From Erysipelotrichaceae bacterium (lineage in GTDB: Bacteria > Bacillota_I > Bacilli_A > RFN20 > CAG-449), in NCBI GenBank assembly GCA_015059095.1, contig SVBA01000018.1, positions 1 through 37,786 on the forward strand: 37,786 bases of DNA, given 5' to 3'. Shown here piece by piece: positions 1-37,786 of the stretch (position 1 is its first letter; each line of letters opens with the position of its first letter). The position numbers and the translations under genes are program-made. The notes beneath the pieces are model-generated. The model was not told the origin of the DNA. It did not search any database and worked only from the letters and a program-made list of their open reading frames with translations.

Positions 1-54
1 GGTTATACTAATTTTAAACGTCTTAGAAAAAGACTTTTATATATGTCTTGCAAT

Positions 55-86
55 AAAAAAAGGAACCAGATTTATCTCTGATTCCT
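55..86 (-). terminator. Rho-independent terminator of the downstream ene-reductase gene
   Basis: Read on the minus strand, a 10-bp stem (positions 77-86 with 61-70, one G-U pair) closes a 6-nt loop and is followed by six Ts (55-60). It sits about 30 bp past the stop codon of the minus-strand gene that ends at 118. The remaining 54 bases at the left edge show no coding signal. Confidence 0.85.
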
Positions 87-117
87 ATATGTTAACCCCA
101 TAAGTTTTAACATCTTT

Positions 118-2106
118 TTATTTTTGTCGACCCCATAAAACCCCATTAGATTTTACAGAACCAATTTTTCTTGCTACTTCATAACCAGAAGAAATAGCTT
201 CTTTTAATGTTGCAACACCACCTGCATCACCAGTAACATATACTTTAATACCAGCATCTTCTAATTGAGAAACTAAGGAATTATTTGATCTATATCCAAC
301 TGCATAAACTAATGTATCTGCATCATTAATACAGTGTTCAACACCGTTTTGTTCATAATAAATATTATCTTTATCAACTCTTGTTAAAGTTGCACTTGTC
401 ACCATTTCAATTGGTTTTTTCATCATTCTTTGAACGATTGACGCTCTACCTGCTCCAGCATCTTTCATCATTACTTCTTTCATTGCTTCAATGATAATAA
501 TTTCTCTATTTCTAGGTGCTTTATCATGGACAATAGGTGATAAATAATCAGCAGTTTCACATCCTACAGATCCTCCACCTAAAATAACAATTTTTCTACC
601 TGGGAACTTTTTACCCATTAATACTTCATCAGCAGTCATTGTTTGTTTAAATTCATCAAATTTAGATAAAACAATTGGACTTGAACCACTTGAAAGAACA
701 ACTTCATATCCTTTATATTCGTTTTGTAATTTTTCCAAAGTAATCTCTTCATTTAGTTTAATTTCGACATTATTAAGTTCTAATCTTCTTTTTAAATATT
801 TAATAACTCTAGTTAAATCTTGTTTACAAGGAGGAACTGATGCAGGACGTAATAATCCGCCTAAATCCCCGTCTTTTTCGCATAAAACAACGTTGTGTCC
901 TCTCTTTTTAAGAACGTATGCTGCTTCCATTCCTGAAGGACCTCCACCAATAACTAAAACATTTTTCTTTACTTCAGCTTCAATTAATGTATCTTCATTT
1001 TCTAATTCAAAAGAAGGATTTACGGTGCAAGATACACGTTTACCAAACATAATTCCAGTTAAACATCTTAAACAACCAATACAAGGTCTAATTTCATCAA
1101 CTCTACCTTCTCTTGCTTTATTAGCAAATTCTGGTTCACATAGATTTGCTCTCCCCATAAATACAGCATCTACTTTAGAGTTTGCAATTAATTCTTCAGC
1201 AAACCATGGTTCTAAAATTCTACCAACAGCTACTACTGGAATTGATACATGTTTTTTGATTTCACTAGCACAATCAACATGTGAACCTGCTTTAGTTCCT
1301 GCAGCTGGAATTGCACTGCCTCTAGCGATAGTAACACCACCAGAAACATGGATCATATTAACGCTATGTTTTTCTAATTGCTTTGCTACATATATCATTT
1401 CTGGTAAGCCATTTGCTCCTTCAACATATTCACTACCAGAGATTCTACAATCAATAATAAAATCATCTCCACATCTTTCTCTTACTGCATCAATGACTTC
1501 TAGAGTAAGTTTTAATCTACCATCAATATCTCCACCATATTCATCACATCTTTTATTAAATAATGGAGAAAGGAATCCACCTAATAGACCATGAGCATGT
1601 GCAGCATGAATTTCAACTCCATCTGCTCCTGCTTTCTTCGCTCTTTCTGCAGCATCTGCAAATTGAGAGATAATTACTTTTAATTCTTCTATAGTGACGG
1701 GTCTAGGAGCTTCTTTAGCGTAAGATGGACCAACAGCAGAAGGACCAATTAATCTAGGAGTACCCGGAAGAGGAAAAGCCATGTAGGCAGGATGAAATAA
1801 TTGAGGTAAAATTTTCGCTCCATATTCATGCACACCACTAGCAAGTTTACTCCATCCTTCAATAAATGAATCATCATGAATCGACATATCACCAGGCAAA
1901 TAAACATATGTTGGTTCAACAGTTACAACTTCAGTAACAAATAAGCCAACACCACCTTTAGCCCTAGCTTTATAATGTTCTACTAATTCATCAGTAACAT
2001 ATCCTTTTTTCCCTAAATTAGTTGATAATGGAGGCATAAAAAGTCTATTTTTTACTAATTGATTGCCAATTTTTATTGGACTAAACAAATGTTCATAATT
2101 ATTCAT
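118..2106 (-). CDS. NADH:flavin oxidoreductase / 2,4-dienoyl-CoA reductase-type enzyme (Old Yellow Enzyme family)
   Basis: A 662-residue three-module enzyme of the FadH/BaiCD/enoate reductase type, which uses FMN, a 4Fe-4S cluster and FAD to pass hydride from NAD(P)H to an activated C=C bond in the cytoplasm. The N-terminal FMN barrel begins with the typical LFSPIKIGNQLVKNRL stretch and contains the active-site IHAAHAHG motif. A Cys cluster near residues 343-361 (CIGC-LRC-x11-C) would bind the Fe-S centre; its third spacing is x2, where E. coli FadH has x3. Two dinucleotide folds follow (VIGGGPSGMEAA and ILGGGSVGCETA). Start chosen at 2106 because AAGGAG lies 8-9 nt upstream. It is transcribed alone, divergent from the FakB gene. 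The true substrate is not deducible. A second, more diverged paralogue lies at 8815-10893. Confidence 0.88.
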   Translation of the reverse strand: MNNYEHLFSPIKIGNQLVKNRLFMPPLSTNLGKKGYVTDELVEHYKARAKGGVGLFVTEVVTVEPTYVYLPGDMSIHDDSFIEGWSKLASGVHEYGAKILPQLFHPAYMAFPLPGTPRLIGPSAVGPSYAKEAPRPVTIEELKVIISQFADAAERAKKAGADGVEIHAAHAHGLLGGFLSPLFNKRCDEYGGDIDGRLKLTLEVIDAVRERCGDDFIIDCRISGSEYVEGANGLPEMIYVAKQLEKHSVNMIHVSGGVTIARGSAIPAAGTKAGSHVDCASEIKKHVSIPVVAVGRILEPWFAEELIANSKVDAVFMGRANLCEPEFANKAREGRVDEIRPCIGCLRCLTGIMFGKRVSCTVNPSFELENEDTLIEAEVKKNVLVIGGGPSGMEAAYVLKKRGHNVVLCEKDGDLGGLLRPASVPPCKQDLTRVIKYLKRRLELNNVEIKLNEEITLEKLQNEYKGYEVVLSSGSSPIVLSKFDEFKQTMTADEVLMGKKFPGRKIVILGGGSVGCETADYLSPIVHDKAPRNREIIIIEAMKEVMMKDAGAGRASIVQRMMKKPIEMVTSATLTRVDKDNIYYEQNGVEHCINDADTLVYAVGYRSNNSLVSQLEDAGIKVYVTGDAGGVATLKEAISSGYEVARKIGSVKSNGVLWGRQK

Positions 2107-2114
2107 ATATTTTT

Positions 2115-2132
2115 CTCCTTATATATAAGGAG
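2115..2132. promoter_or_regulatory. Perfect 18-bp palindrome covering the ribosome binding site
   Basis: CTCCTTATATATAAGGAG is a perfect dyad whose left arm is the Shine-Dalgarno of the ene-reductase gene. On the mRNA the SD would pair with its own upstream repeat. A TATAAT-like -10 on the minus strand (2133-2138) abuts it. It could be an operator or an SD-sequestering hairpin; with a 6-bp stem and a 6-nt AT loop either is possible. Confidence 0.5.
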
Positions 2133-2231
2133 ATTATACCATATATCTTACATAGAATGTATTTTTTTCTAAAAATAGTGTCATTTTTTGAGTCAAATCA
2201 CCATTATTTGTCTACTCCAAAGTATAAGTTC

Positions 2232-2260
2232 TTGAAATAATTATAAGAATAACGTACAAT
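2232..2260 (+). promoter_or_regulatory. Sigma-A-type promoter of the fakB-fakA pair
   Basis: TTGAAA (2232-2237), a 17-bp spacer, then TACAAT (2255-2260). Transcription would start near 2267, giving a leader of about 60 nt. Confidence 0.7.
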
Positions 2261-2268
2261 TGTCTATG

Positions 2269-2283
2269 CCGAAGTCACTTTGG
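2269..2283 (+). promoter_or_regulatory. Small hairpin at the 5' end of the fakB leader
   Basis: CCGAAG-TCA-CTTTGG forms a 6-bp stem (one G-U) directly after the predicted transcription start. It may be an mRNA-stabilising 5' hairpin or an operator half; nothing further is visible. Confidence 0.35.
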
Positions 2284-2325
2284 TGTTTTGTTATGACAAA
2301 CTGATTTATATGGAGGAAGTATATT

Positions 2326-3216
2326 ATGAAGAAGTTCCAAGTTTTAACAGATTCAACTGCTAATATTACAAAACAATATCGTGAAATGGTAGATTTAGAT
2401 TATTGTAAAATGCATGTTTCAGTTGATGGAGTAGAATACTCTGCTGACTTAGAATGGGCTGAAATATCTCCACAAGATTTCTATGGAGCAATGAGAAATA
2501 ATGCCAAAACTGCAACTACATTAGTAACTGTTGAAGAATTCGAAAATAAATTTATTAAATATTTAGATCAAGGTCTAGATGTATTATATATTGCATGTTC
2601 ATCAAAATTATCTGGTTCATTAAACAATGCAAAAATTGTTGCTAGTGAATTACAAGAAAGATACCCTGATAGAAAAATTATTTGTTTTGACTCATTAAGA
2701 AGTAATTATGCTGAAGGCATGATTGCAGCTTCTGCAGCAAAACAAGCGAATGAAGGTAAAGATATTGAAGATGTTGTCGATTATTTAAATGAAAATAGAT
2801 TAAAATTCCAATGTCATGCTACTGTTGAAAGTCTAAGCTGGTTAAGAAAAGCTGGTAGAGTTAAAGCAGGTGCTGCATTCTTTGGTAATTTAATTGGTAT
2901 TAAACCAATTCTTTGTGGAGATGCAAGAGGAAACAATTTTGCATACAAGAAAGTTAAAGGTCGTAAAAATTCTTTAGATGATTTAGTAAATACAACTATT
3001 GAAAGAATCGAAAATCCTTCTGAAGCAGTAGTATTTATTGATCATGCTGACTCAATTGAAGATGCAAACTATGTAAAAGAACAATTAGAATCTAAAATTC
3101 AATTAAAAGAAATTTATATTAACTACTTAGGACCTATTATCGGTTCTACAGTTGGTCCTGGTGCAATTATTGTAAACTTCTTTGGTAAAAAAGTTACAAT
3201 CATGGGAGAAGAATAG
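2326..3216 (+). CDS. fakB: DegV family fatty-acid-binding protein (FakB-like)
   Basis: DegV/FakB proteins hold a fatty acid and present its carboxylate to the kinase FakA, feeding exogenous fatty acids into phospholipid synthesis as acyl-phosphate. The 296-residue length is normal. Visible family motifs are DSTANI (residues 8-13), the SSKLSGSLNNA loop near residues 91-101 and ESLSWLRKAGRV near 168-179, equivalent to the family's ETLxYLxxGGRI stretch. There is no signal peptide, so it is cytoplasmic. GGAGG lies 9 nt before ATG. The next gene starts 2 bp after the stop and encodes the matching kinase. The gene belongs to the FakB group by context; lipid specificity cannot be read from sequence. 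Confidence 0.87.
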   Translation: MKKFQVLTDSTANITKQYREMVDLDYCKMHVSVDGVEYSADLEWAEISPQDFYGAMRNNAKTATTLVTVEEFENKFIKYLDQGLDVLYIACSSKLSGSLNNAKIVASELQERYPDRKIICFDSLRSNYAEGMIAASAAKQANEGKDIEDVVDYLNENRLKFQCHATVESLSWLRKAGRVKAGAAFFGNLIGIKPILCGDARGNNFAYKKVKGRKNSLDDLVNTTIERIENPSEAVVFIDHADSIEDANYVKEQLESKIQLKEIYINYLGPIIGSTVGPGAIIVNFFGKKVTIMGEE

Positions 3217-3218
3217 TT

Positions 3219-4871
3219 ATGGATATTAATATTATAAATAGTTCTTCTTACCTGAGTTTAGTTGAAAGTGGTGCTAGAAATTTAGCTTTAGATTACGAAA
3301 GAATTAATGCACTAAATGTTTTCCCTGTTCCAGATGGTGATACTGGAAGTAATATGAAAATGACTATTGAAGGTGGAATTAAATCATTTAAGGATATTAA
3401 TTCTCTTTCATTAGGTGAAGTTTCAAAACAAATCGCTAGATCAATGGTCTTATCTGCTAGAGGTAACTCTGGTGTTATTTTATCTCAATTCTTTAAAGGT
3501 GTTTCTTTAGGTTTAGAATCATTAGATACTGCTAATGTTATCGATTTTGCTAAAGCGATGGTTGAAGGAACTAAAAAAGCATATAGCGTTGTTTCCAACC
3601 CTACTGAAGGTACAGTATTAACTGTTATGAGAGAAGCAGGTGAAAAAGCAATCTCTTTAATTAATGAAGAAAATACATTAGTAGATTATTTCACTTACTA
3701 TATTAAAGAAGCTCATGAATCTTTAGCAAGAACTCCTGATTTATTACCAGTATTAAAAAAAGCAGGAGTTATTGATTCAGGTGGTGCAGGTTTCATCTTA
3801 GTTGTTGAAGGTATGCTTAAGGCTTTAAAAGGTATCACTATTGAAAAAGGAAGCTCTTCAGTTAGTTCTAATTCAATTGATACTTCTTCATTCAATGCCG
3901 ATTCAGAATTAACTTATGGATACTGTACAGAATTTATCTTACAACTTCAAAATAGCAAAGTTGATCCTGCTACATTCGATTTAAATATTATTAATCGTTT
4001 CTTAAAAGAACATGGTAATTCCATAGTCTCTTTTAAAGACGAAGATATTGTTAAAGTTCATGTTCATACATTTGATCCAGGTTTAGTTTTAACTGAATGT
4101 AGAAAATATGGTGAATTTTTAACATTAAAAATTGAAAATATGAACGTTCAACATTCTGAAACTGAATTAGTTGGAAGTGAACAAGAAGAAATTGAAATTG
4201 AATATAAAAAATATGCAACTGTTGTTGTTGCTAACGGTTCAGGACTTGTAGAAACTTTTAAAGAAGCTGGTGTTGATCAAGTTGTTTCTGGTGGACAAAC
4301 TATGAATACTTCTACTGAGGATTTCATCAATGCATTTGAACATATCAACGCTGATTATATTTTAGTTTACCCTAACAATAGTAATATTAAAATGGCAGCT
4401 AAAATGGCAGCAGACAATTATGATAAAGCAAAAGTAATAGTCATTCCAACTAGAACAATTGCAGAAGGTTATTCTTGTATCTCTATGTTAGATACATCTT
4501 GTGATGACATTGATACAATTGTTGAAGAACAAAAATCAGTATTAGAAAATGTATCTACAATCGAAGTTACTTATTCTATTAGAGATTGTTTAATTAATAA
4601 TTTACAAATTGAAAAAGGAAACTATATTGTTTTATATAACGACGAACTAATTTCTACAAATAAAAATAGAGTTGAATCAATTAAAGATGCTATAAGAAAA
4701 ATTGAGGATTTCAGCGAAAAACAAGTATTAACATTAATTTATGGAAAAAATGTTAATAAAGATGAAATTGAAGAAATAACTTCATTTGTTCAATCGATAA
4801 ATAGATATTGTGAAGTATATCCAATTAAAGGTAATCAAGATATTTATTCATATATTATTGGACTTGAATAA
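3219..4871 (+). CDS. fakA: Fatty acid kinase catalytic subunit, DAK/DhaL-type (FakA-like)
   Basis: A 550-residue protein of the FakA (YloV/DAK2) family, which phosphorylates FakB-bound fatty acid with ATP. The N-terminal DhaL-like nucleotide domain carries NVFPVPDGDTGSNM (residues 33-46), whose Asp residues bind Mg-ATP, and RGNSGVILSQFFKG near residues 80-93, followed by DSGGAG near 186. The C-terminal part (about 330-550) is the FakA-specific DegV-like domain with RTIAEGYSCISMLD. The SD (GGGAGAAG) lies inside the end of fakB, so the two genes are translationally linked. A strong terminator closes the operon. Confidence 0.88.
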   Translation: MDINIINSSSYLSLVESGARNLALDYERINALNVFPVPDGDTGSNMKMTIEGGIKSFKDINSLSLGEVSKQIARSMVLSARGNSGVILSQFFKGVSLGLESLDTANVIDFAKAMVEGTKKAYSVVSNPTEGTVLTVMREAGEKAISLINEENTLVDYFTYYIKEAHESLARTPDLLPVLKKAGVIDSGGAGFILVVEGMLKALKGITIEKGSSSVSSNSIDTSSFNADSELTYGYCTEFILQLQNSKVDPATFDLNIINRFLKEHGNSIVSFKDEDIVKVHVHTFDPGLVLTECRKYGEFLTLKIENMNVQHSETELVGSEQEEIEIEYKKYATVVVANGSGLVETFKEAGVDQVVSGGQTMNTSTEDFINAFEHINADYILVYPNNSNIKMAAKMAADNYDKAKVIVIPTRTIAEGYSCISMLDTSCDDIDTIVEEQKSVLENVSTIEVTYSIRDCLINNLQIEKGNYIVLYNDELISTNKNRVESIKDAIRKIEDFSEKQVLTLIYGKNVNKDEIEEITSFVQSINRYCEVYPIKGNQDIYSYIIGLE

Positions 4872-4873
4872 TA

Positions 4874-4910
4874 AAAGACTAAGGAAAAATAAATTCCTTA
4901 GTCTTTTTTT
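4874..4910. terminator. Bidirectional-looking terminator between fakA and tetR
   Basis: A perfect 13-bp stem (4874-4886 with 4894-4906), 7-nt loop and T-tract to 4910 terminates fakA on the plus strand. The convergent tetR stop codon lies at 4909-4911, and the A-rich left flank can serve as its T-tract on the minus strand. Confidence 0.88.
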
Positions 4911-5472
4911 AAAATATACTTTTTAAATCTTTATATAAATTATAAGTAAGATTAGCCATATCGTTAACTGGTTCTCTAAAATCATTATTGTACCATTTTG
5001 TTGCAATTGCAATTAATCCTGCGATTAATGCTACTACATTATATTCATCAACTTTAGTATACTCTCTATTAACAACTAATCCACTTTCAATCATATATTC
5101 ATAAATATTAATTTTTGCTTTGAAAATTAATTGAATTGTTTTTCTATTCATCTTAATGCTAGTAAAGAATAATTTAAACCATTCAAGTAAATTATCTTTT
5201 AAGTTTGGATCAGATAATGAGTTAACTATTATTCTTAAAATATTTAGTGAGAAATCTTTTAAAACATCTTCTTTATTTTTATAGTTACGATAAAAAGCTG
5301 CTCTTGACACACCAGATTTTTCTACTAATTCAGTAATCGAAATTTTTTCAAACTCTTTTGTAGACATTAAATTGATTAATGCTGTTTGAATTGATTCTCT
5401 AGTTATTTTTTTAGATTCTTCATTCGCAGTTCTTAAATTTGCTAATCTCTTTTCTAAATTTTTATCTATCAT
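4909..5472 (-). CDS. TetR/AcrR family transcriptional regulator
   Basis: A 187-residue one-component regulator with the TetR N-terminal DNA-binding domain. The helix-turn-helix runs through ISITELVEKSGVSRAAFYRNYKNKEDVL (about residues 43-70, with the typical AAFYRNYKNKE recognition helix). The C-terminal helical ligand domain (80-187) has no recognisable ligand signature. The SD is AAGGAG, 9-10 nt before ATG. The gene lies directly downstream of kdgK, separated only by the kdgK terminator, and converges on fakA. It could be read through from the uronate genes or have a promoter hidden at the terminator. TetR regulators beside DAK-like genes are known (DhaS type), but a link to fakA is only inference. 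Confidence 0.82.
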   Translation of the reverse strand: MIDKNLEKRLANLRTANEESKKITRESIQTALINLMSTKEFEKISITELVEKSGVSRAAFYRNYKNKEDVLKDFSLNILRIIVNSLSDPNLKDNLLEWFKLFFTSIKMNRKTIQLIFKAKINIYEYMIESGLVVNREYTKVDEYNVVALIAGLIAIATKWYNNDFREPVNDMANLTYNLYKDLKSIF

Positions 5473-5491
5473 TTTCTTTTCTCCTTTATAG

Positions 5492-5517
5492 AAAGAAAAA
5501 GGCTATTTTCATAGCCT
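5492..5517 (-). terminator. Terminator after kdgK, lying in the tetR leader
   Basis: On the minus strand a 7-bp stem (AGGCTAT/ATAGCCT, 5511-5517 with 5500-5506) with a 4-nt loop is followed by TTTTTCTTTC. It ends the eda-kdgK transcript only about 20 nt before the tetR start codon, so read-through would feed tetR. Confidence 0.75.
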
Positions 5518-5521
5518 ATTT

Positions 5522-6547
5522 TTATCTTTGTACTCTACCTGAAGCATCTCCACCAGCAAGATTTAATACTTCATCAACTGATACTGCATTGAAATCTCCT
5601 GGGATAGTATGTTTTAAAGCAGAAGCTGCAACTGCAAACTCAAGTGCTTTTCCTTGATCATTAGGATAAGTTAATAATCCATGAATTAAACCACCTGCAA
5701 ATGAGTCGCCACCACCAACTCTATCAATAATTGGATTAATGTCATAACGTTTTGAAGCATAGAATTCTTTACCATTGTAAATTAAAGCTTTCCAACCATT
5801 ATGTGTAGCAGAATAAGATTCTCTTAATGTAGAAACAACATATTTAAAATTAAATTGTTCTGCCATTTGTTTGAAGATTGCATAGTAACCTTCTGCATCA
5901 GTTTTTCCACCTTCAACGTCAGCTTCTGGATGGAAACCTAAACATAATGCTGCATCTTCTTCATTACCAATACAAACATCAACATATTCCATTAAAGGTC
6001 TCATAATTGAGATTGCTTTTTCACTTGTCCATAATTTTTTACGGAAGTTTAAGTCAACTGAAACTGTAACACCATGTCTTTTTGCTGCTTTACATGCTTC
6101 TTTTAATACTTCTGCTGATTTATCAGAAATTGCTGGAGTAATACCAGACCAATGGAACCAAGAAGCGCCTTCAAAAATTTTATCAAAATCAAAATCTTCA
6201 ATAGAAGCTTCTGCAATTGATGATCCAGCTCTATCGTAAATTACTTTAGAAGGTCTCATTGAAGCACCTGTTTCTAAGAAATAGATACCTAAACGATTAC
6301 CACCACGAGCGATATAAGAAGTATTAACATCAAATTTTCTTAATGCATTAATTGCGCATTGACCAATTTCATGAGATGGAACTTTACTTACAAAATAAGC
6401 ATCGTGACCATAATTAGATAAAGATACTGCTACGTTAGCTTCTCCACCACCATAACAAGCATCAAATGAAATAGCTTGAACAAATCTAGAATTACCTTCT
6501 GTAGATAGTCTAAGCATAATTTCGCCCATTGTTACTACTTTTGCCAT
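5522..6547 (-). CDS. kdgK: 2-dehydro-3-deoxygluconokinase (PfkB/ribokinase family)
   Basis: Phosphorylates 2-keto-3-deoxygluconate (KDG) to KDPG with ATP, the penultimate step of hexuronate breakdown. The 341-residue cytoplasmic protein begins VVTMGEIMLRLS, as KdgK proteins do, has the sugar-binding GGGEANVAVSLSNYG stretch (33-47) and the PfkB signature DRVGGGDSFAGG (275-286), with Asp281 as likely catalytic base. Its ATG lies 3 bp after the eda stop codon, and its SD (AAGGAG) overlaps the eda terminus, so the two genes form one unit. The pairing with a KDPG aldolase supports KDG rather than fructose or ribose as substrate. Confidence 0.92.
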   Translation of the reverse strand: MAKVVTMGEIMLRLSTEGNSRFVQAISFDACYGGGEANVAVSLSNYGHDAYFVSKVPSHEIGQCAINALRKFDVNTSYIARGGNRLGIYFLETGASMRPSKVIYDRAGSSIAEASIEDFDFDKIFEGASWFHWSGITPAISDKSAEVLKEACKAAKRHGVTVSVDLNFRKKLWTSEKAISIMRPLMEYVDVCIGNEEDAALCLGFHPEADVEGGKTDAEGYYAIFKQMAEQFNFKYVVSTLRESYSATHNGWKALIYNGKEFYASKRYDINPIIDRVGGGDSFAGGLIHGLLTYPNDQGKALEFAVAASALKHTIPGDFNAVSVDEVLNLAGGDASGRVQR

Positions 6548-6550
6548 AAA

Positions 6551-7162
6551 TTATTCTCCTTTAACTATTTTTCTAGCTTCTAAACAAACTTGAACTGTTT
6601 CTTTAGGATCTTTTTTAACTACCCAAGAACCACCGCAAGCAATAATTTTATCACTAGCAATGAATTCTTTTAAATTTTCATTACTTACTCCACCTGTAGG
6701 CATAAATTTACATTGTGGGAAAGCTGCACCTAATGCTTTGATTGCCTTTAATCCACCAAATACACCTGCTGGGAAGAATTTTAGTGTTGTTAAACCTAAA
6801 TCGATAGCTTCCATAATTTCTGTAGGAGTTACTACACCTGGAAGATATGGAACGTTTGCTTCTTTACAAACAGCAGCTACTGATTTAGATAAACCAGGAG
6901 AAACAATAAACTTAACTCCGCAAGCAATTGCTTCTTTAGCTTGAGCTTCATTAATTACTGTACCCGCACCAATTAAAGCATTTGGAAATTCTTTAACTGC
7001 CAATTTAATACATTCAGCTGCACACTCTGTTCTAAAACAAATTTCTGCAATAGGTACATCTCCATCTACTAAAGCTTGAACTGTTGGGATTGTATCTTCA
7101 ACTTTATTTAATACTACAACTGGAACAATTCCAATTTCTTTGACTTTTTCTAATACTGACAT
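6551..7162 (-). CDS. eda: 2-keto-3-deoxy-6-phosphogluconate (KDPG) aldolase
   Basis: Cleaves KDPG to pyruvate and glyceraldehyde-3-phosphate through a lysine Schiff base. Numbered from the ATG at 7162 the 203-residue protein shows Glu40 and Arg44 in PIAEICFRTE and Lys128 in TLKFFPAG, matching E. coli Eda Glu45, Arg49 and Lys133. A longer frame starts at TTG (7186), but AAAGGAG sits 8 nt before the ATG at 7162, inside that extension, so 7162 is preferred. First gene of the eda-kdgK unit, with its own strong promoter. Confidence 0.93.
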   Translation of the reverse strand: MSVLEKVKEIGIVPVVVLNKVEDTIPTVQALVDGDVPIAEICFRTECAAECIKLAVKEFPNALIGAGTVINEAQAKEAIACGVKFIVSPGLSKSVAAVCKEANVPYLPGVVTPTEIMEAIDLGLTTLKFFPAGVFGGLKAIKALGAAFPQCKFMPTGGVSNENLKEFIASDKIIACGGSWVVKKDPKETVQVCLEARKIVKGE

Positions 7163-7197
7163 AGACTTTACTCCTTTAAAAATCAAAACATACGACC

Positions 7198-7226
7198 ATT
7201 ATAATACTTTTAATAAATTGTATCAA
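7198..7226 (-). promoter_or_regulatory. Promoter of eda-kdgK
   Basis: Minus strand: TTGATA (7221-7226), 17-bp spacer, TATAAT (7198-7203). Near-consensus sigma-A promoter directly after the uxaC stop codon. Confidence 0.82.
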
Positions 7227-7231
7227 TTTAT
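7213..7231. promoter_or_regulatory. Inverted repeat over the eda -35 box
   Basis: ATAAATTG-TAT-CAATTTAT is an 8-3-8 perfect dyad covering the -35 region, a classical repressor position. Its core (TTGTATCAA) is related to, but shorter than, the TTGTAATACAA dyads before uxaC and the SDR gene, so it may or may not bind the same regulator. Confidence 0.5.
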
Positions 7232-7232
7232 T

Positions 7233-8645
7233 TTATCTATTTGAATCAAAATATGCTTTTGCATTGTTAAAGCAAATACCTTCAACAATCTTTCCTAAAA
7301 ATTCAATGTCATTTGGATATTCACCATTTTCTACTAAATCACCTAATTTATTACAAAGAACTCTACGGAAATATTCATGTCTAGTATAACTTAAGAATGA
7401 TCTTGAATCTGTTAACATACCAACAAATCTAGATAATAACCCTAAATTTGATAAAGCTTGAATTTGTTTTTCCATACCATCTTTTTGATCTAAGAACCAC
7501 CAAGCTGAACCAAGTTGCATTTTACCTGGAACACCTTCTTCTGCAAAGCAGAAGATTAAAGTTGCTAATAATTCGTTATCAACTGGATTTAAAGAATAAA
7601 CAATAGTTTTTGGAAGTTGAGCAGTTGATTCAAGTGTATCTAAAATTCTCGATAATTGAGGGGCAAAATTACCATCATTAATTGAGTCAAATCCAGTATC
7701 TGGACCTACTAATTTCATCATTCTAGAATTGTTGTTTCTTAATGCTTTAATATGGTATTGTTGAACCCAACCATGAGCATGATAAGCTCTACCAAAGAAT
7801 ACAATAATATATCCTCTATAGATTGCAGCCTCATCAAGAGTTAATTTTTCGCCTTTTAATGCTTTTTGTAAAACTGCATCTACTTCTTCTCTTGTTGCAT
7901 CTTTATAAACTACTACTTCTAATGAGTGGTCTGCTACTCTACAACCAACTTCATGGAAATATTCAATTCTTTCTAATAAACCCTTTTCTAAATCATCAAG
8001 ATTTTTAATTTCATAACCTAAAACTTCATTTAATTTTGCTACATAAGGTAAGAAAGTATCCCAATCAATATTTACAATTTTATCAGGTCTAAATGAAGGA
8101 TATACTTTTGTTTTAAATGATGTATCTTCTTTTAACAATTTATGCCATTTCAAATCATCAATTGGATCATCAGTTGTACATAAAGAATATACATTACTTT
8201 CTTCAATAATCTTTCTTACAGTTTTAGTTTGTAATACTTCATTCATGTGATCATAAATTTTTTCAGCATTCTTTGGAGAGAAAGGTTCTTCAACACCAAA
8301 ATAATTCTTTAATTCTAAATGAGACCAGTGATATAAAGGATTACCAACAGTATAAGGAATAGTTTCAGCCCATTTTAAGAATTTTTCTTTTTTAGAAGCA
8401 TTACCAGTAATATATTTTTCTTCAATACCATTATTTCTCATTGCTCTCCATTTATAATGATCTCCAGCATGACCTTCTACTAACCATAAATCAGTAATTG
8501 ATTCAAACTTTCTATCTTCATAAATTTCTTTAGCATTTAAATGACAATGATAATCATAAATTGGCATTTTTTTAGCATATTCATGATAAAGAATTTTTGC
8601 AGTTTCAGTTTTTAATAAAAAATCTTTGTCTAAAAATTGTTTCAT
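7233..8645 (-). CDS. uxaC: Uronate isomerase (glucuronate/galacturonate isomerase)
   Basis: Converts D-glucuronate to D-fructuronate (or galacturonate to tagaturonate), the entry step of the Ashwell pathway in the cytoplasm. The 470-residue protein is full length for UxaC, starts MKQFLDKDFLLKTETAKILYH in family fashion, and has the metal-binding His33-x-His35 (YDYHCHLNA) of this amidohydrolase-fold enzyme, with the C-terminal SYTRHEYFRR stretch also visible. The frame opens 11 codons earlier, but AAGGAG stands 6 nt before the ATG at 8645, which is taken as the start. A dyad shared with the SDR gene lies in its leader/promoter region. Monocistronic. Confidence 0.95.
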   Translation of the reverse strand: MKQFLDKDFLLKTETAKILYHEYAKKMPIYDYHCHLNAKEIYEDRKFESITDLWLVEGHAGDHYKWRAMRNNGIEEKYITGNASKKEKFLKWAETIPYTVGNPLYHWSHLELKNYFGVEEPFSPKNAEKIYDHMNEVLQTKTVRKIIEESNVYSLCTTDDPIDDLKWHKLLKEDTSFKTKVYPSFRPDKIVNIDWDTFLPYVAKLNEVLGYEIKNLDDLEKGLLERIEYFHEVGCRVADHSLEVVVYKDATREEVDAVLQKALKGEKLTLDEAAIYRGYIIVFFGRAYHAHGWVQQYHIKALRNNNSRMMKLVGPDTGFDSINDGNFAPQLSRILDTLESTAQLPKTIVYSLNPVDNELLATLIFCFAEEGVPGKMQLGSAWWFLDQKDGMEKQIQALSNLGLLSRFVGMLTDSRSFLSYTRHEYFRRVLCNKLGDLVENGEYPNDIEFLGKIVEGICFNNAKAYFDSNR

Positions 8646-8680
8646 ATTGTTCTCCTTCTTAAAAACCATAATATACAATT

Positions 8681-8697
8681 ATATTGTAATACAATAT
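8681..8697. promoter_or_regulatory. Operator-like dyad upstream of uxaC
   Basis: ATATTGT-AAT-ACAATAT is a perfect 7-3-7 dyad, overlapping a minus-strand TATAAT (8678-8683). The 11-bp core TTGTAATACAA recurs exactly before the fructuronate reductase gene (12603-12621). GntR-type uronate regulators favour such TTGTAnnACAA-like dyads, so a shared uronate regulator encoded elsewhere is a reasonable inference. Confidence 0.62.
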
Positions 8698-8765
8698 AAA
8701 AAATAAATAAATACAAAATCTTTTTCAATTTATATAATTTTTCCAAAAAAACATAATAAGTAGAA

Positions 8766-8798
8766 TAAAAAAGCTTAGAAGCAAATACTTCTAAGCTT
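8766..8798 (-). terminator. Terminator of the SDR-HAD-ene-reductase operon
   Basis: A perfect 11-bp stem (8788-8798 with 8771-8781), 6-nt loop, and a T-run on the minus strand. It lies 17 bp past the stop codon of the gene ending at 8815. Confidence 0.87.
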
Positions 8799-8814
8799 AT
8801 TAATAAACATCTAA

Positions 8815-10893
8815 CTATTTAACTGAGTTAGCTGCATCATATGCTGTTCTAATTGCATTAGAGATATTAGATGGTCTTTCGCCAGAACAATCACCAACAG
8901 AAATTACATTACCTTGGTAATCACCTAAATCTAATACATTTTTAGCACTTGCTAATGCGTTAACAACGAAATCACAATAGATTGTTTCTTCTCCAATTGG
9001 TTCAACTGGAGCTTGTTGAGCTACTGGAGCGCCTGGTCTTCCTGGAGCTACCGGAGCAGGTGGAGGTAATAAATCAACTACTACTGCATTAGTTTCAAAA
9101 CGTTTAATTTTTGCTAATGTTTTAATAGTAACATTATGAGAATTTAAACTATTCATTAATGTTGGAAGAACAGTATTTGATTCTTCTTTTGCAATCTTAT
9201 CTTGCATTTCAATAATAGTTACTTTATAGCCTTTTTCTGCTAAAAACTCAGCTGTTTCTACACCAACTAATCCACCACCACATACAGCGATATGACCAAA
9301 GACAACTTCTTTATTTGCTAATACATCCCATGAATTAACAACGTTAATATTTTCAATTCCTGGAATGCGAGGAACTAAGTTATGAGCACCAACTGCATTA
9401 ATAATTGTGTCATATTTTTTAGCGTCTTCTTTAGTAAATTCTCTATTCAAATAAACTTTAATATCTAAACCTTTTATTACTTCTTCATAGTAATTTAAAA
9501 TTCTATTCATTTCACCTTTTCTTGGAGGAACACTAGCAATGTTTAATTGTCCACCAAGTCTTAAAGATTTTTCATAAAGTTCAACTGAATGACCTTTAAG
9601 TGCTAATACTCTTGCAGCTTCAAGTCCTGCAATACCACCACCTACTACAGCGATAGTTCTTGGATTTTCAGCTGGAGTAATAACTCTTTCATATTCATGA
9701 CCATTTTCTGCATTTAATACACAAGAAACAAATGATCTACCAGAAATTGAATCAGTACAACCTTTGTTACACATAATACATCTTCTAATTTCATTTTCTT
9801 TTCCTGAAGTTAATTTATTTGCAATATCTGGATCAGCTAATAAGCTTCTACCATATGCAACAATGTCACAAATACCTTGTTCTAATAATGTTTCAGCTGC
9901 TCTAACAGTAGTTAATCTACCTACAGTAGAAACTGGAATTGAAACTACAGCTTTAATAGCTTTTGTTTCTTCTAACATAAATCCATATGCTCTAGTACCC
10001 ATTGCTGGAATTGTATCATTCATATTACCAGTATGGTTAGCTTGAGCAACGTGAATCATATCGACACCTTCTTTTTCTAATAATTTAGAAAGTTCAATTG
10101 CTTCTTCTAAAATTGTACCACCTTTACCCATTAATGAACCATCTGGTTGTTTTGTAACGATTGGTAATTTATAGTCGATAACTAATTCAGGTGCATTCTT
10201 TTTAATTTCACGAACTACTTCTAAAGCAAATCTAACTCTATTTTCAAAAGATCCACCATATTCATCAGTTCTATGATTTAAAATTGTTGATGATAAAGAG
10301 CCAACAATTCTATCACCATGAACCTCAATAACATCTATACCTGCTTCTTGAGCACGTCTAGCTGATTGGCCAATTGCTTTAACAATTTCTTGAAGTTGTT
10401 CAACACTAGCTTCAGTTACGAAATGTTGCATATCATGGTGTAATTTAGCATAAGCTTCTTGTCTAATTTTACCTGCTTCTGCCATTTTAGCACCAAAAGT
10501 TGCCATATCACCTTTTGCTTTTGCTTCTTCAGCAGCTTTTAAAGCCATCATTGATCCAACGATCATTCTACCAACTCCAGGAACATCATATTCTGGATGG
10601 AATAATTGTAAACCAACTTTTGCTCCATGAGCATGTAAAGCGTCTGCTAATTTTTTAAATGTAGGAATTTGTCTATCATCAAATAATTTAGGTGTAGGTG
10701 AAGCAGTATTAACAGGAGCAACGTCACCAACAACAATATATCCTACTCCACCTTCTGCAAGTCTAGTATAGAAGTTTAAAGATTTTGGACCAATTGATCC
10801 ATCTCTTTCTTCATAACCAGTAGTTAAAGGTGGGAACATAATTCTATTTTTTAATGTAATTTTACCAACTTTAATTGGTTCTAAAATTTTCAT
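8815..10893 (-). CDS. Diverged NADH:flavin oxidoreductase with Fe-S and FAD domains
   Basis: A 692-residue paralogue of the enzyme at 118-2106 with the same module order: FMN barrel, Cys cluster in the canonical C-x2-C-x3-C-x11-C spacing (CIMCNKGC...C, about residues 375-394) and two dinucleotide folds (VVGGGIAGLEAA, VCGGGLVGVETA). Three oddities are visible. The usual HxxH active-site segment (EIHAAHG) reads EVHGDRIVGSL. A helical insert of about 50 residues, rich in Ala, Lys and Glu, sits near residues 117-165. A Pro/Ala-rich linker of 27 residues (608-634) interrupts the last dinucleotide domain. Third gene of an operon with the uronate SDR and a HAD phosphatase, so a role in sugar-acid metabolism is possible, but the reaction is unknown. 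Confidence 0.82.
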   Translation of the reverse strand: MKILEPIKVGKITLKNRIMFPPLTTGYEERDGSIGPKSLNFYTRLAEGGVGYIVVGDVAPVNTASPTPKLFDDRQIPTFKKLADALHAHGAKVGLQLFHPEYDVPGVGRMIVGSMMALKAAEEAKAKGDMATFGAKMAEAGKIRQEAYAKLHHDMQHFVTEASVEQLQEIVKAIGQSARRAQEAGIDVIEVHGDRIVGSLSSTILNHRTDEYGGSFENRVRFALEVVREIKKNAPELVIDYKLPIVTKQPDGSLMGKGGTILEEAIELSKLLEKEGVDMIHVAQANHTGNMNDTIPAMGTRAYGFMLEETKAIKAVVSIPVSTVGRLTTVRAAETLLEQGICDIVAYGRSLLADPDIANKLTSGKENEIRRCIMCNKGCTDSISGRSFVSCVLNAENGHEYERVITPAENPRTIAVVGGGIAGLEAARVLALKGHSVELYEKSLRLGGQLNIASVPPRKGEMNRILNYYEEVIKGLDIKVYLNREFTKEDAKKYDTIINAVGAHNLVPRIPGIENINVVNSWDVLANKEVVFGHIAVCGGGLVGVETAEFLAEKGYKVTIIEMQDKIAKEESNTVLPTLMNSLNSHNVTIKTLAKIKRFETNAVVVDLLPPPAPVAPGRPGAPVAQQAPVEPIGEETIYCDFVVNALASAKNVLDLGDYQGNVISVGDCSGERPSNISNAIRTAYDAANSVK

Positions 10894-10907
10894 ATAAATT
10901 AATCTCC

Positions 10908-11735
10908 TTATTTTAATTCTTCATTAAATTCATTAATTAATTTATCTTGATATTCTTGATTAAATTGATTATTTAATAATTTTGGTAATGCTTCATTATA
11001 GAATCTAAACCAAGAAGCTTCTTCTTTTCCTGGAACAATTGGAAAGAACCATACATTATTTTTTTGTGCTGCTGAAAGATCACCTAAAGCATCACCAAGC
11101 ATAATTGTATTTTCTTTTTTATATCCTAAAGCTAGTGCTTCTGAAATAATATGAGCTTTATTACCTTTGTTTTGACAAGCCACTTCTTTAAATAAAGAAA
11201 TAAGATTTAATCTTGTCCATTCTTCTACAACTGCAGCTTCATTAGCAGAACTTACTCCTACTAAATCTACTTTATCTACAATCGCATTTAATATTTCACT
11301 AACACCATTAAATGCTAATGAAGGTGGTAAATTATTAATAGAGTTATTTACTTCTTTTGACCATTCTAAAGCAAGTTCAAAACAATTTGTATCTGTAGTA
11401 GTTTTCATAGCTTCTTTAATTGAATTAACAGAAAATTCTTTTGTTGTATCTACCCAATTAAAGAAAGTATCACTACCTTCAAATTCATAACCATATTTTT
11501 TAACGTAAACTAAAATTTCTTTTAAACCTTGAAATCTATTAATTCCTCTAGTTAAAGAATATAGATTTGCTCTATTCCATTCATTTAAAATATCCTCAAT
11601 GTGAGAAGTAATTTTAAATACATTGATAAATTCAGGACCAAAGCAATTTACATGCTTAATAGTCATAGTATCCATAATAGTTCCATCACTATCAATGCAT
11701 ACTAAAAACTCTTTTTCCTTTTTATAATCTAACAT
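10908..11735 (-). CDS. HAD superfamily hydrolase
   Basis: A 275-residue HAD-fold phosphatase. Motif I is CIDSDGTIMD (Asp15 nucleophile, Asp17 acid/base), motif II is the VSSANE segment and motif IV is MLGDALGD (about residues 219-226). A helical cap of about 120 residues sits between motifs I and II. It starts 2 bp before the SDR stop codon ends the previous frame, so the genes are tightly coupled, and the ene-reductase follows 14 bp later. The substrate cannot be read; a phosphorylated sugar acid or a metabolite-repair role would fit the operon. Confidence 0.8.
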   Translation of the reverse strand: MLDYKKEKEFLVCIDSDGTIMDTMTIKHVNCFGPEFINVFKITSHIEDILNEWNRANLYSLTRGINRFQGLKEILVYVKKYGYEFEGSDTFFNWVDTTKEFSVNSIKEAMKTTTDTNCFELALEWSKEVNNSINNLPPSLAFNGVSEILNAIVDKVDLVGVSSANEAAVVEEWTRLNLISLFKEVACQNKGNKAHIISEALALGYKKENTIMLGDALGDLSAAQKNNVWFFPIVPGKEEASWFRFYNEALPKLLNNQFNQEYQDKLINEFNEELK

Positions 11736-11737
11736 GA

Positions 11738-12586
11738 TTAGACACCACTATATGAAGAGAAACCACCATCAATTGGAATACAAATACCAGTAACAAATGA
11801 AGCAGCTTCAGGTGAACATAAGAATAATGTTGCACCAACTAAATCATCGACAACACCAAATCTACCCATTGGTGTTGCTGCTAAAATCTTACCTGTTCTA
11901 GCTGTTGGAGTACCATCTGGATTCCATAATAATTTTTCGTTTTGTAAAGTCGAGAAGAAACCTGGAGCAATTGCATTAACTCTAATACCAATGTGTGAGA
12001 AGTGAACTGCTAACCATTGAGTAAAGTTTTTAATTGCTGCTTTAGCACCTGAGTAAGCAGGAATCTTAGTTAATGGAGTATAAGCATTCATTGAAGCAAT
12101 ATTTAAAATTGAACAACCTTCTCTACCAATCATATCAGGAGCGAAAACTTGAGATGGTAATAAAGTACCAATGAAGTTTAAGTTGAATACGAATTCAACA
12201 CCTCCTTGATCTAAGTCAAAGAATGTTTTTAATTCTTTAGTAGCATCATCTAATTCAGCATATTCATTATCTGTAGTAGCTTTTGGAGAGTTACCGCCTG
12301 CACCATTAATTAAAATGTCACATTTGCCTAATTCTTTTAAAACTAATTCATGACATGCTTCTAATGAATCTTTCTTTAAAACGTTTGCTTCATATCCTTT
12401 TGCAACGCCACCTTCAGCAAGAATTTCTGCTGCAGCTGCATCTGCGCTTTCTTTTCTTAAGTCAAGTAATGCTACTTTAGCACCACATGCTGCACATGCT
12501 TTTGCTAAGTGAGAGCAAATAATACCGCCTGCACCTGTAACAACTACGACTTTATCTTTCAAATCAACTGTAAATGGTAATTTCAT
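11738..12586 (-). CDS. uxuB: SDR-family D-mannonate oxidoreductase / fructuronate reductase
   Basis: NAD(P)H-dependent reduction of D-fructuronate to D-mannonate, step two of glucuronate catabolism. The 282-residue short-chain dehydrogenase opens PFTVDLKDKVVVVTGAGG, has the catalytic Ser and YSGAK motif in SMNAYTPLTKIPAYSGAK, and carries the long FFDLDQGGVEFVFNLNFIGTL segment and the GFSSYSGV C-terminus that I associate with the Firmicutes mannonate-oxidoreductase SDR group, rather than the shorter KduD. The start has AAGGAA 8 nt upstream. First gene of the SDR-HAD-ene-reductase operon, with a uxaC-like dyad in its leader. Confidence 0.85.
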   Translation of the reverse strand: MKLPFTVDLKDKVVVVTGAGGIICSHLAKACAACGAKVALLDLRKESADAAAAEILAEGGVAKGYEANVLKKDSLEACHELVLKELGKCDILINGAGGNSPKATTDNEYAELDDATKELKTFFDLDQGGVEFVFNLNFIGTLLPSQVFAPDMIGREGCSILNIASMNAYTPLTKIPAYSGAKAAIKNFTQWLAVHFSHIGIRVNAIAPGFFSTLQNEKLLWNPDGTPTARTGKILAATPMGRFGVVDDLVGATLFLCSPEAASFVTGICIPIDGGFSSYSGV

Positions 12587-12602
12587 ATTTAATTCCTTTC
12601 TT

Positions 12603-12621
12603 ATATTTGTAATACAAATAT
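12603..12621. promoter_or_regulatory. Operator-like dyad in the uxuB leader
   Basis: ATATTTGT-AAT-ACAAATAT, an 8-3-8 perfect dyad that shares the core TTGTAATACAA with the uxaC site. It would lie just downstream of the predicted transcription start, a roadblock-type repressor position. Confidence 0.62.
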
Positions 12622-12634
12622 TAACCTAAATATC

Positions 12635-12663
12635 ATTGTATCAAGTATTTTCAAATTTGTTAA
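12635..12663 (-). promoter_or_regulatory. Promoter of the uxuB-HAD-ene-reductase operon
   Basis: Minus strand: TTAACA (12658-12663), 17-bp spacer, TACAAT (12635-12640). Each box differs from consensus at one base. Confidence 0.6.
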
Positions 12664-12719
12664 TATAGAAAATTACTAATTTTAATAAATTAATCGATCA
12701 AAATTATCAAGAATGATAA

Positions 12720-12746
12720 ATATTGAGGGCGGATTGCCCTCAATAT
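12720..12746 (-). terminator. Strong hairpin after the lipoprotein gene
   Basis: A perfect 11-bp stem (12720-12730 with 12736-12746; GAGGGC core) with a 5-nt loop lies 7 bp past the stop codon. On the minus strand it is followed only by TTATCATTC, a weak T-tract, so termination may be incomplete or the hairpin may protect the 3' end. Confidence 0.65.
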
Positions 12747-12752
12747 GTTTTT

Positions 12753-15185
12753 CTATGCAGCAGCTTGAACTGTAACTACTACAGCACTTGCACCTTCTGC
12801 GATTGTGAAGCAATAATATCCACCTGTATTTTGAATATTACCACCTAAAATTTGATTAGAACCATTATAAGTTACTGATGCAACTTCATATCCTGCTGCT
12901 GGAGTAACTTTTACACAAATCCAATTACCTGGAGTAACTTCTGAACCATCAACAACTGGTGCTAATGAAGCAAATTGACCAGCTGGACAAGTAACGATTT
13001 CAACTTTAGCATTTTCACAACCTTCAAAGCTAACTAAATTAGTAGCTCCTGCTGTTCTAGTAAATAATTCAACACTATTTTCACCTTCTACAACTGAGAA
13101 GCAGTAATAACCTCTTGCTGTTGTTAAATCAGCTAATAATTTTGTAGAACCATTATGAGCAACATTTGCAACTTCATAACCAGTTGCTGCTGTTGGCATT
13201 ACACATAACCAGTTACCTGGAACTAATTCAGCACCATCAGTAACAGGAGTCATTGCAGCAAAGCCATATGGAGCACAAGTAAATACTTGATAAGAACCAT
13301 TTGTTGCTGCTACTGCTTTTAAAGTAGCTGAAGCAGGAGTTTCATCTCCTCCTGAAGGAGTCGTTGATTTTGTTGTAACAACAACTTCAATTGCGCCTGC
13401 TGCTTTAACGTTATGACAGTAATATGGAGAACCATAAGTACCTAATTCAGTACCACCTACAGTAACTTTATCAACTTCATAACCATCTTTACATTCAACA
13501 CTAACTGTTAACCATTTACCAATTTCAACTTCATTAGTAACTGGAGTAATATCGTTGTATGCTGGAGGAACCATAGAACCTAATGTAACACTTTCAACAC
13601 CAGCATCTTTATTAACTGTAACTGGAGCGTGTGTTGCTTCCTTGTCTTTTAAAGTAACTTCGAATGCATAGTTTGTTGGTAATTTTGCATTAACACAATA
13701 GTAACCTGCGATTAATGTAGCGTTTTTGTTATTTACTTTAACAACTGCTTCTTTATCAGCTGGGACATCTTTAACTTCAATTGCAATCCATTTATCAGCA
13801 CCCCATGCAAAACCATCAGCTGCAACATAATCCCATGCAGATGGAGCTTGTCCTGCTAAAGTGAATCCTACTGGACCATTAACTGTAATACCAGTTTCTT
13901 CAGTAGATGCTGTAGCGTTAACAGTATCAGCAAATGAGTTAGATCCTGAGAAAGTAACTGCTAATGAGTTTTCACCTGGTTTTACTTCAAAGCAATAATA
14001 ACCATTAGCTTGAGCAGGGTCAGTTAATGGAGTTGAAGAGTTAGCATATGTTACATAAGCAACTCCGTTTCCTTCTGCAGCAGTTGGTTTTACACATAAC
14101 CAATGACCAACAGGAACTTCAGTAGTTGGAGTAACAGGAGTCATTGCTGTATATGCATATGGAGCACATGAATATACTTCAACATAACCTTTTTTACTTG
14201 CATCTACTGCACTAAAAGTAATTTTTCCAAATGTAGCTTCATGTGGAATTGTATCTTTCTTAGTTAAAGTTACACCATATTCAGCTGCAAATGAGTGAGA
14301 ACCATGTAAAGAAATTACTGGTGGAGGTGTAGTTAATGGCATTTCTAATTCTGCTTCTTCATAGTTTTCAACAAATGAAACTACTCTACCTTTTTCATCT
14401 GTAGAAATAGAAATTCTAGCACCTGCTTTATCTGTAGATCCTTCTTTTGGTGATAATTCAGAAATACCACTATCTGTTGTATAACCAACATATTCAAGTG
14501 GAAGAGCAATATCTAAACCGCCTTTTTCATTTTCTTCAAATGATCTAGTTTCATCCATAAACTCTAATTCAACATTAGTTGAATCTAATAAGAATTGTTT
14601 GTGTTCGTAAGCTAAACCACCAGTGTATAAGAATGTTTCTGGGTTAACCCAACCTGCTTTTGTTTTTGTAGCTTTAGTAATTAATTCGTTAATTTTTGCT
14701 AAAGCAGCACCTTCATCAGCTAATTTTAATGGATCAGCCATAGTACTTTCAACATAGTAATAGCCATCACTACCTTCATATACTAATGATAATGATTCAG
14801 CACTTTCACCTGTACCTACTACAGTATGTAAGTATAAGTCACCTGCAGTGAAATCTGCTTCGATTGTAATAACTTTATCAACGTCTTCTTGGAAAGCTTT
14901 CATTGATGCATTATCAGAATCAACATTCATTTGATAATCTGGATGATAAATTGCTTTAACAGTACTTGTTAAAGTTGTGTCGAAATTAGCAATAATTTCT
15001 TCTGCTTTTTCAACAGTCATTTCTTCTTCTTCAGAACTAGTTACTTCACTAGAAGTTTCTGATGAAGGAGTACTTGATGGTTCACTACCACTAGATGGTT
15101 CACTACTTGATGAAGGAGTTTTACATCCAACAAGACCAGCTAATAATAATGCACCAGTTAAAATAAGAATTTTTTGGTTTTTCAT
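12753..15185 (-). CDS. Large surface lipoprotein with five Cys-containing repeats
   Basis: An 810-residue lipoprotein. MKNQKILILTGALLLAGLVGC gives a signal peptide and lipobox with Cys21. The frame is open 14 codons upstream, but AAAGGAG precedes this ATG. A Ser/Glu linker (22-56) leads to an N-terminal domain (57-290) of unrecognised fold, then five degenerate repeats of about 75-90 residues (about 334-412, 437-512, 530-604, 622-708, 716-806). The repeat consensus is CAPYxFAAMTPV, PGNWLCV, TAAxGYEVAxVxxNGS and GYYCFxVxEGENS. The best repeats have three Cys, the middle ones fewer. Last gene of the ABC-transporter operon, so it probably binds the imported glycan or tethers an enzyme at the cell surface. 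The repeat family was not recognised. Confidence 0.82.
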   Translation of the reverse strand: MKNQKILILTGALLLAGLVGCKTPSSSSEPSSGSEPSSTPSSETSSEVTSSEEEEMTVEKAEEIIANFDTTLTSTVKAIYHPDYQMNVDSDNASMKAFQEDVDKVITIEADFTAGDLYLHTVVGTGESAESLSLVYEGSDGYYYVESTMADPLKLADEGAALAKINELITKATKTKAGWVNPETFLYTGGLAYEHKQFLLDSTNVELEFMDETRSFEENEKGGLDIALPLEYVGYTTDSGISELSPKEGSTDKAGARISISTDEKGRVVSFVENYEEAELEMPLTTPPPVISLHGSHSFAAEYGVTLTKKDTIPHEATFGKITFSAVDASKKGYVEVYSCAPYAYTAMTPVTPTTEVPVGHWLCVKPTAAEGNGVAYVTYANSSTPLTDPAQANGYYCFEVKPGENSLAVTFSGSNSFADTVNATASTEETGITVNGPVGFTLAGQAPSAWDYVAADGFAWGADKWIAIEVKDVPADKEAVVKVNNKNATLIAGYYCVNAKLPTNYAFEVTLKDKEATHAPVTVNKDAGVESVTLGSMVPPAYNDITPVTNEVEIGKWLTVSVECKDGYEVDKVTVGGTELGTYGSPYYCHNVKAAGAIEVVVTTKSTTPSGGDETPASATLKAVAATNGSYQVFTCAPYGFAAMTPVTDGAELVPGNWLCVMPTAATGYEVANVAHNGSTKLLADLTTARGYYCFSVVEGENSVELFTRTAGATNLVSFEGCENAKVEIVTCPAGQFASLAPVVDGSEVTPGNWICVKVTPAAGYEVASVTYNGSNQILGGNIQNTGGYYCFTIAEGASAVVVTVQAAA

Positions 15186-15219
15186 TTTTATTTCTCCTTT
15201 GTTTTTTATTTTTTTGGCA

Positions 15220-15954
15220 TTAGCCAATTAAACCCTTTGTTTTTAATATGTTGAATACTTCAACAATTTCTTCTCTCCACAATGACCAAGAATGATCAAA
15301 ATTTGGAATGAATTTATATCTAGCATCTATTTCGTTTTCTACTAAAATCTCATTTACTTTAGTAGAAGCATCTATTATGAAGTCTTTTTCACCGATGCTG
15401 ATATAGCAATTTAATTTTTTATGTTTATTCTCCAAGAATAAGTTCTTAATATGATATTTTTCTTCATCTAGAGAATCAGGTTTTGTAGCTGGAGATAATG
15501 CAAAGCAATAAGCATATTTATCAGTATTTTTTAAATAGTGATATAAAGCACCATATCCACCCATTGAAATTCCTGTAATAATTAATGGAGCTTCTTTACT
15601 AAGATTAGTAAAGTTTCCATATAAGAAATCTAATACATCTTCTTCAACTAAATCATAATAATTATCTAAAGGTCCTTGATTTAAATAAAATTTATTTTGA
15701 CCATTTATAAAGACTGCTGCTACTTTATTTTTCTCACATAATTCATCAATGTGAGTATAATTTTGCCAAGCTCTATCATTATCACCAAATCCATTTAAAC
15801 AAATCATTAATGGAAATTTAGTAGTTCTATTTTGATAGTATTCTTTATCTTTATTTCTAATAGATTCCCCTAAGTTTAAAGAAGGGATAATTAAATTTAT
15901 ATCAAACCTTCTAAATAAACTTTTGGAATAAAAATCAAATGTAAATCTTGCCAT
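15220..15954 (-). CDS. Cytoplasmic alpha/beta-hydrolase esterase (Esterase D / PF00756-like)
   Basis: A 244-residue serine esterase with no signal peptide. The nucleophile elbow is GISMGGYGA (Ser near residue 130), with likely Asp in GEKDFIID and His in NFDHSWSLW completing the triad. The oxyanion-side segment is MICLNGFGDNDRAW. Relatives include tributyrin-type, acetyl and feruloyl esterases. It starts 2 bp from the binding-protein stop and precedes the repeat lipoprotein by 34 bp, so it is part of the import operon. Removal of acetyl or aryl groups from the imported oligosaccharide is the natural inference; it could also be a general carboxylesterase. Confidence 0.8.
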   Translation of the reverse strand: MARFTFDFYSKSLFRRFDINLIIPSLNLGESIRNKDKEYYQNRTTKFPLMICLNGFGDNDRAWQNYTHIDELCEKNKVAAVFINGQNKFYLNQGPLDNYYDLVEEDVLDFLYGNFTNLSKEAPLIITGISMGGYGALYHYLKNTDKYAYCFALSPATKPDSLDEEKYHIKNLFLENKHKKLNCYISIGEKDFIIDASTKVNEILVENEIDARYKFIPNFDHSWSLWREEIVEVFNILKTKGLIG

Positions 15955-15956
15955 AA

Positions 15957-17369
15957 TTATTGACCTTCAAATACTGTGCCTTTAGTAATATCAATACCAT
16001 TAGCACGATCAATCATTTTTTGAAGATAGTATTCAGTCATTTCTCTAGTTGCTCTTCTTTCTTCTTCAATTGAAGAACCAATAGAACCTACAAAGTATTT
16101 GTAATCTTTAGTTGCTGCATAGTCCATATCGTTTTGACATGTACCAGCGTTAGCGAAGTAAACGCCTCTTGAGTTTGCTTCTGCAATAGCAGAGTTTCTA
16201 TTAGTATCATCTTGTAAAGAGATAATTAATTGAGCACCTTTATTACACATAGCAATACACGCTTTCTTTTGATCATTTGAGGAAGTGATTTCTTCTTTAG
16301 TTAACATTTCAAAGTTATAAACTTTTGATAAATAACCAGAAATGTAGTCAATATTTGCTTGAACTGTATCATTTACTGAACCTGGTACTAATAAGCCAAC
16401 TTTAATTTTTTCACCAGTAAATGGAGTATCTTGAGCATTTCTATTAGCATCATAAATTGATTTAATGTTTTCAAATGTCGAATTAGCACACCATTCAGTT
16501 AAAGCTTGTGCTGTATTAAATTCACTACCTTTAGTAAAGAATTTATCAATATCTGCCTTCATAATAGTTGGATTAACACCCTCTTCATTTCCAACAACGT
16601 CAATTGATTTATAATAATCATATTCTTCTAAAGATTTCATACTCCATTGAGTAACACTTAATCTTAGAGCATCACCATCTGCTCCTCCATCATTAACTCT
16701 TAATGGATTTCCTCTTACAGCGTTAGCACCCGCTGCTACAATAGGAGCGATATTGCAAGAATATTTTCCTGTTAAATATGCAAGTGAATTATCAGCAAAT
16801 GCATTACGATAATTCACTGAGAAGCCACCCATTGTAGCATTTTGAGTACCCGGAGAGTTAGCCTTAATTTGAGCCGAAGCAAATTCTACACCATTACATG
16901 TAGAAATAACTGCCATTGGCTTATAGTTAGTTAATGGTTTGGTAAATTGTAAACCAGTATCCCAAGTTTGGTTATTTACCATATAGATTTTTGCATCTGC
17001 AGGTAAATCACAATTATCTTCTCTTTTGATTTTAAATTTTTTAGCATCTTTTTCATATGAGTCACCAGTAACTGTGATACCATGATTTGCTAATGCATCT
17101 TTCATACCTAACCATCTATTAGTAAAGTGTTGTCCATCTTGACCATAGTAGTTATATAATGCAAAGAAGATGCTATTTTTTGTGTTTTCAAATGGAATAT
17201 AACTTGGGATTATTTCTTGAGAAGAATCACCACTTATAATTTCAGATGAGTTTACTTCAGAAGAACTACTTCCAACACTGATAAAGAGGAATAAATCATC
17301 ACAACTAGTACAAGTTGTTGCAATAGCAGCTGCTGATAATACTGATAATATTGCCTTTTTCATTTTCAT
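15957..17369 (-). CDS. ABC transporter substrate-binding lipoprotein
   Basis: A 470-residue extracytoplasmic binding protein. The signal peptide ends at TTCTSC (Cys23 lipidated) and is followed by a Ser-rich linker. Residues 60-470 read like a two-lobed type-1 periplasmic-binding fold, with a second lobe beginning near IKVGLLVPGSVNDTVQANIDYI. It is longer than the usual 310-380 residues of CUT2 sugar-binding proteins and has several inserts. The gene follows two CUT2-like permeases with a 1-bp gap. SD GGAGG lies before tandem in-frame ATGs (MKMKK). The ligand is not deducible from sequence; the locus suggests a glucuronate-containing saccharide. Confidence 0.82.
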   Translation of the reverse strand: MKMKKAILSVLSAAAIATTCTSCDDLFLFISVGSSSSEVNSSEIISGDSSQEIIPSYIPFENTKNSIFFALYNYYGQDGQHFTNRWLGMKDALANHGITVTGDSYEKDAKKFKIKREDNCDLPADAKIYMVNNQTWDTGLQFTKPLTNYKPMAVISTCNGVEFASAQIKANSPGTQNATMGGFSVNYRNAFADNSLAYLTGKYSCNIAPIVAAGANAVRGNPLRVNDGGADGDALRLSVTQWSMKSLEEYDYYKSIDVVGNEEGVNPTIMKADIDKFFTKGSEFNTAQALTEWCANSTFENIKSIYDANRNAQDTPFTGEKIKVGLLVPGSVNDTVQANIDYISGYLSKVYNFEMLTKEEITSSNDQKKACIAMCNKGAQLIISLQDDTNRNSAIAEANSRGVYFANAGTCQNDMDYAATKDYKYFVGSIGSSIEEERRATREMTEYYLQKMIDRANGIDITKGTVFEGQ

Positions 17370-17370
17370 A

Positions 17371-18492
17371 CTATAGTTCCTCCTTTAATCCTAAACGCTT
17401 TAATTTTCTTAAATACAATTGTTTCTTGACCCAGTTTATAAATCTAAATTTATCTACTTTATATACTAAGACAGCAAATACGCTGAATCCGTTGATTAAA
17501 CTAATAATATCTGCTGAGAAGCCAATTTCTGAAGCAGCATCCATACCTGTAGTTAACATTGTAGTTGAGAAGATTGCTAATGTTAAACCAACGATTTGGT
17601 TAGAGTAAGCTGCGATAATACTACCAATAAAGATTGGTAAGAAGTTTTTAAATACTGTTCCTGAAGAACCTAAGTCTGTCTTAACTGAAATCATTGATTG
17701 ACCTGTCAAATCGATTGCTTGATATAAACCGATTAATGCACCTGCCATAACGAAACAAATAACACAGTTAGCAACTTCTTTAATACCTGTATCTACTGAA
17801 ATCTTTTGATCGTAGACTAATGCATTTTTGTTATAACCAAATTTTGAATAACAGAATGCTACTGACATTACTGCAACAATAATAATTAAAATAGGAATAA
17901 TAATAATTGGTTCTAAGAATAAGTTAGAAGTAATTGAAGAGGATGGGATAACGATTTGGTTATTACCACCTGCAATTACTTTTGCAATACCTTCATAAAC
18001 TAAACACATACCTAATGAAGTAACAACTGGAGGTAACTTTAGAATAATAAAGATAAAGCTATGAATTAATCCTAAAATCATTCCAAATACCATTGTTAAT
18101 AATGTGAATAAGAAAATTTCTTGGATTGTTGCTAATGAAGGAACGATTTGGAAAGCTAATAAAGAAGCTAAGATACCTGTTGCCCCTAAAGAGAAGTCCA
18201 TACGTCCTGAATTTAAGTTTGAGTTTAAAGCTAAAGCTGCTAATAAAGTTAAAGTCATTGTTTTGATAAATGACATAATATTTTTAGTTGTTCCTAAAGC
18301 ATCGATTGTTCCAGCTTCGAAACCTTCAACTATAAACATCTTTTGTTGAGCAACACTAGATAAAATTAAAGCGATTAAAGTTAATACTACCGGAACGCCT
18401 AAACTCCAGAATAAATTTCTACCTAATTTTCTAAGAGGTCTACTAGAAGTAATAGGATTTCTATTAAATTGAATTGGTCTATCGTATCTCAT
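17371..18492 (-). CDS. CUT2-like ABC transporter permease, second subunit
   Basis: A 373-residue inner-membrane protein with about ten hydrophobic segments starting near residue 28 (FWSLGVPVVLTLIALILSS). It belongs to the RbsC/YufPQ-like BPD_transp_2 family, with the VTSLGMCLVYEGIAKVIAGG segment typical of it. It pairs with the preceding permease (9-bp gap) to form a heterodimeric channel, as in nucleoside and some sugar importers. The C-terminus is basic and cytoplasmic. Co-transcribed in the import operon. Confidence 0.86.
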   Translation of the reverse strand: MRYDRPIQFNRNPITSSRPLRKLGRNLFWSLGVPVVLTLIALILSSVAQQKMFIVEGFEAGTIDALGTTKNIMSFIKTMTLTLLAALALNSNLNSGRMDFSLGATGILASLLAFQIVPSLATIQEIFLFTLLTMVFGMILGLIHSFIFIILKLPPVVTSLGMCLVYEGIAKVIAGGNNQIVIPSSSITSNLFLEPIIIIPILIIIVAVMSVAFCYSKFGYNKNALVYDQKISVDTGIKEVANCVICFVMAGALIGLYQAIDLTGQSMISVKTDLGSSGTVFKNFLPIFIGSIIAAYSNQIVGLTLAIFSTTMLTTGMDAASEIGFSADIISLINGFSVFAVLVYKVDKFRFINWVKKQLYLRKLKRLGLKEEL

Positions 18493-18501
18493 AGTTACCT
18501 C

Positions 18502-19944
18502 CTATCTAGCAAGCATCTTAGGTCTAGTGCTCCACATATTGAATAATGAAACTACTAAGAAGACGATGCCTTTTGCTAAGAATCTATAATCTGCAATACC
18601 TAATGATCTAAAGATTTCATCTAAGAAGATGCAGAAGAATGCACCGATGATACCACAAGAGATTCTACTACGTGGACCACCTGAAGTTGTCATACCACCA
18701 AATACGATTGCGATAACAACATTTAAACCGATTGTATCTAATACTGTACCCGTTGAGAATTGCGATCCTGATTTATATGATGTAAATAAGAAACCTGCAA
18801 TACCTAAACCAATACCAGAAATTGCAAACGAGATAATACCTGTTTTCATAATTGAAATACCAGAGAATTGAGCAGCTGTTTGGTTAGAACCAATCATCTT
18901 ATTTCTTCTACCCATTTTTGTATAGTTGAAGATTGCCCAACATAATAGGAAGAAGACTACTAAGTAAGTTGCATAAACAACAGTTTCTGCTGGCATTCCT
19001 TCTTTAATAACTAATTCGTTACCTTGAGTTTGAAGGATAACTGCATGAATTGAATTTAGGATATTTAACATTGTTAATGTCATAACCATTACTGGAAGAC
19101 CAAGAACATTTGCTAAAATCGCATTTACAATACCTAAGATTGCACCTAAACCTAACGAAACGATTAATGATAAGAATAAATTACCTGTAGTATTCCAAAC
19201 AATACCTGCTAAAGTAGCACACATTAATGAAGCAGCACCTAATGACATATCAAATGAACCACTCGAATAAATATAAACTGCACCTGAAGCAACTACTGCG
19301 ACGAATACACCATTATTAATAATATCTGTCATATCACCTTTATATCCAGTTATAGAGTTAGATACAAAGAAGACAATGATTGCAACAATTAACATTGCTA
19401 GAGGAATCATATTAGTCCACATTGTCTTGTTTTTTAATACGCCTCTTAAAGTAAGAGTTGCTCTTTTTTCAAGAATCATTGTATTAACTACATCAGCAAG
19501 TTTATTTCCTTTACCTGTAGCTTTTTCTAAAACCATTGAATAATCATTATAGAAGAATAATCTTTTTAATTTGATATCTTTTTCTAATAAATCATAATCA
19601 TTGTTTTCTTTAATTCTTGCTCTTTTTGCAACGATGTTAACACCTTTAATCGCATTATCATGTTCTTCAATATGAGCTTTTAATAATTTATCTTCATCAC
19701 TTAACGCATTGAAGATATCATCATTTTTCTTAATGCCTTGAAGTCTTTCTTCTTCAATAACTTTTAAATTAGATTCGTGGTCTAATTTTGCTTTTTCTAA
19801 TTCATTTTTAATTTCTAATTCAAGTTCTTCTTTTAAAACTTTATATTCTGAAGTAACTTTTTCACCTAATTCTTTTGAAGGATCAGAGTTAGCGATTAAG
19901 TTTAACAATTCTTCAGAAAATCTTTTATTTGATTGAAATTCCAT
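18502..19944 (-). CDS. CUT2-like ABC permease with a long charged N-terminal extension
   Basis: A 480-residue protein. Residues about 175-475 form the BPD_transp_2 permease, with the first membrane helix at MIPLAMLIVAIIVFFVSN. Residues 1-170 are hydrophilic, rich in Lys, Glu and Asp, and predicted by eye to be helical coiled coil (EYKVLKEELELEIKNELEKAKLDHE...). Typical CUT2 permeases are about 310-350 residues and lack such an extension. The extension should be cytoplasmic, on the side of the ATPase, which itself has an unusual helical insertion. AGGAGG lies ahead of the ATG, 11 bp after the ATPase stop. Confidence 0.85.
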   Translation of the reverse strand: MEFQSNKRFSEELLNLIANSDPSKELGEKVTSEYKVLKEELELEIKNELEKAKLDHESNLKVIEEERLQGIKKNDDIFNALSDEDKLLKAHIEEHDNAIKGVNIVAKRARIKENNDYDLLEKDIKLKRLFFYNDYSMVLEKATGKGNKLADVVNTMILEKRATLTLRGVLKNKTMWTNMIPLAMLIVAIIVFFVSNSITGYKGDMTDIINNGVFVAVVASGAVYIYSSGSFDMSLGAASLMCATLAGIVWNTTGNLFLSLIVSLGLGAILGIVNAILANVLGLPVMVMTLTMLNILNSIHAVILQTQGNELVIKEGMPAETVVYATYLVVFFLLCWAIFNYTKMGRRNKMIGSNQTAAQFSGISIMKTGIISFAISGIGLGIAGFLFTSYKSGSQFSTGTVLDTIGLNVVIAIVFGGMTTSGGPRSRISCGIIGAFFCIFLDEIFRSLGIADYRFLAKGIVFLVVSLFNMWSTRPKMLAR

Positions 19945-19955
19945 ATCGCCACCTC

Positions 19956-22028
19956 CTAAATCATATATTTAACGATCTCTTCTTGAGTTAGATCAGCACT
20001 TCTATCAAATTCTTTAGTTACTTGTCCATCTTTCATAATGACAATTCTATCTGACATACCAATTAATTCTGGTAATTCTTCAGAAATCATAATGATTGAT
20101 TTACCTTCTTTTTTCATTTTATAAAGTAATTGATAGATAAATTGTTTAACACCGATATCAACACCACGAGTAGGACAGTCTAAGATTAATATTTCAGAAT
20201 CATTACCAATCCACTTAGCTAAAGATACCTTTTGTTTATTACCACCTGATAATGTGTTAACAAATTGTTGAGTGTTATTACATTTAATTTGTAAATCTCT
20301 ATGTTGTTTATCAACGATTTTCTTTTCTCTACCTTTAAAGACAAAGAAATTTTTAATTGCAACATTATTAATAGAAGCGATTGCAATATTATCAAAGATT
20401 GATGATTTAACTGCTAATGCTTCAACGTCTCTATTCTTAGAAAGATAACCAATTCTATTCTTCATAGCCTTAACTTCACTATCAACTTGGATATCTAAAG
20501 ATTTTCCTGTATAGACGAAACCACCTTGCATCTTGATATTACCAAATAATGCCTTACCTAAATCATGCATACCACAATCAGATAACCCACCAATACCTAA
20601 GATTTCACCTTTATGTAGTTCAATATCAACATGTCTTAAACCTTTACCATAAATACCATCGACCATCTTTAGAACAACTTCATCTGAATGAGATCCATCA
20701 TAATCTGAACGGTAGTAATCACCTTTTAATTCTCTACCAATCATATATTTCTTAATTGCTTCTGGATCAAATTCACCTTTTGCTTTATCTAAGTTAGCAA
20801 CGATATTACCATCTCTTAAAACTGTTAAAGTATCACATTTTTCCATTAATTCTTCTAAATCATGAGAAATGAATAATACAGATTTGTTTCTTTCTTTTAA
20901 TTCATTCATCTTTTTATATAGAAGATTTCTACCAGTTTCTGATAATGCAGTTGTAGTTTCATCGACAATAAAGATTTCTGGATCTTTATTTAAACATTTA
21001 GCAATCTCAATTAATTTTCTTGCTTGCATATCATATGCAAAAGTTGGAGCACTTGCATAGATATCATTAACACCAATTTTAGAAAGTGCTAATTGAGAAT
21101 ATTTGTTTAATTTTTTAGCGTTAACAAATGGACCAAAGAAGAAATCAAGCAATTTACCTTTAAATTCTTTTACTTTCTTATTCGCATGAACATCTTTAAT
21201 TCTAGCAATTGCATTTAAGTAGTGATTCTTTAATGCAATAACATCATTCTTTAACCAATTACGTCTCATATAAGATGAATTGTCTAAAGCGATACATGCT
21301 TTCTTATAGTTCTTTTTGTTATCTTTTAATTCACTTTCTCTTCTTCTAGAAACTAATACTTCATCTAAAGATTCTTTATTTTCATCATACTTTGTATTGA
21401 TTTCTTCATTTGTCTTAACAAAGTTATCAAATAATTCTTGAGCCTTTTTATCAAATAAAGCATCTTCACTTTCTAATTTAGTAACATTAGAATTTACAAG
21501 ACTTTCATTTAAAGCCATGTATAAATCAAATAATTCACCTTTTTTAGCTTCTAAGATAATTTCTTTAATTTCATTTTTGTCTTCTGTTTTTGAAATTCTT
21601 TCTACAATTCCATCAACTTTAGTATCAAATTCTTTTAAAGAAACATCGAATAAAGGAGAAAAGTTTTCGACCTTTTTTGTTTCGAAGAAATTTCTTCCAG
21701 AGAATGAGTCTAATTCCCCTAAGTAAATGTTTTCAGCAACACTGATTGGTGCAATTGTACCGTTTTCTTGAACGATGATACCAATGCCACCTTTAAGAGC
21801 CTCAACCATTGATTTAGGTTCCCAAGGTTTGCCATGATATTCCATCGAACCACTTGTCTTTTCATGAATACCAGTCATGATTGCAGACATTGTTGATTTA
21901 CCTGAACCATTTTCACCAATGAAACCACGAATTTCACCAGGATAGATTTCAATATCAACGTCATTAAGTGCAATTGTAGGACCAAATTGTTTTACAATAT
22001 GGGTTGCTTTAAAAATTGGTTCTTTCAT
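19956..22028 (-). CDS. Double-domain sugar ABC ATPase with a 190-residue internal insertion
   Basis: A 690-residue fused ATPase of the RbsA/MglA/NupA type; family members are usually about 500. In the first domain Walker A is GENGSGKST (38-46), the Q-loop lies at 87, Walker B is IFIVDETTTAL (352-362) and the H-loop is FISHDLEEL. Between the Q-loop and the degenerate signature (YDMQARKLIEIAKCL) lies a charged helical insert, about 115-305. The second domain has a canonical LSGGNKQKVSLAKW but no Walker A lysine (GIGGLSDCGMHDLGKA) and Cys instead of the catalytic Glu in ILDCPTRGVD, so only one composite site should hydrolyse ATP. The start is set at 22028 (AAAGG upstream); the frame is open to 22100. 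First gene of the operon. Confidence 0.87.
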   Translation of the reverse strand: MKEPIFKATHIVKQFGPTIALNDVDIEIYPGEIRGFIGENGSGKSTMSAIMTGIHEKTSGSMEYHGKPWEPKSMVEALKGGIGIIVQENGTIAPISVAENIYLGELDSFSGRNFFETKKVENFSPLFDVSLKEFDTKVDGIVERISKTEDKNEIKEIILEAKKGELFDLYMALNESLVNSNVTKLESEDALFDKKAQELFDNFVKTNEEINTKYDENKESLDEVLVSRRRESELKDNKKNYKKACIALDNSSYMRRNWLKNDVIALKNHYLNAIARIKDVHANKKVKEFKGKLLDFFFGPFVNAKKLNKYSQLALSKIGVNDIYASAPTFAYDMQARKLIEIAKCLNKDPEIFIVDETTTALSETGRNLLYKKMNELKERNKSVLFISHDLEELMEKCDTLTVLRDGNIVANLDKAKGEFDPEAIKKYMIGRELKGDYYRSDYDGSHSDEVVLKMVDGIYGKGLRHVDIELHKGEILGIGGLSDCGMHDLGKALFGNIKMQGGFVYTGKSLDIQVDSEVKAMKNRIGYLSKNRDVEALAVKSSIFDNIAIASINNVAIKNFFVFKGREKKIVDKQHRDLQIKCNNTQQFVNTLSGGNKQKVSLAKWIGNDSEILILDCPTRGVDIGVKQFIYQLLYKMKKEGKSIIMISEELPELIGMSDRIVIMKDGQVTKEFDRSADLTQEEIVKYMI

Positions 22029-22068
22029 AATGCATACACCTTTCCTTATACTATAAGTATACAATAGA

Positions 22069-22082
22069 TGAAATCGCTTACA
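22069..22082 (-). promoter_or_regulatory. Candidate cre (CcpA) site in the ABC operon promoter region
   Basis: On the minus strand TGTAAGCGATTTCA matches the cre consensus TGWAARCGYTWNCW at all but one position. It lies just upstream of TATACT/TATAGT -10-like boxes, so CcpA binding would repress the import operon when preferred sugars are present. Confidence 0.6.
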
Positions 22083-22181
22083 CTTTTTGATATTTTCCAT
22101 AATAACTGCATTTTTTTTACCTTCTTAAACTTTTAATAAACAATTATCAATTAATAAATGTCAAAAAAGTGTAGTTATGTA

Positions 22182-22210
22182 TTGTTTTAGAAAAAACACT
22201 TTATTATAAT
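22182..22210 (+). promoter_or_regulatory. Promoter of the AraC-type regulator, implying a leaderless mRNA
   Basis: TTGTTT (22182-22187), 17-bp spacer, TATAAT (22205-22210). The start codon at 22217 is 7 bp past the -10 box, where transcription should begin, and there is no Shine-Dalgarno. Confidence 0.6.
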
Positions 22211-22216
22211 AAAGTC

Positions 22217-24586
22217 ATGAAAGAAACGATTAATATACTTCAATTTGATAACAAGATACCATTATCATTCTCTGTAATTAAGTTTGATAACATTTTTTTA
22301 CATATGCATTCAATGGTTCAACTTATTATTGTTTTAGAAGGAGAATTCCAATGCAATATTGGAGATAAGAAATACATTGCAAAAGAAAATGATATTTTTA
22401 TAGTTAACTCTAGAACATATCATTCTTTTGATGCACTTAATAATACTTCTACAATTCTATCAGTATTAATCGATCAAAATGAATTTGCTATAGGAGATAT
22501 TGACCCTGATAGCATCGCTTTTAATCTAAATTCAATGGAAGTAGTCAATCATCCTAAATATGAATCAATTAAATTTTTAATTTATTCAATCGTGAGATTA
22601 AATTCAATGGATAATGTTAACTCTATTTATTCTAATAGAGCAATTTCCTTTTCACTATTTGCTCAATTAATGAATGATTTTTCTGTCAATCTAGAAGAGG
22701 CAGATATCAAAAGAACTAACTATGATACAATTACTAAAATTACTGCATATATTAATGATCACTATTCAGAGAACTTATCTCTTTCTTCAATATCTAAACA
22801 ATTCAACTATTCAATCGCCTACTTATCTAGACTATTTAAACAAAGTTTAGACACTAACTTTATTGACTACTATGATGATTTAAGAGTCAATAACTCACTA
22901 AATGATCTACTTTTTAGCAATAAAACAATTGAAGAAATCGCTTTAACTCATGGTTTTGAAAACTCAAGATCGTACTTTAGAGCATTCACTTCTATATATA
23001 AAACCTATCCTAGCCAATACCGTAAAGAATTTAAAAAGCACAGTAAAAATACGATTTTGGATTCAAACGAATTAAAAAAAGAAGCAATTGAAAAAATTCT
23101 TCTACTATACGAACAAGCAAGTCAAAGAGGAAATAATCCAAATTATGAAATTACTAGAGATACTGAAGCTTTAGTAAGTGTTGATTATAAGAATAAAACT
23201 ACTACTTTACATTCCCCTCAAACTAAAGTATTACAATTAGAAGATTACAAATTAATAATGGATATAGATGTTCAAAATTGCTTAAAAAATATGCAAAAAG
23301 ATATCAATTTTGAATATATTACTTTAAACAATATTTTTGAAAAAGAAATAAATATATTAAAAAATAATCCATATGATTACTCATTTTCTTTTATCACTTT
23401 TGATAGAATTCTTTCCTATTTAAAAAGTGTTTCATTAAAGCCTTATATAAAATTAGTTTTTGATAATAACCAAATATCAGATTCATCATTTTTAAGCTTA
23501 TTAGATTCATTCTACAACCATTTAGTCAACTCATATACTAAAGAAGAAATTAACTCTTGGTTAATAAATTTATCATTTAAAGATATAGAAATTAGTAATA
23601 AAAAACAAACCCAAATTTATTCTACTCTATTTAATAATTTCTATAATAAAACTAAAAAAGAATTAAAAGGTATTAAAATTGGTTCTCCATCATTTACTAA
23701 AGATTTGATTTTAAAAACAACAATTTATCAAGACTTTTTAGACCATTGTAAATCAAAGTTTATCGATTTTTCTTTTATAAGTATCCTTTATCAAGACGCT
23801 AATAATAAAGAAAATATATTAACAAAAAATAAAGACGAATTAAAAGAGTTTATTAATTATCTTAAAAAGAAAAATATTTATTTTGAAAACAAAATGTTCT
23901 TTGAAAATATTAACTTTTCTTCCTCAAGAAGTCTATTAAATGACACATTATATTCTTCCTCATATCTATGTAAAAATCTAATTGAAAATATTAAAAGTAT
24001 TTCTTCATATAGCAAATTAGGTTTTTCCGATATTACTAATGATATATTAACAAACAAAGAAACATTTAATGGGAATAATTCCTTCTTTACCTATAATCTA
24101 TTAAAGAAACCAAGTTATTATGTATACAGTATGTTTTCAAAATTAGGAGATCAATTAATAAAAAAATCATATAACTACATGATTACTTCAAAAGAAAATA
24201 AGATTATTATATTAGTAAATAATTATTCTCACTATTCTGATTTATATGCAGAAAATGAATATTATCAAATATCAGAACAAGAAAGATATCATTGTTTCCC
24301 TAAATCTACTAATATCAAATTCTCATTTGAAATAAATAATCTTCCATTTAAAGATTGTAAAATAAAAACTACAACTATTAGTAAAACTAACGGTTCTAGT
24401 TTTGATAAATGGTTAGAGATTGGTGCGCCTAAAATAATGACCAACGATGAACTAGAAAAACTAAAGATTTTAAGTGAGCCTTCAATCTATATATCGAACA
24501 AAACAATTAACGAATCCAAGTTAAATGTGGAATGTAATATCGCTCCATTAGAAACAAAATTAATAGAGATAACATTAATAAAATAA
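22217..24586 (+). CDS. AraC-family regulator with a C-terminal degenerate GH39-like domain
   Basis: A 789-residue transcription factor, far longer than the usual 280-300. Residues 1-110 form a cupin-like sensor (LHMHSMVQLIIVLEGEFQC; FIVNSRTYHSF). Residues 171-272 are the double AraC helix-turn-helix (LSLSSISKQFNYSIAYLSRLFKQ; IEEIALTHGFENSRSYFRAF). Residues 330-789 resemble a GH39-type beta-xylosidase barrel and beta domain as found fused to some Firmicutes AraC regulators, for example SFITFDRILSYLKSVSLKPYIKL. The place of the catalytic WNEP acid/base motif reads WLINLSFKD, so it is probably a sugar-sensing relic without hydrolase activity. It is divergent from the import operon, its likely target. 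No SD is visible. Confidence 0.8.
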   Translation: MKETINILQFDNKIPLSFSVIKFDNIFLHMHSMVQLIIVLEGEFQCNIGDKKYIAKENDIFIVNSRTYHSFDALNNTSTILSVLIDQNEFAIGDIDPDSIAFNLNSMEVVNHPKYESIKFLIYSIVRLNSMDNVNSIYSNRAISFSLFAQLMNDFSVNLEEADIKRTNYDTITKITAYINDHYSENLSLSSISKQFNYSIAYLSRLFKQSLDTNFIDYYDDLRVNNSLNDLLFSNKTIEEIALTHGFENSRSYFRAFTSIYKTYPSQYRKEFKKHSKNTILDSNELKKEAIEKILLLYEQASQRGNNPNYEITRDTEALVSVDYKNKTTTLHSPQTKVLQLEDYKLIMDIDVQNCLKNMQKDINFEYITLNNIFEKEINILKNNPYDYSFSFITFDRILSYLKSVSLKPYIKLVFDNNQISDSSFLSLLDSFYNHLVNSYTKEEINSWLINLSFKDIEISNKKQTQIYSTLFNNFYNKTKKELKGIKIGSPSFTKDLILKTTIYQDFLDHCKSKFIDFSFISILYQDANNKENILTKNKDELKEFINYLKKKNIYFENKMFFENINFSSSRSLLNDTLYSSSYLCKNLIENIKSISSYSKLGFSDITNDILTNKETFNGNNSFFTYNLLKKPSYYVYSMFSKLGDQLIKKSYNYMITSKENKIIILVNNYSHYSDLYAENEYYQISEQERYHCFPKSTNIKFSFEINNLPFKDCKIKTTTISKTNGSSFDKWLEIGAPKIMTNDELEKLKILSEPSIYISNKTINESKLNVECNIAPLETKLIEITLIK

Positions 24587-24619
24587 GTTGAGTTTTACGC
24601 TAAAAACTCAACTTTTTTT
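24585..24619 (+). terminator. Terminator of the AraC-type regulator
   Basis: A 12-bp perfect stem (24585-24596 with 24603-24614), 6-nt loop and seven Ts to 24619, directly on the stop codon. Confidence 0.88.
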
Positions 24620-24760
24620 CATTTAGATAATCATCCAATTTATCTAAGATATATTCTAATAATGCTAATAGAGTTTCTTCAATTGTTTATTAATAATATT
24701 TATTTCATCTATAACTTCTATTAATCATTTTTCATAATAAAAACCTACTATATATTTAAC
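24600..24760 (-). pseudogene. Internally deleted DUF1016 relic (start and C-terminus only)
   Basis: On the minus strand an ATG (24735) follows a leader like that of the intact DUF1016 gene (TATATAGTAGG, then TTTTTATT before ATG), and the next codons recall its IIEVINE start after a frameshift (LIEVIDEI). A second frame then encodes EETLLALLEYILDKLDDYLNEK, matching EETPLIYTEYILLDKLDDYLEK at the end of the intact protein, to a stop at 24600-24602. The central 280 codons are gone. The relic overlaps the regulator's terminator and has no product of its own. Confidence 0.72.
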
Positions 24761-24784
24761 AAGATGTTTTCTTTATAAGCTCTA

Positions 24785-26215
24785 TTAATTTTTCAATTTA
24801 TTTATTGTTTTTTTAATATTTCTCGAATGATAAATCTTTTTTATATACTTTAATCCACAGCTTAAGGTTGTTGATTTTATTATTAAATCCGCTTCTTCTT
24901 TTACTGATTTATTTGAATTATCAAAACACATAGAATAGTCTGCACTCTTAATTAATTCTAAATCGTTAGACTTACTACCAATTACTATTAATTGATTTTC
25001 ACTATTCAAATTCATTGCTTTTAAAGCATTTATTTTACTCACATCCTTATTATATATATGAATTGCTATATATTTTTTATTTTTACATTTTTCTATAACA
25101 ACGAGTATATTTTTATTATTTTTTATTTTTTCATCAGACAATATATTTTCAACAACTTTCTTATTAACTATAATACTCAAACAGCAAATATCTAAATCTA
25201 AAGGACTATCCCCATATACAAATCTAAATTCATCTTGTTCATAACAAACTCTAAAATAATCTTGTTCCCCTTCATTAATAATCGATTGATAATAACAAAG
25301 CATATTATTATTAATAACTGTATGAGTAAATATGTTACTAACATATTTTCTTAATGCCATTTTCACTTCGTTTGCAGTCTCTTTTTCAATATTATTAACA
25401 TAAATTATCTCTTTTTTCTTATTGTCATAAACAATAGCGCCATTCATTAATATTATTGGTCTATCTAAATCAACTTCAGAAAATATTTTACCCAATTCGC
25501 CAAAATTCATCGAGGTCGCAAAAATTAAATTAGCATCACATTCACATAATCTATTTGTTAAATATATCTCTTCGTTGTCAAAACTATAATCATCTTGTAT
25601 ATTTTCATTTTCAAAAGAACATATAAATGTAATATTTTTATTTTTATGCCTAAATAAGTAAAAATGATTAACCAATAATGCAATTCCCACACCAATAATA
25701 GTAGAAAGAATTCTATTAATCGCAAATTGAACTACTGGCATTCCCCCATTTCTAATAGATATAGTTACTGAAAAATAAGTTAATCCTGTAATAAACAAAG
25801 CATCACTTAGTTTAAATTTATTTAATAGAGCAATCAAAGGTACAATACTAACACCGACTACAACAAATTGAACGATTTTCCAAATAATTAACCCATCAAT
25901 ATTAGATACATCTATATTAATTAAATCCAAGAAAATATATTCAATTATTAAAGATAATATCATTCCATAAATCCCACCAATTATTGAACCAATAGATCTC
26001 CTTTTTGCAGATTTAATAGAGTCTTTTGCATATTTATTAATGACGTATATTGCGGCTATTGAACCAAAAAATGGTGTATACATATTAGATACGCTTAACC
26101 ATTCTTTATGATCTAAACCAAATATTTTGTCAACACATAATAAAACAACATACAGCATCATCGCTATAAGTACTGCAATCATTGTTCTAAAAACTCTTTT
26201 TTTACTTTCACTCAT
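24785..26215 (-). CDS. FUSC/aromatic-acid-exporter-like membrane protein fused to a degenerate HAD-like domain
   Basis: A 476-residue fusion. Residues 1-195 contain about six membrane helices in the arrangement of FUSC/ArAE exporters (MIAVLIAMMLYVVLLCVDKIF; GSIIGGIYGMILSLIIEY; RILSTIIGVGIALLVNHFYLF). Residues 200-476 recall a Cof-type HAD phosphatase: a possible motif I at FICSFENENIQ, a cap, and motif IV at VIGSKSNDLELIKSADYSMCFDNS. The motif I Asp residues read Glu/Asn and the motif IV Asp reads Ser, so phosphatase activity is doubtful. The start follows TAGGTAG; a TATAAT lies about 20 bp before it. Single gene beside the regulator; role unknown. Confidence 0.72.
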   Translation of the reverse strand: MSESKKRVFRTMIAVLIAMMLYVVLLCVDKIFGLDHKEWLSVSNMYTPFFGSIAAIYVINKYAKDSIKSAKRRSIGSIIGGIYGMILSLIIEYIFLDLINIDVSNIDGLIIWKIVQFVVVGVSIVPLIALLNKFKLSDALFITGLTYFSVTISIRNGGMPVVQFAINRILSTIIGVGIALLVNHFYLFRHKNKNITFICSFENENIQDDYSFDNEEIYLTNRLCECDANLIFATSMNFGELGKIFSEVDLDRPIILMNGAIVYDNKKKEIIYVNNIEKETANEVKMALRKYVSNIFTHTVINNNMLCYYQSIINEGEQDYFRVCYEQDEFRFVYGDSPLDLDICCLSIIVNKKVVENILSDEKIKNNKNILVVIEKCKNKKYIAIHIYNKDVSKINALKAMNLNSENQLIVIGSKSNDLELIKSADYSMCFDNSNKSVKEEADLIIKSTTLSCGLKYIKKIYHSRNIKKTINKLKN

Positions 26216-26265
26216 ATTTACTACCTACAGTTATTATAATAAATTTTTAAACTAGAATAAAGATA

Positions 26266-27240
26266 TCATTCTTTTTTATTTTTTTCTAAATAATCATCTA
26301 ATTTATCTAATAAAATATATTCAGTATAAATCAGTGGTGTTTCTTCACTTTCAAAAGTAGATTTAATAACATAGCTATCTCCATTTCTACATAATAAAAT
26401 TCCTATTGTTTTATTATCTATTTTACTTCTAATCTCTTTATCTACTAAAGATACATAATTTTTAAGTTGTCCATAATATTCAGGTTTATATTCTCCTATC
26501 TTTACTTCTATAACTAAAAATGAATGCAATAAATAATTATAAAATAATAAATCAATATAAAAAGTTTTCTTCCCGCCTTTAATCTTATATTCTCTCCCAA
26601 CAAACGCATTACCTTTTCCTACTTCTTGTAATAATTCAATTAATTTATACATCATTTGTTCTTTTAATTCTTTTTCAGTATTAATTTCATTACTTTTAAT
26701 TGATAAGTAGTAACTAGATTTTACAATTTTATCAATAAGTTTATTATCATAATCTTTTATTCCTTTACTTACTATAGGTTCAATCATATTTCTTTCATAT
26801 GCTTTAGCATTTATTTGTTTTATTAAGACTGATCTACTCCATGAGTTTTCATATGTCTTTCTTATATACCATAATCTTGCTTCTTTATTTGAACATTTAG
26901 ACATGATTGTCACAATATGTCCCCAAGGAATTTGTGGCACAGCTTGCGCCACAATTTCTTCATAAGTAAAAGATTTATTAAATTTAGCCATTCTATACAA
27001 ATTATCATAACTCATCCCTTTCCTATGTTTTAAATCATTAGATAATCTTTTAACATATTCAGAACCCCAAGTCTTATGTTTATTAATATATCTTCCTATA
27101 TCATAATAAAGCATTATCAATTTAGGATTTGAGTAAGCATATACTTGTCTATATGTTTCCTCAATTCGTTTTTCAATAATATCTAGTTCATCTTTATATT
27201 CTTGTTCATTAATAACTTCGATTATTTCTTTTTTCTTCAT
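26266..27240 (-). CDS. DUF1016/YhcG-type PD-(D/E)XK nuclease, intact copy
   Basis: A 324-residue member of the YhcG family. An N-terminal helical DUF1016_N domain (about 20-160) includes YSNPKLIMLYYDIGRYI, the variable segment 96-103 and the conserved IPWGH and NSWSRSVLIKQI segments. The C-terminal nuclease domain (about 205-324) shows the PD-(D/E)XK pattern with Asp230 (FYIDLLFYN) and Glu245-Val-Lys247 (VIEVK), followed by Gln258. Such proteins are predicted DNA nucleases, often in defence or mobile neighbourhoods. It starts 70 bp after the GH79 stop, behind AGGAGG, which lies in the 3' arm of a hairpin. It is the only complete one of at least five DUF1016-derived loci here, and it contains an in-frame inverted repeat. 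Confidence 0.87.
   Translation of the reverse strand: MKKKEIIEVINEQEYKDELDIIEKRIEETYRQVYAYSNPKLIMLYYDIGRYINKHKTWGSEYVKRLSNDLKHRKGMSYDNLYRMAKFNKSFTYEEIVAQAVPQIPWGHIVTIMSKCSNKEARLWYIRKTYENSWSRSVLIKQINAKAYERNMIEPIVSKGIKDYDNKLIDKIVKSSYYLSIKSNEINTEKELKEQMMYKLIELLQEVGKGNAFVGREYKIKGGKKTFYIDLLFYNYLLHSFLVIEVKIGEYKPEYYGQLKNYVSLVDKEIRSKIDNKTIGILLCRNGDSYVIKSTFESEETPLIYTEYILLDKLDDYLEKNKKE
26932..26954. repeat. In-gene 9-5-9 inverted repeat, DUF1016 intact copy
   Basis: Plus strand: arms TTGTGGCAC and GCGCCACAA (one mismatch) around loop AGCTT. It covers codons 96-103 (I-V-A-Q-A-V-P-Q), just before the conserved IPWGH. Same register as four other DUF1016 segments. Confidence 0.85.
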
Positions 27241-27244
27241 AATA

Positions 27245-27276
27245 AAAACCTCCTATATAGTTAATACGGAGGTTTT
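27245..27276 (-). terminator. GH79 terminator whose 3' arm is the next gene's ribosome binding site
   Basis: On the minus strand AAAACCTCC pairs with GGAGGTTTT (9 bp, 14-nt loop), followed by TTATT and the ATG of the DUF1016 gene. It can act as a terminator for GH79, and the AGGAGG of the next gene is buried in the stem. Confidence 0.6.
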
Positions 27277-27309
27277 CTTTAAAAGTTCTATTTTTTTTAA
27301 AAAACTTAA

Positions 27310-28809
27310 TTACATAATGATAAATGTACAAGTTTCAGGTTTTAATTCTAATTCACCAGCTTCTACTTTTCTTGCTGATAAATCAGGTAATTCATCGTGT
27401 TCACCTAAAACTAATTCTCTACCATTTAATTTCATTACTTCTGAACGGATAAAGTCTGCGTGTAATTCATAAACTTCTGCGTCTTTTTCTAAAGTAACTT
27501 TAGTAGATTCAGTATGCGAGTTATTAATTGCTAAATATGCAATACCTTTTTTACCATCTTTTCTAGAATGAGCATAAATATGAGCACCTTCTTGTAGTTC
27601 AATACCTGAATTATATACAGTAGTTCCCATTAATTTAGACCATAATAGTACAGCCCAGTAATTAGGACGTGGTGAGAAATCATGATGATCTAAGAAACCA
27701 TATGCTGATGAAGCTAAAGTATTATGGAAAATAACACCATCAGTAATAGTAGCAAAATCACCTAATTCATTTAATGTTCTAAATACATCCATGTATGTAG
27801 AAGCCCATGAGTCACCACCGCCTCCAGCATCACCAGATTCAGTAACCCACATTTCTCCTCCTGGACAATATTTATCTCTATATTTTCTATTACCAGCAGC
27901 ACATTTTCCTGCAACTGCAAGATATTTTTCAGATAATGTAGAATCTGGAGACCAGTGCATTTGAGGCATTACTGACATTAATCTATCAGAAATACCATTA
28001 TAATAATGGTAAGAATATACATCGATTGGTTCACTAGTTGGTTCCATTAATCCTTCAGTTGAAACATTATCACCAAACATACCACCTAAACCAGAAGTAT
28101 CCATACCAGCTTCAGGACCCATTTCTGCTGCTACAGTACAAGGACCTACTCTTAATACTTCAGGATAATTTTCATGTAACCATTTGAAGAATAAATCTTG
28201 GTCTCTTCTATAATGTTCAGCAGTATATCCTACTGGAGCACCAGAGAATGCTAACATATTAGGTTCATTCATAAATTCAGCAGCTTCAACTGGAACACCA
28301 TATTCTTTAGAGAATCTAAATAATTGTTCTGCTTGACCTGGGTGCCATGGTTCATTAGCTTTATGTAAACCTTCACAGTTATTAACAGAAATTAATAATT
28401 TAGCGCCCACTGCTTTAACAAATTCTAATAAATTAATCCATTGATCTTTTGTTAAAACTGATTGATAATCTTCAGGTACTTTACCATTAGTATGACCATC
28501 TAAATCATAATAAGTTTTAGTAGCCCATGTACCAGATACTCTAACCCATACTGGACCAAATTCTTTTGCTAATTTTCTAACTCTTTCATTATATAAGTTA
28601 ATTGGAGGGTATACTTGCATAATACCACTTAAATCCATACTCTTTAATGGTGGAAAATCTTCTTTACCTTCTACTTGTGCTTTAGTATAAGCTTTCCAGA
28701 AAGTACCACCTGTAACTTCTGTCATTTCAACATTATATGACATAAGTTTTGGATTAACGCTTCTAATTACATCTAATCCATTTGCTTTTAAATTAAAATG
28801 TTTTGCCAT
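27310..28809 (-). CDS. GH79 (heparanase-like) beta-glucuronidase, cytoplasmic
   Basis: A 499-residue glycoside hydrolase resembling family 79, which removes beta-linked glucuronic acid or its 4-O-methyl form with retention. The acid/base is Glu182 in AEFMNEPN and the nucleophile is Glu324 in MWVTESGDAGGGGD, the counterpart of heparanase GETSSAYGGG; the following NTLASSAYGFLD, PRPNYWAVLLWSKLMGTTVY stretches also track heparanase. A C-terminal beta domain (about 430-499) is present. There is no signal peptide, so substrates must be imported. The frame opens earlier, but GAGGAG fits the ATG at 28809. It links the locus to glucuronate release. Alternative: a related GH30/GH39-clan enzyme, less likely given the nucleophile region. 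Confidence 0.87.
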   Translation of the reverse strand: MAKHFNLKANGLDVIRSVNPKLMSYNVEMTEVTGGTFWKAYTKAQVEGKEDFPPLKSMDLSGIMQVYPPINLYNERVRKLAKEFGPVWVRVSGTWATKTYYDLDGHTNGKVPEDYQSVLTKDQWINLLEFVKAVGAKLLISVNNCEGLHKANEPWHPGQAEQLFRFSKEYGVPVEAAEFMNEPNMLAFSGAPVGYTAEHYRRDQDLFFKWLHENYPEVLRVGPCTVAAEMGPEAGMDTSGLGGMFGDNVSTEGLMEPTSEPIDVYSYHYYNGISDRLMSVMPQMHWSPDSTLSEKYLAVAGKCAAGNRKYRDKYCPGGEMWVTESGDAGGGGDSWASTYMDVFRTLNELGDFATITDGVIFHNTLASSAYGFLDHHDFSPRPNYWAVLLWSKLMGTTVYNSGIELQEGAHIYAHSRKDGKKGIAYLAINNSHTESTKVTLEKDAEVYELHADFIRSEVMKLNGRELVLGEHDELPDLSARKVEAGELELKPETCTFIIM

Positions 28810-28874
28810 TATAAAAAACTCCTCGTATGTTAATAATAACACTAAATCAAATAAAAATATAGTATCTATTTTTT

Positions 28875-29110
28875 TCATTTATTAAAATGCTCATTAAGTT
28901 TATCTTCTAAAACATACCTAGAGAAAACTAAAGGAACATCATCATTTTCAAACGTAGATAAATTTAAAAAATCACATTATATTTATATTTGCGTCCACTT
29001 TAGGCTATTTATATATAATCCTATTTTGACCTTTTCAAACTTTTCTTCATTAATGTAAGTTCAAAAATCATGGTAGGCCAAAGTTTTTTTCATTAGAATA
29101 GACTGCTATG
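28875..29110 (-). pseudogene. Decayed DUF1016 relic upstream of GH79
   Basis: The C-terminal piece (28875-28967, ending in TGA) translates STFENDDVPLVFSRYVLEDKLNEHF, matching the intact copy's STFESEETPLIYTEYILLDKLDDYL. A second piece at about 29040-29110 matches the N-terminal AVYSNEEKTLAYYDIGTYINE coding region of the truncated copy, but is frameshifted and stopped. The centre of the gene is missing. Together with 29111-29215 this fills the 406-bp stretch between two genes. Confidence 0.7.
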
Positions 29111-29156
29111 TATTATTCTTTTTCACTCTCGGTTCACTTTCATCAGTATATCCTAT

Positions 29157-29213
29157 TCTCCCGGTATCTCCCGGTATCTCCCGCTCTCTCCCGCTCTCTC
29201 CCACACTCTCCGA
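29157..29213. repeat. 10-bp tandem array with five GGG tracts (minus strand)
   Basis: Plus strand: two copies of TCTCCCGGTA, two of TCTCCCGCTC, then a degenerate TCTCCCACAC and TCTCCG. CCC triplets start at 29160, 29170, 29180, 29190 and 29200, so the minus strand has five GGG runs with exact 7-nt spacers, fitting the G3N1-7 quadruplex pattern. It lies immediately after the stop codon of the AlbA/ATPase gene. Very GC-rich for this genome. Confidence 0.85.
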
Positions 29214-29215
29214 AT

Positions 29216-30529
29216 TTATTGATATAATACATATTTGCTATTTGAACTAGCCCCCTCAATTTTTATGATTTGTTTTCCTATCATAAGTGTTAATATTTTG
29301 CCAGCTCTAGATTTTCGAATATTTAATATATCTTCCACAGTACTTCGTCTAATAAAGCCATATTTCTTAATATAATCAATTATTACTTGTTCTTGTTCAG
29401 TTAAATCGCAATTTGTATCTATAACTTGTGGATGTAAAGCTTTTATAACATCATTACCATATTTAAAAGAAATCGTAATAAAGTTATCAGTTATTTCAAA
29501 ATCTTTTTTAGAAAGATATTTCATTATTCTTCTCATACCTCTACCTAAGTGTTCACCCATATCTAAATCACTCATTACACGCATTAATTCTCTATTTCTA
29601 GGTAAAGATTTTGCTTTGAAAAATTCTTCTTTAGATAAACCTTGAGGCAATCCTCCATAAGAAAATAACTCAATTCTATCATCATAAATAATTATATAAG
29701 GTTCACTTCCTACAGAGTAATCATTATGACAAAAAATATTCAAAATAGCTTCTCTTAAAGCTGTAGGATTTACAAGATTTATTTCTTTTCTTCTAGCATC
29801 ACCTGTTATTTCAATACTTGTTTTATTTTCAATTTTCAATTTTTCAATAACGCAATTTATTGCTTTAATTAAGCAACATCTTCCATATTCATTTCTTTCC
29901 ACAAAATCGTCATTACTATATTTAGCAACTCTAATAGATGTAGCATTATTATCAGAAAGTAAATAAGCTAAATAATTAAATTTATGATCTTCAGTATATA
30001 AATCTAAAGACTCTAAAAAATATTCATTATTTACTCCCTCATATCCTTTTTCTTGATAATAAATTTTAAGTTGAGTAAATGTTAACTTTTGTCTAGGTGA
30101 TACCATATTAGATAATGTATTTTTAACTTTTTTAGCGTATAGATTATCTATTTCTTTTTGTTCCATTGGAGAAGATTGAGTACCTATTCTTTTAAAACAT
30201 CCTTTTACTGACATTCCATATTTCTTTATATAATAAGGTTTTTCAATCCCGCTAGCGACATTGATTTCTAAATAATGCTTATTATTATCATCATTTAAAA
30301 TATTAACTTCAAATAATCCAATAATAGATGGTGTAATATTATTCTTTAATCTATCAACAATTCTTAAACTCAAATCATCATAATTATTAATTCCTATTAC
30401 TTCTCCTATCTTATTTACTCCAATATAGATTGCTCCGGAATGAGTGTTAAGAAATGCAACCACTTCTTTTTCTAAATCTTCTATAATCGATTCTTTTAAT
30501 TCTACGTATTCATTTTCTTCATATTTCAT
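29216..30529 (-). CDS. AlbA/Schlafen-domain ATP-binding regulator (COG2865-like)
   Basis: A 437-residue protein in three parts. The N-terminal AlbA_2 (Schlafen AAA_4-type) domain shows NEYVELKESI, FLNTHSGAIYIGVN and the following helices (residues 5-130). A GHKL-like ATP-binding segment (about 240-350) contains ALREAILNIFCHNDYS, DRIELFSYGGLP and LGRGMRRIMKYL. A C-terminal winged helix (about 370-437) has LTEQEQVIIDYIKKYGFIRRSTVEDIL. These proteins are predicted ATP-binding transcription factors, or defence components in some contexts. Start set at 30529 (AGGAGG upstream); the frame opens at 30586. It shares the CGTA-TTAA leader motif of the neighbouring DUF1016 genes and lies in the same island. 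Confidence 0.82.
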   Translation of the reverse strand: MKYEENEYVELKESIIEDLEKEVVAFLNTHSGAIYIGVNKIGEVIGINNYDDLSLRIVDRLKNNITPSIIGLFEVNILNDDNNKHYLEINVASGIEKPYYIKKYGMSVKGCFKRIGTQSSPMEQKEIDNLYAKKVKNTLSNMVSPRQKLTFTQLKIYYQEKGYEGVNNEYFLESLDLYTEDHKFNYLAYLLSDNNATSIRVAKYSNDDFVERNEYGRCCLIKAINCVIEKLKIENKTSIEITGDARRKEINLVNPTALREAILNIFCHNDYSVGSEPYIIIYDDRIELFSYGGLPQGLSKEEFFKAKSLPRNRELMRVMSDLDMGEHLGRGMRRIMKYLSKKDFEITDNFITISFKYGNDVIKALHPQVIDTNCDLTEQEQVIIDYIKKYGFIRRSTVEDILNIRKSRAGKILTLMIGKQIIKIEGASSNSKYVLYQ

Positions 30530-30569
30530 GTTATTTTCCTCCTTGAATAAACACGCTCTATATGTTAAT

Positions 30570-30836
30570 ACGTAAGAAATTAACAAAATTACTATTTTTA
30601 TTTTAACTTTTTCTCATTTTTACTAGTTTTGAACATAAGAATCAACGTCTTAAAAACCGGTCTTAGTGAAACCTACTTTTGATACATTAAGTAAGTTATT
30701 TTTATTCTTCACAATAATCTTTTATTCCTTTACTTACTATAGGTTCAATAGTATTTCTTTCATATGCTTTGGCTTTTATTTGTTTTATTAAAACTGATCT
30801 ACTCCATGAATTTTGATATGTTTTATTAATGTACCA
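30570..30836. repeat. 267-bp direct repeat, copy 1
   Basis: Nearly identical to 31231-31497 (about 6 differences; the internal 30615-30809 segment is identical). It comprises the AlbA gene leader/promoter region (30570-30701) and the last 45 codons of the truncated DUF1016 gene. The offset between copies is 661 bp. Confidence 0.9.
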
Positions 30837-31205
30837 TAATCTAGATTCTTTAGTTGAACATTTATATGTAATCTCAATTAATGTTCTCCAAGGAATTTGC
30901 GCACCAGCTTGGTGCGTAATTTCTTCTTTTGTATATAGTTCTGCTACTCTTACCATATACTCTAAGTTTCTTTTAGAGAATCCATCTATGTTTTTTAAAT
31001 CTTCTGCTAGTTTTTTTATGTATTGGTTTCCCCATTCTTTTCTTTCATTAATATAAGTTCCAATATCATAATAAGCTAGAGTCTTTTCTTCGTTAGAATA
31101 AACTGCAACTTTAAAATTTGCTTCATTAATTCTTTTAATTATTCTTTTTAGTTCTTCTTTATATTCTTGTTCATTTACTATTTCACTTACTTCTTTTTTA
31201 ATCAT
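30702..31205 (-). CDS. C-terminally truncated DUF1016 protein (N-terminal domain only)
   Basis: A 167-residue protein aligned with residues 1-164 of the intact 324-residue copy: YSNEEKTLAYYDIGTYI, NIDGFSKRNLEYM, QIPWRTLIEI and NSWSRSVLIKQIKAKAYERNTIEPIVSKGIKDY, then CEE and a stop. The entire PD-(D/E)XK nuclease domain is missing, so at most a DNA-binding or regulatory fragment is made. The reading frame is intact with a good SD (GAAGGAG), so it may be expressed. The same truncation end recurs at 31363, copied with the 267-bp repeat. Could be annotated as a pseudogene. Confidence 0.72.
   Translation of the reverse strand: MIKKEVSEIVNEQEYKEELKRIIKRINEANFKVAVYSNEEKTLAYYDIGTYINERKEWGNQYIKKLAEDLKNIDGFSKRNLEYMVRVAELYTKEEITHQAGAQIPWRTLIEITYKCSTKESRLWYINKTYQNSWSRSVLIKQIKAKAYERNTIEPIVSKGIKDYCEE
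30897..30919. repeat. In-gene 9-5-9 inverted repeat, truncated DUF1016 copy
   Basis: Plus strand: arms TTGCGCACC and GGTGCGTAA (one mismatch) around AGCTT; encodes I-T-H-Q-A-G-A-Q before IPW. Arms unrelated to those at 26932 but in the same codon register. Confidence 0.85.
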
Positions 31206-31230
31206 AAAAAATCTCCTTCATATATTTATT

Positions 31231-31497
31231 ACGTAAGAAAATAACAAAATTACTATTTTTATTTTAACTTTTTTTCATTTTTACTAGTTTTGAACATAAG
31301 AATCAACGTCTTAAAAACCGGTCTTAGTGAAACCTACTTTTGATACATTAAGTAAGTTATTTTTATTCTTCACAATAATCTTTTATTCCTTTACTTACTA
31401 TAGGTTCAATAGTATTTCTTTCATATGCTTTGGCTTTTATTTGTTTTATTAAAACTGATCTACTCCATGAGTTTTCATATGTTTTATCGATGTACCA
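31231..31497. repeat. 267-bp direct repeat, copy 2
   Basis: Second copy of 30570-30836. It carries the leader of the truncated DUF1016 gene and the 3' end of the mosaic pseudogene, so the same C-terminal truncation point (KDYCEE stop) is present in both. Confidence 0.9.
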
Positions 31498-31557
31498 AAT
31501 TACCGCATCGTGCTCTCTGTTCTTTTTCAATATTTCAATTATTGTTCCCCATGCTAA

Positions 31558-31580
31558 TTGGGGAACAGGTTGTTCCCTTA
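31558..31580. repeat. In-gene 9-5-9 inverted repeat, third-parent segment
   Basis: Plus strand: arms TTGGGGAAC and GTTCCCTTA (two outer mismatches) around AGGTT; encodes I-R-E-Q-P-V-P-Q before LAW. The loop differs from AGCTT by one base. Confidence 0.8.
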
Positions 31581-31622
31581 TTTCTTGTATTGAAATATTT
31601 CAACGCAAGTAGACCATAGTAT

Positions 31623-31645
31623 TTTCGCCACAGCTTGTGGCGGAA
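31623..31645. repeat. In-gene 9-5-9 inverted repeat, second-parent segment
   Basis: Plus strand: arms TTTCGCCAC and GTGGCGGAA (one mismatch) around AGCTT; encodes I-P-P-Q-A-V-A-K before ILW. Confidence 0.85.
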
Positions 31646-31865
31646 TTTGTTGGAATGTCAATTCATCACTAAACCATGAAATCCTTTCAAAATTTCTTTG
31701 AGAGAAACCATTAATATTCTTTAAACTTCTACTGTATGCACATGTATTTATTTGTCTTTCTAGTTGTCTAACTGACCAATTTCCTTTAACTGCTTCTTCA
31801 ATATAATATTCTCTAATATGTTGTTCCGGAATAGTCAACAATAATCTATAATGACTCCATGTTAA

Positions 31866-31888
31866 TTCGGGTCTCACTGAGACCCAAA
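31866..31888. repeat. In-gene 9-5-9 inverted repeat, first-parent segment
   Basis: Plus strand: arms TTCGGGTCT and AGACCCAAA (one mismatch) around CACTG; encodes I-W-V-S-V-R-P-E before LTW. This lineage has lost the QA loop codons, but the inverted repeat is kept in register. Confidence 0.82.
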
Positions 31889-32218
31889 TTGGATATATCA
31901 AATAAAATTGTCTCATTCTCCTTAAATTTCTTTCATCATAACCTTCACCTTAATCATTAATTAATCTCTTAGATAAATCTTTTATAAGATTATCTCCATA
32001 CTTAGCTTTATCTTCTCCACCTTGCTCTTCTACTATCATTTTACTTATATTCCAATAAACAAATAATAAAGTAGCGTTCGCATAATTCCTTACTCTTTTT
32101 CTAGCGTCATTAATCAACGACCTTATTTCCAAATAAAAATCTTCACCAATAATTTTTTCTTCATTTTCAATTTTAATTATTTTATTTTTACTTTTAACCA
32201 TAATAAAAACTCCTTACA

Positions 32219-32236
32219 TATATTTATTACGTAAGA
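32219..32236 (-). promoter_or_regulatory. Conserved leader motif of the DUF1016-island genes
   Basis: Minus strand TTTCTTACGTAATAAATATATG precedes the SD here in slightly shortened span; the same block recurs before the truncated DUF1016 gene (31217-31240) and, as TTACGTATTAACATATAG, before the AlbA gene (30556-30576). The intact DUF1016 gene has CGTATTAACTATATAG (27253-27268). The TTACGTAA core is a palindrome. It may be a shared promoter or operator, or just common descent. Confidence 0.5.
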
Positions 32237-32324
32237 AATCAGCAAAAAGTCTATTGTAAATTTTAATTATTCTTAGCTATATATACCAATAATCATATAT
32301 TTATATAAAATAATGATTATTTTT

Positions 32325-32338
32325 TGAAAGCGTTTCCA
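32325..32338 (+). promoter_or_regulatory. cre (CcpA) site upstream of the secreted repeat protein
   Basis: TGAAAGCGTTTCCA matches the cre consensus at every position. It ends 8 bp before the -35 box, so CcpA could activate or repress from here. Confidence 0.75.
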
Positions 32339-32346
32339 AAAATGTA

Positions 32347-32375
32347 TTGTTATATTATAAAATATATTTTATAAT
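32347..32375 (+). promoter_or_regulatory. Promoter of the secreted protein gene
   Basis: TTGTTA (32347-32352), 17-bp spacer, perfect TATAAT (32370-32375). Confidence 0.75.
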
Positions 32376-32409
32376 GTACTCAAGAATTAAGTAATTGGAG
32401 GTTTTTGCT

Positions 32410-35307
32410 ATGAAGAAAAAACTTTTACGTATATTATTTTTAATTATTATGTTTTTTGGAATAGTCCCTGCGACTAGTTTTGGTAATACAAATAATGATG
32501 TTCATACTGTTGAAGCTTATGATTTAAAAGGACGTATTTATTTTGACAAGCCTTCCGATTGGACATCTGGAGGGGTTTTGTTATTAATTGGTCATAGTAC
32601 TTGGTCAGAGGGATATACAATGACACAACTATCTAGTTCTTCTGTTTTTTATTATGAACAAAGTTCTACTTGGGGTGGCGCCACAGAATTTGCATTTGTA
32701 GACTATAGCGGTTCTGCTTGGGGTGGAACAGGAGAAAAAATAGAAAGTAGAGTTAATGGGAGAAAAAATTATATAATTAAAAGCGGCACTTACGAAGTAA
32801 CAAACGGATACAATTTTTTTCAAATTGACCCTTTTAATACTAAATGGACAGATACTGCTGCTAATGTTACTACATATTGGAATGTCAAATTAAATACTGA
32901 AGCCGTAGATGACCGTGGTACGACAAAAATTTCCGGGCACAGATTTTCATCTGGTAGTAACGCAACAACAAGTAATAGCTCTTCCACATCAATTATGCAA
33001 TTCACCAATGCAACATTAACAGCGACCGCTAATAATGGCTTTGTATTTGATGGTTGGTATGATGAAAATGATAATTTACTTTCAAATAATTCTACGTATG
33101 TCTTAGAAAATGTTGATTATGACGCCCATAATAATAAAACATATTATGCAAAATTTAATGGTGTAGAATGCACAGTTAATTTTAATCCAGGGGATGGGAC
33201 TGTTTCAACATCCTCTAAAACAGTTAACTATAAATCTCCTTATGGAGCTTTACCTACCGCTACTCATAACAATTCTTCTTATGTTTTTACTGGTTGGTAT
33301 ACTGCTGAATCAGGTGGTACTAAAGTAACTGAAGATACTATATATTCGACTACTAGCGATACTATTTTATACGCTCATTATGAACAACTAGATAGTTGTG
33401 AAGTTACTTTTAAATCATTTGATGAAACAATTACTTCAATCACTGCCTATGAGACATTAACATACGGATTTGATAACCCAAATGCATTTAATAGTTTAAC
33501 TAAAACGGGTTATACATTTAACGGTTGGTTTAATTCTTCAGGGCAACAAATTACTGCTGACTCTGTAGTACCATCTAACCCATCAGACCATACATTAACA
33601 GCAAAATGGACACCTATTACTTATACAATTACATATAACGGGATTTCAGGTGCAGATAATACTATAAATTCACAATATGACACTTTTACAATTGAATCTA
33701 CTACATTCACTATTAAAGCACCAACCAAAGAATATTATACTTTTTTAGGGTGGTCTGGTAGTAACGGATCTACCCCTCAACAAAATGTTACTATTTCTAA
33801 AGGAAGTAGCGGAAACAAAACATATACTGCAAATTGGGAAAATAAAGTAACTATATATTGGGATTTTAGTGGAATTAAAACTTGGTATGGAGAAGAAGCT
33901 CCGAAAGCTTATTATCCATTCATATATTTCTGGAATGAAAGTGGTAATATTGGTTGGAACTACAACAATGGACAATCTGACTCATACACTAGATTTGAGA
34001 ATTTAGGAAACAACTTATTTAAATATGAAATTAATTTTTTAGATTCAAAATTATCAAAATTACAAGAAATTGATGCCTTTATCTTTGGCTTCTATTTTGA
34101 CTGGGATGGTAATGATGCTTCTCATGAAAATCCACTACAAACTACTAATATTAATTTCCCTATTTCTTATAAAGATAACGGAAAAGAGTTTAGAATTGTT
34201 CATGAAGATATAACAGAAGATAGTTGGACAAAAGAAAGTCAACTTAACAATTTTAATTTAACAGAAGTTACAAATGTTCACTATATGATAGGAAATGAAG
34301 AAATTAATTCTACCGGTCCTATCTATAATCATTATCCATCGTTAAGCTCTAGTCCAATTTTTATTGAAAAAGAAGGATATAAATTAAATGGCTGGTATAC
34401 TTCTCCTACAGAAATTACTGAAAATAATCTTTTTACAAAAGGTTTTTCATTAATTAATGTACCAACTAATATATATGTATATGCTAATTACGTAGAAGCA
34501 AACGATTATTATATTTACGTAGATACATTAGATAAACCATGGGAATCATTCTCTGTATATATGTGGAGCGATAATTTCAGCAATGAAAGTGGCGGTGTTC
34601 ATGAAAATAATGCTTTCCCTGGAGTACATGATCCAGAAATTGTTACAGATATTGGCAATAAAATGTATAAAATTAAAATTGACGCTTCTAAATCTTATGA
34701 TCATTTAATTTTTGCAAATACAGCTAATGTGGGCGATGAAGAAAATCCAAAGCAAACGATTGACTTAGAATTAACACCGGATAAAAACTACTATGTATTC
34801 ACTACGGAAGTAGCTAAAAACGATAATAAAACCCCTTGTTATCATGTAAAATATGAAGAAGAAACTGACAACTTCTTACATTCACAAAAAAATATATCTT
34901 CAGATATAAATGACTTTAGATTTATTGCAGGTTTCAAAAATACAACTGAGGAAAAAGCTTATGGTGGTGCAGAAGCAGATCCATCTACAAAACAATTCGG
35001 ATTTAAATTCATCTTTGTAAAAGGTACTACTTCGTATGTTGGTTATTGGAACTTTAAAAAAGAACACAAATATGATGTCATTAGATATGATGGAACTGTG
35101 TATCCATCTGGAAACGAGTTAGAATATTCGGAATATTATGCATTATCACTTACAGATGATGTTACATTTAAATATGGCAATTACGATCAAATTATTGTAG
35201 TAGCATGTTATCGTGATTCAGATGGTGATATACAAGTAATTAGAGCCCAAGAATATAATATTGTTGGAACGCCTGATAATGTTTACTTATACGAAATAGA
35301 AAGATAA
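32410..35307 (+). CDS. Secreted glycan-binding protein with Listeria-Bacteroides-type repeats and a CBM26-like module
   Basis: A 965-residue exported protein. The signal peptide is MKKKLLRILFLIIMFFGIVP (cleavage near residue 25). A module at 38-145 (GRIYFDKPSDWTSGGVLLLI) resembles starch-binding domains. Four or five Flg_new/InlB B-type repeats follow (FDGWYDEN at 213, FTGWYTAESGG at 293, FNGWFNSSG near 375, FLGWSGSNG near 450, LNGWYTSP near 660), then a CBM26-like segment near 700-800 (WESFSVYMWSD, AFPGVHD, LIFAN, QTIDLELTPDKNYYVF). The C-terminal 130 residues are unrecognised. No catalytic domain and no LPXTG are visible. ATG at 32410 with GGAGG 8 nt upstream; the upstream TTG is rejected. 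A small lipoprotein gene follows 5 bp later. Confidence 0.82.
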   Translation: MKKKLLRILFLIIMFFGIVPATSFGNTNNDVHTVEAYDLKGRIYFDKPSDWTSGGVLLLIGHSTWSEGYTMTQLSSSSVFYYEQSSTWGGATEFAFVDYSGSAWGGTGEKIESRVNGRKNYIIKSGTYEVTNGYNFFQIDPFNTKWTDTAANVTTYWNVKLNTEAVDDRGTTKISGHRFSSGSNATTSNSSSTSIMQFTNATLTATANNGFVFDGWYDENDNLLSNNSTYVLENVDYDAHNNKTYYAKFNGVECTVNFNPGDGTVSTSSKTVNYKSPYGALPTATHNNSSYVFTGWYTAESGGTKVTEDTIYSTTSDTILYAHYEQLDSCEVTFKSFDETITSITAYETLTYGFDNPNAFNSLTKTGYTFNGWFNSSGQQITADSVVPSNPSDHTLTAKWTPITYTITYNGISGADNTINSQYDTFTIESTTFTIKAPTKEYYTFLGWSGSNGSTPQQNVTISKGSSGNKTYTANWENKVTIYWDFSGIKTWYGEEAPKAYYPFIYFWNESGNIGWNYNNGQSDSYTRFENLGNNLFKYEINFLDSKLSKLQEIDAFIFGFYFDWDGNDASHENPLQTTNINFPISYKDNGKEFRIVHEDITEDSWTKESQLNNFNLTEVTNVHYMIGNEEINSTGPIYNHYPSLSSSPIFIEKEGYKLNGWYTSPTEITENNLFTKGFSLINVPTNIYVYANYVEANDYYIYVDTLDKPWESFSVYMWSDNFSNESGGVHENNAFPGVHDPEIVTDIGNKMYKIKIDASKSYDHLIFANTANVGDEENPKQTIDLELTPDKNYYVFTTEVAKNDNKTPCYHVKYEEETDNFLHSQKNISSDINDFRFIAGFKNTTEEKAYGGAEADPSTKQFGFKFIFVKGTTSYVGYWNFKKEHKYDVIRYDGTVYPSGNELEYSEYYALSLTDDVTFKYGNYDQIIVVACYRDSDGDIQVIRAQEYNIVGTPDNVYLYEIER

Positions 35308-35312
35308 TTAAT

Positions 35313-35609
35313 ATGAAAAAACTATTATTAATTTTATTATTAATACCTATTCTATTCATAAGTTGTTCTAATCAAAACTCATCAAGTATATCAACTAGCG
35401 AAAATAATTCTTCACTTATTTCAAGCACTAGTTCTTTAGATAGTGAAGCAAATAGTTCTTCATCTAGTGAGAATAGTATTAGTGATTCAAGCGACTCATC
35501 TACTTCTAGTGATTCAACAACTATTAGTTCAGAAGATTCAGACGAAACTTCTTCATCATATACTGATAAGGTTGGTGGAGACTCATTACAACCTGATTGG
35601 GATTGGTAA
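35313..35609 (+). CDS. Small Ser-rich lipoprotein
   Basis: A 98-residue protein: signal peptide with lipobox IPILFISC (Cys18), then a 65-residue linker made almost only of Ser, Asp, Glu, Thr and Asn, and a short tail ending DSLQPDWDW. It has no folded domain of recognisable type. It starts 5 bp after the secreted glycan-binding protein and shares its promoter and terminator, so it may act as a membrane anchor or spacer for it, perhaps through the Trp-rich tail. That role is inference. The SD is weak (AAAG). Confidence 0.72.
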   Translation: MKKLLLILLLIPILFISCSNQNSSSISTSENNSSLISSTSSLDSEANSSSSSENSISDSSDSSTSSDSTTISSEDSDETSSSYTDKVGGDSLQPDWDW

Positions 35610-35624
35610 TTACTTAAGTAATTA
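35607..35624. repeat. Perfect 18-bp palindrome over the lipoprotein stop codon
   Basis: TAATTACTTAAGTAATTA begins with the TAA stop codon. It may be a 3' processing hairpin or a protein-binding site; no T-tract follows, and a clear terminator lies 10 bp further on. Confidence 0.6.
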
Positions 35625-35633
35625 AAGAATATT

Positions 35634-35678
35634 AAAAAGACGATTAAGTCTCTAAACGAGGCTAAAAATCGTCTTTTT
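35634..35678. terminator. Terminator of the secreted-protein operon
   Basis: A 12-bp outer stem (35634-35645 with 35667-35678) encloses an inner AGTCTC/GAGGCT stem and ends in a T-run. The A-run on the left makes it potentially bidirectional for the convergent gene at 35743. Confidence 0.85.
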
Positions 35679-35742
35679 ATATTTATATTTATAAAACCCT
35701 TTTTGTTTAAAAATCTATTGCTTTATATATAGGAATTGTTAC

Positions 35743-37470
35743 TTATCTTTTTAAAAATTCTTCTATATTTATATAATTTATATCTCCTACTTTAGTAGTT
35801 TTTCCTCTATAAATAATATTCTTAGATTTAATTTTTCCATATCTGTATTTTAATAAATCTATTATTCGTTTATTCTCTAGATGTCTACATTGATTTTTAT
35901 CAATTGTCTTACTATATTTTACTTCATATAAATCTATTTGTAATTTATCTCTATCTAAAAATATACAATCAATTTCTCCTTCAGAAGCTATAAATTTAAA
36001 TGTTTCCATATGATATTCTTTATTCTTCTTTGATAGTTCAAGCATTACAATATCTTCAATCATTCTTCCCTTTACATCTTCTAAAATTTTCTTAATAATA
36101 TAATTTTTATCTTTTGCTTCTAGTGTTTCAAAATATGCATCTTTTAATAATGAATTAACTAATGCTTTAACAATAGAATATCGCATACCTGGTTGAGTAA
36201 AAATTATATATTCTTCTCTATTTCTATCTTCAAAAACTACATCTGTCTTAAATATTAAATCTAACTCTAATAAATATTTTTTTATTTCATTTATATGATG
36301 ATATTTAACTTCAACTCTAGTTTCATCTTTTTCTTTAACGGAAATAATATCTTTTAATTTTTCTAATAGTTTATTCGTATTGATTCTATCTAAAATATCA
36401 AAAAATCTATCATCATGTTTTGTTATTATCTCTTTAGCTGAACCTAAGTCATGAGATTTGAATTTTCTTTGTATTACTTTTAAAGCAAATTCATGGTTCA
36501 TATCTTCTATAATTCGATTAATAACATTAGTTAATTCATCTTCATTATACAATTGCTTTAAACGAGAATACCTTGAGCCATATGTATCGTTTAACAATGA
36601 ATTTTGTATATTTTCTGCGATTGCAGAATCAATATATAATTTAGTACTTTTCTCATTAGAAAATACAAATTCTTTCTTTTTTATTTGATATTGCTCAAAT
36701 GTCATATTTTCTTTTAATAAGGTTCCACCAAATTCAATATAATCATCAATAGAATTATTATCTAATAAATATGAAAACTCTTTAAAAGAAATATATGTAG
36801 TATGAACAAAAATTGCTCTATCATATAATTCATTACGCTCTGCTAATTTAAAACCTAATGAATCTGTTCCAGATAAAATTATTTTTAATCCTAGCATTGA
36901 ACAAATATTAGGTAATATAGAACTTACATTAATAAAATCTTCTAACAATGTAATTTCATCAATGAGTAAATATTTAATACCTTCTTTTCTTAATCTTTCA
37001 ATATCTCCTCTTAATAACCCCATAGAATCAGTTTTTTTTATATTAATATATGCAACTTCATCTATAGGAAGTGAAGAAGCGAGTTGAAGTAATAATGTTG
37101 TTTTTCCAGTTCTTCTTAAACCATAAAGAACACAAACATTACCTCTATAATCATTATTAATAAAATGTTCTAATGAAGAATAACATTCTCTTTTTTTAAA
37201 ATCTTTAACATTATTAATCAATCTAATTAAATCATTACCAGTAGCAACTTCAGTACTATACTTTAATCTATAATCACTGAGAAATAAATGCTCCTCTAAA
37301 GGTCTACCATAATTAATTAACTTTTTTAATATTTCGTTATATTTAAATGTATAAATTTTATCTTTATCATTTTCATAATTTTGATAAGTTCTCAATGGAA
37401 CACCTACTAATTTTGCGCATTCACTTTGAGTTAAGCCTTTAAATTTTCTTAATTGTTTTAATAAAAGCAT
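35743..37470 (-). CDS. AAA-family ATPase with N-terminal XRE domain and C-terminal PD-(D/E)XK-like (DUF4143) region
   Basis: A 575-residue protein. Residues 3-60 form an XRE helix-turn-helix (LRKFKGLTQSECAKLVGVPLRTYQNYE). Residues 95-260 are an AAA_14-type ATPase with Walker A YGLRRTGKTT (116-125), Walker B KYLLIDEITLL and sensor ILSGTDS. The C-terminal part has a nuclease-like EIDCIFLDRDKLQIDLYEVKYSK. AAA plus DUF4143 proteins are common accessory genes of unknown role; the fused XRE domain is less usual and suggests direct DNA binding and autoregulation. It starts behind GAGGTG. Three 11-bp direct repeats lie upstream. Confidence 0.82.
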   Translation of the reverse strand: MLLLKQLRKFKGLTQSECAKLVGVPLRTYQNYENDKDKIYTFKYNEILKKLINYGRPLEEHLFLSDYRLKYSTEVATGNDLIRLINNVKDFKKRECYSSLEHFINNDYRGNVCVLYGLRRTGKTTLLLQLASSLPIDEVAYINIKKTDSMGLLRGDIERLRKEGIKYLLIDEITLLEDFINVSSILPNICSMLGLKIILSGTDSLGFKLAERNELYDRAIFVHTTYISFKEFSYLLDNNSIDDYIEFGGTLLKENMTFEQYQIKKKEFVFSNEKSTKLYIDSAIAENIQNSLLNDTYGSRYSRLKQLYNEDELTNVINRIIEDMNHEFALKVIQRKFKSHDLGSAKEIITKHDDRFFDILDRINTNKLLEKLKDIISVKEKDETRVEVKYHHINEIKKYLLELDLIFKTDVVFEDRNREEYIIFTQPGMRYSIVKALVNSLLKDAYFETLEAKDKNYIIKKILEDVKGRMIEDIVMLELSKKNKEYHMETFKFIASEGEIDCIFLDRDKLQIDLYEVKYSKTIDKNQCRHLENKRIIDLLKYRYGKIKSKNIIYRGKTTKVGDINYINIEEFLKR

Positions 37471-37510
37471 ACTATCACCTCAATATTATTTTACTATAGA
37501 AAATATAAAA

Positions 37511-37544
37511 TATGCAATAAATACGCAATAAATATGTCAATAAA
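37511..37544. repeat. Three operator-like direct repeats upstream of the XRE-ATPase gene
   Basis: TATGCAATAAA, TACGCAATAAA and TATGTCAATAAA follow head to tail with an 11-12 bp period, one helical turn. On the minus strand they provide overlapping TTGACA/TTGC -35-like boxes. They suit cooperative binding by the XRE domain of the downstream protein. Confidence 0.6.
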
Positions 37545-37596
37545 CTTTTAAAATACATAATTTAAAGTATAGTACATATATAAAAAGAGAAAAAGA

Positions 37597-37652
37597 GCTC
37601 TATAAATAATTTTAGGGTTTTGTAAATGGTATAAATTTTTTTAGGGTCTAAA
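37597..37652. repeat. 56-bp direct repeat, copy 1
   Basis: Begins GCTCTATAAATAATTTTAGG and ends GGGTCTAAA. It recurs at 37713-37768 with about three differences. It holds no coding frame. The stretch 37471-37786 otherwise contains the iterons, this repeat pair and one terminator. Confidence 0.88.
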
Positions 37653-37654
37653 AA

Positions 37655-37685
37655 AAAGGATATCAGATTCCCTCTGATATCCTTT
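37655..37685 (-). terminator. Strong terminator for a minus-strand gene beyond the right edge
   Basis: A perfect 13-bp stem (37655-37667 with 37673-37685) with a 5-nt loop. The minus-strand 3' side is a T-run (37649-37657), so it stops transcription entering from the right. Confidence 0.8.
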
Positions 37686-37712
37686 GTCTTACCGACTAAT
37701 TTTTGATATTTG

Positions 37713-37768
37713 GCTCTATAAATAATTTTAGGGTTTTGTAAACGCTATAAATTTTTTTAGGGTCTAAA
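37713..37768. mobile_element. 56-bp direct repeat, copy 2; possible insertion-sequence end
   Basis: Copy of 37597-37652, here starting GGCTCTATAAATAA. GGCTCT-starting ends recall ISL3-family elements from memory, and a minus-strand frame (37757-37786) is open to the window edge and stops with TAA. No transposase domain is visible, so this remains a guess; a non-mobile regulatory repeat is equally possible. Confidence 0.3.
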
Positions 37769-37786
37769 CCCTACAACTGCCACAAG

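What the first reader, a model, noticed from the sequence alone, without database searches (positions are those of the whole stretch)
26932..31888. Covarying 9-5-9 hairpins at one homologous codon position in five DUF1016/YhcG segments
Each DUF1016 segment that retains the region (26932-26954, 30897-30919, 31558-31580, 31623-31645, 31866-31888) has an inverted repeat of 9-nt arms around a 5-nt loop, exactly ten codons upstream of the conserved Trp of the I/L-x-W motif. The arms differ in sequence (GTGGC, GCGCACC, GGGAAC, CGCCAC, GGGTCT cores) but stay complementary with zero to two mismatches, and the loop is mostly AGCTT. The protein pattern I-x-x-Q-A-x-x-Q is variable exactly where the arms lie. 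Flanking codons show no such complementarity. Compensatory change across paralogues implies selection or a copying mechanism acting on the DNA or RNA structure rather than on the peptide. Possibilities: a hypervariable tag recognised by the nuclease itself, a palindrome-copying or gene-conversion hotspot, or a self-spreading in-frame palindrome. I know of no description of this.
Basis: seen in the sequence. Interest (0 to 1): 0.92.

Follow-up and report, generated by a model that had tools for sequence, protein, structure and literature searches.

The report
Nuclease gene carrying its own target
Genes of the widespread, unstudied bacterial nuclease family YhcG/DUF1016 carry, inside their own coding sequence, a variable DNA palindrome whose letters match the DNA-reading residues of the encoded protein, so the protein very probably recognises its own gene.

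Summary
The five hairpins are real, and the feature is far wider than the window. In 380 DUF1016_N genes from several bacterial phyla and archaea, 268 have a near-perfect palindrome centred exactly 18 nt before the conserved Trp codon. Another 73 have it shifted by an in-frame insertion. Synonymous recoding gives 2%, against 73% observed in a 268-gene subset. No other position in the gene exceeds 6%.

The arms differ between genes but stay symmetric. Mismatches show no G·U tolerance, so this looks like a double-stranded DNA site rather than an RNA hairpin.

The half-site bases covary with particular residues of the encoded protein at the N-termini of three predicted helices. Arg goes with G, aromatics with T, Arg with C (G on the other strand). 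Residues alone predict site bases in proteins under 50% identical (90% versus 24% baseline at one position), and this held for the window's own genes.

In 30 genomes one such site occurred almost only in DUF1016 genes or their leaders. Second copies sit in tandem in the gene or just before the start codon. Nuclease catalytic residues are invariant.

Best reading: YhcG binds a palindrome in its own gene, most likely for autoregulation (inferred). Self-cleavage is the main rival. I found no description in the library searched.

The parts
26266..27240 (-). Intact DUF1016_N + YhcG_C (PD-(D/E)XK) gene, 324 aa
   Evidence: PF17761 110.8 bits, PF06250 126.8 bits; AlphaFold2 mean pLDDT 86
26932..26954 (-). 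Intragenic palindrome 1 (coding strand GTGGCGCAAGCTGTGCCAC core), centre 26943, 18 nt before the Trp codon 26925-26923; encodes part of the linker (residues 91-105) between recognition helices
   Evidence: five of five scored half-site bases predicted from the protein's own residues by a model trained on proteins <50% identical
26971..27009 (-). Codons of predicted recognition helix 1 (residues 78-90); D79, Y82 and R83 correspond to columns W-24, W-21, W-20, which covary with half-site bases d7, d8/d9, d5
26896..26925 (-). Codons of helix 2 (residues 106-115, starts at the conserved Trp); columns W+1 and W+4 covary with d2/d3 and d4
26809..26835 (-). Codons of helix 3 (residues 136-144); R136 and S137 correspond to columns W+29 and W+30, which covary with d3 and d2
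26296..26730 (-). YhcG_C nuclease domain (residues 171-315), active-site residues retained
   Evidence: E, D, D/E and K columns invariant in the family
30702..31205 (-). Second DUF1016_N gene, 167 aa, no nuclease domain
   Evidence: PF17761 103.1 bits
30897..30919 (-). Intragenic palindrome 2 (coding strand ACGCACCAAGCTGGTGCGC), centre 30908
   Evidence: five of six half-site bases predicted from its own protein
31385..31600 (-). DUF1016_N fragment (segment 3, approximate ends), N-terminus missing
   Evidence: PF17761 positions 81-137 at 31417-31590
31558..31580 (-). Palindrome 3 (AGGGAACAACCTGTTCCCC), centre 31569; overlaps a second inverted repeat at 31543-31567
31578..31916 (-). Chimeric DUF1016_N reading frame: C-terminal part of segment 5 joined to the middle part of another DUF1016 (segment 4)
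31623..31645 (-). Palindrome 4 (CCGCCACAAGCTGTGGCGA), centre 31634
31728..32201 (-). Segment 5: classical-type DUF1016_N with one in-frame stop
   Evidence: 141.5 bits, 1 TAA
31866..31888 (-). Palindrome 5 (TTTGGGTCTCAGTGAGACCCGAA), centre 31877; classical AGT centre

Best explanation
The palindrome is the DNA recognition site of the protein encoded by the same gene. A DUF1016/YhcG dimer reads each half-site with residues at the N-termini of three helices in its N-terminal domain: one helix reads the outer bases (d5, d7-d9), two read the inner bases (d2-d4). The site lies in the codons of the variable linker between these helices, where the peptide tolerates almost any sequence. Site and reading residues therefore travel as one cassette and change together. 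Shown by sequence: the palindrome, its fixed position, and the protein-DNA covariation. Inferred: physical binding. Inferred with less certainty: the binding serves autoregulation, as an operator or roadblock inside the gene, sometimes with a second copy just before the start codon, which keeps an active nuclease at a low level and moves with the gene into any new host. My confidence is about 0.9 for self-recognition and about 0.55 for autoregulation as its main purpose.
For: Position-specific palindromes in 73% of genes versus 2.1% under synonymous recoding, across several bacterial phyla and archaea. Covariation of half-site bases with specific protein columns: W-24 with d7, robust z 20.8; W+29 and W+1 with d3, 13.5 and 11.3; W-21 with d8/d9; W-20 with d5; W+4 with d4; W+1 and W+30 with d2. 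The pairing looks like known amino acid-base chemistry: Arg at W-24 with G 114/117; Trp/Tyr/Phe at W-21 with T 105/105; Glu at W-21 with C 17/17; Arg at W-20 or W+4 with C, i.e. G on the other strand, 54/67 and 48/57; Arg at W+30 with C 202/205. Leave-cluster-out prediction with training proteins <50% identical: d3 90% (baseline 24%, random columns 50%), d7 79% (40%, 42%), d4 75% (39%, 45%); works on the window's genes. These residues fall at the starts of helices 78-90, 106-115 and 136-144 of the model, and the palindrome encodes the linker 91-105. A-C and G-T mismatches equally rare, 3.8% and 2.6%, as expected for a dsDNA site. The site CCAGACRSTGTCTGG is found in 27 of 30 genomes, almost only at DUF1016 genes or their leaders. 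Second copies 0-100 bp before the start codon, 6 versus 0.8 expected, and in the DNA-binding-domain coding region, 38 versus 1.7; flanks further away at chance. In L057 the leader copy lies directly before the ribosome-binding site.
Against: No binding or expression data exist here. The nuclease residues are invariant, which a pure repressor would not need. Leader copies were found in few genes (6 within 100 bp of the start, of 341), so regulation would mostly have to work from inside the gene. Calibration on ordinary nucleotide positions gave maximum z up to 13.4 (95th percentile 9.7), so single covariation scores other than W-24/d7 are not decisive alone. The residue choice for the prediction test was made on the same data set. 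One clade of Bacilli genes lacks the palindrome.
Confidence: 0.6

Rival explanations
1. Self-targeting nuclease: the protein not only binds but cuts (or nicks) its own gene, under a trigger or continuously with repair. The outcome would be gene conversion between copies, loss of competing copies, or an alarm that kills the cell when repair is blocked, for example by a phage.
For: Active-site E, D, D/E and K columns are invariant; the site is close to unique in the genome and lies in the nuclease's own gene; fragmented and chimeric DUF1016 segments in the window; the family is listed in PADLOC as candidate anti-phage system PDC-S02.
Against: No cut site or break was shown; unregulated cutting of one's own chromosome is costly. 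The E. coli truncations examined near the palindrome adjoin insertion sequences or transposase remnants, which do not need the nuclease.
Confidence: 0.2
2. Exclusion: the resident nuclease recognises incoming DNA that carries the same gene (a related plasmid, phage or mobile element) and removes it, the palindrome being an identity tag.
For: The genes are often multi-copy and mobile and occur on plasmids (465 plasmid records); paralogues in one genome usually carry different half-sites.
Against: The resident copy carries the same tag and would be hit too; no protecting methyltransferase seen next to most copies, although some sit in type I R-M operons. Genomes with two genes and the same site exist (G304, G309). 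The comparison is biased by removal of identical genes.
Confidence: 0.08
3. A functional RNA hairpin in the mRNA (translation control or protein binding to RNA).
For: Covarying arms with a short loop are typical of RNA stems.
Against: G-T mismatches (G-U in the mRNA) are no commoner than A-C (2.6% and 3.8%), while RNA stems tolerate G-U; site bases follow DNA-contact chemistry of the protein; exact copies also lie in leaders.
Confidence: 0.03
4. Palindrome-perfecting mutation (template switching) or a self-spreading in-frame palindrome, without a recognition function.
For: Tandem in-frame copies in E. coli yhcG (three at 39-nt spacing in K-12, one to three among the alleles read) with arms symmetric beyond the core.
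Against: Does not explain the fixed codon position across phyla, the residue-base correspondence, or the absence of copies elsewhere in the genomes.
Confidence: 0.04
5. By-product of peptide conservation or codon usage.
For: The common peptide Q-T-x-S-G is encoded by CAGAC...GTCTGG in many genes.
Against: Synonymous null 2.1% versus 73%; 73 different six-base half-sites among 196 genes.
Confidence: 0.01

Closest known systems
YhcG family, COG4804 / PF06250 with DUF1016_N PF17761 (PMC1189080)
   Same: Same proteins: an N-terminal helical domain of unknown role plus a PD-(D/E)XK nuclease domain, predicted to cleave DNA.
   Different: The 2005 description gave the N-terminal domain no function and no target; the palindrome and its match to the protein are not mentioned in the passages found.
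ParB-parS partition systems (general knowledge: one parS lies inside spo0J of Bacillus subtilis)
   Same: A DNA-binding protein whose palindromic site can lie inside its own gene; a weak HTH_ParB match was seen on one window fragment.
   Different: parS is nearly invariant and serves chromosome segregation; here the site differs from gene to gene, is fixed to one codon position and belongs to a nuclease.
Controller (C) proteins and self-regulating methyltransferases of restriction-modification systems (general knowledge; PMC3874152 is a review on R-M regulation)
   Same: Autoregulation of a dangerous nuclease through a palindromic operator that travels with the system.
   Different: Those operators lie in promoters and are read by a separate regulator or by the methyltransferase, not by the nuclease from inside its own coding sequence.
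Type IIP restriction endonucleases (PD-(D/E)XK dimers)
   Same: Nuclease fold, palindromic site, specificity that differs between relatives.
   Different: No partner methyltransferase next to most copies, and the site is built into the nuclease gene rather than avoided there; cleavage not shown.
Rickettsia palindromic elements (PMC186582 as cited in PMC4316617)
   Same: Palindromic DNA inside protein-coding genes, in frame.
   Different: Those are 100-150 nt repeats of a few sequence classes inserted in many genes; this is a 17-29 bp site with a different sequence in each gene, in one gene family.

Membership tests
DUF1016_N / YhcG_C | Match to PF17761 and PF06250 above the curated cut-offs | tested here: met
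   Window 26266-27240: 110.8 and 126.8 bits against cut-offs 32.8 and 32.5
PD-(D/E)XK nucleases | Catalytic E, D, D/E-x-K set | tested here: met
   D 320/320, E or D 315/315, K 314/314, upstream E 328/328 among aligned members
Sequence-specific DNA-binding protein of the palindrome in its gene | Recognition residues covary with and predict site bases | tested here: met
Sequence-specific DNA-binding protein of the palindrome in its gene | Physical binding | not testable with these tools
   needs EMSA or ChIP
Autoregulator | Site at the promoter or leader of its own gene | tested here: inconclusive
   Enriched but in few genes: 6 versus 0.8 expected within 100 bp of the start
ParB | HTH_ParB and CTPase domains, invariant parS | tested here: not met
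   Only a 23.8-bit HTH_ParB hit on a chimeric fragment and none on the intact protein; site sequence differs among genes
Type IIP restriction endonuclease | Cleavage at the palindrome and a cognate methyltransferase | not tested
   Cleavage needs experiment; neighbours were read in eight plasmid loci only, two of which are type I R-M operons
Homing endonuclease | Target lies in the allele lacking the gene and is interrupted by the gene | tested here: not met
   An intact site lies inside the gene in most members
Structured RNA element | Tolerance of G-U pairs in the transcript | tested here: not met
Rickettsia palindromic element | 100-150 nt repeats of shared sequence in many unrelated genes | tested here: not met
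   Site 17-29 bp, sequence differs by gene, confined to DUF1016 genes and leaders

The most novel reading that the evidence does not exclude
A self-addressed nuclease: the protein is aimed by its own gene at its own gene, where it cuts or nicks. In healthy cells the damage is suppressed or repaired. A phage or other invader that blocks repair or relieves autorepression turns the single built-in site into a lethal break, making the gene a one-component alarm whose target specificity can drift freely because reader and target are inherited together.
Probability: 0.12. Interest if true: 0.96.

Novelty: new variant of a known kind. Interest (0 to 1): 0.89.

Why it matters
The family is common (about a quarter of genomes in the window's class, 71 of 296), lies in E. 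coli K-12 as yhcG, is listed as a candidate anti-phage system (PDC-S02), and has had no known target. The finding supplies a predicted target sequence for hundreds of members, readable from the gene itself. It also gives a natural data set of matched protein and DNA-site pairs, from which a recognition code can be learned and engineered. It makes the function of YhcG directly testable with short oligonucleotides, and it shows coding DNA under selection to be symmetric for a reason unrelated to the peptide.

Tried and rejected
(1) RNA hairpin: early counts suggested an excess of A·C mismatches. Part of this was a double count and part a codon effect; the controlled test shows no difference, so neither an mRNA nor an antisense fold is supported.
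(2) Hypervariability faster than the rest of the gene: half-site differences grow steadily with protein divergence, so fast diversification is not shown.
(3) Orthogonality of paralogues within a genome: 0 of 108 within-genome pairs share a half-site, but identical genes had been removed and one search shows genomes with two genes sharing a site; inconclusive.
(4) Self-cleavage scars: yhcG alleles in E. coli break at gene nt 385 and 406, on both sides of the third palindrome, but the alleles read adjoin IS1 or transposase remnants, so this is not evidence for the nuclease.
(5) Fold search: only the nuclease domain finds relatives (archaeal EndoMS/NucS-type repair nucleases), nothing for the N-terminal domain. 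A sequence search of solved structures found no real relative.
(6) First viral scan with the window protein alone found nothing.
(7) Literature: no paper in the library connects DUF1016/YhcG with a palindrome in its gene; preprints outside the library and most subscription journals are not covered.
Full report
WHAT WAS CLAIMED AND WHAT IS THERE. The window (29% G+C) holds one intact DUF1016/YhcG gene (26266-27240, minus strand), a second gene with only the N-terminal domain (30702-31205) and several overlapping fragments up to 32201. Each is centred exactly 18 nt before the Trp codon of the [I/L]-x-W motif, pairs at nearly all positions d=2 to d=8 from the centre, and has different arms.

IS IT MORE THAN CHANCE. 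DUF1016_N genes were collected from the window's genome and class, from a GTDB-wide scan that returned Firmicutes, Bacteroidetes, Spirochaetes, Planctomycetes, Cyanobacteria, Desulfobacterota, Campylobacterales and archaeal loci, from viral contigs and plasmids, and from further phyla. In 268 non-redundant genes, the position W-18 has at least 6 of 7 pairs in 196 genes and 7 of 7 in 144. The next best position anywhere in the gene reaches 5.7%. Recoding each peptide with synonymous codons gives 2.1%. In the larger set of 380 genes, 268 have the standard position, 73 have the palindrome displaced by a multiple of three (insertion between palindrome and Trp; the same search downstream gives 15 of 331), and 39 have none by this measure. 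Some of the last group still have palindromes with a different spacer, for instance L073 and L092. A clade of Bacilli genes (L075, L076, L077, L079, L083, L085, L093, L212) really lacks it.

DNA OR RNA. With 206 palindromes, transition mismatches at third codon positions were A·C in 23 of 612 and G·T in 11 of 418 cases (p = 0.38). A transcript stem should tolerate G·U; this one does not. The symmetry therefore fits a site on double-stranded DNA read by a dimer.

WHO READS IT. Mutual information between protein columns and half-site bases, with the palindrome's own codons left out, gave seven top pairs that all fall in three short stretches: GF-S-x-x-N-L-x-x-M-R (columns W-24, W-21, W-20), W-S-H-Y-x (W+1, W+4) and N-W-S-V-R-E-L (W+29, W+30). 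This held with 321 genes. The first stretch goes with the outer bases d5, d7, d8 and d9; the other two go with the inner bases d2, d3 and d4. The correspondences look like protein-DNA contacts: Arg at W-24 with G at d7 in 114 of 117 genes; Trp, Tyr or Phe at W-21 with T at d8 in 105 of 105; Glu at W-21 with C at d8 in 17 of 17; Arg at W+4 with C at d4 (G on the other strand) in 48 of 57; Arg at W+30 with C at d2 in 202 of 205. A simple predictor trained only on proteins less than 50% identical recovers d3 in 90% of genes (baseline 24%, random variable columns 50%), d7 in 79% (40%, 42%) and d4 in 75% (39%, 45%); d6 and d8 are barely predicted. For the intact window gene it gives all five scored bases, for gene 30702-31205 five of six, and for a third gene of the same genome four of five. 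In the AlphaFold2 model (mean pLDDT 86) these residues lie at the start of helices 78-90, 106-115 and 136-144, and the palindrome encodes the linker 91-105 between the first two. Caution: ordinary nucleotide positions reach covariation z of 9.7 (95th percentile) and 13.4 (maximum) by the same method, partly because the control set contains codons of the reading residues themselves. The columns used for prediction were chosen on the same data. The strength of the case is in the agreement of position, order, chemistry and cross-family prediction.

WHERE ELSE THE SITE OCCURS. In 30 genomes that hold a gene of the CCAGAC type or a close relative, the 15-mer CCAGACRSTGTCTGG is present in 27, mostly once, inside the DUF1016 gene. 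The extra hits examined were a leader copy (G834, G833), a leader of a DUF1016 remnant (L442), second DUF1016 genes (G304, G309), and one intergenic region in G004 with two such palindromes. A search of all loci for second copies found 38 in the coding region of the DNA-binding domain (1.7 expected) and 6 within 100 bp upstream of the start codon (0.8 expected); distant flanks were at chance. In L057 the leader copy AATTTGCCAGACACTGTCTGGCAAATT directly precedes the ribosome-binding site.

ESCHERICHIA COLI. K-12 yhcG carries three palindromes at 39-nt spacing (centres at gene nt 316, 355 and 394) and a fourth 28 nt after the stop codon. Among the alleles read, O157:H7 has one intragenic copy, strain 2015C-3107 two, and 20KM2222 keeps the first and third. 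All share the CAGAC...GTCTG core while outer bases differ but remain symmetric. The K-12 protein has Arg at the invariant Trp, and E. coli B is truncated just after the third palindrome, followed by a transposase gene; common laboratory strains may be natural mutants.

HOW IT MOST LIKELY WORKS. Shown: the palindrome, its place, its coupling to the protein's DNA-reading residues, and an intact nuclease active site in all aligned members. Inferred: a dimer binds the site. Most likely consequence: binding inside the gene, and where present in the leader, limits its own transcription, so a potentially harmful nuclease arrives in a new host with its own brake. The linker is a natural place for such a site because its peptide is free to vary. 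Linkage of reader and target within about 200 bp lets specificity change and move as one unit. The main rival is that the protein cuts its own gene; the invariant catalytic residues make this a serious possibility, and PADLOC lists the family as candidate defence system PDC-S02.

KNOWN OR NEW. The family was recognised as PD-(D/E)XK nucleases in 2005 with an N-terminal domain of unknown function (PMC1189080). No paper found in the library mentions a palindrome in these genes. ParB with parS inside its own gene, and autoregulated restriction systems, are the nearest known kinds; neither has a site that differs in every gene yet stays at one codon position and matches the encoded reader. I therefore file it as a new variant of a known kind (self-regulating DNA-binding protein with a site in cis), with a small chance that it is something categorically new (self-addressed nuclease).

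Noticed in passing
window 30600-30760 and 31270-31420: Near-identical direct repeat that contains the 3' end of the second DUF1016 gene and about 120 bp downstream; it includes GGTCTTAGTGAAACC (30659-30673 and 31320-31334), two mismatches from palindrome 5 (GGTCTCAGTGAGACC).
   Followed up: partly
window 31578-32201: Chimeric array: the C-terminal part of one DUF1016_N is fused in frame to the middle of another, followed by a third fragment; looks like repeated recombination between DUF1016 copies.
   Followed up: partly
window 31543-31567: A second, perfect 9-bp inverted repeat (loop 7) overlaps palindrome 3, so the arm GGGGAAC can pair on either side.
   Followed up: no
L465 (NC_000913.3 3368982) and L466, L470, L474: A palindrome ATTCTGCAGACagtGTCTGCAGAAT sits 28 nt after the yhcG stop codon in all four E. 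coli alleles whose 3' end was read intact; it could mark the 3' end of the unit or act as a terminator.
   Followed up: partly
L455:1480-1600: Intergenic region with two different DUF1016-type palindromes (CCAGACACTGTCTGG and ATCACGCAGTGCGTGACGAT) 46 bp apart and no DUF1016 gene; either remnants or target sites.
   Followed up: no
L467, L468, L469 (E. coli): yhcG is interrupted by IS1 or ends next to a transposase remnant on both sides of the third palindrome (gene nt 385 and 406), as if insertion elements favoured the palindrome.
   Followed up: partly
L317, L318: DUF1016 genes lie between hsdM and hsdS of type I restriction operons; the Aeromonas copy (L317) also carries the palindrome plus a second copy 108 nt upstream, which could control the downstream genes.
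   Followed up: no
window 29140-29215: Short C-rich tandem repeat (tctcccggta / tctcccgctc) between the glycosidase-like gene 27310-28878 and the AlbA_2/Schlafen-type gene 29216-30586.
   Followed up: no
-108 and +183 nt from the main centre in some genes (L142, L276, L278, L321, L317, L264; L430, L421, L376, L186): Second intragenic copies recur at two further fixed codon positions in unrelated members.
   Followed up: partly
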